Source: a virus. From it: a stretch of 50,095 nt of DNA. Under the pieces are notes generated by a model that saw only the letters and a list, made by a program, of their open reading frames with translations, was not told the DNA's origin and searched no databases. Each line of letters starts with the position of its first letter. Within the stretch, counting starts at the first letter, position 1. Of this stretch, positions 1-50,095 are shown in pieces. The translations under genes were made by a program, and so were the position numbers. The stretch is taken from the IMG/VR virus record IMGVR_UViG_3300025117_000089, positions 1 through 50,095 of that record; one strand, given 5' to 3'.

Positions 1-69
1 GAGACGGCTGAAGAGCTTGCAAAGCTCCCGGCTTTGCCGGGGAGTGGGAAAATTGGAGGGAAGGAATGA
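1..69 (+). CDS. C-terminal end of an unidentified small protein (partial)
   Basis: An open frame runs in from the left edge and stops at TGA 67-69. It encodes the last 22 residues (ETAEELAKL...GGKE). The stop overlaps the next start as ATGA, the same coupling used through this whole left arm, which supports it as coding. A hairpin (CCCGGC-ttt-GCCGGG) lies near its end. Too little is visible to assign a function. Confidence 0.5.
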   Translation, partial: ETAEELAKLPALPGSGKIGGKE

Positions 70-200
70 AAGGCGAAGCCTGCATCCGCAGGAAAGTCGT
101 CATAGACGACGAGAAGTTAAGAAGAATAGTTGATGCTATCTGTCACTTCGTGACAGAGGCGCAGGGAGGAGGGGAGGAGGATGAACACATACAGGCTTGA
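66..200 (+). CDS. Small hypothetical protein, 44 aa
   Basis: ATG at 66 follows a strong Shine-Dalgarno (GGAGGGAAGG) and overlaps the preceding stop as ATGA. The product is charged and has the central segment VVIDDEKLRRIVDAICHF, which looks like a short helix. The frame ends inside the start of the next gene, and its 3' part contains that gene's GGAGGAGGGGAGGAGG ribosome site. No family recognised. It is probably translationally coupled to its neighbours. Confidence 0.55.
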   Translation: MKGEACIRRKVVIDDEKLRRIVDAICHFVTEAQGGGEEDEHIQA

Positions 201-369
201 AGCAACTTACAAAGAAAGATACCAAGGATTCAGATGTACGTTCTTCGATGACGGACTGTCGATGGCAAAGTCAATAGCTAGGGCACTTGTTGCCTCCGGA
301 GACTTCGACGGCGTGATCATTACGAGGAACGAAGACAGGGAGGTAAGTTTCCTGGAGGACGAGGAATGA
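181..369 (+). CDS. Small hypothetical protein, 62 aa
   Basis: ATG at 181 sits directly after a purine-rich GGAGGAGGGGAGGAGG stretch. The 62-residue product (MNTYRLEATY...SFLEDEE) has a mixed alpha/beta look: an N-terminal strand, a helix (LSMAKSIARALVAS) and a strand (FDGVIITRNED). The end overlaps the next gene by ATGA at 366-369. No family recognised; typical of small accessory proteins in phage nucleotide-metabolism operons. Confidence 0.75.
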   Translation: MNTYRLEATYKERYQGFRCTFFDDGLSMAKSIARALVASGDFDGVIITRNEDREVSFLEDEE

Positions 370-566
370 TCTACATCCAAAGGACGAAGAAGCAGTATGA
401 TGCAGGAGAGTTCTACTCCTGGAGAGTCAGTCCTGGAGCGGAGACCGTAGGCACCACCGAGACTTTCTGCGAAGCAGCGAGGTTGATCGCCGAACAGCCC
501 AAGGGTTGGATTTACTACACATCGAACCGGCCTTGCCGGAATTGGCGAACGCCAAAGGAGGCGTAA
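366..566 (+). CDS. Small hypothetical protein, 66 aa
   Basis: Begins with ATG overlapping the upstream TGA (ATGA). The product MIYIQRTKKQ...RTPKEA is rich in aromatic residues (Trp in SWRVSP, GWIYY and NWR) and looks like a small single-domain beta-rich protein. The next gene starts 2 nt after its TAA, and the AAAGGAGG ribosome site for it lies within the last codons here. Function unknown. Confidence 0.7.
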   Translation: MIYIQRTKKQYDAGEFYSWRVSPGAETVGTTETFCEAARLIAEQPKGWIYYTSNRPCRNWRTPKEA

Positions 567-568
567 AA

Positions 569-772
569 ATGAAACTAGAAGAAACGAAAATCAAAGTAGG
601 AGGGGTACTCCGATGTTGCGTAGCCGACGTAGCCTGCGAGTATGAAGGCAATGAAGTCGAGCTTGGAGCAACAAGCTCCTGTCCGCATTGCGGCGAGAAG
701 TTCACTCTGGTCTTCGACCAGTATCCTATTTGGAAACCTGATTGGATGTTGAAGAGGGAGGAAAATAAATGA
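569..772 (+). CDS. Zinc-ribbon-like small protein, 67 aa
   Basis: ATG at 569 follows AAAGGAGGCG and is preferred over an in-frame upstream ATG at 506, which has no ribosome site and lies inside the previous gene. A CPHCGEKF motif at about residues 38-45 and a CC pair at about 16-17 suggest a zinc-binding ribbon (inference). Its TGA overlaps the thyX start (ATGA), so it is probably co-translated with thyX. No specific family is recognised. Confidence 0.75.
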   Translation: MKLEETKIKVGGVLRCCVADVACEYEGNEVELGATSSCPHCGEKFTLVFDQYPIWKPDWMLKREENK

Positions 773-1644
773 AAATAATAAAACCCAGTGTTGAGTTTTT
801 CGGAGCGGTGCCTACTGAGTACGAGAGCGCAGTTGAATTTATAGAACGCTGCGGTCGTCTTTGCTACAAGTCGGAAGATAAGATCACGCCAACGAGCGCC
901 GAAGGCTTCGTCAAACGACTTATCAAGGCGGGGCATCTGGCGATGGTAGAGCATTCGAATTTTGTTGTTCGCGCCAAAGCAAGACACTTCGTCTTATACC
1001 CAAGTAGCTTTAGTAAGTATCTCACCCCTTACGGGGACGAGAACTATTACTACGTCGGAGGCAACCTTACTGCGTGGATACAGAATTACAATCGATGCAA
1101 AGACCAACAGTTTTTCGCCCCATTCCTGAACATCTACGGGAAGCTGTTCGACTTAGATTACGACGAGTTCGGAGTGAGTTTCGACTCAGAGAGAAGCCAT
1201 TGGCAGCCATGCCCATCCGGCGAAATACCGAAGGAGTTGCATCGCTACTCCGCCAAGTTTATCTGCGACCGAGGCGTCTCACACGAACTGGTTCGGCATC
1301 GTCCTTGTTCTTTCGCACAGGAGAGCACGCGCTACGTTAACTACGCTGGTAAGGAAATGGAGTTTCTTGAGCCTGCCGGGTTTGAGGATTGGACCAGCGA
1401 ACAGCGAGGTATATTCAGGTTTGGTTGTAGTGCCTCAGAATCAGCATATAAAGACCTGATAACGTGGCACAGCCTCAAGCCCCAACAAGCCAGAGCCGTC
1501 CTGCCGAACGCCTTGAAGACCGAGATCGTCGTCACGGCGGATGCAGCAGAGTGGGCACACATTAGGAAACTTCGGACTTCGCCAGCGGCGCAGCCGGACA
1601 CTAGGAGGGTCATGGGCCTCATGCCTTGGGAGGAGTTTTTATGA
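769..1644 (+). CDS. thyX: Flavin-dependent thymidylate synthase ThyX
   Basis: ThyX makes dTMP from dUMP with FAD, NAD(P)H and methylene-tetrahydrofolate, supplying thymidylate for phage DNA. The family signature RHR(X)7S is intact at residues 176-186 (RHRPCSFAQES), followed by TRYVNY. The C-terminal part (LPNALKTEIVVTADAAEW) also matches the family's dUMP-binding region. At 291 residues it is slightly longer than typical bacterial ThyX (about 220-260), with an insert around residues 85-155. The start is set by ATGA overlap with the preceding gene. It sits beside a dNTP diphosphohydrolase-like gene, consistent with control of the dNTP pool during replication. Confidence 0.95.
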   Translation: MKIIKPSVEFFGAVPTEYESAVEFIERCGRLCYKSEDKITPTSAEGFVKRLIKAGHLAMVEHSNFVVRAKARHFVLYPSSFSKYLTPYGDENYYYVGGNLTAWIQNYNRCKDQQFFAPFLNIYGKLFDLDYDEFGVSFDSERSHWQPCPSGEIPKELHRYSAKFICDRGVSHELVRHRPCSFAQESTRYVNYAGKEMEFLEPAGFEDWTSEQRGIFRFGCSASESAYKDLITWHSLKPQQARAVLPNALKTEIVVTADAAEWAHIRKLRTSPAAQPDTRRVMGLMPWEEFL

Positions 1645-1874
1645 AATCATCCGAAAGCCTATCCAAGTTGGCCGGAGTGTTCCTTATCCTCTATGTAATA
1701 GGCATAGGGGCTTGGGGGATACTCCTCGGCGCAACAGGGAATATCTCTGGCGCTATCCTTTGCATTATCGTTCTGATGTGGGTCGGCACGGAGCAGACAC
1801 TGCAGATGCAGACAAGGACATATCGCACTATGTGTGAGAATTTACTTCGGATGTGGGAGGAGGAGAAGAAATGA
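1641..1874 (+). CDS. Small membrane protein, 77 aa
   Basis: The start is ATG 1641, overlapping the thyX stop as ATGA with GGAGG upstream; an in-frame ATG at 1626 lies inside thyX. Two hydrophobic segments are visible (AGVFLILYVIGIGAWGILLG and ISGAILCIIVLMWVG), followed by a charged tail ending in EEEKK. A two-helix inner-membrane protein is likely. Function is unknown; a role in lysis or superinfection exclusion is possible but unsupported. Confidence 0.75.
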   Translation: MKSSESLSKLAGVFLILYVIGIGAWGILLGATGNISGAILCIIVLMWVGTEQTLQMQTRTYRTMCENLLRMWEEEKK

Positions 1875-2044
1875 AACACGTAATTATCTACGGAGGAATC
1901 TTCGACGGAGTTCAGGGGGTAGTAGGCCCGTTCGACTCGGAAGATGAAGCGGAAGAGTATATGGAGTCCCACAATCTCGGGCACTTTGAGAAGTCGGTCT
2001 TCGAGCTGGAGGAATTTGGATACTTTGAGGGGGAAGAGAAATGA
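1871..2044 (+). CDS. Small acidic hypothetical protein, 57 aa
   Basis: ATG 1871 overlaps the upstream TGA (ATGA), with GGGAGGAGGAGAAG as ribosome site. The product (MKHVIIYGGI...FEGEEK) starts with a short strand and continues as a strongly acidic helix/strand protein with phrases GPFDSEDEAEEYMES and FELEEFGYFEGEE. The pattern resembles small phage proteins of unknown function with an alpha-beta fold. The next gene overlaps by ATGA. Confidence 0.75.
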   Translation: MKHVIIYGGIFDGVQGVVGPFDSEDEAEEYMESHNLGHFEKSVFELEEFGYFEGEEK

Positions 2045-2430
2045 GCTACATTTACGGGGGCATCTCAGAAGATGAGCTGTGTGGCGCGCCTGGTCAGATG
2101 GTTATCGAAGCTGACCCCGCCGGAATACCGGCTCACGAGCCTGGAGCGAAGCTCGACGCAGGCAAGGTCAAGGCCGGAGTTCTCAGTGATTTTTCCCTTG
2201 CCCTCATGGAGGTCGCCAAAGTCGGGACCTTCGGGGCTGAGAAGTATTCGCGCGGCGGATGGCAATCCGTGGAGAACGCCGAAGAAAGGTACTTCGACGC
2301 TGAGTGGAGGCACCTGCTCAAGAGCAGGCACGAGGATATTGACACGGACTCCGGCTTGTTACATTTGTCGCACCAGTGTTGGAACACTCTGGCTCGATTG
2401 GAGCTGAGACTTAGGAGGGGGGAAAAATGA
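2041..2430 (+). CDS. DUF5664-like dATP/dGTP diphosphohydrolase, 129 aa
   Basis: The sequence GAKLDAGKVKAGVLSDFSLA, then FGAEKYSRGGWQSV, EERYFDAEWRHLLK and DTDSGLLHLSHQCWNTLARLE, follows the pattern of the phage family annotated as dATP/dGTP diphosphohydrolase, N-terminal (DUF5664), related to MazG-type all-alpha NTP pyrophosphatases. Conserved acidic and histidine residues would bind metal and nucleotide. The role would be hydrolysis of dATP/dGTP or pool balancing. In some phages such enzymes accompany modified-base genomes, but no PurZ-like gene is visible here. It is coupled to both neighbours by ATGA overlaps. Confidence 0.75.
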   Translation: MSYIYGGISEDELCGAPGQMVIEADPAGIPAHEPGAKLDAGKVKAGVLSDFSLALMEVAKVGTFGAEKYSRGGWQSVENAEERYFDAEWRHLLKSRHEDIDTDSGLLHLSHQCWNTLARLELRLRRGEK

Positions 2431-2591
2431 ATCCGTGGAAAGCGATAAATTTCGCAACGGCGATGTTACTCGCAATCCTGGTCTTAGCTCCAGGAAATGA
2501 AGCCGGGCAGCTCGGGCAGTTTATGATGGCGCTGACTGCAGCGTTTAACCTGTTCATTGGGCTGACGACAAAAGCAGGAGGTGGGAAATGA
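2427..2591 (+). CDS. Small membrane protein, 54 aa
   Basis: This short frame starts at ATG 2427, after GGAGGGGGG and overlapping the upstream TGA. It encodes a protein with two hydrophobic helices (FATAMLLAILVLAP and FMMALTAAFNLFIGL) joined by a short GNEAGQLGQ turn, with a small positively charged end. ATGA overlaps on both sides support it. A two-pass membrane peptide; function unknown, holin-like size but not in the lysis cluster. Confidence 0.65.
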   Translation: MNPWKAINFATAMLLAILVLAPGNEAGQLGQFMMALTAAFNLFIGLTTKAGGGK

Positions 2592-2755
2592 TCTACTGTT
2601 GTTGCGCCGAAGCGCGTGAATTATGCGACGACTCTTGTTGTCGGTGGCGAGGGACTACCGGGCCTGATCACGTAGTGAGGGTGCCTCAGTGGAAGAAGAC
2701 TGGGGCGAAGCCTGCCCTGCTTAGCAGGGCAGAACCAAATAAGGAGGAAGTATGA
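2588..2755 (+). CDS. Cysteine-rich small protein, 55 aa
   Basis: ATG 2588 overlaps the upstream stop (ATGA) and follows GGAGGTGGG. The N-terminus is cysteine-rich (MIYCCCAEARELCDDSCCRW), suggesting a metal-binding cluster. The 3' part of the gene carries a perfect 9-bp hairpin (2712-2732). The stop overlaps the next ATG at 2752. No family recognised. Confidence 0.6.
   Translation: MIYCCCAEARELCDDSCCRWRGTTGPDHVVRVPQWKKTGAKPALLSRAEPNKEEV
2712..2732 (+). other. Stem-loop with 9-bp perfect stem
   Basis: CTGCCCTGC-tta-GCAGGGCAG forms a GC-rich stem with a 3-nt loop, inside the end of the 55-aa gene and about 20 nt before the start of the 272-aa gene. There is no U-run after it, so it is not a standard terminator. 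It may protect the mRNA or limit translation of the next gene. Similar short GC stems recur near gene ends in this genome (1-50, 23632, 43460, 46138-46321). Confidence 0.5.
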
Positions 2756-3570
2756 AAAATATACACGCTTATTGCATGGACCTGACGTTCGAAGAATCTG
2801 ATAATGGTAATTCTGCCAGGGGGCACTTTGTATTTACCTCTGACCAGGATATGATCGTCAACGGCGTGGAGACCAACACACTCGACCTAACCATAGTTGG
2901 GGAGTGGGAGCGCTCTGGGTTCTTTGACGCTGTGCAGCAACTAGCAGAATATTTGGAAGAGCCAAGCGCCACCACAGGAGAAAAGGAGGCTACCGCATTA
3001 CTGGCTGCGGGTTTTGGTGCTCCGTTTATGAAGTTCTCGATGGGTGAAGCTGGTGTGCCTTCTGGTATAGCGTCGATAGACGTAGAAACCTTTTTGATTT
3101 GGGGCAAGAAACATGGCGTCGGCAGCGAGATGTTGATCCATTTAGTAGAGTCGATATGGGCCGCGAGGGCAAAGATCAGTAAGACTTCTCAAGAAGAGGT
3201 TGACGTAGTCGACCCCTCCCCAGCAAGCAAAGATACTATTCTTCGGGCTATTGGTGTAATTAGCCAGTTCCACAACAGCAACATAGACAAGCGATTAATA
3301 ACCCGCGATAAGACCGTCCTGGCGTCGCCAGTTGGTGAACTAGTCATGCACATAGACAAAACTGACGAGGGCGTTGTGTATATATCCGCCCCCGCCCTAC
3401 ACGATTGGTTAGATAGTCACGTAGATGACCCAGATGGAGTCCTTGATGTGCTACTCAAGGCCGATCGACTGTATAATGTAGGTCACATGTCCTTAGGAGG
3501 AGGTTTGTATGCGTTCTTCCCCCAAACATGCTACGCGATGCACTTGAACGAGGTAGACGACTTCTCGTAA
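2752..3570 (+). CDS. Hypothetical protein, 272 aa, last gene of the left operon
   Basis: ATG 2752 has an AAGGAGGAAGT ribosome site and overlaps the upstream stop. The N-terminal half (MKNIHAYCMDL...ILDLTIVGEWERSG) looks beta-rich, the middle has helices around EKEATALLAAGFGAP, and a Ser/Pro-rich linker near residues 150-160 precedes a second domain (KDTILRAIGVISQFHNSNIDKR...). No family recognised. Its stop codon abuts the stop of the convergent 2364-aa virion gene with zero bases between, so no terminator fits between the two transcripts. Confidence 0.8.
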   Translation: MKNIHAYCMDLTFEESDNGNSARGHFVFTSDQDMIVNGVETNTLDLTIVGEWERSGFFDAVQQLAEYLEEPSATTGEKEATALLAAGFGAPFMKFSMGEAGVPSGIASIDVETFLIWGKKHGVGSEMLIHLVESIWAARAKISKTSQEEVDVVDPSPASKDTILRAIGVISQFHNSNIDKRLITRDKTVLASPVGELVMHIDKTDEGVVYISAPALHDWLDSHVDDPDGVLDVLLKADRLYNVGHMSLGGGLYAFFPQTCYAMHLNEVDDFS

Positions 3571-6500
3571 CTACTTCCCCTGATAAACCGGAACCCCAAA
3601 CTGCGAAGCAACCTGCCTCTGACGAAGGCCAGTAGTTCCGACCTCGCCAAGAACGAGTTTTCGCACCGCAGGCCGCAAGTCGCTCCCGTTGATCGCAAAT
3701 AACGGGAGCTTTGCGTTGAAGGCCGCAATCGCGGCCATCGGCCCCCCAGTATCTTCACTCTCTACGATCGCCTTGGCAGCATCGCGAATGAGCCGGCCTA
3801 TCCTCTCGGAGAGCTGGGTCCCTATCTTGTTCAGACTGCGCTCGGCGCCCTGCGCTTTCGCAACTTCGTCCGGGTTGAAACCGAGGGCCAGCATTAAAAT
3901 GCTATGCTGGTTGATGTCCTCATCCGCAATGAGCTTCTTCCCTGCCCCAGTCTTCAGGCCATCGGACGCAACACGGAAAGCCTTCAGGCCATCCTTCAGA
4001 GGTTTCGGCAAGGCCTCTTCAAGCCCTCGCATGTAGTTTCCTTTGTTCACCATCTGGTCATAGCCCTTAACCCATGACTGCGCGACGGAGAAGCTCGGGC
4101 CGATGAGGTTGCCGGCGTACCACGCAGCAAGCTGCGCTCCGTGCATATTCTCTGGAGGTTCGGAGGAAACCCCGTACAGGTCGCCCATGCCGATGCGTTT
4201 CGAGGCGTTTACGCCGAACGCAGTAGGCAGCCCGTAGGAAAGTATCCCTCCGAATAAGTCGCCGAGCCTCTCATTCGCCCACTTATCAAATTCTAATTCT
4301 GCGTCGTAAGGTTCGTCGTCATCGCCGCCGAAGAGGTTGGCAAGGCCAAAGACAATACCTCCTATTATGGTGCCGTGTACCCCTGCAAGGGCTGCGGACA
4401 TCGCAGTTACGCCCAAAAATTCTTTGAGCGCAGCTCTCCTTACTTCAGGACTTTCTCCTTTCACTGACTGCATCAGTAGGATACCCATCCTGAGAGCGGT
4501 CTTTATCCGGTATGTCTGGAACGTCGTCAGAGTCCTGACGGTATCTCCCTGCATGAACCAGCCCTTGTCGGACTTGGCGTAGTTGTAGAGGGTGCCGCCG
4601 ACGATCTCCGAGGAGTCCTCCAAGGCAGAGAAGAAATCTTTCTTCGCATCCGTCGCCAGTTTGTAGCTCGCCAGTACTGTCGCCTTTCTACTTCCCAGCT
4701 CGCCGTGCTGCATGGGCAGCATCGCGTAGTGCATAGCCCTCCCAAACGCAGTCAACTGGTTTCCCTGGTCGATATCTTGCGCCTCGTGGACGGCGGAGAT
4801 ATCGAGGTCGCCCTTGGCGAGAGACTCACGGAGAGCGAGAAGCTCTCGCTTGTAGTCACCGGCTTCGCCGGTCCCAAGACCTTTTATCTTCTGCAGCATC
4901 TCCGCAGGAGAGAAGAAGTCCTCTCCGAGCCGCCGGTCTCCGACCCTGTTTTTCTCTGTTACCTTCAGGTGCAGGTCTGCGTAAACGCGGTTTACGTCCT
5001 CATCGCCGTACATTGCGTCCTTACTGTACTTCTTGTTGAAGGCTTTCCAAAGACCTTCGGACAGGGCAGCGGTCGCCTTCGGCAGGGACGCGAACTTCCT
5101 CGCCAGGGCAGGGAGCGTAAGGACCGGTAACTGCGTCAGTTGCACCAAGAACGTCGAGGGCGAAGTCATGTAATAGGCAGTACTGAATTTTCCCAATGTT
5201 GACGCGATCGGGCTGACCCGCTCGTTCTTCACGGCCTGGAACCACCTTCTAGCGTCGTTGGCAAGGTGGGTTCTCATATCGGTGTTGATGGCACCTTCCC
5301 GGTCCTTCACCATCCCCTTCGTTTCTTCCTCAAACCCTTGTATATCTTCCTCAATCTTCCTCCCATACTCCATCCACGCGATGGAGCCTGCGTGTCTCAG
5401 GACGTAACCCATTGAGCTGCGGAGCATATCGGTGCTGGCACCGAGAACGTTCTTCCGATGAATCGAGTTCTTCAGGGCGGAGGTCTCCGGCATCCACCGG
5501 AGGATAACCTGGTTCAGGTCGGAGAAAGCGTCGGCTGCTCGGGCTTGCGCTTCGTTCACCGCGCCCGCATCTTCCAGATCAACACCGGTCAGGTACTTCG
5601 CCTCAAGGGCTTTGCCAAGCTGCTCTCGCAGCGCCTGCGGGATAACGGCTTCGCCCTTCTGCGTCTCTCTCTTCACATCTTCGACGAAGGTGTCAGGGTC
5701 TACACCTTGGGCTTCCATCTGCTTGCGGAAGACGCGACGTTCTCCGGGGGAAGTAAAGAACTCAGTCTGCTCCCTGCCATCCTGCGTCGTGAACTTGAGG
5801 ATGTACTCGCCGTACCGCGACAGCGGCACGTAGATGCCCTTCAGCTTGCCGAAAGTTGCATTGAACTGGGTCATGAGCGAAGCACGAAGGCCGGGATTCT
5901 TCTCAGAAGAAGCCTCAATTACTGCGAGGAGATTATTCCTTTCCCGTTCCCGGAGGGACGCCAAATAGTCGACGATCTTTTTGACTTGCTCCTGTTCGGC
6001 AGGCTTCAGTTTATCCCACGCAGTTCTCACTTCCTGGTACGCTTCGGCGAAGGTCTTACCTGTCGACTTCTTCATTCCTTCAGCTTTCCAAGCCTTCTCG
6101 GTATTACTCCGTTGGAGTCCTGCAGGCCCTGACGTATCGAACCAGTCTTGCTCAGTTTCGTCGAGCCAAGGCGTCATCTGGTTGAAGGTCCCAGTGAGGA
6201 GGAGATTATTGAATGCTTCCAGCCCGGAGTTTTTCTTCGCGACAGCTTCCGCATCCTGATAGATGGCGTAGAAATCGTCAGGAAGTTGCGCCTTGATGGC
6301 CTCCATCTTCTTGTTGTGCGTGTCGATGTCTTTCAGCCAGTGGATCTTCTTGCCGAAGGTCTGCGCCAGGTGGGACCTCGGCATTACCGCCAGCCACTGC
6401 GGGGCGTACTTGACATAGATATCACGGAGCCTACTCTTCGGATTCTGCACTGCGTCGAGGATTTGGTCGATCTTCGCCTGCCCTTCTTTCATTTTGTCGG

Positions 6501-9500
6501 AGACAACGGAGAAGAGTTGCTCTGGCTGGTCCAGCCTTGCAAGTATCTTGCTCAGGTCTCCAGTAGGAGCTTGATCCTCAGTCCTTCGAGACCAAGCCTT
6601 CGTCCCCTGTGAAAATAAGGCGACAAGGTCGGACTCCGATAGCCTGCCATGGGCGATGCCGAGTCGGTAGAGAGCGGCCTTGACGGCTGAGATTATTCGT
6701 TTGAAGATGGAGTGTTTCCTGTTTGACTTCTCCTGAAGCCAATACATGAGGGCTTCTTCCCCTCGGAAGCCTTTCGCCGTATCGGATGGGACTTTAGCAA
6801 ACGCCGCCTTGATCGCAGGATTATTCCTTGCGAGAATGGCGAAGTCCTTCAATATCGCCGTCCGCTTGGCACGGAAGACTTTGTCTTCGTTGAGGAGGGC
6901 GTGGCCGGCTTCATGCCGCATTACGTCGACTGCGTCGCCGGGCTTGAGGTTGTCCGAAAAGAGAAAAACTTTTTTCTGGCTGGGGAAGTAAGAGCCGGCT
7001 ATTTCCCCGTTCTTGGAAAAGATAGCAGTGATCTGAATATCTTCATCATTGAAAATGACGTAGTTGTAATTCCCATCACCGGACGAACGGCTTGTGCCGT
7101 CGAGGTATTTGTTTCCCCTAATACCGGTAGAGTGCAAGAACGTAGAGACATCTCGCCGGTAGTTCCCGTCCTCCACTTGTCCAACGTACGGAAGCCCTTC
7201 TTCTACAGCATATTTATTCAGCGCTTGAATAAGTTCTTTTCCTGTCCAGTCCTTAAAATCTGCGTCGAGCCGATCTTCGACCTCGCTTACGTAGTTCTCC
7301 CCAAGAGTATCTTTAATGCCTGGAAGAGCAGCTTTAACTTTCTCGCTTTGCTCGCCCAGCGGTTTATCCCAGAGTAAATATTCGTCCTCGGCGGGGGCTA
7401 GTTCTACTTGGTAGAGTTTTCCTTTGCTGTAAACCTTCTGCGCAGCCGATCGTACGCGGTTGTACAATTCCCGCCCAACCGTTTCTATATAGAATCCGTC
7501 GTGTCCAGCGAGAGTCTTGGCTAGCAGCCCCTGAAGAGCAAATGATTTATCATCTCCCCACCCACCTTCCGCTACCATCTTTGCCCACACCTCGTCAGAG
7601 AGGCCTGGCTCTTTCTCTTCGAATAGTGTAGCATCAATATTCTTCGGAGAAGCAGACAACTTATCCTTATACCACTCAGCAACCTCTCTCGACCCAGCAA
7701 AGTACAAACCGTATCCATAAGCCTGCGCCCCTTCGCCAGTGCCGATCTTCGACGAAGAGAATTTGTCAACGTCGTGCGGCGTACCATGCCAGGCAACCAT
7801 CTTCAGGAACGCTTTTTGCATCTGCTGAGGCAGATCATTCGCGTTGCGAACTACTTCAAGTTTCCCTCTCTTGACGAGGTTGTCGTAGCCCTTGCCGAGG
7901 AAAGATTTCAGGTCCTTCTGAACTTGGGCAGTGAAGCTGCCCTGGCCTGATCGCGAAGCGATACCGCCCTTGGTGGACTGCGCCTGTAACGGCGCTCCGC
8001 TTACGTCAGTCCCAGCCAACTGCGCAGCAATAGATAATGCTTCGCTAAATGCTGAGGCGTGTTTCGACTCAATCCCGAGGACCTGCATGACTTTCTCGAC
8101 GAGGGCGTCCCACGCACTCCGGTACTTCCCTCCGGTCTTGATCTGGGTCGCCTTCAGCACCCCTTGAAATTGGGGGGAGGAGAACGCTTGGGCCAGGAAC
8201 TCCTGCTCGTTGAGGAGGCCGTAGCCGATCTGCTCCATGCCGGACAACTCTCCAGCGAGGAACTTGTTCTTGAAGGTCTTGCTACCGCCGGCAATCTCGA
8301 TGTTCGAGATCGTGTCCTTTGATATAAGCCCAAGCTGAGTAACTTGGACCTTGACCAGCGCCATTACTCCGCGGACCCGCTTCTGCATGTCGGGCCGTAT
8401 TTTCAGTTCGCGAACCGTGACGGAGTGGACCAGTTCGTGCAGCGAGGTCGGAGCGTTCTTCAGATCCTTAACTGTAATCTCATTCTTCCCTGGAGCGTAG
8501 CCCGCAGTTTTCGCTGCCGGGTCAACCTTGACCGCCGACTCAAGCTTCGAGCCTGGGGTGAACGACTTAAGGAAGCCCCCGAGCTTCTTGACATTCTCGT
8601 CCGGAGATTGTTCGAGCGTAGTGAAGAGGTCGCCTGTGGTGATCGTCTGCTTGGTCGCAGTCTTGGAGAGTGTGTCGAGAGCTTCGAAAGAAGCTACTGC
8701 TCCCTTGCCGTCAGGTAATTGAACACCCTCTTGCACAGGAGCAACCACACCCCCTGTGGGGACCTGAGGTACTGGTGTAACGGCTTGATCCCCTTCGAGG
8801 GACTCATCAACAGGTAGAACCTGTTCCGGGACGGTGAACTCATCGTTTACTCCTTGCGCAGCTTCAGCGCTTTGCTCCACAGGAGCAAGGTCTCCTCCAA
8901 AATCAGGGTAGCCACCGGGCCTGTCCTTCCTGTCCATGCGAATACGATACCGAGATCCATCAAGCCGGTCGAAGAGAGGCTCCCCCGCATAATTAGTGCC
9001 TGCCGGCGTATCTTGGGCGGGACTGACAACCTCAGTCAGTCCTTGCGCAGCCTGCTCCGAAGGAGAAGTAGCTTCTCCAGTTCTTGCCTGTTCTTCAGCA
9101 AGGCCCGCTCCTTCCTGGAAAGGAACTGTATTGGCCATCGCAGCCGAACTCGTCCGAGTAAGATCATCTTCCCTCCTTAGGTCCTCCTGGACCTGCAATC
9201 GGTCAAAAGCTACGCGTCGCTTGCGGACATCAGCTTCGTCCTGCACTGCTTGCGCAGAGTCCGCCAGATCGTAAAGTGTGTCGTTTATTACTGACTCGTC
9301 TATCGTCTCTTCTTTCCCTGCGAGGACTTCTTCGAGGTTGCCTGCCGCTACTGCGGCGGCTGCATCGCTTACAGCGATGTCTACCGTGCGGTCTCCGACC
9401 GTGACAGTGGCTACGCCATCTTCGACTTTGTCGATCTTCACCTCATCCGAGGTGGCCTGGTTAAGTGTTTCCGCTTGCACGGTGTTCGTCGCCTGCGCTG

Positions 9501-10665
9501 CGGGCTCTGCTTCCTCTCTGATGACGTTCGCAACTCTTCTTATTGGAAGCCCTGCGGCGATGTCTTCTTTCGCCCCAACCAGCCACTGATCAGCATCCGG
9601 TACCTTATTTGCTACAGCCTGCTTGTGGAGTTCATCTACGACGGCTTGTCGTTGCTCCGGCGTTGCCGACGTAGGATCTTCGATTATGGTGTTTACGGCT
9701 TTTGCGCTTCTCGCATTGCTGTAGTTCGCATGAAGTCCGAATGGAGCAAGGAACGCAGTCATGCCGAGGGTAGGACCGACGACGGCTTTCATTTGTTCAA
9801 GCGGAGAGACATCAACGCCCGCTTCTCGTTCTACGCTTGCCTGCAGTCCGGCCTGGCCGATCTCAGTTCCTACTTCGCCGACGGCGGTATTCACAAGCCC
9901 TTTGGCGAACGGTTTCCATACTGCGGCATCTGTCGCCGCTTTGATCGTACCGGCGACTGTCGGCGCTGCGGCCTTACCGAGAGTCTTACCAGCCAGACCT
10001 GCGAACTTCCCGCCTATGGCGGTTCCAGCAAACTCGCCCAGTCCCTCAATAAATAGGTTCTTCCAGCCGGCTACTCTGGCTACTTCATCCGAAGCGCCTG
10101 CGCCTTGGACGGACTCCAGGGTCTGCTGACCTGCTTGCATTGCCGCAGGTACTGCGCCAATAGCGGAGGACGTTACGAGCGGAGCGAGTTTGCTTACCGC
10201 CTGAACTACCTTCGGCGCAAGACGCAGTGCGGTAGCTGCACCGCCGGCAAGAGCACTGGCTCCAACTGCTTCGGGAAGAAGGGCAAGCCCCGCTGCGACC
10301 GCCAGCGGCGGGGCGAGCGACGGAGCGAGCATACTACCGCCTTCGGCCAGGGCATTGACTACAGCCCCGTGTTCCTCAGGGCGAAGTTTGTTCTCAGGCA
10401 ACTCCTGCCGAGCCTTGGCGGCGTCGGCGATGGACTTCCCTGCCTCATAGACTCCTTGCCGGAAGCCTCCACCAGTAGGCTCTCCGAGCCACTGGAGGGA
10501 CTGTCCCGCCATAAGCGGCACTCCCTCAGTTACGCCGGTACGGAGCCCGGTGCCGATCTCTCCGAGTGCGGAGCGAGGTTTCTGGCGGATGCCTGCTGCC
10601 GGGGCGAGCAAGGCATCGAATGTGCCGCCGCTAGGAGGTGCGAGAAGATCGTCGAAATCAGCCAT
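3571..10665 (-). CDS. 2364-aa polyvalent internal virion (ejection) protein with two HExxH motifs and an ADP-ribosyltransferase-like domain
   Basis: This is the last gene of the late operon and the largest. Visible parts in order: a short degenerate N-terminal repeat (DDLLAPPSGGTFDALLAPAAG); an Ala-rich hydrophobic region (about 110-310); a Pro/Gln/Glu linker (about 390-660); a zincin-like motif HELVH at 743-747; an ART-like domain from about 957 (AWHGTPHDVDKF, then GTGEGAQAYGYGLYFA) to NDEDIQI near 1210; a second zincin motif HEAGH at 1251-1255; and a helical C-terminal half with a hydrophobic stretch near 2070 (MSAALAGVHGTIIGGIVFGL). Such large polyvalent proteins are packaged and ejected with phage DNA. 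The enzymatic parts could act on peptidoglycan, host proteins or self-processing (inference). The start TAATG overlaps the upstream stop. Confidence 0.85.
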   Translation of the reverse strand: MADFDDLLAPPSGGTFDALLAPAAGIRQKPRSALGEIGTGLRTGVTEGVPLMAGQSLQWLGEPTGGGFRQGVYEAGKSIADAAKARQELPENKLRPEEHGAVVNALAEGGSMLAPSLAPPLAVAAGLALLPEAVGASALAGGAATALRLAPKVVQAVSKLAPLVTSSAIGAVPAAMQAGQQTLESVQGAGASDEVARVAGWKNLFIEGLGEFAGTAIGGKFAGLAGKTLGKAAAPTVAGTIKAATDAAVWKPFAKGLVNTAVGEVGTEIGQAGLQASVEREAGVDVSPLEQMKAVVGPTLGMTAFLAPFGLHANYSNARSAKAVNTIIEDPTSATPEQRQAVVDELHKQAVANKVPDADQWLVGAKEDIAAGLPIRRVANVIREEAEPAAQATNTVQAETLNQATSDEVKIDKVEDGVATVTVGDRTVDIAVSDAAAAVAAGNLEEVLAGKEETIDESVINDTLYDLADSAQAVQDEADVRKRRVAFDRLQVQEDLRREDDLTRTSSAAMANTVPFQEGAGLAEEQARTGEATSPSEQAAQGLTEVVSPAQDTPAGTNYAGEPLFDRLDGSRYRIRMDRKDRPGGYPDFGGDLAPVEQSAEAAQGVNDEFTVPEQVLPVDESLEGDQAVTPVPQVPTGGVVAPVQEGVQLPDGKGAVASFEALDTLSKTATKQTITTGDLFTTLEQSPDENVKKLGGFLKSFTPGSKLESAVKVDPAAKTAGYAPGKNEITVKDLKNAPTSLHELVHSVTVRELKIRPDMQKRVRGVMALVKVQVTQLGLISKDTISNIEIAGGSKTFKNKFLAGELSGMEQIGYGLLNEQEFLAQAFSSPQFQGVLKATQIKTGGKYRSAWDALVEKVMQVLGIESKHASAFSEALSIAAQLAGTDVSGAPLQAQSTKGGIASRSGQGSFTAQVQKDLKSFLGKGYDNLVKRGKLEVVRNANDLPQQMQKAFLKMVAWHGTPHDVDKFSSSKIGTGEGAQAYGYGLYFAGSREVAEWYKDKLSASPKNIDATLFEEKEPGLSDEVWAKMVAEGGWGDDKSFALQGLLAKTLAGHDGFYIETVGRELYNRVRSAAQKVYSKGKLYQVELAPAEDEYLLWDKPLGEQSEKVKAALPGIKDTLGENYVSEVEDRLDADFKDWTGKELIQALNKYAVEEGLPYVGQVEDGNYRRDVSTFLHSTGIRGNKYLDGTSRSSGDGNYNYVIFNDEDIQITAIFSKNGEIAGSYFPSQKKVFLFSDNLKPGDAVDVMRHEAGHALLNEDKVFRAKRTAILKDFAILARNNPAIKAAFAKVPSDTAKGFRGEEALMYWLQEKSNRKHSIFKRIISAVKAALYRLGIAHGRLSESDLVALFSQGTKAWSRRTEDQAPTGDLSKILARLDQPEQLFSVVSDKMKEGQAKIDQILDAVQNPKSRLRDIYVKYAPQWLAVMPRSHLAQTFGKKIHWLKDIDTHNKKMEAIKAQLPDDFYAIYQDAEAVAKKNSGLEAFNNLLLTGTFNQMTPWLDETEQDWFDTSGPAGLQRSNTEKAWKAEGMKKSTGKTFAEAYQEVRTAWDKLKPAEQEQVKKIVDYLASLRERERNNLLAVIEASSEKNPGLRASLMTQFNATFGKLKGIYVPLSRYGEYILKFTTQDGREQTEFFTSPGERRVFRKQMEAQGVDPDTFVEDVKRETQKGEAVIPQALREQLGKALEAKYLTGVDLEDAGAVNEAQARAADAFSDLNQVILRWMPETSALKNSIHRKNVLGASTDMLRSSMGYVLRHAGSIAWMEYGRKIEEDIQGFEEETKGMVKDREGAINTDMRTHLANDARRWFQAVKNERVSPIASTLGKFSTAYYMTSPSTFLVQLTQLPVLTLPALARKFASLPKATAALSEGLWKAFNKKYSKDAMYGDEDVNRVYADLHLKVTEKNRVGDRRLGEDFFSPAEMLQKIKGLGTGEAGDYKRELLALRESLAKGDLDISAVHEAQDIDQGNQLTAFGRAMHYAMLPMQHGELGSRKATVLASYKLATDAKKDFFSALEDSSEIVGGTLYNYAKSDKGWFMQGDTVRTLTTFQTYRIKTALRMGILLMQSVKGESPEVRRAALKEFLGVTAMSAALAGVHGTIIGGIVFGLANLFGGDDDEPYDAELEFDKWANERLGDLFGGILSYGLPTAFGVNASKRIGMGDLYGVSSEPPENMHGAQLAAWYAGNLIGPSFSVAQSWVKGYDQMVNKGNYMRGLEEALPKPLKDGLKAFRVASDGLKTGAGKKLIADEDINQHSILMLALGFNPDEVAKAQGAERSLNKIGTQLSERIGRLIRDAAKAIVESEDTGGPMAAIAAFNAKLPLFAINGSDLRPAVRKLVLGEVGTTGLRQRQVASQFGVPVYQGK

Positions 10666-11870
10666 TACTTCAGTTCCCCACTCTTTACCTTAGCGAATAT
10701 GCTTGTTTGTTCTTCTTGTGTTTGGCCTTTCTTCATATGCTTGGCTGCTATGCTCTTCTGTTCCGGAGTCAAAGACGAAGCCAACGTCGAGAAAGAATCC
10801 TGCTTTATGCCTCCCGGTTTAATCATCTCTTTCGTTACTGGGTTGTAGAATGCCTGCTGTTTCAGAGCGGGCGCGTAGGGGTTGTCTGGGTTCGGTTCCT
10901 CAATGTCAAACTTCATCAGTTTGCCCTGCTCGATCTGCTGGCGGGCTATTCCTGCGGACGCTTCTGCGAGGCTCGCCTGCGATGCCTGGAGGTTGCGGCT
11001 TGAGATACCTGCGGCAGGGGCTTCGGACGCTTGCGCCCCAGCAAGCAGAGCTTGCGCCTGCTGAAGGGGTACGCCCCCGGTAACAGTAGAATACAGTGTG
11101 TTCTCCGCGCCGAACTTGTCGACTGCGGCCTTGTTGTACTCAGCTATGCCGGCGTTGGCCGCTGCCATCTCCGCTGCTCCGGAAGAGTATATCGGGTTGT
11201 CCCCTCGATATCCGGTAATCGTTGCGAAGGCTTTCGGGTTGTCGAACGGGGTCTTCAACTGAGGTGCGTAGCCGGGCTGGACTGTTGTCTTCGGCGCGAT
11301 GCCTCCTCCGAACGAGGTTGCTGCGTTCCCATTTATCATTTCACGCCGAGCGCCCCCGGCTCCAGGCGACAGGTTATCGGTAAGCCACTTCATCCCTTGC
11401 GCGTTGACTGCCTTGGTGTCCGGTCTTCCCTCTGATCGCGCCTGCGCATCGGCGAGGGCAATTTGCAGATGGACATCGTCGAGTTTGTTTTGCGTAATTA
11501 CTTTGGTCCCATCATTCAGGGTGACAAAGTCCGGCTCGTAGGTTCTCGGACCCTCTGGGGTGAAGCGCTCGTGAGCGACGGCCACTGGCGGAGCAGTACT
11601 TGTTTGCACCCTCGGTACGATTCCTTGCGCGGTTGTGCTTCCTGGAACCGGCCCAGAAAAAACATTGGGGCTGGCTACTCCGCCGGCACTTGGAGGTGTC
11701 CGCAAGAATGTAGACTGATCTCGTAACATCCTAGCCCCGAGCATGGCCTCTCGCTCCGCCTGTGGTTTGGCAATCGATTGTTCTATCGCTTGCACTACAG
11801 GATTGACTGTGCTCAACGCTTGCGGATTGATTCCCAACTCGTCCGGTTTCACCTTCGCTAAATCTGCCAT
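10665..11870 (-). CDS. Probable internal virion protein, 401 aa
   Basis: ATG 11870 follows a good ribosome site (TAGGAGGTTC). The product is Ala/Gln-rich with many predicted helices (for example ASQASLAEASAGIARQQIEQ) and a Pro/Thr-rich region near residues 55-110. It ends in a lysine-rich segment (EQKSIAAKHMKKGQTQEEQ). It lies between a coiled-coil virion protein and the 2364-aa polyvalent protein, the usual place for ejectosome components of podoviruses. No specific family recognised; the role is inferred from context and composition. Confidence 0.75.
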   Translation of the reverse strand: MADLAKVKPDELGINPQALSTVNPVVQAIEQSIAKPQAEREAMLGARMLRDQSTFLRTPPSAGGVASPNVFSGPVPGSTTAQGIVPRVQTSTAPPVAVAHERFTPEGPRTYEPDFVTLNDGTKVITQNKLDDVHLQIALADAQARSEGRPDTKAVNAQGMKWLTDNLSPGAGGARREMINGNAATSFGGGIAPKTTVQPGYAPQLKTPFDNPKAFATITGYRGDNPIYSSGAAEMAAANAGIAEYNKAAVDKFGAENTLYSTVTGGVPLQQAQALLAGAQASEAPAAGISSRNLQASQASLAEASAGIARQQIEQGKLMKFDIEEPNPDNPYAPALKQQAFYNPVTKEMIKPGGIKQDSFSTLASSLTPEQKSIAAKHMKKGQTQEEQTSIFAKVKSGELK

Positions 11871-11881
11871 ATCTGAACCTC

Positions 11882-13852
11882 CTACCCTTGGATAATTGTC
11901 TGCTCGATGGTGCTGTCGCTGGTCGTGTCGCTCTGCGAATGACTGTCGACAATAGAGAAGCTGTTGCTCTCCTGTGCTGCGTAGCTCTGCGACAAGCCTT
12001 CGTTAAACCCAACCTGCGCGTTCGCCGAGACGCTGGTAAGCGCCGATGCAACCTTCTGCGTGTAGAGACCGGCCACCGCTTTCAGCGCTTCCATCTGGAT
12101 CTCTTTCGCTGCCGTCGCCGCCCGCAGGTTGGCGTCCATCTCCTTGACGATCAACTCGGCTCGGCCTACGACCTCACTGACCTGTGCCTTAAAGTTATCT
12201 ACTTTCGCTCTCAGGTACTCGCCTTCCCGGCGAACCTCGGCGTCGTAGCCTGCCATCTGCGCGGTGTAGACCTTCGCCCCTGTCTCGTCCTTGCCCAGCT
12301 CGTATTGAGTATCAGCTTTATACTTATCGATGGCAGAGGTCAGTACGGCGACCTTGTCCTTGTTCCCTTCGACGAGGGCTTGCATCTGCGCCAGATTAAT
12401 ATCTGCGACGACTTTCGACGCCTGGACCTGAGTAGCGTAGGCAGTTACCTGCTTGCCGTAGAGGTCAACCTTGGCGGTTTCTCCTGCGATGCGGGCCTGG
12501 TACAGGTTGAACTTAGCGGTAACTCCAGATATCTGCGCGATGACTGCATCGATCTTCGCCTTGAAGGCGTCGATCCTTGCCCGGTCGATCTCGGTCTGGA
12601 GACGAGCGCCATCCATCTGCGCCTTGTAAAGCTCTATCAGTACTTTCAGTGCGTCCACACGGGCGGTGTAGATCTGCACCTTTTGAACTTGCAGTTCACC
12701 ATGGATCTTCGCCCCTTCCATCTGCGCTTTGTAAAGCTCGACTTTGGCAAGCTCGGCCCGAATGCGGGACTCGAAGACTTGAGCAAGGGCCTTATACCCT
12801 TCCATTCTTGCGTTGAAGGAGCTGACCTTTAGGCCGAAGGCGTCGATCACTGCCTGTACGCGATAGCGGGCAACCTCGAAGGCTCGCTGTGCGACTTGGT
12901 TAGTAAAGTCCATGACCTGCTTCTCGAAGGTCATCCCAGAGGTAATGGCGAACTGGGTCTGTTGCTGCTGCAACTCGGCCCGCTTGAAGGTTATATCCCT
13001 ATCAAGATTCAGCCTCGCTCTCGTGTCCTCGGCAAGTGCTTCCTGCAGGGCGGAGGACAGGACGCCGTCTGGCATCTCGTAGTTCCACTGTTCCCAGTTA
13101 TTGAGGACTTGGTTATACGCTTTTACCAGCTCAACGTCCAAATTTGAGAGTGCTCTCTCCCAGATTGCAGTCCACACCTCCTCCGTGTATACGGCGGTCC
13201 CGATAGTTACATCGTTATACAGCTTGGTCTTGATCGCGTCAGCCAGGTCTGACTGGTAAGTCGCTTCGTCGTAGACGAACATCGGCTCGGGCGGTGTAAG
13301 GTCCGCCGTCGGGAGGGTTCCTTCGAACTGGGCGAATGCAATCTCCGGAGGAGACGGAAGCACTGTCTCGTCGAGGACCGGCACTGCCGGCATGTCGAGG
13401 GTCGGAGACACCGGGATACTTGGATCGGAGAGCGCGGGAACGTCAGTCGGCACTGTTGGCAGTGCGTCATCAGGGGCATCCGGCAATGAAATTGCGGGGG
13501 AGATCGCATCCAAATTAGGGAGGTCGACTTGCTCGACGGAGATGTCGACGAGACCAAGGAGAGCACGGAGCGCGGCGAGGTCGGAGATCGTAACAGGCTG
13601 CGCCTGAGTAACGTAGGGCGTTACCGCGTCAGGGGTAGGCGCCTCGCCAATATTCGGTGGATCGAGTGTCTCAAGTGCGAGGTCTAGGTTCCCCATCGGA
13701 ACGGAGAAGTCGCCGACAGCGAGAGCGTCAAGTGCTGCGACCGACTCCGCGTCGTACTGATTCACAAGGTCTTCTGACATCCCAAACCTTGCAGTCACAA
13801 GGTCTGAGGCGACATGCGCAACCGGTGTTATCTGAAAACTACTTAGCGCCAT
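11882..13852 (-). CDS. Long helical repeat virion protein, 656 aa
   Basis: The start has AAGGAGGCCGAG upstream. The first 200 residues are acidic and Pro-rich (many DLPNLD and SLPDAPDD phrases). From about residue 300 to 600 there is a long run of imperfect helical repeats built on Y-K-A-Q-M-x-G and A-R-I-D-A-F-K type units (for example VELYKAQMEGAKI, IELYKAQMDGARL, NLYQARIAGETAKV), suggesting an extended alpha-solenoid or coiled coil. The C-terminus is Ser-rich. It is probably an internal virion or ejection-channel component (inference). Confidence 0.75.
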   Translation of the reverse strand: MALSSFQITPVAHVASDLVTARFGMSEDLVNQYDAESVAALDALAVGDFSVPMGNLDLALETLDPPNIGEAPTPDAVTPYVTQAQPVTISDLAALRALLGLVDISVEQVDLPNLDAISPAISLPDAPDDALPTVPTDVPALSDPSIPVSPTLDMPAVPVLDETVLPSPPEIAFAQFEGTLPTADLTPPEPMFVYDEATYQSDLADAIKTKLYNDVTIGTAVYTEEVWTAIWERALSNLDVELVKAYNQVLNNWEQWNYEMPDGVLSSALQEALAEDTRARLNLDRDITFKRAELQQQQTQFAITSGMTFEKQVMDFTNQVAQRAFEVARYRVQAVIDAFGLKVSSFNARMEGYKALAQVFESRIRAELAKVELYKAQMEGAKIHGELQVQKVQIYTARVDALKVLIELYKAQMDGARLQTEIDRARIDAFKAKIDAVIAQISGVTAKFNLYQARIAGETAKVDLYGKQVTAYATQVQASKVVADINLAQMQALVEGNKDKVAVLTSAIDKYKADTQYELGKDETGAKVYTAQMAGYDAEVRREGEYLRAKVDNFKAQVSEVVGRAELIVKEMDANLRAATAAKEIQMEALKAVAGLYTQKVASALTSVSANAQVGFNEGLSQSYAAQESNSFSIVDSHSQSDTTSDSTIEQTIIQG

Positions 13853-13874
13853 CTCGGCCTCCTTATATGTGTGA

Positions 13875-13891
13875 CATGAGTATACCTCATG
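13875..13891 (-). other. Small inverted repeat between two virion genes
   Basis: CATGAG-TATAC-CTCATG (6-bp arms, 5-nt loop) lies in the 46-bp gap between the 482-aa and 656-aa virion genes, about 20 nt upstream of the ribosome site of the latter. There is no U-run. It could be a weak RNA hairpin tuning translation of the downstream gene; no more can be said. Confidence 0.35.
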
Positions 13892-13898
13892 CTGTTGG

Positions 13899-15347
13899 TT
13901 AATACAACTGGACTTTTTCTTCTATGGCGTAGTCGACTCTCCCGAGGAAGATCTCTCCATAGAACTCAACCAAGTTGCCATCTGCGTCCTTCATGTCTGG
14001 TATTGTGTGCCGCGATTGCCCTGTTAAAAGTCTCGGGAAGTTAGTTGATACAAGAGAATTGTTGCTATTCGGTCCGACATAATAATAACCGAATTGATCT
14101 TGACCGTATATATAAGCTCCAAGTAATGCAGTTATTTGCGCTATACTATCAGTGTTGTAATATTTTAATCCAATATTATCGAATTGCGGATAAGTATCAG
14201 AACTTACTTCTCGCAATGGATAAACTGTTGAGTTTACTTTAAGATAATCACATTTGGATGTGGTGATGGTTACTGTTTCTTCAAGTAAAGCGCCTTCAAG
14301 GTCGCATATTTGATAATCCCTTATCCTGTGGGTATGCGTCTCAACGGAACTGGTGCGATAACATGCAGCGTGATTCTGGTGATTATTCGTCTCAATTCTT
14401 ACAGAATACTCGCCTGACCATAAGGAACAACCTTCAGCGGTGTATGTGGTGTTCCATTGGTTGTAATACTCCCCTCCTGGTATGGAAAATGTATCTTCAC
14501 CTGGAGTTGGGCCTGGATTGCCGACATTTCCACATGCATCAATTACGTCTTGTTCAACAACAGTTAATTCTCCGGAACATCCATAGCCATAGCTAACCCA
14601 ACAGTTTCCACCATACCTGTCTGATTCATCGACAGCTATGAATCCGTTGCGAGGGAGTCCAATATCAGTTCCGTAAACCATGATACTTCTATTTTCGGTA
14701 ACTGTTCTGTCTGCCTCAGATGTCCAGGCATTTCGGCCCATGCATCCACCCCAGCATATTACAACGTGAATTGTTCCAGCGGATGAAGTAAAGTTGTGTG
14801 TTTCTGAGAGATTGCCGGTTAGGTCAATATCTGTCCCCCCTGGCCTTACCCCTGTTTGCGCGACAAAGAACAGGTAATACTCCCCGTCGGTCGACATGAA
14901 CTGCCCGTCGATGTTCACTTCGACGTTGTCGTCCATATCCGCCGCAGTTACCCCAGTGACATTCTTGAACAACTTGTACGGGCCTTCGAAGGTTCCGCTC
15001 ATGCAGGCTACCCAGTACTGATTATCCCCACTACGCATACAGGGAACCAGCCTTGAAAGCGGAAGCGGAGTTATTTGCTCCGCATGTTTCTCTTTTGGAA
15101 TCTCGGGCTTACCTGCATCGCAAGTGACAACGATATTCTCCGCCCCGTTGACGGACTGCATATAGACCGTGCCTACATATGCGCCGGTCTGGTCGTAAAA
15201 CTTCTTCGTCTCGGAATAGATCGCCAGATCCTGAAAGGACTGGTTCCTGCGGAAGTCGAACATCAGGCGAGGCACATGAGCCTCAGCGAGGGAGCGGGCC
15301 TGAACCCTGTCTCCTTTAAGCTCGACCTGCGTCGTCTTGGCGGCCAT
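13899..15347 (-). CDS. Virion-associated protein with AT-rich, Cys/Tyr-rich central module, 482 aa
   Basis: The start is ATG 15347, which shares a base with the upstream TGA (TGATG); the longer frame to 15434 lies inside the upstream gene. The N-terminal 170 residues (MAAKTTQVELKGDRVQARSL) use codons like the neighbours. From about base 14840 down to 14040 the DNA becomes clearly AT-richer and the protein rich in Cys, Asn and Tyr (ICWGGCMGRNAW, NCWVSYGYGCSGEL). The C-terminus returns to a conserved-looking end (GEIFLGRVDYAIEEKVQLY). A swapped surface module in a tail-associated protein is plausible. No family recognised. Confidence 0.75.
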   Translation of the reverse strand: MAAKTTQVELKGDRVQARSLAEAHVPRLMFDFRRNQSFQDLAIYSETKKFYDQTGAYVGTVYMQSVNGAENIVVTCDAGKPEIPKEKHAEQITPLPLSRLVPCMRSGDNQYWVACMSGTFEGPYKLFKNVTGVTAADMDDNVEVNIDGQFMSTDGEYYLFFVAQTGVRPGGTDIDLTGNLSETHNFTSSAGTIHVVICWGGCMGRNAWTSEADRTVTENRSIMVYGTDIGLPRNGFIAVDESDRYGGNCWVSYGYGCSGELTVVEQDVIDACGNVGNPGPTPGEDTFSIPGGEYYNQWNTTYTAEGCSLWSGEYSVRIETNNHQNHAACYRTSSVETHTHRIRDYQICDLEGALLEETVTITTSKCDYLKVNSTVYPLREVSSDTYPQFDNIGLKYYNTDSIAQITALLGAYIYGQDQFGYYYVGPNSNNSLVSTNFPRLLTGQSRHTIPDMKDADGNLVEFYGEIFLGRVDYAIEEKVQLY

Positions 15348-15826
15348 CAGCGTGCCTTGCGTTTGAGGAATACCGGGGCGAGGGCGAGGAAGTCGAGAGA
15401 GAAGTTGCCGGTACCTGCGACCCGAACCTTCCAATACCGAGCCTTGCCGTACAGATATTTCTTCAAGGTCTTGAACATGTCCTGCTGGACTTGGCCGGTC
15501 TTCGTCGGAGCGAGAGTGTAGCTCCGCGCATGTGCGGTGTCTTCATCACCAGTCAGGGTAACGGTAACGTTTCCTACGGACTCGTAACCGATGTCATAAG
15601 CTTCGATGCTCTTCTGCTCTCTGCTCTCGAAGTCGTGCGTTGGAGTGTCCAGCCACCAGGAGATTGCGGTCCCTGCGTCAGTCGTCCCGCCTTCTTCGAA
15701 AATCCCGGTGTCGCCAAACATGACGAGTTTGCCATTGAACTCGACGACGGAGTCGAAGGGCATATTGGTGTACTGACTCGGCGCCTTATTCATGGTGTTC
15801 ATTGCGATGGTAAGTCTGTCAGACAT
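15347..15826 (-). CDS. Virion structural protein, 159 aa
   Basis: ATG 15826 follows AGGAGGAAGACAGC. The product has a beta-rich look with phrases MPFDSVVEFNGKLVMFGDTG and SWWLDTPTHDFESREQKSIEAYDIGYES, then RARYWKVRVAG-type strands and a basic C-terminus (FLKRKAR). It is probably related to tail-hub or tail-assembly proteins, since it follows the beta-propeller-like protein family seen at 19088-19996 in style. Coupled to the next gene by TGATG. No firm family. Confidence 0.7.
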   Translation of the reverse strand: MSDRLTIAMNTMNKAPSQYTNMPFDSVVEFNGKLVMFGDTGIFEEGGTTDAGTAISWWLDTPTHDFESREQKSIEAYDIGYESVGNVTVTLTGDEDTAHARSYTLAPTKTGQVQQDMFKTLKKYLYGKARYWKVRVAGTGNFSLDFLALAPVFLKRKAR

Positions 15827-15838
15827 GCTGTCTTCCTC

Positions 15839-16936
15839 CTATGAAGGCCTCGTATACGAAAGAATGTAATCGTCAAACCTTGCCATAGCCGCGCCTTCGA
15901 GGTAGAACTTAGGGACCGGGAGAGAGAAAACCAGACTGGCTGAGATGGCCTCATAGGAGGACATAAGTATCTCCGGTACCGGGAGATCGAAGATGATCGA
16001 TCCAACAGTCCCAACAGACCCTGAGAGGAGGACTTGGAGAGGGGGGATCTCCAGGAGGAGGACTCCCAGGGTCTGTTGGCTTGCTGTGAAACTTGTGATA
16101 ATCGCCGGAAGAGAAATTTGTAATTGGGCGAGCTGGCCGACCGTCCCTTCAAGAAGGACTTCGAGCGCCGGGAAGTTCAGGTGCAGGTCGGCGGCGAGGC
16201 CGGTCGTGCCTGTGAGCGCCGCTTCGATTACTGCGAGGTCGAAGGCTAAGGCTGCACCAGTCTGAGCGTCGAAGACGAGGGGCGGGAGGTCGAGGTCTAG
16301 TGAGCAGGTCGCCCCGGTTACTGCGGTAGCAGTAAACTCTTGGAACGGGATCTCCAGTTCGAGACTGGAGCCTGCGTTGAGCAGAACCTCCGGTACTGGT
16401 AGGTCGAAGGCAAGCCAGGCTGGTGCGGAAGTCTCGCCGAAGAACTCGATTACTGGAAGAGATACGACGAGGTCGCAGTTTACCCCTCTTGCTTCGATCG
16501 CTACTGCGATGGGCGGAAGCTCAACAACTATGCTGGCACTAATGGTAAGTGTACCTGACATAGTCGCGTCGTCGCTTCCAGTCTCGACTGCTCCTACGGT
16601 TCCTGAGACAACTACTTCGCCTGCGACATCGGCGGTATCACCCCCTGTCTCGGCAACAGTTAGAGTTCCATAAGTGTAGAGTCCTGATGTGCCGTAGGCT
16701 TCGGCGGTGTCGCTCCCGGTCTCGGTTGCGTCCATCGTCCCTGTCGAGTGGACCGTAAGCCCGGCCAACGCGGCAGTGTCACTGCCGGTCTCATTCGCTG
16801 CTATGGTCCCGGCAATGCCGGGGACGGTCGCGTCGATAACGCCGACTTCGATATACTGCTGGGTTACCCGCGCCGTTCTTGTAGAAGGCTCAACACCGAC
16901 CTCGATATATTGTTGAGTTACGCGGGCAACTGTCAT
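15839..16936 (-). CDS. Repeat-built structural protein, 365 aa
   Basis: The start overlaps the upstream stop (ATGA). The protein is almost entirely repeats: RVTQQYIEVGV occurs twice in the first 35 residues; then several ETGSDTA units (about 45-140); then about eight copies of a roughly 26-residue beta unit with a core like LEIPPLQVLLSGSVG or FDLPVPEILMSS. This suggests a fibrous or beta-solenoid appendage in the virion. DNA repeats accompany the protein repeats, so copy number may vary between relatives (inference). Context: between other surface-type proteins. Confidence 0.75.
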   Translation of the reverse strand: MTVARVTQQYIEVGVEPSTRTARVTQQYIEVGVIDATVPGIAGTIAANETGSDTAALAGLTVHSTGTMDATETGSDTAEAYGTSGLYTYGTLTVAETGGDTADVAGEVVVSGTVGAVETGSDDATMSGTLTISASIVVELPPIAVAIEARGVNCDLVVSLPVIEFFGETSAPAWLAFDLPVPEVLLNAGSSLELEIPFQEFTATAVTGATCSLDLDLPPLVFDAQTGAALAFDLAVIEAALTGTTGLAADLHLNFPALEVLLEGTVGQLAQLQISLPAIITSFTASQQTLGVLLLEIPPLQVLLSGSVGTVGSIIFDLPVPEILMSSYEAISASLVFSLPVPKFYLEGAAMARFDDYILSYTRPS

Positions 16937-17934
16937 GCTTCCACCTTAAAGCCCCAGGTCATGGCATTGAAAATAGTCGGTGTCCATGCCTGCGCGTCGG
17001 GAGCGGCAGAAAATACATTCGTCGAAGCGGTGTTGTTTACAGCTGGGTACGCTGTTGCCAGTGTTACCGTTGTCTGATCGTACTCTGTCGAGTCCTGTTT
17101 TGCTATCGGTGTAAGCGTCCGACCTCCAGCGTCGTCCTTCCTGGCGACAGTAGTCAGAGCAACAACCTGTATTACAACGCCGCTTGTAGCTACATCCTCG
17201 AAGGCGTACAGATCTTTATGTCCTACAGTACTCGACTCGACATAATCCGTATCTCCGTTCTGCGCGTCCTCATCAATGCAGGCGTAGTTGCTCCCCGCCG
17301 AAGGGGTGAACTGAACTGAACTGTCAGCAGAAGGATTGCAAAGAACAGAGTAAACTTCCCCGTGGAAGTCGTCTCCAAAGAAAACGTTGTCGATCTTGAC
17401 TGAATTTGTTTTATTGGGACCTATGCCTACGCTTGTTATGTCAGACCCGCCGGTATTCAGCCCTGTGGGGTTATCAAAAACTATTCCGGTAGCTTCTCCG
17501 TTTAGCCGCAACTCAATAGTGCCGGCGCTCGCATCACTGAACACTTTAATTGCGACATGTGTTAAATCTGAAGCTATTACTGTCGCACTCGATGATATCA
17601 ATGTGCTACCTCGATATACTCGGACTCCTGACGCAGTATTAACTACCCAAATTACGTTAGCTCCCGCAACGAACTTTACAAGGCTATACGACAGTGTGCC
17701 GGTATAGCCTGTGTACGTCCCCAGCCCGACAACGTGAAACCCGATAACTTTGGTTTTCCCGGCAGTTACGTCATTGATTACGTGCGACGTGGAATCTGAG
17801 GAGAACGACAAGCACTTGCCGTTCGCGTACCCTCCTGTTGCAGAATACGCGACACTTGACGTAGTCGTGAACTTAGAAAGCACATCTCCGGTAGCTCCGC
17901 ACCCCTCAAAACCTGTAAAGAACTCAACAGCCAT
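16933..17934 (-). CDS. LamG-like structural protein, 333 aa
   Basis: The N-terminal 200 residues (MAVEFFTGFEGCG, then KCLSFSSDSTSHVINDV, THVAIKVFSDASAGTIELRLNGEATGIVF, IDNVFFGDDFHGEVYSV) follow the pattern of phage proteins with a concanavalin/LamG-type jelly roll. The C-terminal part (AYPAVNNTASTNVF, FNAMTWGFKVEA) is the end commonly seen in such virion proteins. It is likely surface-exposed and possibly carbohydrate-binding (inference). It is coupled to the next gene by ATGA, and an AGGTG site precedes its ATG. Confidence 0.75.
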   Translation of the reverse strand: MAVEFFTGFEGCGATGDVLSKFTTTSSVAYSATGGYANGKCLSFSSDSTSHVINDVTAGKTKVIGFHVVGLGTYTGYTGTLSYSLVKFVAGANVIWVVNTASGVRVYRGSTLISSSATVIASDLTHVAIKVFSDASAGTIELRLNGEATGIVFDNPTGLNTGGSDITSVGIGPNKTNSVKIDNVFFGDDFHGEVYSVLCNPSADSSVQFTPSAGSNYACIDEDAQNGDTDYVESSTVGHKDLYAFEDVATSGVVIQVVALTTVARKDDAGGRTLTPIAKQDSTEYDQTTVTLATAYPAVNNTASTNVFSAAPDAQAWTPTIFNAMTWGFKVEA

Positions 17935-17942
17935 ATTTACAC

Positions 17943-18317
17943 CTATGCGTGAGTGATGGTTGCGGAAGTAATAGTGACTGTCTGCCCTGCTGTAATACTG
18001 ACGTTATCCAAGATTATGTCCGTCGCTGACGTACCCACCGTAAGTCCAGTAATGATGTCCGTCGCATTGGAATCCCGTATTCTCGCCGCTGCCGCCGTCC
18101 CAGTATTGTCGGCACTTGTGTCAGAGTGAGGCATCGTAAGCGTGAGGACCGCGCCCGAGGCGGTCCCGCAAGGATCGGTAAGGGCGATGGTCGCCAAGAC
18201 GGACGCCATCGCTGTGGTCCCTATTTCGATGTATCCTGCGCCTGACCCCGCATCGATCGCAGTAGCAACCGCTGTCATCCGTGCCTGTTTAACTGCTGTG
18301 GTATATGTAACCGCCAT
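17943..18317 (-). CDS. Structural protein, 124 aa
   Basis: ATG follows AAGGAGGTAGGAT. The product begins MAVTYTTAVKQARMTAVATAID and is Thr/Ala/Ile-rich with repeated short strands (SGAVLTLTMP, DIITGLTVGTSATDIIL, TAGQTVTITSATITHA). This is typical of small beta-sandwich virion proteins found next to tail or decoration genes in environmental podoviruses. No named family is assigned. Confidence 0.7.
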   Translation of the reverse strand: MAVTYTTAVKQARMTAVATAIDAGSGAGYIEIGTTAMASVLATIALTDPCGTASGAVLTLTMPHSDTSADNTGTAAAARIRDSNATDIITGLTVGTSATDIILDNVSITAGQTVTITSATITHA

Positions 18318-18328
18318 ATCCTACCTCC

Positions 18329-19066
18329 TTACGCCGAAGCCGGTTGCGTCGCGGTTGCCGTGTCGATGGTCGTAGTGGCGCCGACCGCAACGGTAAGACT
18401 CGACATGCGAAGTTCTCCAGTACCCACACCGCAGACTCCGTCAAAGCGCTCGGCAGTAGTCGAAGCACCGGTCACGTAGGCATTGGTGTAACATCTGAAC
18501 CAGCCTGCGGTTCCTGCGGCAAGGCCGACACCGCTCCATACTTCACCTGTCTCTTTGGCTGAGACGCCGGCAGCCGCGTCGGCAAGGTTCAGGCCGTTGG
18601 TCGAAGTTCCCGGAGTAAAGGCGCCGGAGGCAACCGTGATTCTCAGGAGCTTGGTCCCGGACTCGGTAAGGTCGGCGGTGGCCGGCTGGGTGCCGGTATA
18701 GACCTCGATCACGCAGTTACGGAAAATCTCGTCGAGCGAGCCCCCGTTCATACCTGCGGCAACGATAACCTGGTCGCCTGCAATCTCAGTCGTGAGCGAG
18801 CCTGCAGGAATTTCAAGGTAGCCCGCGGCGACCGCAGAAACTTTTACCCCGGCGACGTTGTTCGAAGTAGAGCCGGCGACACCGATGTAGTCCCCGGCGA
18901 TGTAACCTGCTGTTACAAATCCGTTACCGGAGTCGGTAATCCGATCGGTGCCACCGGTACCGGTGCCGTCTTCGAAAGCGAAAGTCGTCCCAGTGACCAT
19001 TTTGGTCGGGTATGAATGCTTGGACACCATGCCGTTGCGAACTCCAGTTGACAATCTTGTAGCCAT
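18329..19066 (-). CDS. Structural protein, 245 aa
   Basis: Start ATG 19066 has AAAGGAGAAG upstream. The protein is Gly/Thr/Ala-rich and beta-dominated: MATRLSTGVRNGMVSKHSY, a central IEVYTGTQPATADLTESGTKLLRITV segment, then GWFRCYTNAYVTGASTTAERFDG. The N-terminus and the QPATAD segment resemble widely distributed phage structural proteins encoded near major capsid and tail adaptor genes. Exact role not assigned. Confidence 0.72.
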   Translation of the reverse strand: MATRLSTGVRNGMVSKHSYPTKMVTGTTFAFEDGTGTGGTDRITDSGNGFVTAGYIAGDYIGVAGSTSNNVAGVKVSAVAAGYLEIPAGSLTTEIAGDQVIVAAGMNGGSLDEIFRNCVIEVYTGTQPATADLTESGTKLLRITVASGAFTPGTSTNGLNLADAAAGVSAKETGEVWSGVGLAAGTAGWFRCYTNAYVTGASTTAERFDGVCGVGTGELRMSSLTVAVGATTTIDTATATQPASA

Positions 19067-19087
19067 TTTATTCTTCTCCTTTAATTA

Positions 19088-19996
19088 TCAAGCCTCAATT
19101 AGAACGAGGTAGCGACTGTCAACAATCGCAGCGCTTGCGTACCGTCCTGCTGGGAAAATAAGTTTATTGTACGTGTGATTGGTAAACGTGCCGTCCTCAC
19201 TGCCGGAGCAAATCCCTTGCGGCGTGGTGAAAATTACTGACTTCGGCCCGACCATCTTCTCGGCAGGGCACCAGACCGAGGAACCTTCGAGGACGCCGAA
19301 CGAGGCTTTCTCTTCTCTTTTGGTCTTCCGCCACTCCGTGCCTCGGTAGAACAGGACTTGAGTTGTCGTTCCGACCCAGAGGCCAGCGGGCGTCGGCTGC
19401 AGCATCGTCACCCTGTTCGGGAACAGCTTCATGTCGCCGTGCAGGTCGAAGACTCCGTAGAATGAGGGGAGCGAGGCGAAGACTACGTCGTCTTTTGCCA
19501 TCAGCGCTCGACCAGCGAACCAGCTTACCAGATGCCCGGTAGGTGGGTTGGAGAAGATATTCTTAGGGTTTCCTGGCGCAGTGAACGTTCCCTTCTGCCA
19601 GGCGAAGTCTACGCCCTTGGAGACATAGCCTTTCTCGTAGCCGTTGGTGTAGTAGATCCTCCCCGCTATCGGATAATATCGCATCCTGGCGCCAAGTGTC
19701 AGGCCGGTGCGAATGAGAACCCTAGAGTAGTCAGGAAGAAGCTGGTACATTTCAGTGCCCGCAACGTACAGGCAGGTCTTTCCGGTGGAGAACGCGCATC
19801 TTGAGGCTTCCGCTCGCTTCGCAGCGGCCCGGCCAAGCCGACTGAACGGACGACCTGAGTTGTCAATATTCATATTGACGCATTGGGCAAGCTCAGTGAC
19901 TCCGGTCTTCAGGTCGTAGCTCAGCCGTACAGGGTCAAGTGCGTTATTCAGCCCCGTTGTGGCTTTGAAGATCGGTATGAGTTTTGCCTGGGCCAT
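19088..19996 (-). CDS. Beta-propeller-like tail protein, 302 aa
   Basis: The sequence has repeated WD/Kelch-like strands: ALDPVRLSYD, GKTCLYVAGTEMYQLLPD, GRIYYTNGYEKGYVS, LVSWFAGRALMAKDDVVFAS, AGLWVGTTTQVLFYRG and SVIFTTPQGICSGSEDG. This is the pattern of phage tail-tube or tail-hub proteins with a propeller fold. It lies next to the adaptor gene 19998-20684, which fits a neck or tail role. Start ATG 19996 is the third base after the adaptor stop, so the two are coupled. Confidence 0.72.
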   Translation of the reverse strand: MAQAKLIPIFKATTGLNNALDPVRLSYDLKTGVTELAQCVNMNIDNSGRPFSRLGRAAAKRAEASRCAFSTGKTCLYVAGTEMYQLLPDYSRVLIRTGLTLGARMRYYPIAGRIYYTNGYEKGYVSKGVDFAWQKGTFTAPGNPKNIFSNPPTGHLVSWFAGRALMAKDDVVFASLPSFYGVFDLHGDMKLFPNRVTMLQPTPAGLWVGTTTQVLFYRGTEWRKTKREEKASFGVLEGSSVWCPAEKMVGPKSVIFTTPQGICSGSEDGTFTNHTYNKLIFPAGRYASAAIVDSRYLVLIEA

Positions 19997-19997
19997 A

Positions 19998-20684
19998 TTA
20001 AGTCCTGTAGGCAGGGTCGGACCCTATACGGGTCTCAAGATTGTGCAGTCTCCGGAACGCAGAGCGTCCGTCCATGACGTACTCGCCGAAGGCGCCGAGG
20101 TGATCTTTGGCCTTAACCGGGTCCTGAGCCTCCATATCGTGATGATTGAACGCCTTGTATGCTGCCCACTCGATGCAGGCTCGTTGGAACCTAGCCGGGA
20201 GTTCAGGAGTTGCGGCTACGCCTGCTGTAGCCCCGTCGCCAGCGAGGTCGTACCTGCTGTATCTCCAGACATGGAGATTGAGAATAAGCCCGTTTTCGGT
20301 GACGGTCGGCGTCGGGGCGAGCTTGATGAAGCCGGTAGTCTGGTCGGTCTGCCATTGGTTCGGCATCCCGGACGCAGTGTCGTCGAAGTCAACAGGCCAT
20401 TCGTCAGGCTCTGTGACTGAGTCCTGGAGGACTTTGCCTAAACGCTTTGTTCCATACCAGATATTCATGATCTGAATGGCTCTGGCCGGGATTGCATAGA
20501 GCGCCGTGCTCGTAGCGAGCGTCAGCGAGTAGTTCGCTATATCGACGAAAAACCCAGTCTCTTCGCAGAACTTATCTTGCCCTTCAGCAAGGTAGGCGAG
20601 GAGCCTTGCGTCGCTCCATGCTCCATTCGTCGTCTCGCTGTTGAGGACTTCGAGGAGTTCTGTCAGCATCTCGGCGCGGGTCAC
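19998..20684 (-). CDS. Phage adaptor (DUF6682-like head-to-tail connector), 228 aa
   Basis: The start is GTG 20684 after GGAGGGCAT. The pattern ELLEVLNSETTNGAWSDARL, LAYLAEGQDKFCEETGFFVD, YAIPARAIQIMNIWY, then MPNQWQTDQTTGFIKLAPTP and PARFQRACIEWAAYKAF matches the phage adaptor family annotated DUF6682, which joins the portal to the tail. An N-terminal helical part followed by beta strands and a C-terminal helical hairpin fits tail-adaptor architecture. Context in the structural operon agrees. Confidence 0.8.
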   Translation of the reverse strand: MTRAEMLTELLEVLNSETTNGAWSDARLLAYLAEGQDKFCEETGFFVDIANYSLTLATSTALYAIPARAIQIMNIWYGTKRLGKVLQDSVTEPDEWPVDFDDTASGMPNQWQTDQTTGFIKLAPTPTVTENGLILNLHVWRYSRYDLAGDGATAGVAATPELPARFQRACIEWAAYKAFNHHDMEAQDPVKAKDHLGAFGEYVMDGRSAFRRLHNLETRIGSDPAYRT

Positions 20685-20687
20685 AGC

Positions 20688-21110
20688 TTATGCCCTCCGC
20701 CAAGGAATTGCGGAGAAACTCCGTTTGACCTCTTCGAGTTCTCCAGTCGCTGGATTTTGCTTCTGCTCGATGTGGGTCGCCTTGGCAAGTTCGAGAACGT
20801 GGACTACCTCCGGCGGGACTTCGACCGGAACGCCTCGCTTGATCTGGTAAACGACACCGTTGACACCGACGGCCTCATAGTTGTCCTTGCATCCAGCCAT
20901 CTCGTCGATGATGATCCTGATCTTCCTGGTCTTTTCATCAATGCGGACGGCGCCCATCGGCTCGTCGAGTTCTTCCTCGGTCGCGGCCATGATAGCGTCG
21001 AGCATCGCTTGTTTCTTGGCAGAGACCGCAGGTTTCGTGGTCTTCTTTCCTTTTGGCTTCACCTCAGTTTCGGCGTTCAAGTCAACTTCTACCTCAAATT
21101 CGTCGTTCAT
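20688..21110 (-). CDS. Hypothetical protein, 140 aa
   Basis: ATG 21110 overlaps the upstream TGA (ATGA) after CGGAGGAG. The N-terminal third is charged and low-complexity (EVEVDLNAETEVKPKGKKTTKP), and the C-terminal part has short strands (AVRIDEKTRKIRIIID, NGVVYQIKRGVPVEVPPEVVHVLELA) resembling small phage proteins encoded between major capsid and adaptor genes. It could be an assembly factor. No family recognised with confidence. Confidence 0.7.
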   Translation of the reverse strand: MNDEFEVEVDLNAETEVKPKGKKTTKPAVSAKKQAMLDAIMAATEEELDEPMGAVRIDEKTRKIRIIIDEMAGCKDNYEAVGVNGVVYQIKRGVPVEVPPEVVHVLELAKATHIEQKQNPATGELEEVKRSFSAIPWRRA

Positions 21111-21397
21111 TTATACTCCTCCGTTTCTGATTTCTTACTTTTCCCCTTCGCAGCCATGTCAAACGCTGCGTCAAACTCGTCCTCTGACTTGTAGTCCATG
21201 TCCAGCATGGGCATGAGCTTCGCCACAAGTGCGCCTACTTCTGCGGCATCCTTGGCGATATATTGTTTTCCGCAGGAGTCGCAGCAGCACGGCATCTCCA
21301 TCCCGGACTTTTTCTTGCTTGGTTTGAGCGGTACTGAGCAGGAAACGATGAAACCATTTTCTGCGGAACCTATCTCCATCATCCTGCTCATATACAT
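21107..21397 (-). CDS. Small zinc-binding-like protein, 96 aa
   Basis: ATG 21397 has AAGGAG eight bases upstream and is preferred over a TTG at 21403. A CCCDSCGK motif in the middle suggests a metal site, followed by a helix (DAAEVGALVAKLMPML) and an acidic then lysine-rich tail (SEDEFDAAFDMAAKGKSKK). The end is coupled to the next gene by ATGA. Function unknown. Confidence 0.65.
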   Translation of the reverse strand: MYMSRMMEIGSAENGFIVSCSVPLKPSKKKSGMEMPCCCDSCGKQYIAKDAAEVGALVAKLMPMLDMDYKSEDEFDAAFDMAAKGKSKKSETEEYK

Positions 21398-21428
21398 CCT
21401 CAAATCTCCTTGTTGTAGGGTTCAATGA

Positions 21429-21454
21429 AGGGGAGGGATTCTGCACCCTCCCCT
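21429..21454 (-). other. GC-rich stem-loop, possible weak terminator or attenuator
   Basis: AGGGGAGGG and CCCTCCCCT form a perfect 9-bp stem around an 8-nt loop, in the gap just after the repeat protein (stop at 21471) and before the 96-aa gene. On the minus strand only a short TTC follows, so a classic rho-independent terminator is doubtful. It may reduce read-through from the strongly expressed capsid region, or protect the 3' end of upstream mRNA. Confidence 0.5.
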
Positions 21455-21470
21455 CGGTTGAGCCTTACTT

Positions 21471-23045
21471 TTACGCACCAGAGAACGGAGTAGCTGGGTT
21501 GCTTCCCGTCGGGCACTGCAGTTGCGCAAATACACACCACTTGTCAGTAGCCATATCGATGAACTGGATATAGTCACCGATCGCACCACCAGTCGTGGTG
21601 CCGTTGAGAGTCATAATTTCGTCGGTAGCAGCAGGAGCATATGCAGCCTGCGCCGCAGCGTCGAGGTCGAGGATATTGACTGAGCCGTAGAACCCACAGT
21701 TCGTAGCGTCGGCAGTAGTGAATATGGTGTTGCTCGTATTTACCTGGTTCATTACGAAGCGGTACGTTGCTCCTGATCCGGTGGCCTCTGGCAGAGTGTA
21801 GGTGTACGCCGCACCAGTCCCGGTGATCACGCAGACTTTGCCCTCATGCAGGGCCTCGGTGATAGCCGCCGTACCAGTTAGAGAAACCTTCCTGGCTGAG
21901 ACGTCACAGGCTCTAGTGATCTCTGCAGCGGTTGCTTCTGTCGCAGCGGCAGTGGCGTCGGTCGTAGTCAAGATACTGGCTGCCGCACCAGGATCGCGAA
22001 GAGTGATCGTCCTGGCAGCACCCATAGCCCCGGCAACGAGAGAGACCGTAGTATCCCCGGTCTGATCGGTGCAGGTGATGGCGAGCTTGCCGCTGGCTGC
22101 AGTAGAAGCAAAGATGTCTACCGAGCCGGCAGTGCCACTGAGGCCGGCGTCAATATCGCCGCCCTTGCACTGGATGTCGCCGCAGGCTACTGCGCCTGTA
22201 GTATCGGCAACGGTGAAGGCTGAGGTGTCAACGGCTATACCGCCGTTGGCGTTGAGGAGGCCGGTGAGGGTGGACGCGCCCGTCACTCCGAGCGTGCCGC
22301 CTACAACAGTGTTTCCCGAGGTATCTGCAACGGTGAACTTGTCAGTATCGCAAGTGATCCCGCCGTTCATGACGGTTGCGCCAGTGACTGTGAGAGTCCC
22401 GGCTATCGCAGTGTTACCGGAAGTGTCAGCAACGGTGAAGGCGGTAGTATCAACGGCGATACCGCCGTTGGCGTTAATGAGGCCAGTGAGGGTCGTCGCG
22501 CCGGTAACGGCGAGGGTGCCGCCTACGGCGGTATTGCCGGAGGTGTCAGCTACCGTGAACTTGTTGGTGTCCATGGTCAGACCGCCGTTAAGGACGGTCG
22601 CCCCGGTAACGGTGAGGGTTCCCGCAATTGCGGTATTCCCAGAAGTGTCTGCTACCGTGAAGGCATTGGTATCGCAAGTGATGCCCCCGTCAGCGGCGAG
22701 CGCCCCGGTGACTGTGGCCGAGGCCAGAGTTGCGGCGCCAGTCGTATCGAGCGTCCCACCACAGGAAACGTTCCCTGTAAGGGTCGAAGCCCCGGTAACT
22801 GCCAGGGTGCCAGTAGTAACGACGTTCCCAGAGGTGTTGGCTACTTCGAAGACTCCGCCGTCGGCGGAGATCCCGCCATTGACGGTAAGCAGCCCGGTGA
22901 GTTCGGTAGTCCCGGCAACAGTCAGGTTGCCGGAGAGTTCCGAGTCGGTGGCGGTGGTGGTGGCTACCCCCGCGTGATTCTCGACATCGTCGCAGATTAT
23001 CTTTCCAGATACGACAAGGTCGCCATATATTCGTCTTGATCCCAT
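21471..23045 (-). CDS. Tandem-repeat structural protein (fibre or decoration type), 524 aa
   Basis: Start ATG 23045 follows GAGGAGACAGT; the frame extends upstream to 23075 but that overlaps the previous gene. The central part is about five near-identical 34-residue repeats with core FTVADTSGNTAIAGTLTVTG (DNA period 102 bp, about 22206-22661), with diverged copies before them. The C-terminal 200 residues are non-repetitive (DQTGDTTVSLVAGAMG, AITEALHEGKVCVITG, YIQFIDMATDKWCVFA) and look like a conserved head domain. Such VADTSGN-type repeats are typical of phage fibres and decoration proteins. Position next to the capsid genes suggests a virion surface protein. Confidence 0.75.
   Translation of the reverse strand: MGSRRIYGDLVVSGKIICDDVENHAGVATTTATDSELSGNLTVAGTTELTGLLTVNGGISADGGVFEVANTSGNVVTTGTLAVTGASTLTGNVSCGGTLDTTGAATLASATVTGALAADGGITCDTNAFTVADTSGNTAIAGTLTVTGATVLNGGLTMDTNKFTVADTSGNTAVGGTLAVTGATTLTGLINANGGIAVDTTAFTVADTSGNTAIAGTLTVTGATVMNGGITCDTDKFTVADTSGNTVVGGTLGVTGASTLTGLLNANGGIAVDTSAFTVADTTGAVACGDIQCKGGDIDAGLSGTAGSVDIFASTAASGKLAITCTDQTGDTTVSLVAGAMGAARTITLRDPGAAASILTTTDATAAATEATAAEITRACDVSARKVSLTGTAAITEALHEGKVCVITGTGAAYTYTLPEATGSGATYRFVMNQVNTSNTIFTTADATNCGFYGSVNILDLDAAAQAAYAPAATDEIMTLNGTTTGGAIGDYIQFIDMATDKWCVFAQLQCPTGSNPATPFSGA
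22206..22661 (-). repeat. 102-bp tandem repeat array in coding sequence
   Basis: Four to five copies of a 102-bp unit (34 codons, beginning at the Phe of FTVADTSGNT) lie head to tail. Alternate units are more alike (NGGITCDT-type and NANGGIAVDT-type), so the array probably grew by duplication of a two-unit, 204-bp block. More degenerate units extend to about 22925. Unequal recombination could change fibre length. Confidence 0.7.
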
Positions 23046-23056
23046 ACTGTCTCCTC

Positions 23057-23602
23057 TTAGCGGAACGCTACCCAACGAACAACGTCGGCTGCGGTGTCGC
23101 AGATGTCGGTACCGAGGGTTACGCCTTCACCTTTTCCGAGCATGTCGTACAGGCTTACTGCGGAGGCGGTAGCAACGAACGGTTTGTCGGCGGTAGCTAC
23201 AGTCGAGCTGGTGATCGACAGGATGGCTACGGTCTCGCCGTTGATGGTGACTTTGTCGCCGACTGCGAGTTCACCAACGAAGTTGGTGCCAGAGCCAGTA
23301 ATGGTCGGCGAAGCTGCGGTAACAGAGACGGTGCCGGTTACGGCTGCGCCGGCATTACGGCCTGCGTACAGAGTGATGGACCCTGCGGCGTTAACCGAGT
23401 TCTGAGTGTCGGCATGGTTGCCATTGTCAAGCGAAGTACCTGCGGTCATACCATAGAAATACTCGTAAGCCACGAGGTTATTGACATTATAGGCTCGCAC
23501 GTAGCGAGGCTGCCAACCGAGAATCAGGTTGACGGCAACTGCCGGGTTGGAAACAGTGACGGTCCCAGTTTTCTGGACCTGATCAGCGAAGTTCAAAGAC
23601 AT
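23057..23602 (-). CDS. Structural protein next to major capsid, 181 aa
   Basis: ATG 23602 has AAGGAGAACACAAA upstream. The product is beta-rich with a QPRYVRAYNVNNLVAYEYFYGM segment and GTVSVTAASPTITGSGTNFVGELAVGDKV, and the C-terminus DICDTAADVVRWVAFR. It follows the major capsid gene and precedes the repeat protein, the usual place of a head decoration or minor capsid protein (inference). No named family is claimed. Confidence 0.7.
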   Translation of the reverse strand: MSLNFADQVQKTGTVTVSNPAVAVNLILGWQPRYVRAYNVNNLVAYEYFYGMTAGTSLDNGNHADTQNSVNAAGSITLYAGRNAGAAVTGTVSVTAASPTITGSGTNFVGELAVGDKVTINGETVAILSITSSTVATADKPFVATASAVSLYDMLGKGEGVTLGTDICDTAADVVRWVAFR

Positions 23603-23631
23603 TTTGTGTTCTCCTTATGAAGACTTTCCGA

Positions 23632-23649
23632 AGCCTGCCGAAGCAGGCT
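23632..23649 (-). other. UUCG-tetraloop hairpin after the major capsid gene
   Basis: On the transcribed (minus) strand the sequence is AGCCTGC-TTCG-GCAGGCT, a 7-bp stem with a UUCG loop closed by C and G, one of the most stable RNA hairpins. It lies in the 74-bp gap between the capsid stop (23677) and the ribosome site of the next gene. There is no U-run. It most likely protects the capsid mRNA 3' end or partly terminates, giving more capsid than downstream protein (inference). Confidence 0.65.
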
Positions 23650-23676
23650 CCAAGAATTAGCTAACTATTTCACCTA

Positions 23677-24678
23677 CTAAGCAAGCTCAGCGATCGCTAC
23701 CTCAGCTCTGGCGCACCAAAGTTGGTTCAAAATCAGGGCTGCGAAGTAAGTTTTCCAACCAATCCAACCACGCTGACCGAGCTGGTCGCCTTCCCGAGAC
23801 TCGCCAGGGTTCTTGACGAACGGGGTAAGAGCGGTAGCGCCCTTGAGCGGGGTAACTGCGGCGCAGTCAGCGGCGATGAAGATGATCGGATATACGTCGG
23901 CACTGGTGGCCGAGGTAGAGATCATCGTGGTGCCGGAACCGGCTTTAAGCCCGCCGCCGTCGGCCCAAGAGGTGAAGATGGTAGAGGTCAGGTAACGAAC
24001 CTCGTCCACTGCGCCGATCTCGGTGTCGTACGGGACCATGCTGCCATAATCGACAACATCTTTGAACCCGGCGAGAGCACGGATGGTCGGCTCTGCATCA
24101 GGATGCACGAAGGCGATGTAAGACGGCTTGACGTTGACGGTCTCCATGTTGGCCGTGCTGCCGAGCTTCTTGGTGATTACCTTGGCGTTCTGCCGCTTGA
24201 GTCCACGAACGATCTTCTGCTGCAGGACTTTGGTAAACGGGGTGTTGACATCGGTTCGCGCAGAGCCGTTAGCGAAGTAGACGTTGGTGCCGGCCTTCAT
24301 TACATTAAACAGGCGGACCTCTACGGACTCAGCAGCCTGCTGGGCGAGGATGTCGGAATACTCTTTGATGATCGGGTCTTCGTGCGTATCAGCTACGCGG
24401 TCGGTAATCCCTACCCACGCGCCTATCTGCGACAGAGTTGCCTCGTAGTCGGCACTGGTGACAGTGCTCGCCGCAGGAGTTACACCCTCAGTCAGGTCGG
24501 CGGTAGCAGGAGAAAGAGCTGCGTAACGCCGAAATTTGATGGTGCTCGAAGAGTTTTTCGGAATGGGTTTGGTCTGCAGAAACGGCTGCATAACCAGTGC
24601 GGGGACGGCTCTTTTCAAAAGATCAGCCGCTACATACCCAGCAGTCCGAAGGCCAATGTCACTTACAGTCATCGTCAT
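23677..24678 (-). CDS. Major capsid protein, N4-gp56-like, 333 aa
   Basis: The protein has the order of the N4-gp56 family of major capsid proteins: an N-terminal LLKRAVPALVMQPFLQTKPIPKNSSSTIKFRRY segment, then TADLTEGVTP, the alternating QIGAWVGITDRVADTHEDP region, an EVRLFNVMKAGTNVYFANG helix, a VHPDAEPTIRALAGF segment and a C-terminal GWIGWKTYFAALILNQLW with the typical aromatic end. HK97-fold is expected for this family. The start has GGAGGTACCAACAA. It is preceded by the scaffold gene and by a strong promoter at 25677-25706. Confidence 0.85.
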   Translation of the reverse strand: MTMTVSDIGLRTAGYVAADLLKRAVPALVMQPFLQTKPIPKNSSSTIKFRRYAALSPATADLTEGVTPAASTVTSADYEATLSQIGAWVGITDRVADTHEDPIIKEYSDILAQQAAESVEVRLFNVMKAGTNVYFANGSARTDVNTPFTKVLQQKIVRGLKRQNAKVITKKLGSTANMETVNVKPSYIAFVHPDAEPTIRALAGFKDVVDYGSMVPYDTEIGAVDEVRYLTSTIFTSWADGGGLKAGSGTTMISTSATSADVYPIIFIAADCAAVTPLKGATALTPFVKNPGESREGDQLGQRGWIGWKTYFAALILNQLWCARAEVAIAELA

Positions 24679-24696
24679 TTGTTGGTACCTCCAAAA

Positions 24697-25653
24697 TTAG
24701 GAATTTGCGGCTGCCTTGAAGGCCGACTCGAAGTCGTCTTCGTCAATACCGCCCTTTTGCGCTGCTTGTCGACTGCGTACTCCCTCCTGGGATTGCAGTT
24801 TTTTCTCCTTCGCAGCCTTCTGTGCAGTCTCTTCAGGAGTCGGAGTTGAAGATGGAGGCCCCTTCACACTACCATTCTGTTCCTTCTTGAAGATGTTGAA
24901 CAATTCTACGATTTGCGAAGCGCTCCCCTTATCGAGGACCGCGTTATACGTTGCTTTGAGAAAGTCAGGTTGAGTATTCACCCACTCCTCGACCTTCGGC
25001 ACGATTTCAAAGGCATCGGCGTGACCCTTGAGGATCTCCGCCTGATGCGCGTTTTTCGCTACGACTTGCGCCGTTGCAATCGCCGGAGCGAAGTCTTGAC
25101 CCATCTGGGCGAAACGTTGCTCGAATTTCTCTTCGATCGCTTTTAGTTTCGCGTTGAAGGCGTTCTCCGCTTTGGCGAAGGCGACACGTTCTACTGATTT
25201 AAGGGCGGACGCAGTGTCTGGGAAATTGGCCTCTACCTCTTTGAGGGCGGCTTGCTCCTCCGGAGTCAAGGACTCCCTTGCGAGTGCTTCGACCTGCAGG
25301 CGATCGTTCTCCGTTTTTGCATCTGCGTCGGCTTTGACTTTTGCTTCTTGGGCGAGCCGTTCGACCTCTAGGTCTGGCCGCGAAGCAGCCTTGGCTGCGA
25401 CTACTTCCTGCTTTGGAGCAGGTTTTACTTCGGCCTCGCCGGCCTTGCCTTCTTCAATCTTCCCTTCGTCGGTCTTGCCTTCGTCGGACGCACCTTCCTC
25501 GGTCTTACCTTCATCGGAAGTACCTTCTTCAGTCTTGCCTTCGTCAGGCTCGCCCTTACCAGCATCGCTGGTGTCTTCCCCGCCTACGGCGACATTGAAC
25601 GCGAGATCGAACTCGTCTTCCGTCACTCCGTTATCAATTACTTCGTCTGCCAT
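24697..25653 (-). CDS. Scaffold-like assembly protein, 318 aa
   Basis: The position directly upstream of the capsid gene, the very acidic N-terminus and long predicted coiled coil (about residues 110-210, for example NAFNAKLKAIEEKFEQRFAQMG) fit a phage scaffolding protein. Residues 25-70 are a degenerate repeat of EEGKTDEGTS-type units, with matching DNA repeats at about 25445-25560. The C-terminus is basic and ends FESAFKAAANS, and a short DDFESAF/DEFDLAF motif occurs at both ends. It is transcribed from the promoter 25677-25706 with a leader of only about 17 nt carrying GGAGGATTTC. Confidence 0.75.
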   Translation of the reverse strand: MADEVIDNGVTEDEFDLAFNVAVGGEDTSDAGKGEPDEGKTEEGTSDEGKTEEGASDEGKTDEGKIEEGKAGEAEVKPAPKQEVVAAKAASRPDLEVERLAQEAKVKADADAKTENDRLQVEALARESLTPEEQAALKEVEANFPDTASALKSVERVAFAKAENAFNAKLKAIEEKFEQRFAQMGQDFAPAIATAQVVAKNAHQAEILKGHADAFEIVPKVEEWVNTQPDFLKATYNAVLDKGSASQIVELFNIFKKEQNGSVKGPPSSTPTPEETAQKAAKEKKLQSQEGVRSRQAAQKGGIDEDDFESAFKAAANS

Positions 25654-25676
25654 GAAATCCTCCGAATTTTATCTGT

Positions 25677-25706
25677 AGTGTAACATTCATATACAGGTAT
25701 TGTCAA
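25677..25706 (-). promoter_or_regulatory. Promoter for scaffold and capsid genes, with GTTAC half site
   Basis: On the minus strand TTGACA (25701-25706) is followed by an 18-bp spacer and TACACT (25677-25682). The -10 box lies within TGTTACACT, identical to the promoter at 37213-37242. The expected upstream GTAAC half of the GTAAC-N5-GTTAC element is degenerate here (GTATA). A perfect inverted repeat, TATTGTC-AA-GACAATA (25698-25713), overlaps the -35 box. The promoter gives the capsid genes a transcript independent of the upstream terminase and portal genes. Confidence 0.7.
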
Positions 25707-25891
25707 GACAATATATGTATCAGATCTTTACATTCCTTTGCCCTGCCCCTCATCTCTTCGCTCTCGCTACTTTCGAGCTTATCACGATGTCTCTCCCTTC
25801 TGAGAGTGAGAAGCTCCGCGAGGAGTACAACTCCTTCGGTGTGCTTCAGCAAGGCTATCCTGTCCTCGATTTCTAGTTCTCGTTCTTTCAT
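25703..25891 (-). CDS. Small helical protein, 62 aa
   Basis: ATG 25891 is 2 nt after the preceding stop, with GAGG upstream; an ATG-less extension to 25915 is less likely. The product (MKERELEIEDRIALLKHTEGVVLLAELLTLRRERHRDKLESSESEEMRGRAKECKD, split here only by its helices) is charged and predicted all-helical. Its last codons overlap the -35 box of the scaffold promoter. It may be a small assembly factor; function unknown. Confidence 0.65.
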   Translation of the reverse strand: MKERELEIEDRIALLKHTEGVVLLAELLTLRRERHRDKLESSESEEMRGRAKECKDLIHILS

Positions 25892-25893
25892 CC

Positions 25894-26244
25894 TCACACC
25901 TCGTTTACTCGACACGGTCTAGGGTTCTCATCAAACCGCACTGCCTTGATTGTTTCTGCTCCGATAAGTAACGCCTTCATCACCCTGTGCCTCCCGTCCA
26001 TAATATCCCCGTCCTCGTCGAGGATAATCGGGCACGCAAGGTCAGCGTCTCCAACAACCTTCATGTGCATAACCATCTCCCTCAGAGTCAGCCTTTCATA
26101 CTTGTGCCACACGTTGAGGTGGTCCAGCGGGATCTCCATTATGGGCAGCTCCTTCGCCAAACTAATCAATCGCGCTACCGACCACTCATGTCTGCCTACT
26201 TGGGCCACTTGAGTTTCTATGGGTGGGAACTCCGGTATTTTCAT
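25894..26244 (-). CDS. ParB/sulfiredoxin-like domain protein, 116 aa
   Basis: The segment ACPIILDEDGDIMDGRHR followed by VMKALLIGAETIKAVRFDE matches the ParB-like nuclease/sulfiredoxin fold: a strand, then the G-R-H-R nucleotide-binding turn and a helix. Proteins with this fold bind CTP or act on nucleotides, and short versions are common in phages near portal and capsid genes, where their role is unknown. It is coupled to the portal gene by ATGA and to the next gene by a 2-nt gap. Confidence 0.72.
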   Translation of the reverse strand: MKIPEFPPIETQVAQVGRHEWSVARLISLAKELPIMEIPLDHLNVWHKYERLTLREMVMHMKVVGDADLACPIILDEDGDIMDGRHRVMKALLIGAETIKAVRFDENPRPCRVNEV

Positions 26245-28340
26245 TTCTTCTCCCCCTTGGGCTTCGCCCCTTCCTTCTTCTCGCTGACCGTAGTCAGCAG
26301 TACCTTCAGGTTCTCCAACTGGTTCTTGTCCTTCGCCGACTTGGCGTTTGCTAAGTTTTGCTCGACCCGAGACAAGATTTCCTGAATGGTGGCGTCTGCC
26401 GACGCCTGCAGCATCTGCACGTCCATCTGCTTCTTCGCGGCTGAGGCCGACACATCCTCGGTCTTGGCCTGGGTAAGCCCCTGCTCGACCTGCGAAGCTT
26501 GCGCTGCAGCCTGTTTCAGTCCCTCCAGGATTTGCTTGGCTTCGTCTTCTGGGAGAACCCTGTCTACAGGGAGATCCCTCGCCTTTAAGCGATCGATCAG
26601 TAATCCATGCGTGTCGAGAATTGCTCTCTCCTCCGGCGTGAGTGTCATAACGAACTGGTCAAGGGCTGCGCCCCTAACCTCCTTCGCGACGAGCGACAGG
26701 TTGCCTTTGGCGACGACTTGGTAGTCGCCCTTCAGTTCTTCGTTTGGATTGAACTCCATATTCCATGCGAGGAGCGAAGTAAGCAAGGATGTAGTGAACT
26801 TGTCGAACGCACGGACGGTGTCTTTCGTCACCATATTGGCAGAGCCGGTCATCATTGACATGTTGCTGGTCGTCCGGAACGCTTCACCGAGCGGCTGATT
26901 CTGCATGGCGCCCATGGTGTAGGCCGGCAGGTTGCTGGCTACGTCGAATCTTCGTTCATACATCTCGACCATACTTATCAGTTCAGTAATATGTGACTCG
27001 GTGATGAGCGCCCGCACTGCCGGGTACTGAGCCTCTGGTCCGTCGCCCGATCGCTCGATGGTCATGAACGAATGTATCGGTCCTATATTCTTTCGCCCTC
27101 TAGGCAGAAGATCGACGTTAACTTCGTAGATAGGCCCCGCGCAGGCCGAAGCATTGTCTGCGAGCATCCTTGTAGCCATGCAAAGCGACATTTGCGAGTC
27201 TCGCACTTCCTCCGGCAACCCGACGCCGGTAAGCCCGGAGTCCTCGTCCTCAGTGTAGATAAACGCATGATACTGGTCGGACGGTCGCTCGCCGAAGGCG
27301 GCTTTCTCCGCCTTGATAACTACGTCGTCGATTATCCAGACATCCGCGAGGATGTCCTCGTCAAGCTCATCGTCGCTTACTTCGACTCCGACGGATTGAA
27401 GCGTATGCGCCGAGACGAACATCAGCCCCCGGTATACTTCGTACCTCCGGGCCTGCCTGCTGGCGAGGTTTGAAGTCTTGGCGATATCGTGCAGATCGGC
27501 CTCGTATGCCTTGGCGGAGTAGTTCCCGTCGGCGTGATCTTTCAAGTATTCCTTGATTATCTTAGCTTCGAAGTCGGGCCGCTTGGCGAGGGCACGGAAG
27601 TCGTGACGAAGGAAGATAATCCTCTCGAAGAAGGCATCCTGATCGGTCCACGCTCTGGCCGAGAGGTCAGGGTAGGCATCCCAGATGCGAACGTACTCCG
27701 GGTATGGCCGACGAAGAGTTTTCGTTTTCGCAACATACTGGCCCATCTCGTCGGCGGTCCACACTCGCTCGGCCTGTGTTCTGACCATAGGGCTGCGGGC
27801 GATGCCGAAGCCGTACAGGTAGCCACTGCGAACTACTTTCTTGCAAAGCTGAGGATAGTCAATCCCCGGATCGGCCAACTGGTCGGCGATCTCGGTCTCC
27901 ATCTTCTCCTTACGTTTCTCAGCGAAGGTTCGGACTTCCCGCTCGATGGCGTCGCTAGTAATCGGCGCTGCCGATCGCTGCTCCTCTTGGGCGAGCATGA
28001 GTTCCTGCTGCTGAAGGGTATTGATAATGCCTTGTAGGGCAGACTGAGGGATTGAGGGAGATGGAGAGACTGACAGGCCCCAGTTCTTGTCCTGGGATGG
28101 GAACATCATCTCCATCATCTTCGCGACGCCGCCCTTAACCTTGATGCGGGTATCTTCAGGATACACATGCGATCGCTCATCTGGGATGCGGGCAAGCACG
28201 TCAGGGTCGTATTTCCTTAAATATTGCCGGAGGTTCTTCATCCACTGGACTTCGAGGAGGACCCGGTCCTTGATATGCTGATCGAGGACTCCTTTGACGT
28301 GGGTCCCAAGTTTCTTCAGTTCTTCGTAATTTGTGAGCAT
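26241..28340 (-). CDS. Portal (head-to-tail connector) protein, 699 aa
   Basis: The start (MLTNYEELKKLGTHVKGVLDQHIKDRVLLE) and the region KVKGGVAKMMEMMFPSQDKNWGL, then YGFGIARSPMVRTQAERVW and ICDAYPDLSARAWTDQDAFFER-like text, agree with large podovirus-type portal proteins. The C-terminal quarter is helical and Gln/Lys-rich (LKQAAAQASQVEQGLTQAK), typical of the barrel and tail region. At 699 residues it is longer than the T7 connector (about 535), in the range of larger podoviruses. Downstream of terminase with AAGGA before ATG. Confidence 0.85.
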   Translation of the reverse strand: MLTNYEELKKLGTHVKGVLDQHIKDRVLLEVQWMKNLRQYLRKYDPDVLARIPDERSHVYPEDTRIKVKGGVAKMMEMMFPSQDKNWGLSVSPSPSIPQSALQGIINTLQQQELMLAQEEQRSAAPITSDAIEREVRTFAEKRKEKMETEIADQLADPGIDYPQLCKKVVRSGYLYGFGIARSPMVRTQAERVWTADEMGQYVAKTKTLRRPYPEYVRIWDAYPDLSARAWTDQDAFFERIIFLRHDFRALAKRPDFEAKIIKEYLKDHADGNYSAKAYEADLHDIAKTSNLASRQARRYEVYRGLMFVSAHTLQSVGVEVSDDELDEDILADVWIIDDVVIKAEKAAFGERPSDQYHAFIYTEDEDSGLTGVGLPEEVRDSQMSLCMATRMLADNASACAGPIYEVNVDLLPRGRKNIGPIHSFMTIERSGDGPEAQYPAVRALITESHITELISMVEMYERRFDVASNLPAYTMGAMQNQPLGEAFRTTSNMSMMTGSANMVTKDTVRAFDKFTTSLLTSLLAWNMEFNPNEELKGDYQVVAKGNLSLVAKEVRGAALDQFVMTLTPEERAILDTHGLLIDRLKARDLPVDRVLPEDEAKQILEGLKQAAAQASQVEQGLTQAKTEDVSASAAKKQMDVQMLQASADATIQEILSRVEQNLANAKSAKDKNQLENLKVLLTTVSEKKEGAKPKGEKK

Positions 28341-29810
28341 TTAATATCCTTCGCGTTGGGCCGGAACGTATGGCTTGGATGAGTTAAAAATTGAGTTATG
28401 TTGGTACACGACGTAGTCAGCGGGGTCGTACTTCCGGCTGGACAGGAACATCACACCGTACTGCCCGCCCTCAACGAGATGCGAGCAAGGGTGGGTCTTA
28501 TCTGGTTTATCGTCGTAAAGGTCGGCGACGGAGACCTTCAATTTCCGGTATTTGTAGTCTGTCTGCATCGCCCGGATGAAGCTCTTGCAGGAGGGGTCAA
28601 TGAGCACAAGCGGTCGGCAATCTGGGTACTCTCCGAAGACATCATCAAGCGCCTTTATCCTCACATCTGGGTCGTTAGTAGGTGCAGGTTTCGCAAGTAT
28701 TCCCGCCTCTTTGAACTCTTTGAAACATGTGCCCTCGTCGGAGTCGGCTCGCCGAACGCCGGCAGGGTCGCCGACAACTACTATCTCGTTCGTTGGGAAT
28801 GCAGTCTTCCGCATCGGGTTGAACCTGCTCTTTATATACCGCTTAGTCCCCATGTCGAACGCTGGGGTTTCCCGGAGGATATGTATCCTGCCATCGTGCT
28901 GCATCTGCATCCACAAACCTGCAGGGGTAAGGCCAAAGTCTTGCCCGACTATTACCGGAAGGTCTGGATCAATGTAAAGCGGTGTCTTCGACACATGCCG
29001 GTCGTAGCGGAACGAATCCCAGTATACCGGCTTGCCTGCTTGGGAGAGTGCATACCTTGCACGGATGAAGACGTTTATATATGCCTTACTCCGGCCCTTG
29101 GCTTTGCGATCGTAATACCCTGGAGCGAGGTTATTCTTGTTCTCCGCCTCCGGCGAAAGAGCATCCGGCTGCTTGAATGTGTCACACGCAACCAGCGTGT
29201 CGGGATCGTCGTCCTCAAGCGGTGCGTGCTCGAATATGCGCCACCAGTAAGACCCAAGCTGCGGCGGGTTCGTATCCGCGATCATAAGCCAGTAGTCAGA
29301 TCCACCCATTTTCTGCGAAGGATATCGTTCGAGACGACCTTGCAGACCTTCTACGATTTCCTGAACAATTTCACGACATTCGTTAAGCCAGCACCCGGTT
29401 AATTCAAGCGAAAGGACCTTCGCGACATCAGCCGGCTTATCCAATGCACGGAACAAAATCTCGGCTCTAACATCCCCGTAATGGATGAAATACGTCGCAG
29501 CAGTCTCCCGCCAGTAGCCTATCCCCTCTCCAGGTTTGCCGCTGTCTGGGAACCAGTCGAACCAAGTCTTGAGCGTGGTATCTTGCAATTCGCCTTTGGT
29601 ATTCCTGACTACGACCCATCGCGAACGCCTAAGTCCGTCCGTTCCAACCCTCTGCTCCTTGCATCTTCTGAATATCTCGACACAGCACGCAACTGACTTG
29701 CCGCCGCCGATCGGGCCGAGGATCGCCCTGAAATCAGCGTTCGAGCGATGAAACGCGGCCAGCGTTGGCGCTGATTCGCGGACATCATATATGAGGTCGA
29801 AGATGTTCAT
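28341..29810 (-). CDS. terL: Terminase large subunit, 489 aa
   Basis: It packages DNA into the prohead using an ATPase and a nuclease domain. The Walker A motif GPIGGGKS lies about 30 residues after the start chosen here, and a Walker-B-like LELTGCWLNECRE follows. The nuclease domain shows GQDFGLTPAG, and VVGDPAGVRRADSDEGT with conserved acidic residues. I chose ATG 29810, which overlaps the preceding stop as TGATG, rather than a TTG at 29831 inside the upstream gene. It is directly followed by the portal gene. Confidence 0.92.
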   Translation of the reverse strand: MNIFDLIYDVRESAPTLAAFHRSNADFRAILGPIGGGKSVACCVEIFRRCKEQRVGTDGLRRSRWVVVRNTKGELQDTTLKTWFDWFPDSGKPGEGIGYWRETAATYFIHYGDVRAEILFRALDKPADVAKVLSLELTGCWLNECREIVQEIVEGLQGRLERYPSQKMGGSDYWLMIADTNPPQLGSYWWRIFEHAPLEDDDPDTLVACDTFKQPDALSPEAENKNNLAPGYYDRKAKGRSKAYINVFIRARYALSQAGKPVYWDSFRYDRHVSKTPLYIDPDLPVIVGQDFGLTPAGLWMQMQHDGRIHILRETPAFDMGTKRYIKSRFNPMRKTAFPTNEIVVVGDPAGVRRADSDEGTCFKEFKEAGILAKPAPTNDPDVRIKALDDVFGEYPDCRPLVLIDPSCKSFIRAMQTDYKYRKLKVSVADLYDDKPDKTHPCSHLVEGGQYGVMFLSSRKYDPADYVVYQHNSIFNSSKPYVPAQREGY

Positions 29811-30775
29811 CAAGTATAAAAAGGATACCAAGTAACGGTGAACTTACTAACTCCCTTCTTTGCAACATGTATATCTATTATACAGAATCCTACGTGCGCC
29901 GCTAGTCTTTTCCCTCGCATCCACGAAGTCTGGCTCTGCAGGCAGCCGGCTGAGACGCAGTAAACGTTCCTTTCGAAGATGTTGACATACTTGTGAACGT
30001 GTCCTGTTATCAGGACGTTCGGCTTCTCGCCGCCGGTAAATGACTCTAATATCTTTTGAAGTCGGTAACTTAAGGCATAACTCGAAGAATCTTCACCGTG
30101 CCACAACTTCAGTACCGCTCTCCCATCAAGAGAGATATATCCCTCGTCGTGGCCGAGGAAATGGAAATTTTCTAAGGACGCCTCAATGTCCTTGACAATG
30201 AGCGCTCCATTCGATTTTAGGAACCATCGGTCGTGATTCCCATCAATCGCATAAATATCTGTATCAGCCCACTGAGCGAAGCAGTCAATCGCTTCGTGCT
30301 TCTGGGCGTCGTAGCCAAGAAAGTCAAGTTCGTAAATCTGCCCTGGTCGGTGACTCATGCCTTCGGTCACATCACCTGAATGCGTAATGAAGTCAACCTG
30401 CTCTTTCTTAAACTCGTCGAAGGCTTGCATTAGCCTGGCCCTAGAGGAGCACATGTGGCCGATGTGTGTATCGGTGATACAGCCAATCCTGATGTGCGTC
30501 CCAGAGAAGGAGACGATCGGCACCTTGCCGGCACCTGGGACAAGCCTGCCACCTTTGGCGATAGCTTGTAATTCGGTATCTGAGAACCTCGTCGCGATTT
30601 CTTCCAGCCAGTGCGACTTCTCAGGGATGATTATCCCTTTCTCCTGCTTCACCATCCTTGTATATCGGTTGAAAGTCTCGTCGGATATTCCTAAGTCTTT
30701 CTTGGCCTTATCTGGACCATGCTCTGTCGCGTATGCGACTACTTGCGTTGCTCTACCTATCGCTTTTTGGCCCAT
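29810..30775 (-). CDS. Calcineurin-type metallophosphoesterase with N-terminal helix-turn-helix, 321 aa
   Basis: All core motifs are visible: GCITDTHIGH (D102, H104), THSGDVTEG (D135), DGNHDRW (N180, H181) and ITGHVHKY. These bind two metal ions in phosphoesterases acting on DNA, nucleotides or phosphoproteins. Residues 1-50 look like a helix-turn-helix (ATQVVAYATEHGPDKAKKDLGISDETFNRYTR), a DNA-binding domain also found in other phage proteins of this type. It precedes terminase in the operon, so a role in DNA processing during packaging is possible (inference). GAGGAGTG precedes the ATG. Confidence 0.88.
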   Translation of the reverse strand: MGQKAIGRATQVVAYATEHGPDKAKKDLGISDETFNRYTRMVKQEKGIIIPEKSHWLEEIATRFSDTELQAIAKGGRLVPGAGKVPIVSFSGTHIRIGCITDTHIGHMCSSRARLMQAFDEFKKEQVDFITHSGDVTEGMSHRPGQIYELDFLGYDAQKHEAIDCFAQWADTDIYAIDGNHDRWFLKSNGALIVKDIEASLENFHFLGHDEGYISLDGRAVLKLWHGEDSSSYALSYRLQKILESFTGGEKPNVLITGHVHKYVNIFERNVYCVSAGCLQSQTSWMRGKRLAAHVGFCIIDIHVAKKGVSKFTVTWYPFYT

Positions 30776-30778
30776 CTG

Positions 30779-31726
30779 TCACTCCTCTTGGAAGAACACT
30801 CTGGCGAACTGCTGCAACTCCTTACTACCGGTGAAAGTCCGGGTGTGCCCCGCACCAGGAAATGTAACAAAGTGTTTCTCTGACGACCTTGATTTCTCAA
30901 TCAGTCCCCGAGCTTGCTCGACTGAGGTGATGTCATCGTCTTCTCCAGCAAAAACGAAGACGGGACAGATAATATTGCTGAGGTCGACAATGGCACCATC
31001 AACGCTCCATGTTCCGGCATACAGTCCGTTACCGCAGAAATGGTTCTCAAGAGCGTCCAAGAACCACACGCCGGCCAAGTCGTTGGGGCTGTCATACCAT
31101 CCATTTTGTTTCTCCCATTTGTCAATGTCCTTGCTCCGCCCGTTCACTACGTGCGAGAGAAGGTCGAGATAGCGTCCAAAGAATATCTGCTCGGGGGCGC
31201 CCATGGCGAAGGCCATCCACTGCGCCATCCCTGGCTGAATGCCGTTGTTCAGGCCAACAAAGAGTCGGTGGGCTGGCAACGAGATGGTCTTGCAATACTC
31301 CTCGATCCGGTTCTTGCTGCCTGAGTGGGTGTTGATCGGTGCGGCGAAAACGGCGAGGCGATTCACCTGGCTCGGGTGCAGGGCAGTGAACATGGCCGAG
31401 AGCCACCCGCCTTGGCAGCACCCTATAAGGTCGACAGTCTCAGCTCCAGTCTCGCCGTAAATCATGTCGCAGCACTCGCCCAATATGTGTACCAACCCTG
31501 AGATGCTGAGGTTCTTCGTCTCCTGAGTAGCTGACTTCAGCTCATAAGCATAGGTAGGCCGCCCTGCAGCTGCACACTTGTCGATAAGGTTTTGAGTAAC
31601 GGTGCCGTCCCTGCCGGCAAAAGGGGGAACGACGAAGCATGGAGTACCTTCCCCTTCATTGAACCTGTTTAAGGAGAAGTAAGAGTCCTCGAATACCTTG
31701 GTATTGCCCCGATATTCTTGTCTCAT
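30779..31726 (-). CDS. PhaC-like alpha/beta hydrolase with catalytic-cysteine nucleophile motif, 315 aa
   Basis: This has an alpha/beta-hydrolase layout: an N-terminal PPFAGRDG oxyanion-type loop, a nucleophile elbow DLIGCCQGG (102-107) in which G-x-C-x-G replaces the usual G-x-S-x-G, an acid AGEDDDITS (around D264) and a histidine GAGHTRTF (H294). G-x-C-x-G with Cys as nucleophile is the signature of polyhydroxyalkanoate synthases (PhaC). It is much shorter than PhaC (about 560-600) and lacks its N-terminal domain. It lies beside the endolysin, ATGA-coupled to it, so it may be an esterase that attacks a host envelope or PHA-granule component. The function is inferred. Confidence 0.7.
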   Translation of the reverse strand: MRQEYRGNTKVFEDSYFSLNRFNEGEGTPCFVVPPFAGRDGTVTQNLIDKCAAAGRPTYAYELKSATQETKNLSISGLVHILGECCDMIYGETGAETVDLIGCCQGGWLSAMFTALHPSQVNRLAVFAAPINTHSGSKNRIEEYCKTISLPAHRLFVGLNNGIQPGMAQWMAFAMGAPEQIFFGRYLDLLSHVVNGRSKDIDKWEKQNGWYDSPNDLAGVWFLDALENHFCGNGLYAGTWSVDGAIVDLSNIICPVFVFAGEDDDITSVEQARGLIEKSRSSEKHFVTFPGAGHTRTFTGSKELQQFARVFFQEE

Positions 31727-32076
31727 AGCGGAGCCATTCGGTACCTGGGTCCAGTTCTTGTGTCTACGTGGACGAATGTTTTGTAGCGGATAAGCCCTAG
31801 TTGTTTAGGGTACCGACCCTCGACAAACTCGTATATCCTGCTCGGCTGCACGCCGGAAATGTGGATATCGGCTGCGCGGCCCTTGAGATGGTACGAATGG
31901 GGTTTGCCTCCGACAGCCGCGTTGTGATGCTCACATCGACAAGCTGAGTTGACTATTACTGGAAGATTGAAATACTCCCGGATCGCCGTCAGAACATCGA
32001 CAAGCTGTGCATCGACGGTATCGAACCCACACCCGCACTGACAGGCAAACTCACTTCGCTTGAAGTACTCGTTCAT
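31723..32076 (-). CDS. M15 (peptidase M15A) endolysin, 117 aa
   Basis: The protein is a short D-alanyl-D-alanine carboxypeptidase-like endolysin. The pattern SEFACQCGCGFDTVD, LVDVLTAIREYFNLPVIVNSACRCEHHNAAVGG, SYHLKGRAADIHI and FVHVDTR is diagnostic: His in SxHLxGxAxDI and the terminal HVD chelate zinc. It would cut peptidoglycan peptide bridges at lysis. No signal peptide, so it needs a holin. GGAGGAAGCGG precedes the ATG. Confidence 0.92.
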   Translation of the reverse strand: MNEYFKRSEFACQCGCGFDTVDAQLVDVLTAIREYFNLPVIVNSACRCEHHNAAVGGKPHSYHLKGRAADIHISGVQPSRIYEFVEGRYPKQLGLIRYKTFVHVDTRTGPRYRMAPL

Positions 32077-32230
32077 CCGCTTCCTCCTGCGCGATTTTAA
32101 GGCATCGCCGGTACGCCTTGGCCTCCGCCGCAGTATCTACTCCGGCAGGGATGATTACTCCTGCCGCGTCGCGGATCGGCACGCGCACAGCGCAATCAAG
32201 TAATTTCTGAATCTGTTCAATGGCGCTCAT
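32051..32230 (-). CDS. Small hypothetical protein in lysis cluster, 59 aa
   Basis: The frame starts at ATG 32230 after GGAGATGAAGA and ends inside the endolysin gene. The product begins MSAIEQIQKLLDCAVRVPIRD and ends DERVLQAK, with a central Gly/Ile turn and a C-terminal helix (AEAKAYRRCLKIAQEEADERV). It fills an otherwise empty 140-bp gap and overlaps the endolysin start by 26 bp, so it is probably real. No membrane segment; function unknown. Confidence 0.65.
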   Translation of the reverse strand: MSAIEQIQKLLDCAVRVPIRDAAGVIIPAGVDTAAEAKAYRRCLKIAQEEADERVLQAK

Positions 32231-32477
32231 TCTTCATCTCCAGTAGGATGTTTTCAAGCCTGGTAAGACTGCCTTTGATCTCTCGAAACTGCTCATTCCC
32301 CATAGTAAACTGCAGGTCGGTACGTTCCTTAATTTCCTGCCGACGCTCGCCACAGCGTTCGTTGGTAACGAACTTGCCGCTTTTCAGGTCCTCGACATCT
32401 CGTTGGACCTTGCCGATCCACATGGCTCCCGCGAGGAGTGCGGTAATTATGGCCCACCAGTCTTTTACCCAGTCCAT
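32217..32477 (-). CDS. Membrane-anchored coiled-coil protein (holin or i-spanin type), 86 aa
   Basis: ATG 32477 overlaps the upstream stop (TGATG). The N-terminus is one hydrophobic segment (WAIITALLAGAMWIG), followed by a long charged helix (VQRDVEDLKSGK, RRQEIKERTD, QFREIKGSLTRLENILLEM). This one-helix-plus-coiled-coil plan fits a holin-associated or hemolysin-XhlA-like lysis protein, or an i-spanin. Location next to the endolysin supports a lysis role. Confidence 0.7.
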   Translation of the reverse strand: MDWVKDWWAIITALLAGAMWIGKVQRDVEDLKSGKFVTNERCGERRQEIKERTDLQFTMGNEQFREIKGSLTRLENILLEMKNERH

Positions 32478-32863
32478 CACTTGTCTCCAGGTTCCTGAAA
32501 CGTTTTCGGGGAGTTCTTGCCGACCCAGAAGTGCGGAGCGCCAAAGTCTCGAACGGCTTCGTAGTAATGAAGCGCTAGTCTACGCCTGATCGCTCTAGTT
32601 AGCCAGTTTGCTGACTCCGCTTCAACGATTCTAAGCATGTTGTTAAGGAACACTCGGTCGGCTTCTTCCCGGCTTGCTTCGGCTGCTTCGCCAGCCCAGT
32701 ACATCCAGTCGTGAACATTGCACGCTTCCGCTATACTTACTCCGAAGAGTTTTTCCGGAACAAGATCCCCTTTCCACCCAGGTGTTCCGCACCCATTTAC
32801 GATCTTCACTAGGATGGCTGCCGGCGTTATCCAGTATTCCTCAGGAGCATATAACTTGAGCAT
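32477..32863 (-). CDS. Phospholipase-A2-like phage protein, 128 aa
   Basis: The segment CGTPGWKGDLVPEKLFGVSIAEACNVHDWMYWAG has a C-x2-H-D element like the catalytic helix of secreted phospholipase A2, with an upstream Cys-Gly loop like its calcium-binding turn. A helix EEADRVFLNNMLRIVEAES and a YYEAVRDFGAPHFW end follow, as in phage PLA2-like proteins. It could hydrolyse host membrane lipid in lysis or ejection. Catalysis is not proven; the likeness is at motif level. AAGGAGAGG lies before the ATG, and it is coupled to the next gene by TGATG. Confidence 0.6.
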   Translation of the reverse strand: MLKLYAPEEYWITPAAILVKIVNGCGTPGWKGDLVPEKLFGVSIAEACNVHDWMYWAGEAAEASREEADRVFLNNMLRIVEAESANWLTRAIRRRLALHYYEAVRDFGAPHFWVGKNSPKTFQEPGDK

Positions 32864-33061
32864 TTACCTCTCCTTCGTGGAAAACTTATTCGCGATGCTC
32901 GTAATGCTATCTCCGAACAAAACAGACGCAAGCGCCCCAGCAACATACATAAAATTATCAGAAACGGCAACCATCACTCCGAGCTTATAGCTGATCCCTG
33001 CCCACGTAAGAGCCATGATGCAGAGAACCGCGCTTGCGGTTATTCTATGAATATGTTGCAT
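32864..33061 (-). CDS. Two-helix membrane protein, holin candidate, 65 aa
   Basis: Two hydrophobic stretches are visible (ASAVLCIMALTWAGISYKLGVMVAV and FMYVAGALASVLFG), with a polar loop between them and a charged C-terminus (NKFSTKER). This is the size and layout of class II holins or small membrane proteins. It lies four genes upstream of the endolysin in the same operon. AAGGAGTAGCG precedes the ATG. Confidence 0.65.
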   Translation of the reverse strand: MQHIHRITASAVLCIMALTWAGISYKLGVMVAVSDNFMYVAGALASVLFGDSITSIANKFSTKER

Positions 33062-33065
33062 TACG

Positions 33066-33239
33066 CTACTCCTTGTTACACACCCAATTCAACTCTCCCT
33101 CCTCTGTCACTCCGTCTGAGTGAAGATGCGGGCAAATGTCGTGCCCGACGCTGCATGGGGAGTTCTCGCAATAGGTCTTCGACGTAAAAACTATCGCGCC
33201 GTCCGGCTGTCGATCTTGATTAAGCTCAATCTTTCTCAT
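33066..33239 (-). CDS. Cys/His-rich small protein, 57 aa
   Basis: ATG 33239 starts a short frame encoding MRKIELNQDRQPDGAIVFTS then TYCENSPCSVGHDICPHLHSD and ending ELNWVCNKE. Four to five cysteines and two histidines suggest a zinc-binding fold. It lies between the lipoprotein and holin-like genes in a 319-bp stretch filled by two such short frames. No family recognised. Confidence 0.55.
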   Translation of the reverse strand: MRKIELNQDRQPDGAIVFTSKTYCENSPCSVGHDICPHLHSDGVTEEGELNWVCNKE

Positions 33240-33384
33240 TCTTTATCCGCCTTCGTCGCTTTTTCTCTGCAACCTCTGCTGCGAGGATTGCCTGGTACCT
33301 GGCGAGCGCCTCGCCGCTTAGGATTATTGACTCCTCGCCATCAGTTACGCGAAATCTATCCCCACTAAGCTTCTCAATCTTCAT
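33226..33384 (-). CDS. Small basic protein, 52 aa
   Basis: ATG 33384 overlaps the lipoprotein stop (ATGA). The product MKIEKLSGDRFRVTDGEESI continues to a basic helix with RYQAILAAEVAEKKRRRRIKNEKD. The strand-rich start and lysine/arginine-rich end resemble small nucleic-acid-associated or accessory proteins. Overlaps the next small frame by 14 bp. Function unknown. Confidence 0.55.
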   Translation of the reverse strand: MKIEKLSGDRFRVTDGEESIILSGEALARYQAILAAEVAEKKRRRRIKNEKD

Positions 33385-33995
33385 TCTTTCGCTGGGACTT
33401 CTGCTGCTGGTGCGAGAGCAGAATCACCAGAGAATGTATCCTGCTGATTCTCGACGTTTTCAACTGAGCCGGTACCGTTCGAACTTGACTGAGTAGAATC
33501 CTGCGTATACACAAGGTGCTCGATCTTCGCCTCAGTATCGAACGTCCCAGTAACGGAACTCTGATTATCCGCTGTCAGTTTATTCCCGATACCGCTCAAC
33601 TGATTGTTATCCCCAGTAATGATGAACCCGCCATTGCTGTCGCCGTTGGTGGGAGCCAGACGCCATAGCCGAGCCACATCCACTCCGAGCGTGGCGTAAG
33701 GAAGGAAGGCATGAAGTACGTCGGAAGTCGTCTCAGGTTTGAAAAATGCTTGCTGCCCGAGGTTAGCTGAAAACCCCATTGCCAGACCAACCTGGCAGGC
33801 GGCGTTGTCGTTACATGCGGCCATGCCTTCGGAGAATGCTTTGAACCTGTCGGTGTTCGCGGTGGCGATCATCTGATTAACCTCAGAATGGTTCGACGTT
33901 AGTCCATATCCGGCGCAACCAGGCAAAATCAGGACTGCAGCACACAGCGCCATTATAATAATCGTTGTAGAAAATAACCTCGTTTTTGTTTTCAT
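33381..33995 (-). CDS. Lipoprotein, 204 aa (possible outer-membrane spanin)
   Basis: The N-terminus is a lipoprotein signal: basic start MKTKTRLF, hydrophobic core IIIMALCAAVLI, and a lipobox LPGC at about residues 24-27. The mature part is Asn/Ser/Gln-rich with strands around FIITGDNNQLSGIGNKLT and a C-terminal DALAPAAEVPAKE tail. It sits next to a short membrane-anchored helical protein (33992-34165), so the two may form an i-spanin/o-spanin pair. It is, however, larger than most o-spanins, so the role is uncertain. Confidence 0.6.
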   Translation of the reverse strand: MKTKTRLFSTTIIIMALCAAVLILPGCAGYGLTSNHSEVNQMIATANTDRFKAFSEGMAACNDNAACQVGLAMGFSANLGQQAFFKPETTSDVLHAFLPYATLGVDVARLWRLAPTNGDSNGGFIITGDNNQLSGIGNKLTADNQSSVTGTFDTEAKIEHLVYTQDSTQSSSNGTGSVENVENQQDTFSGDSALAPAAEVPAKE

Positions 33996-34165
33996 TTTAC
34001 CCCCTTTGAATTTGCTTCGTTTGGATACTCTACAGCCATTCGCTCATAGTACGCTTTCGCTTGCAAAATCTCCTGTAACACATCGGCCTCAGTACGGGCC
34101 AGCCACTGTTGCAAACAGACAGCGGAAACAATTAGTAACGTCGCTATACACAGAAATTTTTTCAT
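33992..34165 (-). CDS. Signal-anchored small protein, possible i-spanin, 57 aa
   Basis: ATG 34165 has GAGGG 9 nt upstream and the stop overlaps the lipoprotein start (ATGA). The N-terminus is a basic-hydrophobic anchor (MKKFLCIATLLIVSAVCLQQW), followed by a charged helix (ARTEADVLQEILQAKAYYERMAVEYP). This plan fits an inner-membrane spanin or a periplasmic helical protein. Its coupling to a lipoprotein gene supports the spanin idea, though the helix is short. Confidence 0.6.
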   Translation of the reverse strand: MKKFLCIATLLIVSAVCLQQWLARTEADVLQEILQAKAYYERMAVEYPNEANSKGVK

Positions 34166-34233
34166 GCAACCCTCAGCAATTTTGCTCTTAAAATTTGTTA
34201 GTCAAAATCTCGATAATAGTTTCTAATCGTGCA

Positions 34234-36780
34234 TCATGCGGCATCTTCAACACCCACTGTGTACAGGCTTGTAGGTGTTTTCTTATTTGCCGCATCGACC
34301 GCAAACCAATCTGCCGTGCGAGTCCCTTTGATGATAAATGCGTCGCTTATGTCGCCGTAAAATGCATATACCGATAAACTGTGGGGTGATGACCCAACCG
34401 TGAGATTTCCCGATGCGACGGCGGCAAGTGCCTCTGTTGAGGCGTAGGACGTGGCGCTTAACACCCCGTTTTTATACATTCGTAGCCCACCGTTATCTTT
34501 ATCATATTTCAGATGGATGGCTACTTCTTCGGCGTCGGCCAACACAACATCCGCAAACAATCCGCCAACAACCCCGCCAGTTGTAATAACATAGCCCTGC
34601 ACCGTATTTGTGGCGGTGGCTATCCTGATCATGAACGCCGCCTTACCAGCGACATAATTACTAAATATTGAATACTGAGCCGTGCTTGACTGCTTATTGT
34701 ACTTGAATGCCACGCCAGCGATTAATGCACCCCATCCGGCCATATCAAGCGCAGGAAATGTGATATACTTATTACCCCCGGAAAATCTCTGTGCCTTGCC
34801 AACCAATCCGGGGACTTCAATAATTAGCAACGAGTTTTTAGTGCCTGAATACCCATTCTTTGAGGTATCAATAACTGTATTCTCAACATTGGAATTATCC
34901 ATGTGGCAGACAAACTCATAATCAGTTCCCCACGGAGTTGTGTTCCCTGATTCGACCCCTGATTTCCCGTAATAAATTAACGCTTTGGTGTTATTTTCAG
35001 AAGATAAGATGGGCAGTTTTGCATACAATTCTTCCGGACCTGTCGGAAGAGAAAATATATTGACTATTGTGCTATATGAGGAGAAGGTCGAGTATGTCCC
35101 ATTTAGCCAAAAAACACGCTCCTGGCCATCTACTGGACTGTTTTTTGCCACTATCGGCCTAAATTGCTTTTGGATGGATTTAACGGTTATACAACGACGT
35201 TCCCACGAGACTCCATTATCGTTTGTGGTGTATTTATAAACCTCAAACTGCCCATCAACCACCTTTGACAAATAGACAATATTAGGATCAGACGGATCTA
35301 CAGACACCCCTCCAGAGTAACTCGGTTCACCTGCATATAATGCCCCACCAGCCGCGCAAATTTCATTGTCAGCCCATCCAGCATCGGTCCATCTCGCATA
35401 TCTATATCTATGGTCGGCAGCAGTGACGAAATTTGCATAAACTATGACAGGGTAATTGCTGCTGTCATAAGCAATGCCCCAATTCCATGCCTTGAATCCT
35501 GTGGCTACAGAGTCATATACTTTGTCGCAATCAGTCGGAACCAAGGGCGACCCGGCCAATACTGCAGCCAATGTTTTTACTACAGTGCCATCAGCTTTTT
35601 TAAACTCTCCGTTTTCATATTGGAGGTAGTAGATACTGTTGTTTGCCAGCGCATCAGGATGTCCATCTGTAAAACAGAGGTGAATTTTACTGGTCCCGTC
35701 GTAGGCTACTTTCAGGTATGGCCGCTCTCCAAAAACACTAAACAATGTTTTTGCGGTATCCCACGTAGCCCCTCCATCAGTAGATGTACTGAAGGTTGGC
35801 AGGAAGTCTCCACCCCGCCAGAAAAGAAAAATCTTATTGTTCTCAGCAGAGAGTATGCAGGGATTTGAATATGAGTATCCGTACAATCCGGCGGTGTTTG
35901 TACCTACTGTCAGTTCCGCGTCGAAGGCGGATATATCCTCGGGGTTCGTGGATACCCGGTAGAACATATCTGCCCCATTATGAGCGCAGTAGAAAACAAC
36001 TATTCGGCCATCATCGCGAATTAAAATGCTCGGATTTGCGTGATCATCGACCTGCAACGCAAGTTTTAAAACAAATTCGACTTGGGCATCAGTAGCGTGG
36101 TTATAACTCACAACAACAACATCGCCGTTTGCACGAATAAACCCGGTGTAGGTTTTGCCATTGTAATAAATTGATCGCGGCTCAGAATACCAGCACCAAA
36201 CGCCATCGGTTGTCAAGTTGTCGGTTGACTGAGTAACTATTGGAATTTCTGCACCAAGTACTGTTGTCCCGTCTGCGGCGGTTACAGCGATATCCAGTCC
36301 ATTAGATAAAACTTTTGCGGGAATATCGTTGTCACTGCTCAGATCGACGTATAGTTGGTAATCAGATAAGTCGGCTGGCACTGTTGCGTGATTTACCACT
36401 ACGGCTTTTCTGTGAGCGTATCCGGAAAGCCAGGGGATTGACGGTACAGACAAGGCCCGCCTCGCTTTTGCGAGAGTATCGGCAGATGAGCCAATGGCGT
36501 AAAGAGCATATCCTTTTGCGGCGCTCCCAACCAATGTGCTGATGTTGAGCCAGGGACTCGCTGCAATTCTCGCCAGGATATCGGCATTCTCACGTACCGA
36601 AACAGGCTGACCATCACCATCCAGGACATAGACAATGCTCCACAGATTAGGGTCTATGAGCGGTGCATCGCTGATTGATAAGCCGATAACATCAGTCAAA
36701 CCAGTTGAGGTCTTCCAGAGACCGACAAGCCCCTGCCGAGGCAGCCCGCTGCGCAGCATCCTGCGCTTAACGTACTTCAT
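34234..36780 (-). CDS. Tail fibre / receptor-binding protein, 848 aa
   Basis: The N-terminal 115 residues (HGLVGLWKTSTGLTDVIGLS-like start, DADGQPVSVRENADILARIA) are probably virion-attachment. Residues 118-170 (SGYAHRKAVVVNHATVPADL, DIPAKVLSNGLDIAVTAADG) match a DUF2341-type beta domain. A region of sialidase/BNR-like repeats with Asp-box-like patterns follows (STDGGATWDTAK, DNGVSWERRC), to about residue 560. The last 220 residues resemble a LamG/concanavalin domain (ALIYYGKSG, LAEEVAIHLKYDKDNGGLRMYKNG). The DNA is AT-richer than neighbouring genes, typical of exchanged receptor-binding modules. AGGAGACTAGGGG precedes the ATG. Confidence 0.8.
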   Translation of the reverse strand: MKYVKRRMLRSGLPRQGLVGLWKTSTGLTDVIGLSISDAPLIDPNLWSIVYVLDGDGQPVSVRENADILARIAASPWLNISTLVGSAAKGYALYAIGSSADTLAKARRALSVPSIPWLSGYAHRKAVVVNHATVPADLSDYQLYVDLSSDNDIPAKVLSNGLDIAVTAADGTTVLGAEIPIVTQSTDNLTTDGVWCWYSEPRSIYYNGKTYTGFIRANGDVVVVSYNHATDAQVEFVLKLALQVDDHANPSILIRDDGRIVVFYCAHNGADMFYRVSTNPEDISAFDAELTVGTNTAGLYGYSYSNPCILSAENNKIFLFWRGGDFLPTFSTSTDGGATWDTAKTLFSVFGERPYLKVAYDGTSKIHLCFTDGHPDALANNSIYYLQYENGEFKKADGTVVKTLAAVLAGSPLVPTDCDKVYDSVATGFKAWNWGIAYDSSNYPVIVYANFVTAADHRYRYARWTDAGWADNEICAAGGALYAGEPSYSGGVSVDPSDPNIVYLSKVVDGQFEVYKYTTNDNGVSWERRCITVKSIQKQFRPIVAKNSPVDGQERVFWLNGTYSTFSSYSTIVNIFSLPTGPEELYAKLPILSSENNTKALIYYGKSGVESGNTTPWGTDYEFVCHMDNSNVENTVIDTSKNGYSGTKNSLLIIEVPGLVGKAQRFSGGNKYITFPALDMAGWGALIAGVAFKYNKQSSTAQYSIFSNYVAGKAAFMIRIATATNTVQGYVITTGGVVGGLFADVVLADAEEVAIHLKYDKDNGGLRMYKNGVLSATSYASTEALAAVASGNLTVGSSPHSLSVYAFYGDISDAFIIKGTRTADWFAVDAANKKTPTSLYTVGVEDAA

Positions 36781-36783
36781 CCC

Positions 36784-37164
36784 CTAGTCTCCTGAGACTA
36801 CCAGGCAGATGATCTTCGCCTTGGCGGAGTTGGTAGTGTTGTTTGAACAAGCGAGCTTGTACCCTCCGACAAAGGGGACCGCAGGATCAATTTCGATCCT
36901 GTCTGAGGCGGTTATCGCAGCCGCTAGGCTGAGGCTGACGCCGTCGATTGATTGAAAGTCGACAATGAGAGAGTCGAACGGGGTGACTGCGTCGGCGACG
37001 ACTTCTATGCCTACCAAGAAACCTGTTTCGTTCTCGACAGTCTCTGTCGGGATGGTAGCTGCTGCAGCATCTGCCGTAAATTCACTTACCAAGCCGATCG
37101 GCTCTGTGTACTCGCCGTCGAACTGTCCTCTTCGATACTCCAAGTCTGCCCACGATCCAGCCAT
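36784..37164 (-). CDS. Small structural protein upstream of tail fibre, 126 aa
   Basis: ATG 37164 has AAGGAGCTGGT. The protein begins MAGSWADLEYRRGQFDGEYTE and has VDFQSIDGVSLSLAAAI and EIDPAVPFVGGYKLACSNNT segments, a beta-sandwich look common to phage structural or fibre-associated proteins. It is the first gene behind the promoter at 37213-37242, together with the tail fibre. It may be an adaptor or chaperone for the fibre (inference). Confidence 0.7.
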   Translation of the reverse strand: MAGSWADLEYRRGQFDGEYTEPIGLVSEFTADAAAATIPTETVENETGFLVGIEVVADAVTPFDSLIVDFQSIDGVSLSLAAAITASDRIEIDPAVPFVGGYKLACSNNTTNSAKAKIICLVVSGD

Positions 37165-37212
37165 ACCAGCTCCTTATGCTGCGCTCCTCTCGGAGCCTGA
37201 TTAGTTATGTTG

Positions 37213-37242
37213 AGTGTAACACTAAGTTACGTCAGATGTCAA
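37213..37242 (-). promoter_or_regulatory. Promoter with GTAAC-N5-GTTAC operator, tail-fibre operon
   Basis: On the minus strand TTGACA (37237-37242), an 18-bp spacer and TACACT (37213-37218). The spacer and -10 carry GTAAC-TTAGT-GTTAC (37216-37230), a perfect inverted repeat with 5-nt spacing. The transcript would begin near 37206 with a leader of about 40 nt that includes AAGGAG. The architecture matches promoters at 38660 and 39743. Confidence 0.75.
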
Positions 37243-37247
37243 TCTAA

Positions 37248-37421
37248 TTAACAATCCTGCCATCGATACTCATCGGCATGGTCGTTCCACACCAACCTTT
37301 GTCTGTGCCCGCACTTCCTACAAGTCCGGTATGCGATACACTTCTCTGTTACTATCCACCCCATCTTGTGGTCACACCACCACTGGACGAACTTCTTCCA
37401 CGGAGATTTAATACAAAACAT
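37248..37421 (-). CDS. Zinc-ribbon small protein, 57 aa
   Basis: ATG 37421 lies just inside the upstream gene's end; an upstream extension to 37451 is less likely. The motif CRKCGHRQRL with a preceding CDH and ending cysteine suggests a zinc ribbon, as in many small phage proteins. Trp/Tyr-rich. Its stop is 6 bp from the -35 box of the fibre promoter. Function unknown. Confidence 0.65.
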   Translation of the reverse strand: MFCIKSPWKKFVQWWCDHKMGWIVTEKCIAYRTCRKCGHRQRLVWNDHADEYRWQDC

Positions 37422-37770
37422 CCTGATACCCCATGCAGTGCCTCTGCTCATGCTTGATTATAAAGTCGGCGTCGAACGCCGCGTAGATATGACACTTATC
37501 TACCTTGCCGGTAGTAAAATCTGCATGGACGTCGGCGCAGCCCAGAGCGAAGCCGGCGGAGCCTATCAAGTTCAAGGCCATCAGGCCGTACTGCTCGTGC
37601 TCCATTAGGAGGCGGTTACAGTTGAGCGAGGAAGTCAGTTGGCCGTTGGTGAGGCTATAATCCTCAATCTCTTCGAGCCTGCTCGGCTCCTTGAGTCCTT
37701 CGAAGAGGGTATTGCCAGGCATCAGGGCGCAGGAGGGGAGGAGCAGAAAGAAAAGGAGGAAGTATCTCAA
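37408..37770 (-). CDS. Lipoprotein with HExxH motif, 120 aa
   Basis: I place the start at TTG 37770, which overlaps the previous gene's TGA (TTGA); a longer frame to 37869 lies inside that gene. The start gives MRYFLLFFLLLPSC, a lipoprotein signal with a LPSC lipobox. The C-terminal part has KHEQRHCMGYQDVLY, containing HExxH plus a Cys-Gly-Tyr-Asp end, which suggests a zinc metallopeptidase-like site. It may act in the periplasm on the cell wall or a surface protein. The start codon choice is the weak point. Confidence 0.55.
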   Translation of the reverse strand: MRYFLLFFLLLPSCALMPGNTLFEGLKEPSRLEEIEDYSLTNGQLTSSLNCNRLLMEHEQYGLMALNLIGSAGFALGCADVHADFTTGKVDKCHIYAAFDADFIIKHEQRHCMGYQDVLY

Positions 37771-38123
37771 GGGAACACCGCCCAGGTTAAGTCTTGGTCG
37801 GGGGGATAGATAAGGCAGGTCGAAGGTTCGACATACCACACTTGTAGTGTATCTGAAAGAAACACGCAAATATCGTGCTCGCCGATGCTGGCCCAGCCGA
37901 AAGCGAAGCCTAGTCCGGAGAAGTGTGCCGTGAGGCGAAGGGCTCGGTTATCGCAGTCTGCGGCTTCGGGTCGGTACGGCTTGACCTCGACGTTCTCCAT
38001 GTGGTCTCGTACTTGGACTACGCTAGGGAGAATGTAGTGCCTGTCGGGAAGCCTTAGCTTCTGCGGTGGGATGTTTGTCGTCTGAATGAGTAACGCTCTG
38101 ATATTTTCCCTTGGCTCTTTCAT
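37767..38123 (-). CDS. Lectin/transglutaminase-like phage protein, 118 aa
   Basis: The pattern CDNRALRLTAHFSGLGFAFGW, GEHDICVFLSDTLQVW and YVEPSTCLIYPP matches a phage family sometimes called lectin-like or agglutinin-C-terminal (papain-like), with conserved Cys-Asp, His-Asp and Glu-Pro. If a cysteine protease or transglutaminase fold, the Cys and His would be catalytic. Context, near terminase-type and tail genes, does not decide the function. Weak ribosome site before ATG 38123. Confidence 0.5.
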   Translation of the reverse strand: MKEPRENIRALLIQTTNIPPQKLRLPDRHYILPSVVQVRDHMENVEVKPYRPEAADCDNRALRLTAHFSGLGFAFGWASIGEHDICVFLSDTLQVWYVEPSTCLIYPPDQDLTWAVFP

Positions 38124-38128
38124 TTCTT

Positions 38129-38653
38129 TTAGAAATTGATAGAAATATTAATCTGTTGTGCGTTCTGCACATCCCCCTCCTTACCGTCCTTCGGCGCAAG
38201 CGCCCCCCAAGTCACAGCCTGCTTAATACCGTCAAGACGGGTACTTGCCGGGGTTGCCGGGGAATAAACGAGCTGGTCCAGCACTTCAAGGTAGCTCTCC
38301 GCTTGGACGCGGGCCTTGTGCTTAAAACTCAGCCCGTTCTCCCGGACTTCTCGCATGGTGAGGGCAAGGTCCCTTCGGAACGAGGGGGTTCTCATCAGAG
38401 AACTGTAGTCGTCCTCGGAGAGGGAATATCTTTCTAAGATTGGGGTAGTGTCCTCGATCGCTAGGGCGAGGTCGAGGATGAGCCTCGGGTCCCAGGGGTT
38501 GACGTTTGGCGCCTGCTCGGCGGGGGACCATTGAGGGTTGCCCTTCCTGAACTTCTCCGGAACGGAGATAGGGAGGTGCTCCGCTGCCTCCGGCAGCGAG
38601 TCAAACTCCAGGTCTGAGAAAAAATCCTCGTTGAGTAATGTCAGGGTCTCCAT
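38129..38653 (-). CDS. Candidate terminase small subunit, 174 aa
   Basis: I take the start at ATG 38653, since the promoter -10 box (38660-38665) lies over the upstream in-frame ATG at 38671. The protein has a helical N-terminus, a QAPNVNPWDPRLILDLALAIED segment, a helix-turn-helix-like SLSEDDYSSLMRTPSFRRDL, and LDQLVYSPATPASTRLDGIKQAVTWG near the C-terminus. This order resembles small-terminase or DNA-binding proteins of T7-like phages. The identification is tentative. The message may be leaderless, as the ATG is about where transcription would start. Confidence 0.5.
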   Translation of the reverse strand: METLTLLNEDFFSDLEFDSLPEAAEHLPISVPEKFRKGNPQWSPAEQAPNVNPWDPRLILDLALAIEDTTPILERYSLSEDDYSSLMRTPSFRRDLALTMREVRENGLSFKHKARVQAESYLEVLDQLVYSPATPASTRLDGIKQAVTWGALAPKDGKEGDVQNAQQINISINF

Positions 38654-38659
38654 GATAGG

Positions 38660-38688
38660 AGTGTAACTCATTGTTACTTTTGTGTCAA
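38660..38688 (-). promoter_or_regulatory. Promoter with GTAAC-N5-GTTAC operator
   Basis: On the minus strand TTGACA (38683-38688), a 17-bp spacer and TACACT (38660-38665). GTAAC-AATGA-GTTAC fills the spacer and the start of the -10 (38663-38677), the same element as at 37216-37230 and 39754-39768. The predicted start point, near 38653, coincides with the ATG of the 174-aa gene. Confidence 0.7.
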
Positions 38689-38972
38689 GTCTCCTTCCTC
38701 ATCTTCTCCAGTTTCTCTTTCACCCTTCGTTTCGCCCACCCAGGGATCTTCTGCGCACCTGCCTTCTCTAGTTCTCTCTCCGCCATTTTCTCCACCAGGA
38801 CTGAAAGTCCGGCGGGCAGTTGCTCCTTTATCTTGTCTGATATTGCTTTCACCACTGCGTCATGAATTATACGCAGCAAGTTGAACGATGCGTGTCCGCT
38901 TCCGTCTACGCGAATTAGATCGTTAAGCTTGCCTTGAATAAGGTTGTCCGGTATATCTATTTCGAATTTCAT
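38685..38972 (-). CDS. Helical protein, 95 aa
   Basis: The start is ATG 38972, which overlaps the GGQ protein's stop (ATGA) and follows GGGAGGAACT; an upstream extension lies in that gene. The product (MKFEIDIPDNLIQGKLNDLI to EKLEKMRKET) is charged and helical, with LLRIIHDAVVKAISDKIKEQLP and EKAGAQKIPGWAKRRVKEKL. No family recognised. Its end overlaps the promoter for the downstream gene. Confidence 0.65.
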   Translation of the reverse strand: MKFEIDIPDNLIQGKLNDLIRVDGSGHASFNLLRIIHDAVVKAISDKIKEQLPAGLSVLVEKMAERELEKAGAQKIPGWAKRRVKEKLEKMRKET

Positions 38973-39319
38973 AGTTCCTCCCATCTCCCGCTTTCGTCTT
39001 TCCCTTCGACCTTCAAGTTTTCCGGCGCCATCGTCTTCTCCACCCGCTGCGCGGTCGTCTCGCCAGAGATGCACTCCAAGATTCGCTGCGACTGCCAGAT
39101 CTTAAACTTCGGGTGCTCCAGTAGTGAGCGAAATGCCTCTTGGATATTTGCCGGCCTCTCCCGGTTCGATTGTCCTGTGGCGAAGGCTCCGGAGTCTCGG
39201 TGCCTTATGCGGACACAGTTCTGGTGTTTGTTCCGGTACTGCCCTCCGGCGCCGGTTCCGCTGAAGAAATCTATTTCGAGGTCTTTCTTCGTCACCGAGA
39301 AAAGTAGTTCTTTTGTCAT
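38969..39319 (-). CDS. Release-factor-like GGQ protein (ArfB/peptidyl-tRNA hydrolase type), 116 aa
   Basis: It has the catalytic GGQ motif of class I release factors: SGTGAGGQYRNKHQNCVRIRH (residues 20-40), with GGQ at 25-27, followed by DSGAFATGQSNRERPANIQEAF, the arrangement found in RF domain 3 and ArfB. The N-terminus is short. At 116 residues it lacks the codon-recognition domain, so it should hydrolyse peptidyl-tRNA without stop-codon reading, as ArfB does. It could rescue stalled ribosomes or attack host translation (inference). It is the first gene of the late operon behind the promoter at 39345-39373. A strong AAGGAGGGGAG lies before ATG 39319. Confidence 0.85.
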   Translation of the reverse strand: MTKELLFSVTKKDLEIDFFSGTGAGGQYRNKHQNCVRIRHRDSGAFATGQSNRERPANIQEAFRSLLEHPKFKIWQSQRILECISGETTAQRVEKTMAPENLKVEGKDESGRWEEL

Positions 39320-39344
39320 CTCCCCTCCTTAGAATTTTCACTTA

Positions 39345-39373
39345 TTATATCAATATGTGTCTTGATTGTCAAG
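39345..39373 (-). promoter_or_regulatory. Consensus sigma70-type promoter for the late leftward operon
   Basis: On the minus strand TTGACA (39368-39373), a 17-bp spacer and TATAAT (39345-39350): both boxes match the consensus exactly. The start point should be near 39338, about 19 nt before the ATG of the GGQ gene, with AAGGAGGGG between. The inverted repeat TCTTGA-ttg-TCAAGA (39361-39375) overlaps the -35 and may be an operator. Unlike the other late promoters it lacks GTAAC-N5-GTTAC. Confidence 0.85.
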
Positions 39374-39375
39374 AA
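39361..39375. promoter_or_regulatory. Inverted repeat (candidate operator) over the -35 of the late promoter
   Basis: TCTTGA-TTG-TCAAGA is a perfect 6-bp inverted repeat with 3-nt spacing, covering the TTGACA box. The sequence TTGTCAAGA is shared with the scaffold promoter at about 25700-25708, where it belongs to another inverted repeat. A repressor that bound here could silence late genes early in infection. Part of the match simply follows from having a TTGACA box, so the operator call is tentative. Confidence 0.45.
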
Positions 39376-39742
39376 TTTAGGCAGGCAAGAAATTTTGAAA
39401 ATTTTTACGCTGAGTTACTCCATTGTCAGGATTTTGGATTTCTGGGGGTTTCAGTAATTTAGCAGCATGATAAGGGGCGCACGCCACCGCCCTGCATCCC
39501 CCCATACCCCTCCCACCATATCACAACGATACCCCGCCCCTATGATCCCAGACACCGCCGACCTAAGCAATCGCAGCTCATTCCGTGCGTATGTCACATT
39601 TAGATTGCCCTATGTAAGCCGATCAACACCATGTCAATGCGTTAGCACGCACTAATAAACCATGCGATACAAGGCAATCTCGCAACAATCGGTAATTGTG
39701 AATCTTTATGTTATTACATGTTAATTGAGTGTCGTTTTTTAT
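39376..39742. other. Divergent intergenic region, about 370 bp, no clear gene
   Basis: Between the leftward and rightward promoters lies a stretch without a convincing gene. It is C-rich on the plus strand around 39490-39545 (repeated CCCC and CATCCCCCCATACCCC), then AT-rich toward 39740. A 62-codon frame (39467-39655) lacks a ribosome site and has an odd Pro/Thr/Arg content. I see no tRNA or repeat here. It probably holds regulatory sequence. Confidence 0.5.
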
Positions 39743-39771
39743 TTGACAATTGGGTAACAGAGTGTTACCTT
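39743..39771 (+). promoter_or_regulatory. Rightward promoter with GTAAC-N5-GTTAC operator
   Basis: TTGACA (39743-39748) is followed by 17 bp and TACCTT (39766-39771). The element GGTAACA-gag-TGTTACC (39753-39769) is a perfect inverted repeat lying between the boxes and overlapping the -10, in the same relative place as at 37213-37242 and 38660-38688. It would drive the small early genes from 39821. Transcription starting near 39779 leaves a leader of about 40 nt. Confidence 0.7.
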
Positions 39772-39820
39772 ATCTATATAGGTGAGTAAGTTAATCAATC
39801 GCTTAAATAGGAGAAACACG

Positions 39821-40018
39821 ATGCTGATCAAACTAGAGACCTTGTATCGCAGTATGGTGGCTGCGTCGGCAGATGCAGCCACCCCCGAAAAGTATCGCCT
39901 TACCGCTGCCCGAGGAGCCCGCCGATTGAAGCGCGACCTGGATGCGGTCTACACAAGATATGCAAAACTGCATATCTTTGAGGCCCACATAGCGCTTAAA
40001 TACGGGATAACCGAATAA
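39821..40018 (+). CDS. Small basic helical protein, 65 aa
   Basis: The start is ATG 39821, with AGGAGA 6 nt upstream; an upstream GTG at 39782 lies near the transcription start. The product is helical and basic (LIKLETLYRSMVAASADAA, RLTAARGARRLKRDLDAVYTRY) and begins the early block. No family recognised; small early proteins of this kind often act on host functions. Confidence 0.7.
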   Translation: MLIKLETLYRSMVAASADAATPEKYRLTAARGARRLKRDLDAVYTRYAKLHIFEAHIALKYGITE

Positions 40019-40039
40019 CAATCAGAGTGAGGTGAAACC

Positions 40040-40288
40040 ATGAAGACCATCGAAACATCCGAGTATCTACTACCCGAGTTTTGGGCAAGCCCACTAATCA
40101 ACGCCGACTTCTCTGGGATGTCGGACGAAGACGACAACGCGCTCAATGGCTGGCTTGCCGCAAATGATCCAGGTTATTGCGTAGGATGCAGCGAAGAAAG
40201 CGAGTTTACCGCCTGGCATGATGCCCGTGCTTATGTCCTGGCTTGCGAGTGTTTAACCTTTGCGTTTCATAAAGAGGTGACCAAATGA
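40040..40288 (+). CDS. DUF6926-like protein, 82 aa
   Basis: The phrases LLPEFWASPLINADFSGMSD and EESEFTAWHDARAYVLACEC match a small conserved family of phage and plasmid proteins (DUF6926 in my recollection) with LPEFWA and WHD blocks. Function is unknown. A GAGGTGAAACC site precedes the ATG, and the end overlaps the next gene by ATGA. Such proteins commonly occur in early accessory clusters. Confidence 0.65.
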   Translation: MKTIETSEYLLPEFWASPLINADFSGMSDEDDNALNGWLAANDPGYCVGCSEESEFTAWHDARAYVLACECLTFAFHKEVTK

Positions 40289-40461
40289 ACATGCAATCAG
40301 TAGCAGTAATTAACTCCCGTCAATACGAAATAACCGGCAGAACCGAGAAAGCATTGATTCTCGGATCAGGCAAGACTTATGCCTGTTACTGGCCGGTAAG
40401 TGGGAAGATGGTATCTAAGCATGTAATTAGCGGGCGCTTTCGCGCAGAGGTGAAAAGATGA
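40285..40461 (+). CDS. Small hypothetical protein, 58 aa
   Basis: ATG 40285 overlaps the preceding TGA (ATGA) and has GAGGTGACCAA. The product MNMQSVAVINSRQYEITGRT continues with KALILGSGKTYACYWPVSGK and ends RFRAEVKR. Beta-rich, with a possible SH3-like fold. No family recognised. The next gene overlaps by ATGA. Confidence 0.65.
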   Translation: MNMQSVAVINSRQYEITGRTEKALILGSGKTYACYWPVSGKMVSKHVISGRFRAEVKR

Positions 40462-40805
40462 AACCTGTATTACTCTCTATAATGCGAACTGTCCGTTTAC
40501 AAGGCACCGGTCGCAAAGCCAAGCCTGTTACTGATACTACTTACGAACTGTATCAAGATGAATCGAATACCCGTACAATTGATATTGTCACTATTTTTGA
40601 GTACGGTAAAAAGAAAGACTTCCATTTCGACCGTCGCAAGATGGACGTTGAAACTGGCAAGTATCTTTCTGAATTTGGTAACAGGTATGAAGTAGACAAG
40701 AGAACAGCGACTACACGCATTGCCGAATGGCTCGCACTGCCTGTTCGAGAAAGTTACAAAAATCATTTGGGCCTGACGCAGGGTGAAACAAGATTTCTTA
40801 AATGA
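40458..40805 (+). CDS. Hypothetical protein, 115 aa
   Basis: ATG 40458 has GAGGTGAAAAG and overlaps the preceding stop. The product has a strand-rich N-terminus (VLLSIMRTVRLQGTGRKAKP, TRTIDIVTIFEYGKKKDFHFD) and a helical, arginine-rich C-terminal half (TATTRIAEWLALPVRESYKN). No family recognised. Part of the GAGGTGA-type early block. Confidence 0.7.
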   Translation: MKPVLLSIMRTVRLQGTGRKAKPVTDTTYELYQDESNTRTIDIVTIFEYGKKKDFHFDRRKMDVETGKYLSEFGNRYEVDKRTATTRIAEWLALPVRESYKNHLGLTQGETRFLK

Positions 40806-40814
40806 GGTGAGGAA

Positions 40815-41012
40815 ATGAAACACTTACACGAATTAGCATTAAGCAAATACCAGAATCATCTCAACATCATTCAACATCTTATGCTCTTAGGAGCCATGAC
40901 ACACGAGGTATACCTGGAAAGCCGGGCGTCAGCGGCGCGACTCTGGCAAGCTGATTGTGATATGATTTCCTTGTTGGAAACAAGAAAAAATTTAATTAAT
41001 GAGGTGATATGA
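40815..41012 (+). CDS. Small helical protein, 65 aa
   Basis: ATG 40815 follows GAGGTGAGGAA. The sequence KHLHELALSKYQNHLNIIQH, then MTHEVYLESRASAARLWQAD, suggests an all-helical hairpin. The end overlaps the next start (ATGATG region). No family recognised. Confidence 0.68.
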   Translation: MKHLHELALSKYQNHLNIIQHLMLLGAMTHEVYLESRASAARLWQADCDMISLLETRKNLINEVI

Positions 41013-41293
41013 TGCAACGAACAATTCTCTATGGCAACGAATGCATGACTTTACAAGAGGATGGAAATATAGGCCGAGAACATGTAACCCCGTCCGGCAA
41101 CTGGCGGGTGCTGGCTGCATATGAATACAACAATTCTGGCCACCAAACTCGCCGCTACACACTAACTGAGATATTGGAGCACCCTGAAAATATCCCATGG
41201 CAATTCAAAAACGGCAAACAACGAGTGTTTATCCGGGATATGGACCATGGTACTGTGAGAGAGTGGCGTAGCCCGAACCACAAAGTATTTTGA
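41009..41293 (+). CDS. Small hypothetical protein, 94 aa
   Basis: The first ATG overlaps the preceding TGA, with GAGGTGAT upstream; a second ATG follows directly, so either could be used. The product is mixed alpha/beta (MTLQEDGNIGREHVTPSGNW, RRYTLTEILEHPENIPWQF, KQRVFIRDMDHGTVREW). No family recognised. A terminator-like hairpin follows at 41304. Confidence 0.7.
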   Translation: MMQRTILYGNECMTLQEDGNIGREHVTPSGNWRVLAAYEYNNSGHQTRRYTLTEILEHPENIPWQFKNGKQRVFIRDMDHGTVREWRSPNHKVF

Positions 41294-41303
41294 CCCCTGC
41301 TAG

Positions 41304-41328
41304 AACCGGGAATTGAGGTATCCCGGTT
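41304..41328 (+). terminator. Candidate rho-independent terminator
   Basis: AACCGGGA and TCCCGGTT form an 8-bp stem around a 9-nt loop, ending in TTTTAT. It lies directly after the 94-aa gene and before the next gene at 41375. The U-run is short (four), so termination may be partial, giving lower expression of the downstream genes. Confidence 0.6.
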
Positions 41329-41374
41329 TTATGGAGTGGTTAAAAGATAAAAATCTAAATGGGAGGTACGGACA

Positions 41375-41572
41375 ATGAGAGATCGAATCGAAAAAGCATT
41401 GCCTGGAAAGAAATACCAGTATGTAGGCTATTCGCGTACTTCGCGTGTGTTCTATATATTTCGTCCAGCGAAGAAAGGCCTCGACTGGTACGCATCTCCA
41501 AAAGATGCAGGGTATTCTTCGTTCTTCGCTACTACACTCAAGGAAGTAAATGACAAACTCGGAGGGGTATAA
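41375..41572 (+). CDS. Small basic protein, 65 aa
   Basis: ATG 41375 follows GGGAGGTACGGACA. The sequence RDRIEKALPGKKYQYVGYSRTSRVFYIFRP and the end SSFFATTLKEVNDKLGGV suggest a small alpha/beta fold with a positively charged face. A related 64-codon frame in another register (41359-41553) looks like a shadow. Function unknown. Confidence 0.68.
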   Translation: MRDRIEKALPGKKYQYVGYSRTSRVFYIFRPAKKGLDWYASPKDAGYSSFFATTLKEVNDKLGGV

Positions 41573-41573
41573 G

Positions 41574-41747
41574 ATGACCAAAGAAGAAAAAAAGCAAAAA
41601 CTCCGCCGGTTTATGTCACTATACCAGCTCCGTCTGAAAGACCAAGACCCGGAAGATTTACCCGACTACGGAGTGCCTTTTATCCCGATACGGGATGACG
41701 ACGAACAGGAAGATTTCGAGTTTTTCGGCGAACTTAACTTTGAATAG
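41574..41747 (+). CDS. Small acidic protein, 57 aa
   Basis: ATG 41574 lies 1 nt after the preceding stop region, with GGAGGGG upstream; the longer frame to 41550 overlaps the previous gene. The N-terminus is lysine/arginine-rich (MTKEEKKQKLRRFMSLYQLR), and the C-terminus is strongly acidic (RDDDEQEDFEFFGELNFE). Acidic small phage proteins sometimes mimic DNA, but nothing here proves that. No family recognised. Confidence 0.65.
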   Translation: MTKEEKKQKLRRFMSLYQLRLKDQDPEDLPDYGVPFIPIRDDDEQEDFEFFGELNFE

Positions 41748-41760
41748 GGAGAAATAAACT

Positions 41761-42219
41761 ATGAACCTACCAGAAAGCAAACTTGTGAAAAATCAAAAAA
41801 TAACCATGACCAAAGCCATCGACAGAGAAAAACTTGTCGTAACCATTCGGCATGACGACGGATGTGGAAACGGGCATAACTCATTCTCAATTACTGGGAC
41901 ACTCTCAGAGAAGAAAAACAACCAGTGGTATGAGTGTAGTTGGGGATGTCTTCATGAAGACGTAGCAAGGTTTTTCCCGGAGCTGACGCCTTACCTAAAG
42001 TGGCACTTATGTAGCACCGACGGACCGCTGCACTACTTAGCCAACACCACATACCACGCAAGAGCGGAGGAGCCCAACATCGACTTTGCTCGGTCTACAG
42101 CTATATGGCCGGACGCTACTCTAGCGCAACTGCGGAGCCCTGCCTTGCTATTAGCTCGCCTCGATAGCCTAATGCAGGAGTTTAAATTGGCGGTCGAAAG
42201 CCTTGGACTTGTATATTGA
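41761..42219 (+). CDS. Conserved hypothetical protein, 152 aa
   Basis: The motif order DDGCGNGHNSFSITGTLSEK, then ECSWGCLHEDVARFFPEL, PYLKWHLCSTDGPLHYLANT, is that of a conserved phage/plasmid protein of unknown function, with HExV and HLxSTDGPxHY blocks. The conserved Cys/His pattern suggests metal binding. ATG 41761 has a GGAGAAATAAACT site. It is the last gene before the gene-free repeat region. Role unknown. Confidence 0.72.
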   Translation: MNLPESKLVKNQKITMTKAIDREKLVVTIRHDDGCGNGHNSFSITGTLSEKKNNQWYECSWGCLHEDVARFFPELTPYLKWHLCSTDGPLHYLANTTYHARAEEPNIDFARSTAIWPDATLAQLRSPALLLARLDSLMQEFKLAVESLGLVY

Positions 42220-42232
42220 TGTTACACAACAA

Positions 42233-42253
42233 GGCTGGGAAAACATCCCAGCC
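42233..42253 (+). other. Strong stem-loop after the early gene block
   Basis: GGCTGGGA-aaaca-TCCCAGCC: 8-bp perfect stem with a 5-nt loop, 14 nt after the 152-aa gene. A U-run is absent (CTGTATCATTT follows), so it is a weak terminator at best. It ends the early transcript region and precedes the repeat region. Confidence 0.45.
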
Positions 42254-42311
42254 CTGTATCATTTAGATACTTCCTCCCAGTAACAGGTGATACCTTGCGG
42301 AGAAGTAAAAC

Positions 42312-42339
42312 TCGACAAGGTGTAACTTTATGTTGCAGA
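42312..42339 (+). promoter_or_regulatory. Weak promoter-like element with GTAAC-N5-GTTGC
   Basis: TCGACA (42312-42317), 16 bp, then TGCAGA (42334-42339), with GTAAC-TTTAT-GTTGC (42322-42336) in the same layout as the three strong GTAAC-N5-GTTAC promoters but with one mismatch in the right half. No gene follows before 43022, so any transcript would run through the inverted repeats. It may be chance; listed because of the layout. Confidence 0.3.
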
Positions 42340-42406
42340 AATATGTCGGGTGAAAGTATCAACCTTCTCTAAATGTTAGGGGAGACAAACATCACGATTT
42401 CGAGAA

Positions 42407-42547
42407 AAAAGAGAACAGCGTGGTAAATGTCCTACGCGAAAGTATCAAAAATATACACAGTGTGGAGAGCTAAGTCCTCCGGTGCTCGCTCCACTGGAGA
42501 GAGAATGTTGTTAGGAAAATAGGACATTTACCACGCTGTTCTCTTTT
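42407..42547. repeat. Inverted repeat pair 1 (28-bp arms) sharing a 20-bp core
   Basis: Arms 42407-42434 and 42520-42547 are perfect reverse complements. They hold the core ACAGCGTGGTAAATGTCC flanked by GAG/CTC and A/T. The loop of 85 bp has its own small complementary segments (GTGGAG and CTCCAC; GGAG and CTCC). As RNA this would be a very stable long hairpin; as DNA it could be a protein-binding or cruciform site. Confidence 0.85.
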
Positions 42548-42615
42548 CAGTGGGATTTTTCCGGAGATGCAAAAACGAAATCATTGAACATTTTTTCGTG
42601 TTTTTGTAAGCCGTG

Positions 42616-42631
42616 GGTATCATGTGATACC
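42616..42631. repeat. Palindrome GGTATCA-TG-TGATACC
   Basis: Seven-bp arms with a 2-nt centre. GTATCA or TGATAC also occurs near 42257, 42281, 42357, 42442 and 42951, several in the longer form GAAAGTATCA. Such repeated short motifs could be binding sites for a replication initiator or regulator. Confidence 0.6.
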
Positions 42632-42671
42632 GACTTACGCGGCTGGCGGAATGTGGCCAGCCGCGTAAGTC
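42632..42671. repeat. 15-bp inverted repeat
   Basis: GACTTACGCGGCTGG (42632-42646) and CCAGCCGCGTAAGTC (42657-42671) are perfect reverse complements around a 10-bp centre. It abuts the GGTATCA palindrome. It does not share the core of the two large inverted repeats, so it is a separate structural element. Confidence 0.8.
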
Positions 42672-42698
42672 CACCAAATGATTGAACAACCACTACTG

Positions 42699-42750
42699 GA
42701 AATGTTATTATATATATAGTTGTATATATAGAGAGATAGATATATAAGAA
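42699..42750. other. AT-rich tract (candidate DNA unwinding element)
   Basis: A run of TATATATA with GAGAGATAGATATATAAG lies between the two large inverted repeats. Tracts of this kind melt easily and are typical of replication origins. No coding potential seen on either strand. Confidence 0.5.
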
Positions 42751-42847
42751 ATCAGAACAGCGTGGTAAATGTCCGATTGCTCGCTGGAGTACCGCAGCAA
42801 CCACAAAATCTAGCTAATAAGACATTTACCACGCTGTTCTGATTTCT
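42747..42847. repeat. Inverted repeat pair 2 (27-bp arms) sharing the same core
   Basis: Arms 42747-42773 and 42821-42847 are perfect reverse complements with the same AGAACAGCGTGGTAAATGTC core as pair 1; the flanking bases differ (GAAATC here, AAAAGAG in pair 1), each still self-complementary. The loop is 47 bp. The matched flank changes imply selection for base pairing, not just recent copying. Confidence 0.85.
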
Positions 42848-42963
42848 ATAGTTGCCCCTACTCTTCAAAAAACCCGCTTTTTACAACTATCACTATAACG
42901 TATCGGCATTTAGGAGCAATAACACTTACTTACCAAGAATCAGCACCCACATGATACTTTTAC

Positions 42964-42991
42964 TTGACTTCGCACCCTTATTTAGTATAAT
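42964..42991 (+). promoter_or_regulatory. Sigma70-type promoter for the right operon
   Basis: TTGACT (42964-42969), 16 bp, then TATAAT (42986-42991), with the start point expected near 42998 and ATG 43022 preceded by GGGAGGAACAAAAA. It lacks the GTAAC-N5-GTTAC element. A TGATAC repeat (about 42951) lies just upstream of the -35. It probably drives the regulator, stringent-response and polymerase genes. Confidence 0.75.
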
Positions 42992-43021
42992 TAAGACATA
43001 CCAACACGGGAGGAACAAAAA

Positions 43022-43210
43022 ATGAGGGAAGGATACTTGAAGCAGGATCAAAACGAAATGCGGACCGCGAAGCGGATTTATTGGCGCTCCTGCTGGCGCA
43101 TAGTGGATGCTGGGGGCCGGGACCTCGTTGTCCCTTGGATGTGGACCAAGACCGAAGCAAGGCAGACCGCCGCCGCTTGCGGCGTGAAGATCTTGGGGGT
43201 GCTAAAGTGA
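43022..43210 (+). CDS. Small basic protein, 62 aa
   Basis: ATG 43022 follows GGGAGGAACAAAAA and is the first gene behind the promoter. The sequence (KRIYWRSCWRIVDAGGRDLV, KTEARQTAAACGVKILGVLK) is basic and Trp-rich, with one strand pair and a helix. The end overlaps the next GTG start. No family recognised; possibly a small regulator. Confidence 0.68.
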   Translation: MREGYLKQDQNEMRTAKRIYWRSCWRIVDAGGRDLVVPWMWTKTEARQTAAACGVKILGVLK

Positions 43211-43452
43211 GAGCGGTATATTACAGAACATTCCGGCGAGTTGTCCGGGGTGGCCGCATTAAACGCGGGCCGTTTTCGTACTGTTTTCCACCAAACCTCA
43301 ATATATCCTGGTTGGAGGGTGTGTCGATAAAAATCGAGATACGTGGTCCCGAGCCTGGCTGTTTTTGGTGTGATACTCTGTATTACATCCCCACCCAGGC
43401 AGAGGCTGAATTGATTGGAGCCACTAAATACGAGTTTATCCCGCTCACCTAA
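43207..43452 (+). CDS. Hypothetical protein, 81 aa
   Basis: The start GTG 43207 overlaps the preceding stop as GTGA; the frame open further upstream is inside the previous gene. The protein (MRAVYYRTFRRVVRGGRIKR, GPFSYCFPPNLNISWLEGVS, CFWCDTLYYIPTQAEAEL) is beta-rich with a CFWC pair. Function unknown. A hairpin follows at 43460-43478. Confidence 0.6.
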   Translation: MRAVYYRTFRRVVRGGRIKRGPFSYCFPPNLNISWLEGVSIKIEIRGPEPGCFWCDTLYYIPTQAEAELIGATKYEFIPLT

Positions 43453-43459
43453 CCGCCGA

Positions 43460-43478
43460 GCCGGGCGGATAGCCCGGC
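43460..43478 (+). other. GC-rich stem-loop before the double-HTH gene
   Basis: GCCGGGC-ggata-GCCCGGC (7-bp stem) lies between the 81-aa and the HTH genes, just before AAAGGAG. No U-run follows. It may set expression of the downstream regulator. The element AAAGGAG directly after a GC stem is seen again at 46138. Confidence 0.45.
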
Positions 43479-43491
43479 AAAGGAGACCATC

Positions 43492-44034
43492 ATGAGCCTG
43501 CGGGGGAAAATCAAAAGAACGACGATTGGCGGAGTAAAGTACTGGCATGCCTATACTCCCGAAGGTCGAGAGATGTTGTCCGCAACAAGGGACGAACTCT
43601 TGATGAAGTGCGCCCTGGAGGGGATGCTCAAAAGGGTGAAACCAGGCATGACTGGAAAAGAGCTTAGGTACATCCGGCAAAGACTAAATAAGCCAGTTGC
43701 CACCATAGCGGCGGAGTATTCTAAGTCGGTTAGAATGTGGGAGGACATGGAGGCCGGGAGACGCGATGTCCCAGACGACCTAGAGATTGATATCCGCCTG
43801 GCCGCAGAAGAGGCCCAAATCGCCCCGTACGGAACGCCTGAACCTGTGGTTACTCCGAGGCATCTTAGAGCGTATCGACGCACCAAGGGGCTAAATCAGG
43901 CCGAATTTGCTACATTACTCGGCGTAGCCGTAAAGACACTTGCCAGGTGGGAATCAGGAGGAAGAAAGATTCCTCCTTATGTACTTTACGCACTAAGAAA
44001 ACTTAAAAGGGAGGAACAAAATGAACTACCTTGA
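43492..44034 (+). CDS. Transcription regulator with two XRE-type helix-turn-helix domains, 180 aa
   Basis: Two HTH units are visible: residues 53-95 (KELRYIRQRLNKPVATIAAEYSKSVRMWEDMEAG) and 120-165 (RHLRAYRRTKGLNQAEFATLLGVAVKTLARWESG, then KIPPYVLYALRK). Each has the pattern of phage Cro/MqsA-like repressors, with Q-A-x-x-A-x-x-L-G and W-x-x-W-E-x-G. The N-terminal 45 residues (RTTIGGVKYWHAYTPEGREM) may be an extra domain. It is a candidate reader of the GTAAC-N5-GTTAC element (inference). AAAGGAG precedes the ATG. Confidence 0.8.
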   Translation: MSLRGKIKRTTIGGVKYWHAYTPEGREMLSATRDELLMKCALEGMLKRVKPGMTGKELRYIRQRLNKPVATIAAEYSKSVRMWEDMEAGRRDVPDDLEIDIRLAAEEAQIAPYGTPEPVVTPRHLRAYRRTKGLNQAEFATLLGVAVKTLARWESGGRKIPPYVLYALRKLKREEQNELP

Positions 44035-44491
44035 TACAAGAGACCTTTACAAGAGGCAGGAAGAATTGAAATGGGAGCTTGAAGGCTTGCAGTCTCTTCT
44101 CGAAGAGGCGGGAGAGCAGTATACCGAAGCGTGCGACGCCCTACAGTACGACAAAACCGCCGACGCGGTAGAAGCTAAGGACGAGGCAGAAATCGCCCTA
44201 CAGGAGGCAACCTCGGCCCTTGCCGACTGGCAAGAAGAGAATCAAGCGGAGCTTGATGAGTTGAACGCGCTGGAGCGCGAAGTCGGCAGGGAGTGGATGC
44301 ACGGAGAAACGCTTATCCCTGAGAGTGAGTTCGTGAGCTACACGCAAGAGCTTGCCGATATCATCGGCGCGACCGCCGGAGATGGTTCATCCTGGCTCGT
44401 AATCGACGGGGAAGCGACAGCGGAAGGACTGAAGCAGGACTACTCAGAGGCGGAGTTTCAAGGTACAACGTACCTTTTCCGAGCAAACTAA
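44021..44491 (+). CDS. Coiled-coil protein resembling conserved plasmid/phage family, 156 aa
   Basis: The start overlaps the regulator's stop by 14 bp. The N-terminal two thirds is a long coiled coil (YKRQEELKWELEGLQSLLEE, AEIALQEATSALADWQEENQ, ELDELNALEREVGREW), and the C-terminal part (YTQELADIIGATAGDG, VIDGEATAEGLKQDYSEAEFQGTTYLFR) fits a family often found near antirestriction genes. Function unknown. GGGAGGAACAAA before the ATG. Confidence 0.7.
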   Translation: MNYLDTRDLYKRQEELKWELEGLQSLLEEAGEQYTEACDALQYDKTADAVEAKDEAEIALQEATSALADWQEENQAELDELNALEREVGREWMHGETLIPESEFVSYTQELADIIGATAGDGSSWLVIDGEATAEGLKQDYSEAEFQGTTYLFRAN

Positions 44492-44502
44492 GGAGAAAGA
44501 CG

Positions 44503-44937
44503 ATGAAAATCGGCGACAAAGTAAAAATTACGGACGGGTCATACGCGGTAAGGATAGATGAATACCACCGGGTAACCAGTATCGGGATGTGCAGAGACGA
44601 TTTCGAGATTGTTTTTGTCGAAAACCCCAAATTAACTTGCTGGGACGGATCAGCAGCGCATGACATCCATATTAAGAACCTCAAAACAGGAGCTATTTAC
44701 CTCCACTCCTCCTGCATGGTGAAGAAGGTCGGACGAAGGCGCGTACTCAACCAAGTACGGCTGATGCAGGTCTTAACTGCGGAAGGGTATATTCCCATCG
44801 GAGGTGGGTTCGGCAAGTACGAGGAACTGGGTTTGTACTTTGATAATAGTATGTGGAAGTATTGTGAGAAGGAGATCGACGAAACGCTACGCCTCGGCTA
44901 CTTCCTGTTCAAAGAATCTTGGACTGAGGAATATTGA
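44503..44937 (+). CDS. Hypothetical protein, 144 aa
   Basis: The N-terminus KIGDKVKITDGSYAVRIDEY looks like a small KOW/SH3-type barrel, followed by TSIGMCRDDFEIVFVENPK and a region with SAAHDIHIKNLKTGAIYL. The C-terminal part is helical and acidic. ATG 44503 has AAGGAGAAAGACG. No family recognised. The next gene starts 1 nt after its TGA. Confidence 0.7.
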   Translation: MKIGDKVKITDGSYAVRIDEYHRVTSIGMCRDDFEIVFVENPKLTCWDGSAAHDIHIKNLKTGAIYLHSSCMVKKVGRRRVLNQVRLMQVLTAEGYIPIGGGFGKYEELGLYFDNSMWKYCEKEIDETLRLGYFLFKESWTEEY

Positions 44938-44938
44938 A

Positions 44939-45166
44939 GTGAATCCCTTCACGCCTAAGCACCTGAAGGCTTTCCGCCGACATTTCGGCCTGAGCCAGGC
45001 AAGGGCAGCTTCGCTCCTTGGGATGACCCGAGTGTCGTGGTGCCGGTGGGAGACAGGAGCAAGTCCGTTGCCGGTGTATTTACGCTTCGCGCTAATCGGT
45101 CTGGGCCGGGAGTTGAAGCGGCAGCAGGCGGAGAAACCGATAATTTATTTAGAGACAGAGGATTAA
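44939..45166 (+). CDS. Helix-turn-helix protein, 75 aa
   Basis: The GTG start at 44939 follows GAGGAATATTGAA; the larger frame upstream is a shadow of the previous gene. Residues 4-45 (PKHLKAFRRHFGLSQARAAS, LLGMTRVSWCRWETGASPLP) form an XRE-type HTH close to the second HTH of the 180-aa regulator and to the 65-aa HTH protein at 46546. It is one of three related small DNA-binding genes in this arm. Confidence 0.75.
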   Translation: MNPFTPKHLKAFRRHFGLSQARAASLLGMTRVSWCRWETGASPLPVYLRFALIGLGRELKRQQAEKPIIYLETED

Positions 45167-45175
45167 CCACGACAA

Positions 45176-45253
45176 ATGTTCACATTATTCCTACTAATTA
45201 TCCTCGTCCTCTGCTTCGTAATCATCGGGGCAGGGACGGGCAAAGACGACTAA
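45176..45253 (+). CDS. Tiny membrane peptide, 25 aa
   Basis: A short frame, MFTLFLLIILVLCFVIIGAG then TGKDD, is a single membrane helix with a charged tail. There is no good ribosome site right before ATG 45176, so translation is uncertain, though the 10-nt gap after the previous stop and the strong hydrophobic content make it credible. Function unknown. Confidence 0.4.
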   Translation: MFTLFLLIILVLCFVIIGAGTGKDD

Positions 45254-45262
45254 GGAGGCAAC

Positions 45263-45517
45263 ATGTTCGACCCAGTCGGAAAATGCCTATACTGTGCGCA
45301 CCACGCACTGGTTGGTCGCAGGTATTTTGCCTGCATGAACGCTTCTGATGGTGTCCACCTCCGGGAGGCGCACAAGTACGACGCTCCGGCGAGTAAGTCT
45401 CGACACCTGCCACACGCCTGCGAGACATCAGGGCTCGAAGAAACCTACCCCGATAGGTTTTCCCCCGCCTTCTTAGAAGGCACTTGTGAGAACTGGAAAC
45501 TACAAGGAGAGGAGTGA
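45263..45517 (+). CDS. Cysteine-rich small protein, 84 aa
   Basis: ATG 45263 follows TAAGGAGGCAAC. Cysteine pairs KCLYCAHH, FACMNASD, HACETSG and TCENW suggest zinc binding. The layout fits no named domain I can recall. It lies between two membrane-anchored peptides. No family recognised. Confidence 0.68.
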   Translation: MFDPVGKCLYCAHHALVGRRYFACMNASDGVHLREAHKYDAPASKSRHLPHACETSGLEETYPDRFSPAFLEGTCENWKLQGEE

Positions 45518-45523
45518 CCACCG

Positions 45524-45709
45524 ATGCGAAAAAACAAATTACCCACACCAGAGCCGTCAACCTGCCGCCCTTCGGGTGAAGACGAGGATTACTACGGGTC
45601 CGAGCACCCGGTACCAAGAATCAGATGGAGGGAGAAACTTTTTCTCTTATTCCTCGCCGCTCTTGCGGTTTTGAATCTGTGGTTTATACTGGCCTCCGGG
45701 CCGAACTGA
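45524..45709 (+). CDS. Small membrane protein, 61 aa
   Basis: ATG 45524 starts just after the previous stop (GGAGAGGAGTG is 9-19 nt upstream). Polar, Pro/Glu-rich N-terminal 35 residues (TPEPSTCRPSGEDEDYYGSE) precede a basic stretch (RIRWREK) and a single C-terminal membrane helix (LFLLFLAALAVLNLWFILAS). Probably membrane-anchored with the N-terminus in the cytoplasm. Function unknown. Confidence 0.62.
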   Translation: MRKNKLPTPEPSTCRPSGEDEDYYGSEHPVPRIRWREKLFLLFLAALAVLNLWFILASGPN

Positions 45710-45721
45710 GGAGGAAACTAC

Positions 45722-45895
45722 ATGTGTATTTTCCACAAGTGGGGGAAATGGGAGCAGTATACCCAGATAGTTCTAGAACGTAGGATCTCCATGCGGTACG
45801 TCCTGAGCAGCACTAAGGAGTACAGGCAGAGGAAGCAATGCGCGAAGTGTGGGAAAGTCAAGGACGAACTGATAAATGAAGTAATTTTAGATTGA
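45722..45895 (+). CDS. Zinc-ribbon-like protein, 57 aa
   Basis: ATG 45722 follows GAGGAGGAAACTAC. The pattern MCIFHKWGKWEQY, then RKQCAKCGKVKDELI, matches the small phage family with CxFHKW and C-x2-C-G-K. Probably binds one zinc ion. Function unknown; this is one of several small zinc-binding proteins in the arm. Confidence 0.65.
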   Translation: MCIFHKWGKWEQYTQIVLERRISMRYVLSSTKEYRQRKQCAKCGKVKDELINEVILD

Positions 45896-45904
45896 GGAGA
45901 ACAA

Positions 45905-46111
45905 ATGAACTACATCCAATTAAGAAACTCATGCATCGACGATGCAATGCACGCCGCAAAGCAACAAGTTCTCGCTCTCGGGCGAGAGTTCGAGACCAGA
46001 GTAAACGGCAGACTGGGGGAGTACACCCACTATTTCGAGACGGAGTTTTTCCATAAGGAGATGAACCGGAGATCCAAGGAGGCGCTGAGAGCGAAGGAGG
46101 CGCAAGCCTGA
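45905..46111 (+). CDS. Small helical protein, 68 aa
   Basis: ATG 45905 follows TGAGGAGAACAA. The product is helical and charged (NYIQLRNSCIDDAMHAAKQQ, VLALGREFETRVNGRLGEYT, EMNRRSKEALRAKEAQA). No family recognised. The region after its stop holds a series of hairpins rather than a gene until about 46189-46259. Confidence 0.65.
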   Translation: MNYIQLRNSCIDDAMHAAKQQVLALGREFETRVNGRLGEYTHYFETEFFHKEMNRRSKEALRAKEAQA

Positions 46112-46258
46112 CGACTTGCTTCGAGCCAGTACCCAATACCCCGTTATCCTGCAAAGGAGCGGGGTTGAGGCAGTGCATAAGCCGGGTAATGGCCGGCAAA
46201 GTAGGAAGATGGATTGATAAGAGGATATTAGACAGAATTTATTCAGATGGAGGACGCC
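46112..46258 (+). other. Hairpin-rich stretch
   Basis: Contains ACCCCG-tta-TCCT-gcaa-AGGA-g-CGGGGT (46138-46165) and GCCGG-gtaatgg-CCGGC (46181-46197), and is followed by GCCGGA-gaaag-TCCGGC (46269-46285) and CCTCCCTCCA-TG-TGGAGGGAGG (46300-46321). Together four stems lie in about 185 bases. This could be a structured RNA or an attenuator for the downstream genes. No tRNA or known riboswitch pattern seen. Confidence 0.4.
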
Positions 46259-46335
46259 ATGATACCATGCCGGAGAAAGTCCGGCGAAGCAGAAGAAATC
46301 CTCCCTCCATGTGGAGGGAGGAACTTAATTCATAG
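46189..46335 (+). CDS. Possible small basic protein, 48 aa (doubtful)
   Basis: Starts at ATG 46189 and ends just before the GAGGAGGA ribosome site of the next gene: MAGKVGRWIDKRILDRIYSD then GGRHDTMPEKVRRSRRNPPS. The N-terminal part is helix-like and basic. There is no clear ribosome site, and a competing frame (46259) overlaps it. It may be chance. Confidence 0.3.
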   Translation: MAGKVGRWIDKRILDRIYSDGGRHDTMPEKVRRSRRNPPSMWREELNS

Positions 46336-46348
46336 AGGAGGAAACAGA

Positions 46349-46549
46349 TTGAGCACATACAAGTTAGACCAACCTTACAAGCTGGAACAGCTTCACGCCC
46401 GCTTCTCAGGGAAGCGAAAAAACGCAGTCTGGCCCGCAAGCAAGGGTCAAGCGATCAGGCCCGACAAAGTCGGCCAGCCGAAAGGGAAGGCGGAGATTAA
46501 GGCCCTTAAGAGGGCGAGGACGAAGGCGTTCCGCCAGGAACAGGTATGA
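46349..46549 (+). CDS. Small basic hypothetical protein, 66 aa
   Basis: I place the start at TTG 46349, which has GAGGAGGA 6 nt upstream. An ATG at 46259 with GGAGGACGCC would give a longer form (MIPCRRKSGE...), also possible. The product from the TTG (STYKLDQPYKLEQLHARFSG to RTKAFRQEQV) is basic, with KGKAEIKALKRARTKAFRQ as a terminal helix. It ends inside the start of the next HTH gene (ATGA). Function unknown. Confidence 0.6.
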   Translation: MSTYKLDQPYKLEQLHARFSGKRKNAVWPASKGQAIRPDKVGQPKGKAEIKALKRARTKAFRQEQV

Positions 46550-46743
46550 ACGACCTGAAGGACCTACGGTCCAAGCTCCACCGGACCCAGGCTGAAATGG
46601 CCGCACTTTTCGGTGTGACGAAACTCACATGGGGGAGGTGGGAGCGCGGGGAGTTCACACCTCTTCCTGTGTACAGGAAGAAACTTGCTAAATTACTTGC
46701 GTTCGTGGGGAGGAAAACCGATGTTGAACGTTCAGAGCGATAA
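46546..46743 (+). CDS. Helix-turn-helix protein, 65 aa
   Basis: ATG 46546 overlaps the preceding stop (ATGA), with AGGAACAGGT upstream. The product is almost only an XRE-type HTH: LRSKLHRTQAEMAALFGVTKLTWGRWERGE, then TPLPVYRKKLAKLL. It resembles the HTH parts of the 180-aa and 75-aa proteins, so all three may come from duplication. A Cro-like repressor is likely. Confidence 0.75.
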   Translation: MNDLKDLRSKLHRTQAEMAALFGVTKLTWGRWERGEFTPLPVYRKKLAKLLAFVGRKTDVERSER

Positions 46744-47026
46744 GAAACTTCCAAGGGTGTACCTGGCCGGGCGAGTCGTTGGCCTAGCTCCGGATGCAGT
46801 GGGGATGGAGTTCGGTAGATGGCGAGTTATGTCAACAGTCGTCCTCCGAAGCCGCGAGAGGTATGGGAAGCTCAGCGTTCTCTGCACCTGCACAGGTTGC
46901 ACGAAGACAAAATGGGTTCAGTTGCTCACACTTGAGGGTGGAGCATCTACACAGTGCCAAAGTTGCAGCGCGGCGGAACAAGGGGCGTTTTCGCATGAGA
47001 GAGCGCAAGCAAAGAAGGACTTTTAG
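46721..47026 (+). CDS. Zinc-binding hypothetical protein, 101 aa
   Basis: ATG 46721 follows TGGGGAGGAAAACC and overlaps the end of the HTH gene. The segment LSVLCTCTGCTKTKWVQLLT and ASTQCQSC suggests a C4 zinc finger. A similar C-x-C-G...C-x2-C finger is found in the HNH protein at 49212, as in many phage DNA-binding proteins and homing endonucleases. The N-terminus (LPRVYLAGRVVGLAPDAVGM) has strands. No full family match. Confidence 0.68.
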   Translation: MLNVQSDKKLPRVYLAGRVVGLAPDAVGMEFGRWRVMSTVVLRSRERYGKLSVLCTCTGCTKTKWVQLLTLEGGASTQCQSCSAAEQGAFSHERAQAKKDF

Positions 47027-47034
47027 GAGGAGAA

Positions 47035-47280
47035 ATGAAAATAATCTCGGAGGAGACAATAAAAATAGGCAGACACTGGACCACGGTCTACCTCTGCTCC
47101 GACGGAGAGGAGCGCACGGCGAGACAACTCGCCTCCTACTGCGGCTACGCCAGGCCGAGTAACCTCTACCAGAGGCTGAAAGCCGGGGATCGGGGACCGT
47201 TTTCAAAGGTGAAAAACATTGCCTCTGGGAAGGGAAACTCTGCTTGGCAGAGCCTCGGAGAGATAGAGAGGAGGGTTTAA
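47035..47280 (+). CDS. Small possible DNA-binding protein, 81 aa
   Basis: ATG 47035 follows AGGAGGAGAA. The segment ERTARQLASYCGYARPSNLYQRLKAGDRG has a helix-turn-helix look; the C-terminus is basic. No family recognised. The next gene starts 2 nt after its stop, with GAGAGGAGGG inside its last codons. Confidence 0.6.
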   Translation: MKIISEETIKIGRHWTTVYLCSDGEERTARQLASYCGYARPSNLYQRLKAGDRGPFSKVKNIASGKGNSAWQSLGEIERRV

Positions 47281-47282
47281 AA

Positions 47283-47810
47283 ATGGATTACTTATACTTA
47301 GCCGCTGTAGATATAGCTAGGCGAGCGCACGAAGGACAACTACGTAAATACACTGGGGAGCCGTATTTAGTACACCCATTCGCAGTCGCCGGACTTGTTG
47401 CATCAGTATCGGCGGACGACGACATGATCGTTGCAGCGATATTGCACGATGTTGTTGAAGACAGCGCGATAAGTCTACACACAATTAACGGCGTATTTGG
47501 ACAGCGTATCGCTTTGCTGGTAGAGGACCTTACCGATGTCTCCAGACCGTCCGACGGAAACCGTGCCGTAAGGAGAGCAATCGACCGAGCGCACACAACC
47601 AGCGCTTGCGTGGAGGCGAAGACTATTAAGCTCGCCGACCTGATTGACAACACTAAGAGTATCGTCGCGTTCGATCCCGAGTTTGCCAAAATTTACATGG
47701 CTGAGAAACGGCTCTTGCTGAAAGTTCTGAGGGACGGCGACCCTGTACTTTTTGCTCTTGCGGACAAGTTGGTGCAAGACTACTTCCTGACCCACGAGGC
47801 GCGGGTATGA
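47283..47810 (+). CDS. HD-domain (p)ppGpp hydrolase, SpoT/MESH1-like, 175 aa
   Basis: The motifs RKYTGEPYLVHPFAVAGLVA (His31), DDDMIVAAILHDVVEDSAIS (HD at 55-56) and KTIKLADLIDNTKSI match the hydrolase domain of SpoT/MESH1, which removes pyrophosphate from ppGpp using a metal ion. The synthetase domain is absent. It would lower the stringent signal so host replication and translation precursors stay available (inference). The stop overlaps the polymerase ATG as ATGA, so expression is coupled. GAGGAGGGTTTAAAA before the ATG. Confidence 0.88.
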   Translation: MDYLYLAAVDIARRAHEGQLRKYTGEPYLVHPFAVAGLVASVSADDDMIVAAILHDVVEDSAISLHTINGVFGQRIALLVEDLTDVSRPSDGNRAVRRAIDRAHTTSACVEAKTIKLADLIDNTKSIVAFDPEFAKIYMAEKRLLLKVLRDGDPVLFALADKLVQDYFLTHEARV

Positions 47811-49294
47811 CCCTAGTACGTACCGTACTTGATTTTGAATCGGCATATGGAAAACATCCGGTGACAGGGGAGAACATCACCTTGTCTAAGATGACCTGCG
47901 AGGAGTACGTCCGGCATCCGAAGTTCAAAGCCCACGGCCTCGGGGTTAAGATTGGCAAGGAGAAAGCCTTTTATCTCTACAAGCCCGCCGACCTCGTCGC
48001 GTTCCTGAAGGAACACCCATGGGCGAAGTCCTACGTGATCTGTCACCACACACATTTTGACGGGGCCATACTCTCCTGGCGGTGCGGAATAAAGCCCGCG
48101 TTTTGGGGCTGTACTTTGTCCATGGCAAGGGCCATCTTCCCGCACGAGTCCTCCAGCTTGGCAAACATTGCGAAGCTCTTGGGCGTCGGAGAGAAAGGCA
48201 CCGAGCTTGTTCACTTCCAAGGGAAATGGCATCTGACGGACGACGAGCAGAGGATCATGGGCGGCTACTGCATGAATGATGTCGAGCTTACCTCCGACAT
48301 TTTTGACGCATTGAAGGGGCAGTTTCCTCCTTCTGAGCTGAGGCTTATTGACCTCACTGTCCGTCTTTTTACCGAACCCGCGCTCGCGGTGGAGCGCGGG
48401 GTACTCATCGAAGAGTACAAGCGGGAGCGGCGCAGCAAGCGAGCGTTACTCAAGGCGTGCAACACGGATAAAACGGTGCTCGCCTCCGGCGACAAGTTCG
48501 CGGAGTTGCTTCTGACTCTCGGAGTAGACCCGCCGAAGAAACTCAGTCCTTCGAAGGTAAAGGACGGGCGGGTGGACCCGGATAGTGCAGGCGAAGCCCC
48601 ACTTGGCTTGCTACCATCGTTCAAACTCCCAGTAGGCGCCGGGCTATTTCTTTCGAAGGACGAGATGATCTCAGAGCGGGTGAGGCTGAAAGCCGAGAAG
48701 GATGTCTACCCATGGGCCTACGCTTTCGGCAAAAGCGACGAAGCGTTCAAGATGCTACTCGACCACCCAGACCCGCAGGTTCAGGCAGTAGTTGAGGCCC
48801 GCCTCGGGGTGAAGTCCACGATCAAGGAGACCAGGAGCAAGCGGTTTTATAAGATCGGTAAGCGAGGGCGGTTCCCAGTGTATCACAACTACTACGGTGC
48901 GAGGACTGGCAGGGACTGTCTAACTGGGGACACTCGCATTTATGTGTTGCGCTATTGCAAGGTTATTGGTATACTCCTTCCAGACCTTCGTCCCAATGAC
49001 TTAGTATGGGACGGGGAAGAGTTCGTAGCCCACGGCGGGCTTGCATATCGGGGAAAACAGGAGGTAATTACTTATGACGGGATCACAGGAACGCTCGCAC
49101 ACCAAGTATTCTGCGAAGAAACACCAACCGCGATCGCTCTATCTGCAGCAGCAGCGCGCGGTTACAAAATCAAAGCTGCAGCGCCACCTCCAGGCTACGC
49201 CGGAGCTGCAGATGCTGTCGTCAGTGGAGGAGCTGCTGAACCAGCGAAGCAAGATGCTGTTCAGATGCAAGTGTGGGAAGGATTTTCGGTCTAG
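47807..49294 (+). CDS. DNA polymerase I (family A), N-terminal part fused to N-terminal split-intein half, 495 aa
   Basis: Residues 1-170 form a DnaQ-like 3'-5' exonuclease: DFES at 9-12, HHTHFDGAIL and YCMNDVELTSD (ExoI to ExoIII). Then a helical thumb region leads to FPVYHNYYGARTGRD at residue 370. At Cys371 (base 48917) an intein begins: CLTGDTRIYV, then NDLVWDGEEFVAHGG, ITYDGITGTLAHQVFCEE (block B) and IALSAAAARGYKI. The frame ends 125 residues into the intein with an Ala-rich tail. The polymerase catalytic motifs A to C are missing from this ORF; motif A is in the third ORF (49837 onward). It is coupled to the (p)ppGpp hydrolase by ATGA. Confidence 0.9.
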   Translation: MTLVRTVLDFESAYGKHPVTGENITLSKMTCEEYVRHPKFKAHGLGVKIGKEKAFYLYKPADLVAFLKEHPWAKSYVICHHTHFDGAILSWRCGIKPAFWGCTLSMARAIFPHESSSLANIAKLLGVGEKGTELVHFQGKWHLTDDEQRIMGGYCMNDVELTSDIFDALKGQFPPSELRLIDLTVRLFTEPALAVERGVLIEEYKRERRSKRALLKACNTDKTVLASGDKFAELLLTLGVDPPKKLSPSKVKDGRVDPDSAGEAPLGLLPSFKLPVGAGLFLSKDEMISERVRLKAEKDVYPWAYAFGKSDEAFKMLLDHPDPQVQAVVEARLGVKSTIKETRSKRFYKIGKRGRFPVYHNYYGARTGRDCLTGDTRIYVLRYCKVIGILLPDLRPNDLVWDGEEFVAHGGLAYRGKQEVITYDGITGTLAHQVFCEETPTAIALSAAAARGYKIKAAAPPPGYAGAADAVVSGGAAEPAKQDAVQMQVWEGFSV

Positions 49295-49868
49295 ACCGTC
49301 CGACATGATCCGGACGAAGCAGTCTTCGTGTTTCGGATGCAGCCGCAAGCGAGTAATGGCGGCTCTAGTGCGGACTGAGGAATGGCGGGCGCACCACAAG
49401 AAGATGAACAGCCGCGCGTTAGAGGCGAATACGAAAGATCCTGTGTACGTGGCGCTACGGCGGCGATGCAACAGCGCTAAGGCGCGGTGCTGCACCACTA
49501 CTGACAGGCGGTATCCATATTACGGTGGCAGAGGCATCGAGTTTCGTTTCTCCTCCCCTGTGGCTATGGCAGAGTGGGTGCTAGAGTACTTAGGTCCGCC
49601 CCCCGCTGGGTGCTCCGTAGACCGAGAGGACAACAACGGGCATTACGAGCCGGGTAACTTGCGATGGGCCACGGCTAAGACGCAGAATAATAACAAACGG
49701 GAGTACGCTGTAGGTGATTATGGGGCTAGAGTGCGGCTGATGCGGGAGGCTAGGCCCGACTACAGCGAGCAAAATATACGAGCCTTGATTCGCTCGGGCC
49801 TTACTGACGAAGAAATCGTAAACAGGAGGAAGTGGGATGGCTGCGGCCGATACATACGACATTCTTGA
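49212..49868 (+). CDS. Free-standing HNH endonuclease inside the split intein, 218 aa
   Basis: I place the start at ATG 49212, with CCGGAG 7 nt upstream; the frame is open further up but looks like a shadow of the intein frame. An N-terminal zinc finger (FRCKCGKDFRSRPSDMIRTK, then SCFGC) is followed by helices and an HNH-type segment YYGGRGIEFRFSSPVAMAEW, then SVDREDNNGHYEPGNLRWATAK, with His and Asn at the metal site. The frame differs from both intein halves and overlaps each (49212-49294 and 49837-49868). It would cut polymerase alleles without the intein, driving homing (inference). Confidence 0.85.
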   Translation: MLSSVEELLNQRSKMLFRCKCGKDFRSRPSDMIRTKQSSCFGCSRKRVMAALVRTEEWRAHHKKMNSRALEANTKDPVYVALRRRCNSAKARCCTTTDRRYPYYGGRGIEFRFSSPVAMAEWVLEYLGPPPAGCSVDREDNNGHYEPGNLRWATAKTQNNNKREYAVGDYGARVRLMREARPDYSEQNIRALIRSGLTDEEIVNRRKWDGCGRYIRHS

Positions 49869-50095
49869 TTGTGGTCCGCGAAATAGGTTCGCCGCCAACG
49901 GCAAGTTGGTCCACAACAGCGGCGGGGACAAGCAGAACACGACTAACCTAAATCGTGTGAACCCAAAAGACCCAACGTCCGGTGCCCTCCGGCGCTCACT
50001 GCACGCTATTCCCGGCCACACCTTAGTGGTTCGCGACCTTGGGCAGATCGAGGCGCGGAAACTCGCCTATACGGCAGGACAAGAAGACCTCCTAG
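49837..50095 (+). CDS. C-terminal split-intein half fused to C-terminal DNA polymerase (partial, runs off the window)
   Basis: ATG 49837 has AGGAGGAAGTGGG directly upstream. The product begins MAAADTYDILDCGPRNRFAA and NGKLVHN: intein blocks F and G, ending in His-Asn at 26-27, then Ser+1 (AGC 49918). The extein continues SGGDKQNTTNLNR and HTLVVRDLGQIEARKLAYTA, which is family A polymerase motif A with its catalytic Asp. The frame is open to the window end. Trans-splicing with the ORF at 47807 would restore RTGRD-SGGDKQN, a normal polymerase I junction. Confidence 0.9.
   Translation, partial: MAAADTYDILDCGPRNRFAANGKLVHNSGGDKQNTTNLNRVNPKDPTSGALRRSLHAIPGHTLVVRDLGQIEARKLAYTAGQEDLL

What the first reader, a model, noticed from the sequence alone, without database searches (positions are those of the whole stretch)
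47807..50095. Fractured DNA polymerase gene: split intein with a free-standing HNH endonuclease between the halves
Three ORFs in three frames take the place of one polymerase gene. ORF 1 has the exonuclease, RTGRD and an intein start CLTGDT with block B. ORF 2 is an HNH endonuclease. ORF 3 has its own Shine-Dalgarno and ATG, the intein end VHN, Ser+1 and polymerase motif A. Frames are 2, 0 and 1 (position modulo 3), so no read-through can link them. Split inteins with intervening endonuclease genes are known from metagenomic fractured genes in other proteins. Here the essential replicative polymerase would be made only by trans-splicing. The break falls in the conserved TGR-x-SG region near the active site. 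Each half has its own coding evidence.
Basis: partly seen in the sequence, partly recalled or inferred. Interest (0 to 1): 0.92.

Follow-up and report, generated by a model that had tools for sequence, protein, structure and literature searches.

The report
Phage DNA polymerase made in halves
This bacterial virus encodes its DNA polymerase as two separate proteins that a split self-splicing element (an intein) should join into one enzyme, with a DNA-cutting selfish gene overlapping both halves; the same layout recurs in about 46 different viral sequences, so it is a stable arrangement and not an error.

Summary
Three overlapping ORFs in three frames replace one family A DNA polymerase gene: ORF1 (N-extein plus IntN), ORF2 (HNH endonuclease) and ORF3 (27-aa IntC plus polymerase domain), each of the last two with its own Shine-Dalgarno. 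Contig L001 is identical over 6.6 kb and completes ORF3. A close relative (L002) has the intein-free gene; the predicted spliced product (370+361 aa) has exactly its length, 731 aa, and the junction RTGRD-SGGDKQN. The layout is not private: 46 distinct split polA loci were found in viral contigs, with splicing residues and polymerase motifs conserved, many stops in both frames, and usually a separate start for IntC. No second polymerase was found in the records searched. DNA comparisons indicate that the cassette moves between phages. Best reading: a mobile, naturally split trans-splicing intein, a 'fractured gene' in PolA. Fractured genes are known and a PolB case (phage MIJ3) is published, so this is a new variant of a known kind. 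Unexpected addition: 31 related contiguous inteins hide the HNH gene in an alternate frame of a still-open intein, plausible intermediates toward splitting. Splicing itself is untested.

The parts
47807..48916 (+). N-extein: 370 aa, exonuclease region and N part of a family A DNA polymerase, ending RTGRD
   Evidence: PHROG_17 DNA polymerase 2.1e-15; Pfam DNA_pol_A_exo1 0.003, below its cut-off; aligns with intact polA of L002
48917..49294 (+). IntN, 125 aa from Cys1 (CLTGDT...block B TLAH...), with stop codon 49292-49294
   Evidence: Conserved in the 12-member alignment A1; homologous to contiguous mini-inteins
49059..49064 (+). Shine-Dalgarno AGGAGG of ORF2, 9 nt before its ATG, inside the IntN gene
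   Evidence: Sequence
49074..49868 (+). ORF2, HNH endonuclease with zinc-finger-like CxC/CxxC, 264 aa; overlaps ORF1 by 221 nt and ORF3 by 32 nt
   Evidence: PHROG HNH families, best 2.1e-26; alignment A3; overlaps
49819..49821 (+). In-frame stop just upstream of ORF3, which isolates the ORF3 frame from anything before it
   Evidence: Translation and stop list
49824..49829 (+). Shine-Dalgarno AGGAGG of ORF3, 7 nt before its ATG
   Evidence: Sequence
49837..49917 (+). IntC, 27 aa, ending in KLVHN (terminal Asn 49915-49917)
   Evidence: Conserved IntC in alignment A2; start position conserved in relatives
49918..50095 (+). Start of the C-extein (Ser+1, SGGDKQN, polymerase motif A), cut by the contig end; complete in L001:6455-7540
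   Evidence: L001 ORF3 of 388 aa; C-half profile hits Taq/Klenow polymerases from 2.5e-27

Best explanation
The locus is a mobile, naturally split intein in a phage family A DNA polymerase. The N-half (exonuclease region plus IntN) and the C-half (IntC plus polymerase domain) are translated separately. IntN and IntC then associate and trans-splice (Cys1 attack, transfer to Ser+1, cyclisation of the terminal Asn), giving an uninterrupted 731-aa polymerase. The HNH gene, translated from its own start inside the IntN gene and running into the IntC gene, cuts intein-free polA alleles near the insertion site and so drives copying of the whole cassette (homing). Shown here: the ORFs, the empty site, conservation of all parts in 46 distinct loci, the intein fold in contiguous relatives, purifying selection and DNA signatures of transfer. 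Inferred: that splicing happens, that the endonuclease cuts polA, and that the spliced enzyme replicates the phage.
For: Empty site and exact junction in L002 and other relatives; predicted spliced length 731 aa equals the intact protein. 46 distinct split loci: Cys1 in 45 (one record is cut there), block B T..H 45, terminal Asn 46, Ser 40 or Cys 6 at +1, motif A 45 (the exception has a second intein there), motif C 46. Start codon before IntC in all 46, SD-like in 43 against 18.7% background. Relatives match intein profiles and the intein fold, best gp41-1. IntN acidic and IntC basic in 42 of 46 (opposite charge is typical of natural split inteins, own knowledge). IntN dN/dS 0.10-0.25 in most pairs (one pair 0.54). 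Element more alike than flanks, and a recombination edge at or near the insertion site. L098, L060 and L071 stay split with the HNH lost or reduced.
Against: No splicing, cleavage or proteomic data. All split cases are virus contigs from IMG/VR; no cultured phage with the split layout was found in INPHARED. The window's own IntN hits no known intein directly by sequence. Its IntC is slightly negative (-0.4), unlike most of the family. IntC at 26-27 aa is shorter than the 35-40 aa of well-studied split inteins (own knowledge). L001 may come from a related sample, so it is not fully independent.
Confidence: 0.88

Rival explanations
1. Genes in pieces without splicing: the two halves fold together non-covalently into an active polymerase and the intein parts are inert or cleaved off.
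For: Known for the split NrdA of phage Aeh1 and for 43A/43B of Aeromonas phage 25, whose products co-purify with polymerase activity (PMC2988022).
Against: All splicing residues are kept in 46 distinct, diverged loci, including ones that lost the endonuclease, and IntN is under purifying selection. An inert remnant would not keep them.
Confidence: 0.06
2. A recently broken, non-functional polymerase gene (decay after insertion), with replication done by another polymerase of phage or host.
For: The window's own copy has no diverged sister with the same insert at the DNA level, and its record is incomplete.
Against: The arrangement is conserved over 46 distinct loci with catalytic motifs intact. 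No PolB, Pol III alpha or second PolA in the window, L001, L002 or ten other records of about 50-66 kb.
Confidence: 0.03
3. Programmed frameshifting or bypass joins the ORFs into one polypeptide.
For: The frames step N, +1, +2 in most loci, so two shifts could in principle join them.
Against: It would need two shifts, or a bypass of about 500 nt. The frame relation varies between loci (+2, 0, +1), each ORF has its own start with SD, and long overlaps make shifts unnecessary. Fusion would also put the HNH inside the intein.
Confidence: 0.02
4. Sequencing or assembly error in one continuous gene.
For: Metagenomic contigs; the element length of 1001 nt is not a multiple of three.
Against: L001 repeats the sequence exactly, 46 diverged loci share it, and each frame carries many stops, not one.
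Confidence: 0.01

Closest known systems
Fractured genes with split inteins and free-standing endonucleases (Dassa et al. 2009, doi 10.1093/nar/gkp095; not held, known from citations and own knowledge; gp41-1 is the best-known example)
   Same: Conserved enzyme gene broken by a split intein with an endonuclease gene at the break; mainly phage. The gp41-1 intein is also the nearest solved structure to a contiguous relative.
   Different: Host gene here is a family A DNA polymerase; endonuclease is HNH and overlaps both halves in other frames; IntC is only 26-27 aa. I could not check whether that paper lists a PolA case.
Split PolB with HNH ORF in Pseudomonas jumbo phage MIJ3 (PMC6892783)
   Same: Replicative phage polymerase in two genes, split intein, HNH ORF between.
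   Different: Family B polymerase, single case, intein similar to that of phage SCTP-2; no family-wide survey.
[quoted passage not shown]
   Same: HNH gene hidden in another frame of an insert that stays open in the host frame, like the dual-coding relatives found here.
   Different: No intein splicing domain is detected in ShiLan; here true intein ends flank the hidden HNH gene.
Genes in pieces: Aeh1 NrdA and gene 43A/43B of Aeromonas phage 25 (PMC2988022)
   Same: Essential phage enzymes split at homing-endonuclease insertions, polymerase among them.
   Different: No intein; the parts work by non-covalent assembly.
APSE-1 P45/P46 and Vibrio phage 97.13
   Same: IntN-like stretch in a phage polymerase with an HNH gene in another frame within it.
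   Different: The polymerase ORF is contiguous (cis), not split.

Membership tests
Naturally split intein (class 1) | Cys or Ser at intein position 1 | tested here: met
   Cys1 at 48917; Cys in 45 of 46 loci, the other is cut by the contig end
Naturally split intein (class 1) | Block B T..H | tested here: met
   TLAH in the window; 45 of 46 loci
Naturally split intein (class 1) | Terminal Asn and Ser/Thr/Cys at +1 | tested here: met
   HN then Ser; 43 HN and 3 SN, Ser 40 or Cys 6
Naturally split intein (class 1) | Hint fold | tested here: inconclusive
   Clear for a contiguous relative (pLDDT 75; inteins head the fold search). The window's own IntN-IntC pair could not be modelled as a complex
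Naturally split intein (class 1) | Two halves from separate genes, each with its own start | tested here: met
   Frames, stops, SD and ATG
Naturally split intein (class 1) | Trans-splicing activity | not testable with these tools
   Needs expression
Fractured gene arrangement | Conserved enzyme gene interrupted by split intein with an endonuclease ORF at the break | tested here: met
   Intact alleles exist; HNH ORF overlaps both halves
Family A DNA polymerase | Motifs A and C and profile match of the C-half | tested here: met
   Motif A 45 and motif C 46 of 46; Taq/Klenow from 2.5e-27; PF00476 over cut-off in L001
Family A DNA polymerase | 3'-5' exonuclease domain in the N-half | tested here: inconclusive
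   PF01612 E 0.003, below the curated cut-off; DxE and YxxxD seen
HNH homing endonuclease | HNH domain | tested here: met
   PHROG HNH families 2.1e-26; conserved core in A3
HNH homing endonuclease | Mobility of the element | tested here: met
   IntN above both flanks in 74 of 74 pairs; sporadic presence; recombination edge at the site
HNH homing endonuclease | Cleavage of the empty allele | not testable with these tools
   Needs purified enzyme
Group I intron | Rfam-recognisable intron RNA in the element | tested here: not met
   No Rfam match at E up to 1 in 47500-50095

The most novel reading that the evidence does not exclude
Split inteins of this clade arise by out-of-frame overprinting. 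An HNH gene sits in another frame of a mini-intein while the intein frame stays open (dual-coding, cis-splicing; 31 cases found). A later stop plus an internal start turns it into a trans-splicing split intein (46 cases, the window among them), which can then lose the endonuclease and remain split.
Probability: 0.45. Interest if true: 0.85.

Novelty: new variant of a known kind. Interest (0 to 1): 0.72.

Why it matters
If right, a widespread group of phages makes its only detected replicative polymerase by protein trans-splicing, so replication would depend on two proteins finding each other. The family supplies dozens of new natural split inteins with a very short IntC, of possible use in protein ligation. 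The mix of mini, dual-coding and split inteins in related polymerases makes the origin of split inteins directly testable.

Tried and rejected
Assembly frameshift: rejected (L001 identical, 46 loci). Group I intron: no Rfam hit. A contiguous intein broken by one shift: both frames carry many stops. Direct Pfam, NCBIfam and PDB sequence searches with the window's IntN or the split IntN alignment gave no intein hit; only contiguous relatives did. Cultured phage with the split layout: none found in INPHARED with three IntN queries; only some of the hits were opened, and those were contiguous. One origin of all split inteins: the free tree needs several changes, but the AU test does not reject one clade (p 0.096), so no number of origins is claimed. 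The dual-coding test conditions on contiguity (zero stops by definition); only the per-case probability against synonymous shuffles is informative (30 of 31 below 0.05).

Full report
What is in the sequence. The window is a whole 50,095-bp IMG/VR virus record classed as linear. At its right end lie ORF1 47807-49294, ORF2 49074-49868 and ORF3 49837 to the contig end, in frames 2, 0 and 1. ORF1 matches phage DNA polymerase (PHROG_17, 2.1e-15), ORF2 HNH endonucleases (2.1e-26) and ORF3 DNA polymerases (4.4e-6). The intein element runs from Cys1 at 48917 to Asn at 49917, 1001 nt. The frames of ORF1 and ORF3 are closed by many stops between the halves, and the ORF3 frame is closed at 49819, just before its SD and ATG. 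ORF2 has its own AGGAGG and ATG inside ORF1 and ends inside ORF3.

Completion and empty site. L001 (IMGVR 3300002097_000306) is identical to the last 6632 nt of the window and carries ORF3 to its end, 388 aa. Relatives L002, L003, L004, L005 and L008 have a single polymerase ORF without an intein, reading TGRD-SGGDKQN. The predicted spliced product is 370+361 = 731 aa, the length of the L002 protein, with 13 differences, all in the N-half.

A family, not a single case. IntN searches of viral contigs gave first 27 and then 101 relatives, 80 kept. Classified with profiles built here, 46 distinct loci are split polA genes with the break in or close to the TGR region. Distinct means differing in the first 300 nt of IntN; some are still close to each other. 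Cys1, block B T..H, the terminal Asn and a Ser or Cys at +1 are kept, as are polymerase motifs A and C. The element is 989-1035 nt in most. IntC is short, with a start codon exactly 26 codons before the junction in 34 loci and an SD-like motif in 43 of 46, against 18.7% for ATGs in general. The HNH gene is in the +1 frame relative to IntN in 42 of the 43 loci with an HNH match. In the overlap the third frame has 133 stops over 2001 codons and the other two none, which is partly by construction. L098, L060 and L071 have lost the HNH gene or keep a remnant and are still split. L104 and L109 have a different ORF between the halves that looks like a GIY-YIG endonuclease by eye (no profile test made).

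Is it an intein? The split IntN alignment alone finds no Pfam or PDB intein by sequence. Contiguous mini-inteins that match it with 99.8% probability by profile comparison do find known inteins, weakly: Pfam Hint_2 0.0064, TIGR01445 0.039, PDB NEQ068 0.02 and Spl DnaX 0.028. An AlphaFold2 model of one of them (pLDDT 75) has the gp41-1 intein as best PDB match (E 6.2e-5), and inteins or intein-like domains fill the top of the list.

Does it move? For 74 of 74 locus pairs the HNH-free part of IntN is more similar than both flanks, and the whole element is in 65. In L078/L089 the element is 94% identical and the flanks 71-75%; IntN dS is 0.28 against 2.4 or saturation in the exteins. Window and L002 are 89% identical over the N-extein and 98% over 3.46 kb to the right of the site, with divergence dropping to near zero for about 3.1 kb, so a recombination edge falls at or near the insertion site. 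These are signs of horizontal transfer, as expected of homing; protein constraint on IntN explains part of the first one.

Is the polymerase needed? PolB and Pol III alpha were not found in the window, L001, L002 or ten further records of about 50-66 kb, and PolA hits fall in one locus per record where searched. Records may be incomplete, and a host polymerase cannot be excluded.

Dual-coding relatives. 31 distinct contiguous inteins of the wider clade carry the HNH gene in a +1 or +2 frame of a still-open intein; no case with the HNH in frame turned up. Shuffling synonymous codons of the HNH genes predicts about 207 stops in the intein frame, where none occur; contiguity was the selection criterion, but 30 of 31 cases are individually unlikely (P below 0.05), and the third frame has 449 stops. 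In a model of the L007 case both intein ends are confident (pLDDT 93-97) while most of the stretch opposite the HNH gene is below 50; its fold search is weak (best gp41-1, E 0.0078). On the tree the window groups with split L023 and L057 and with dual-coding L059 (99/92), but one clade of all split inteins is not rejected (p 0.096). I infer a path from mini-intein to dual-coding to split; the direction is not shown.

Comparison with what is known. The layout is that of fractured genes. A split PolB with an HNH gene is reported for phage MIJ3 (PMC6892783), an out-of-frame HNH gene in a non-intein insert for phage ShiLan (PMC11855218), and splitting without splicing for T4-like phages (PMC2988022). 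New here, as far as the held literature shows, are the family A polymerase, the breadth of the family, the three-way overlap and the dual-coding relatives. Two key sources (Dassa 2009; Gosselin 2025 preprint) were not held, so priority is unproven.

Noticed in passing
L007:7681-8550; L034, L035, L038, L039-L044, L046, L047, L053, L059, L071 and others: Contiguous polymerase inteins (and a few in other genes) with an HNH gene in another frame across 500-880 nt of the intein; 31 distinct cases, intein frame open throughout.
   Followed up: partly
L117:1057-4551 (Vibrio phage 97.13); L119 (APSE-1 P45/P46): Named phages with a contiguous polymerase that has IntN-like sequence and an HNH gene in another frame within it: handy test objects.
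   Followed up: partly
L104:5192-6109 and L109: Split polA whose intervening ORF starts like a GIY-YIG endonuclease instead of HNH; only read by eye.
   Followed up: no
L071:5518-7419, L034, L038, L089, L112: Polymerase C-halves that carry a second, contiguous dual-coding intein behind the split one, so one polymerase would need one trans- and one cis-splicing event.
   Followed up: partly
L010:3504-4436 (Moraxella phage Mcat20): Mini-intein of the same clade with a ThyX-like sequence before it and a different domain after it, so the host ORF looks chimeric.
   Followed up: no
window 47283-47810: HD_4 domain protein (4.9e-19), SpoT/Mesh1-like by family, directly upstream of the polymerase.
   Followed up: no
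window 30779-31726, - strand: Alpha/beta hydrolase with PHB_depo_C and DUF3141 matches, unusual cargo for a phage.
   Followed up: no
L001:7780-8973: RtcB RNA ligase (5e-112) directly downstream of the polymerase, followed by a PD-(D/E)XK nuclease.
   Followed up: no
window 3571-10665, - strand: 2364-aa polyvalent protein with LPD39 and ART-PolyVal-like matches below their cut-offs.
   Followed up: no
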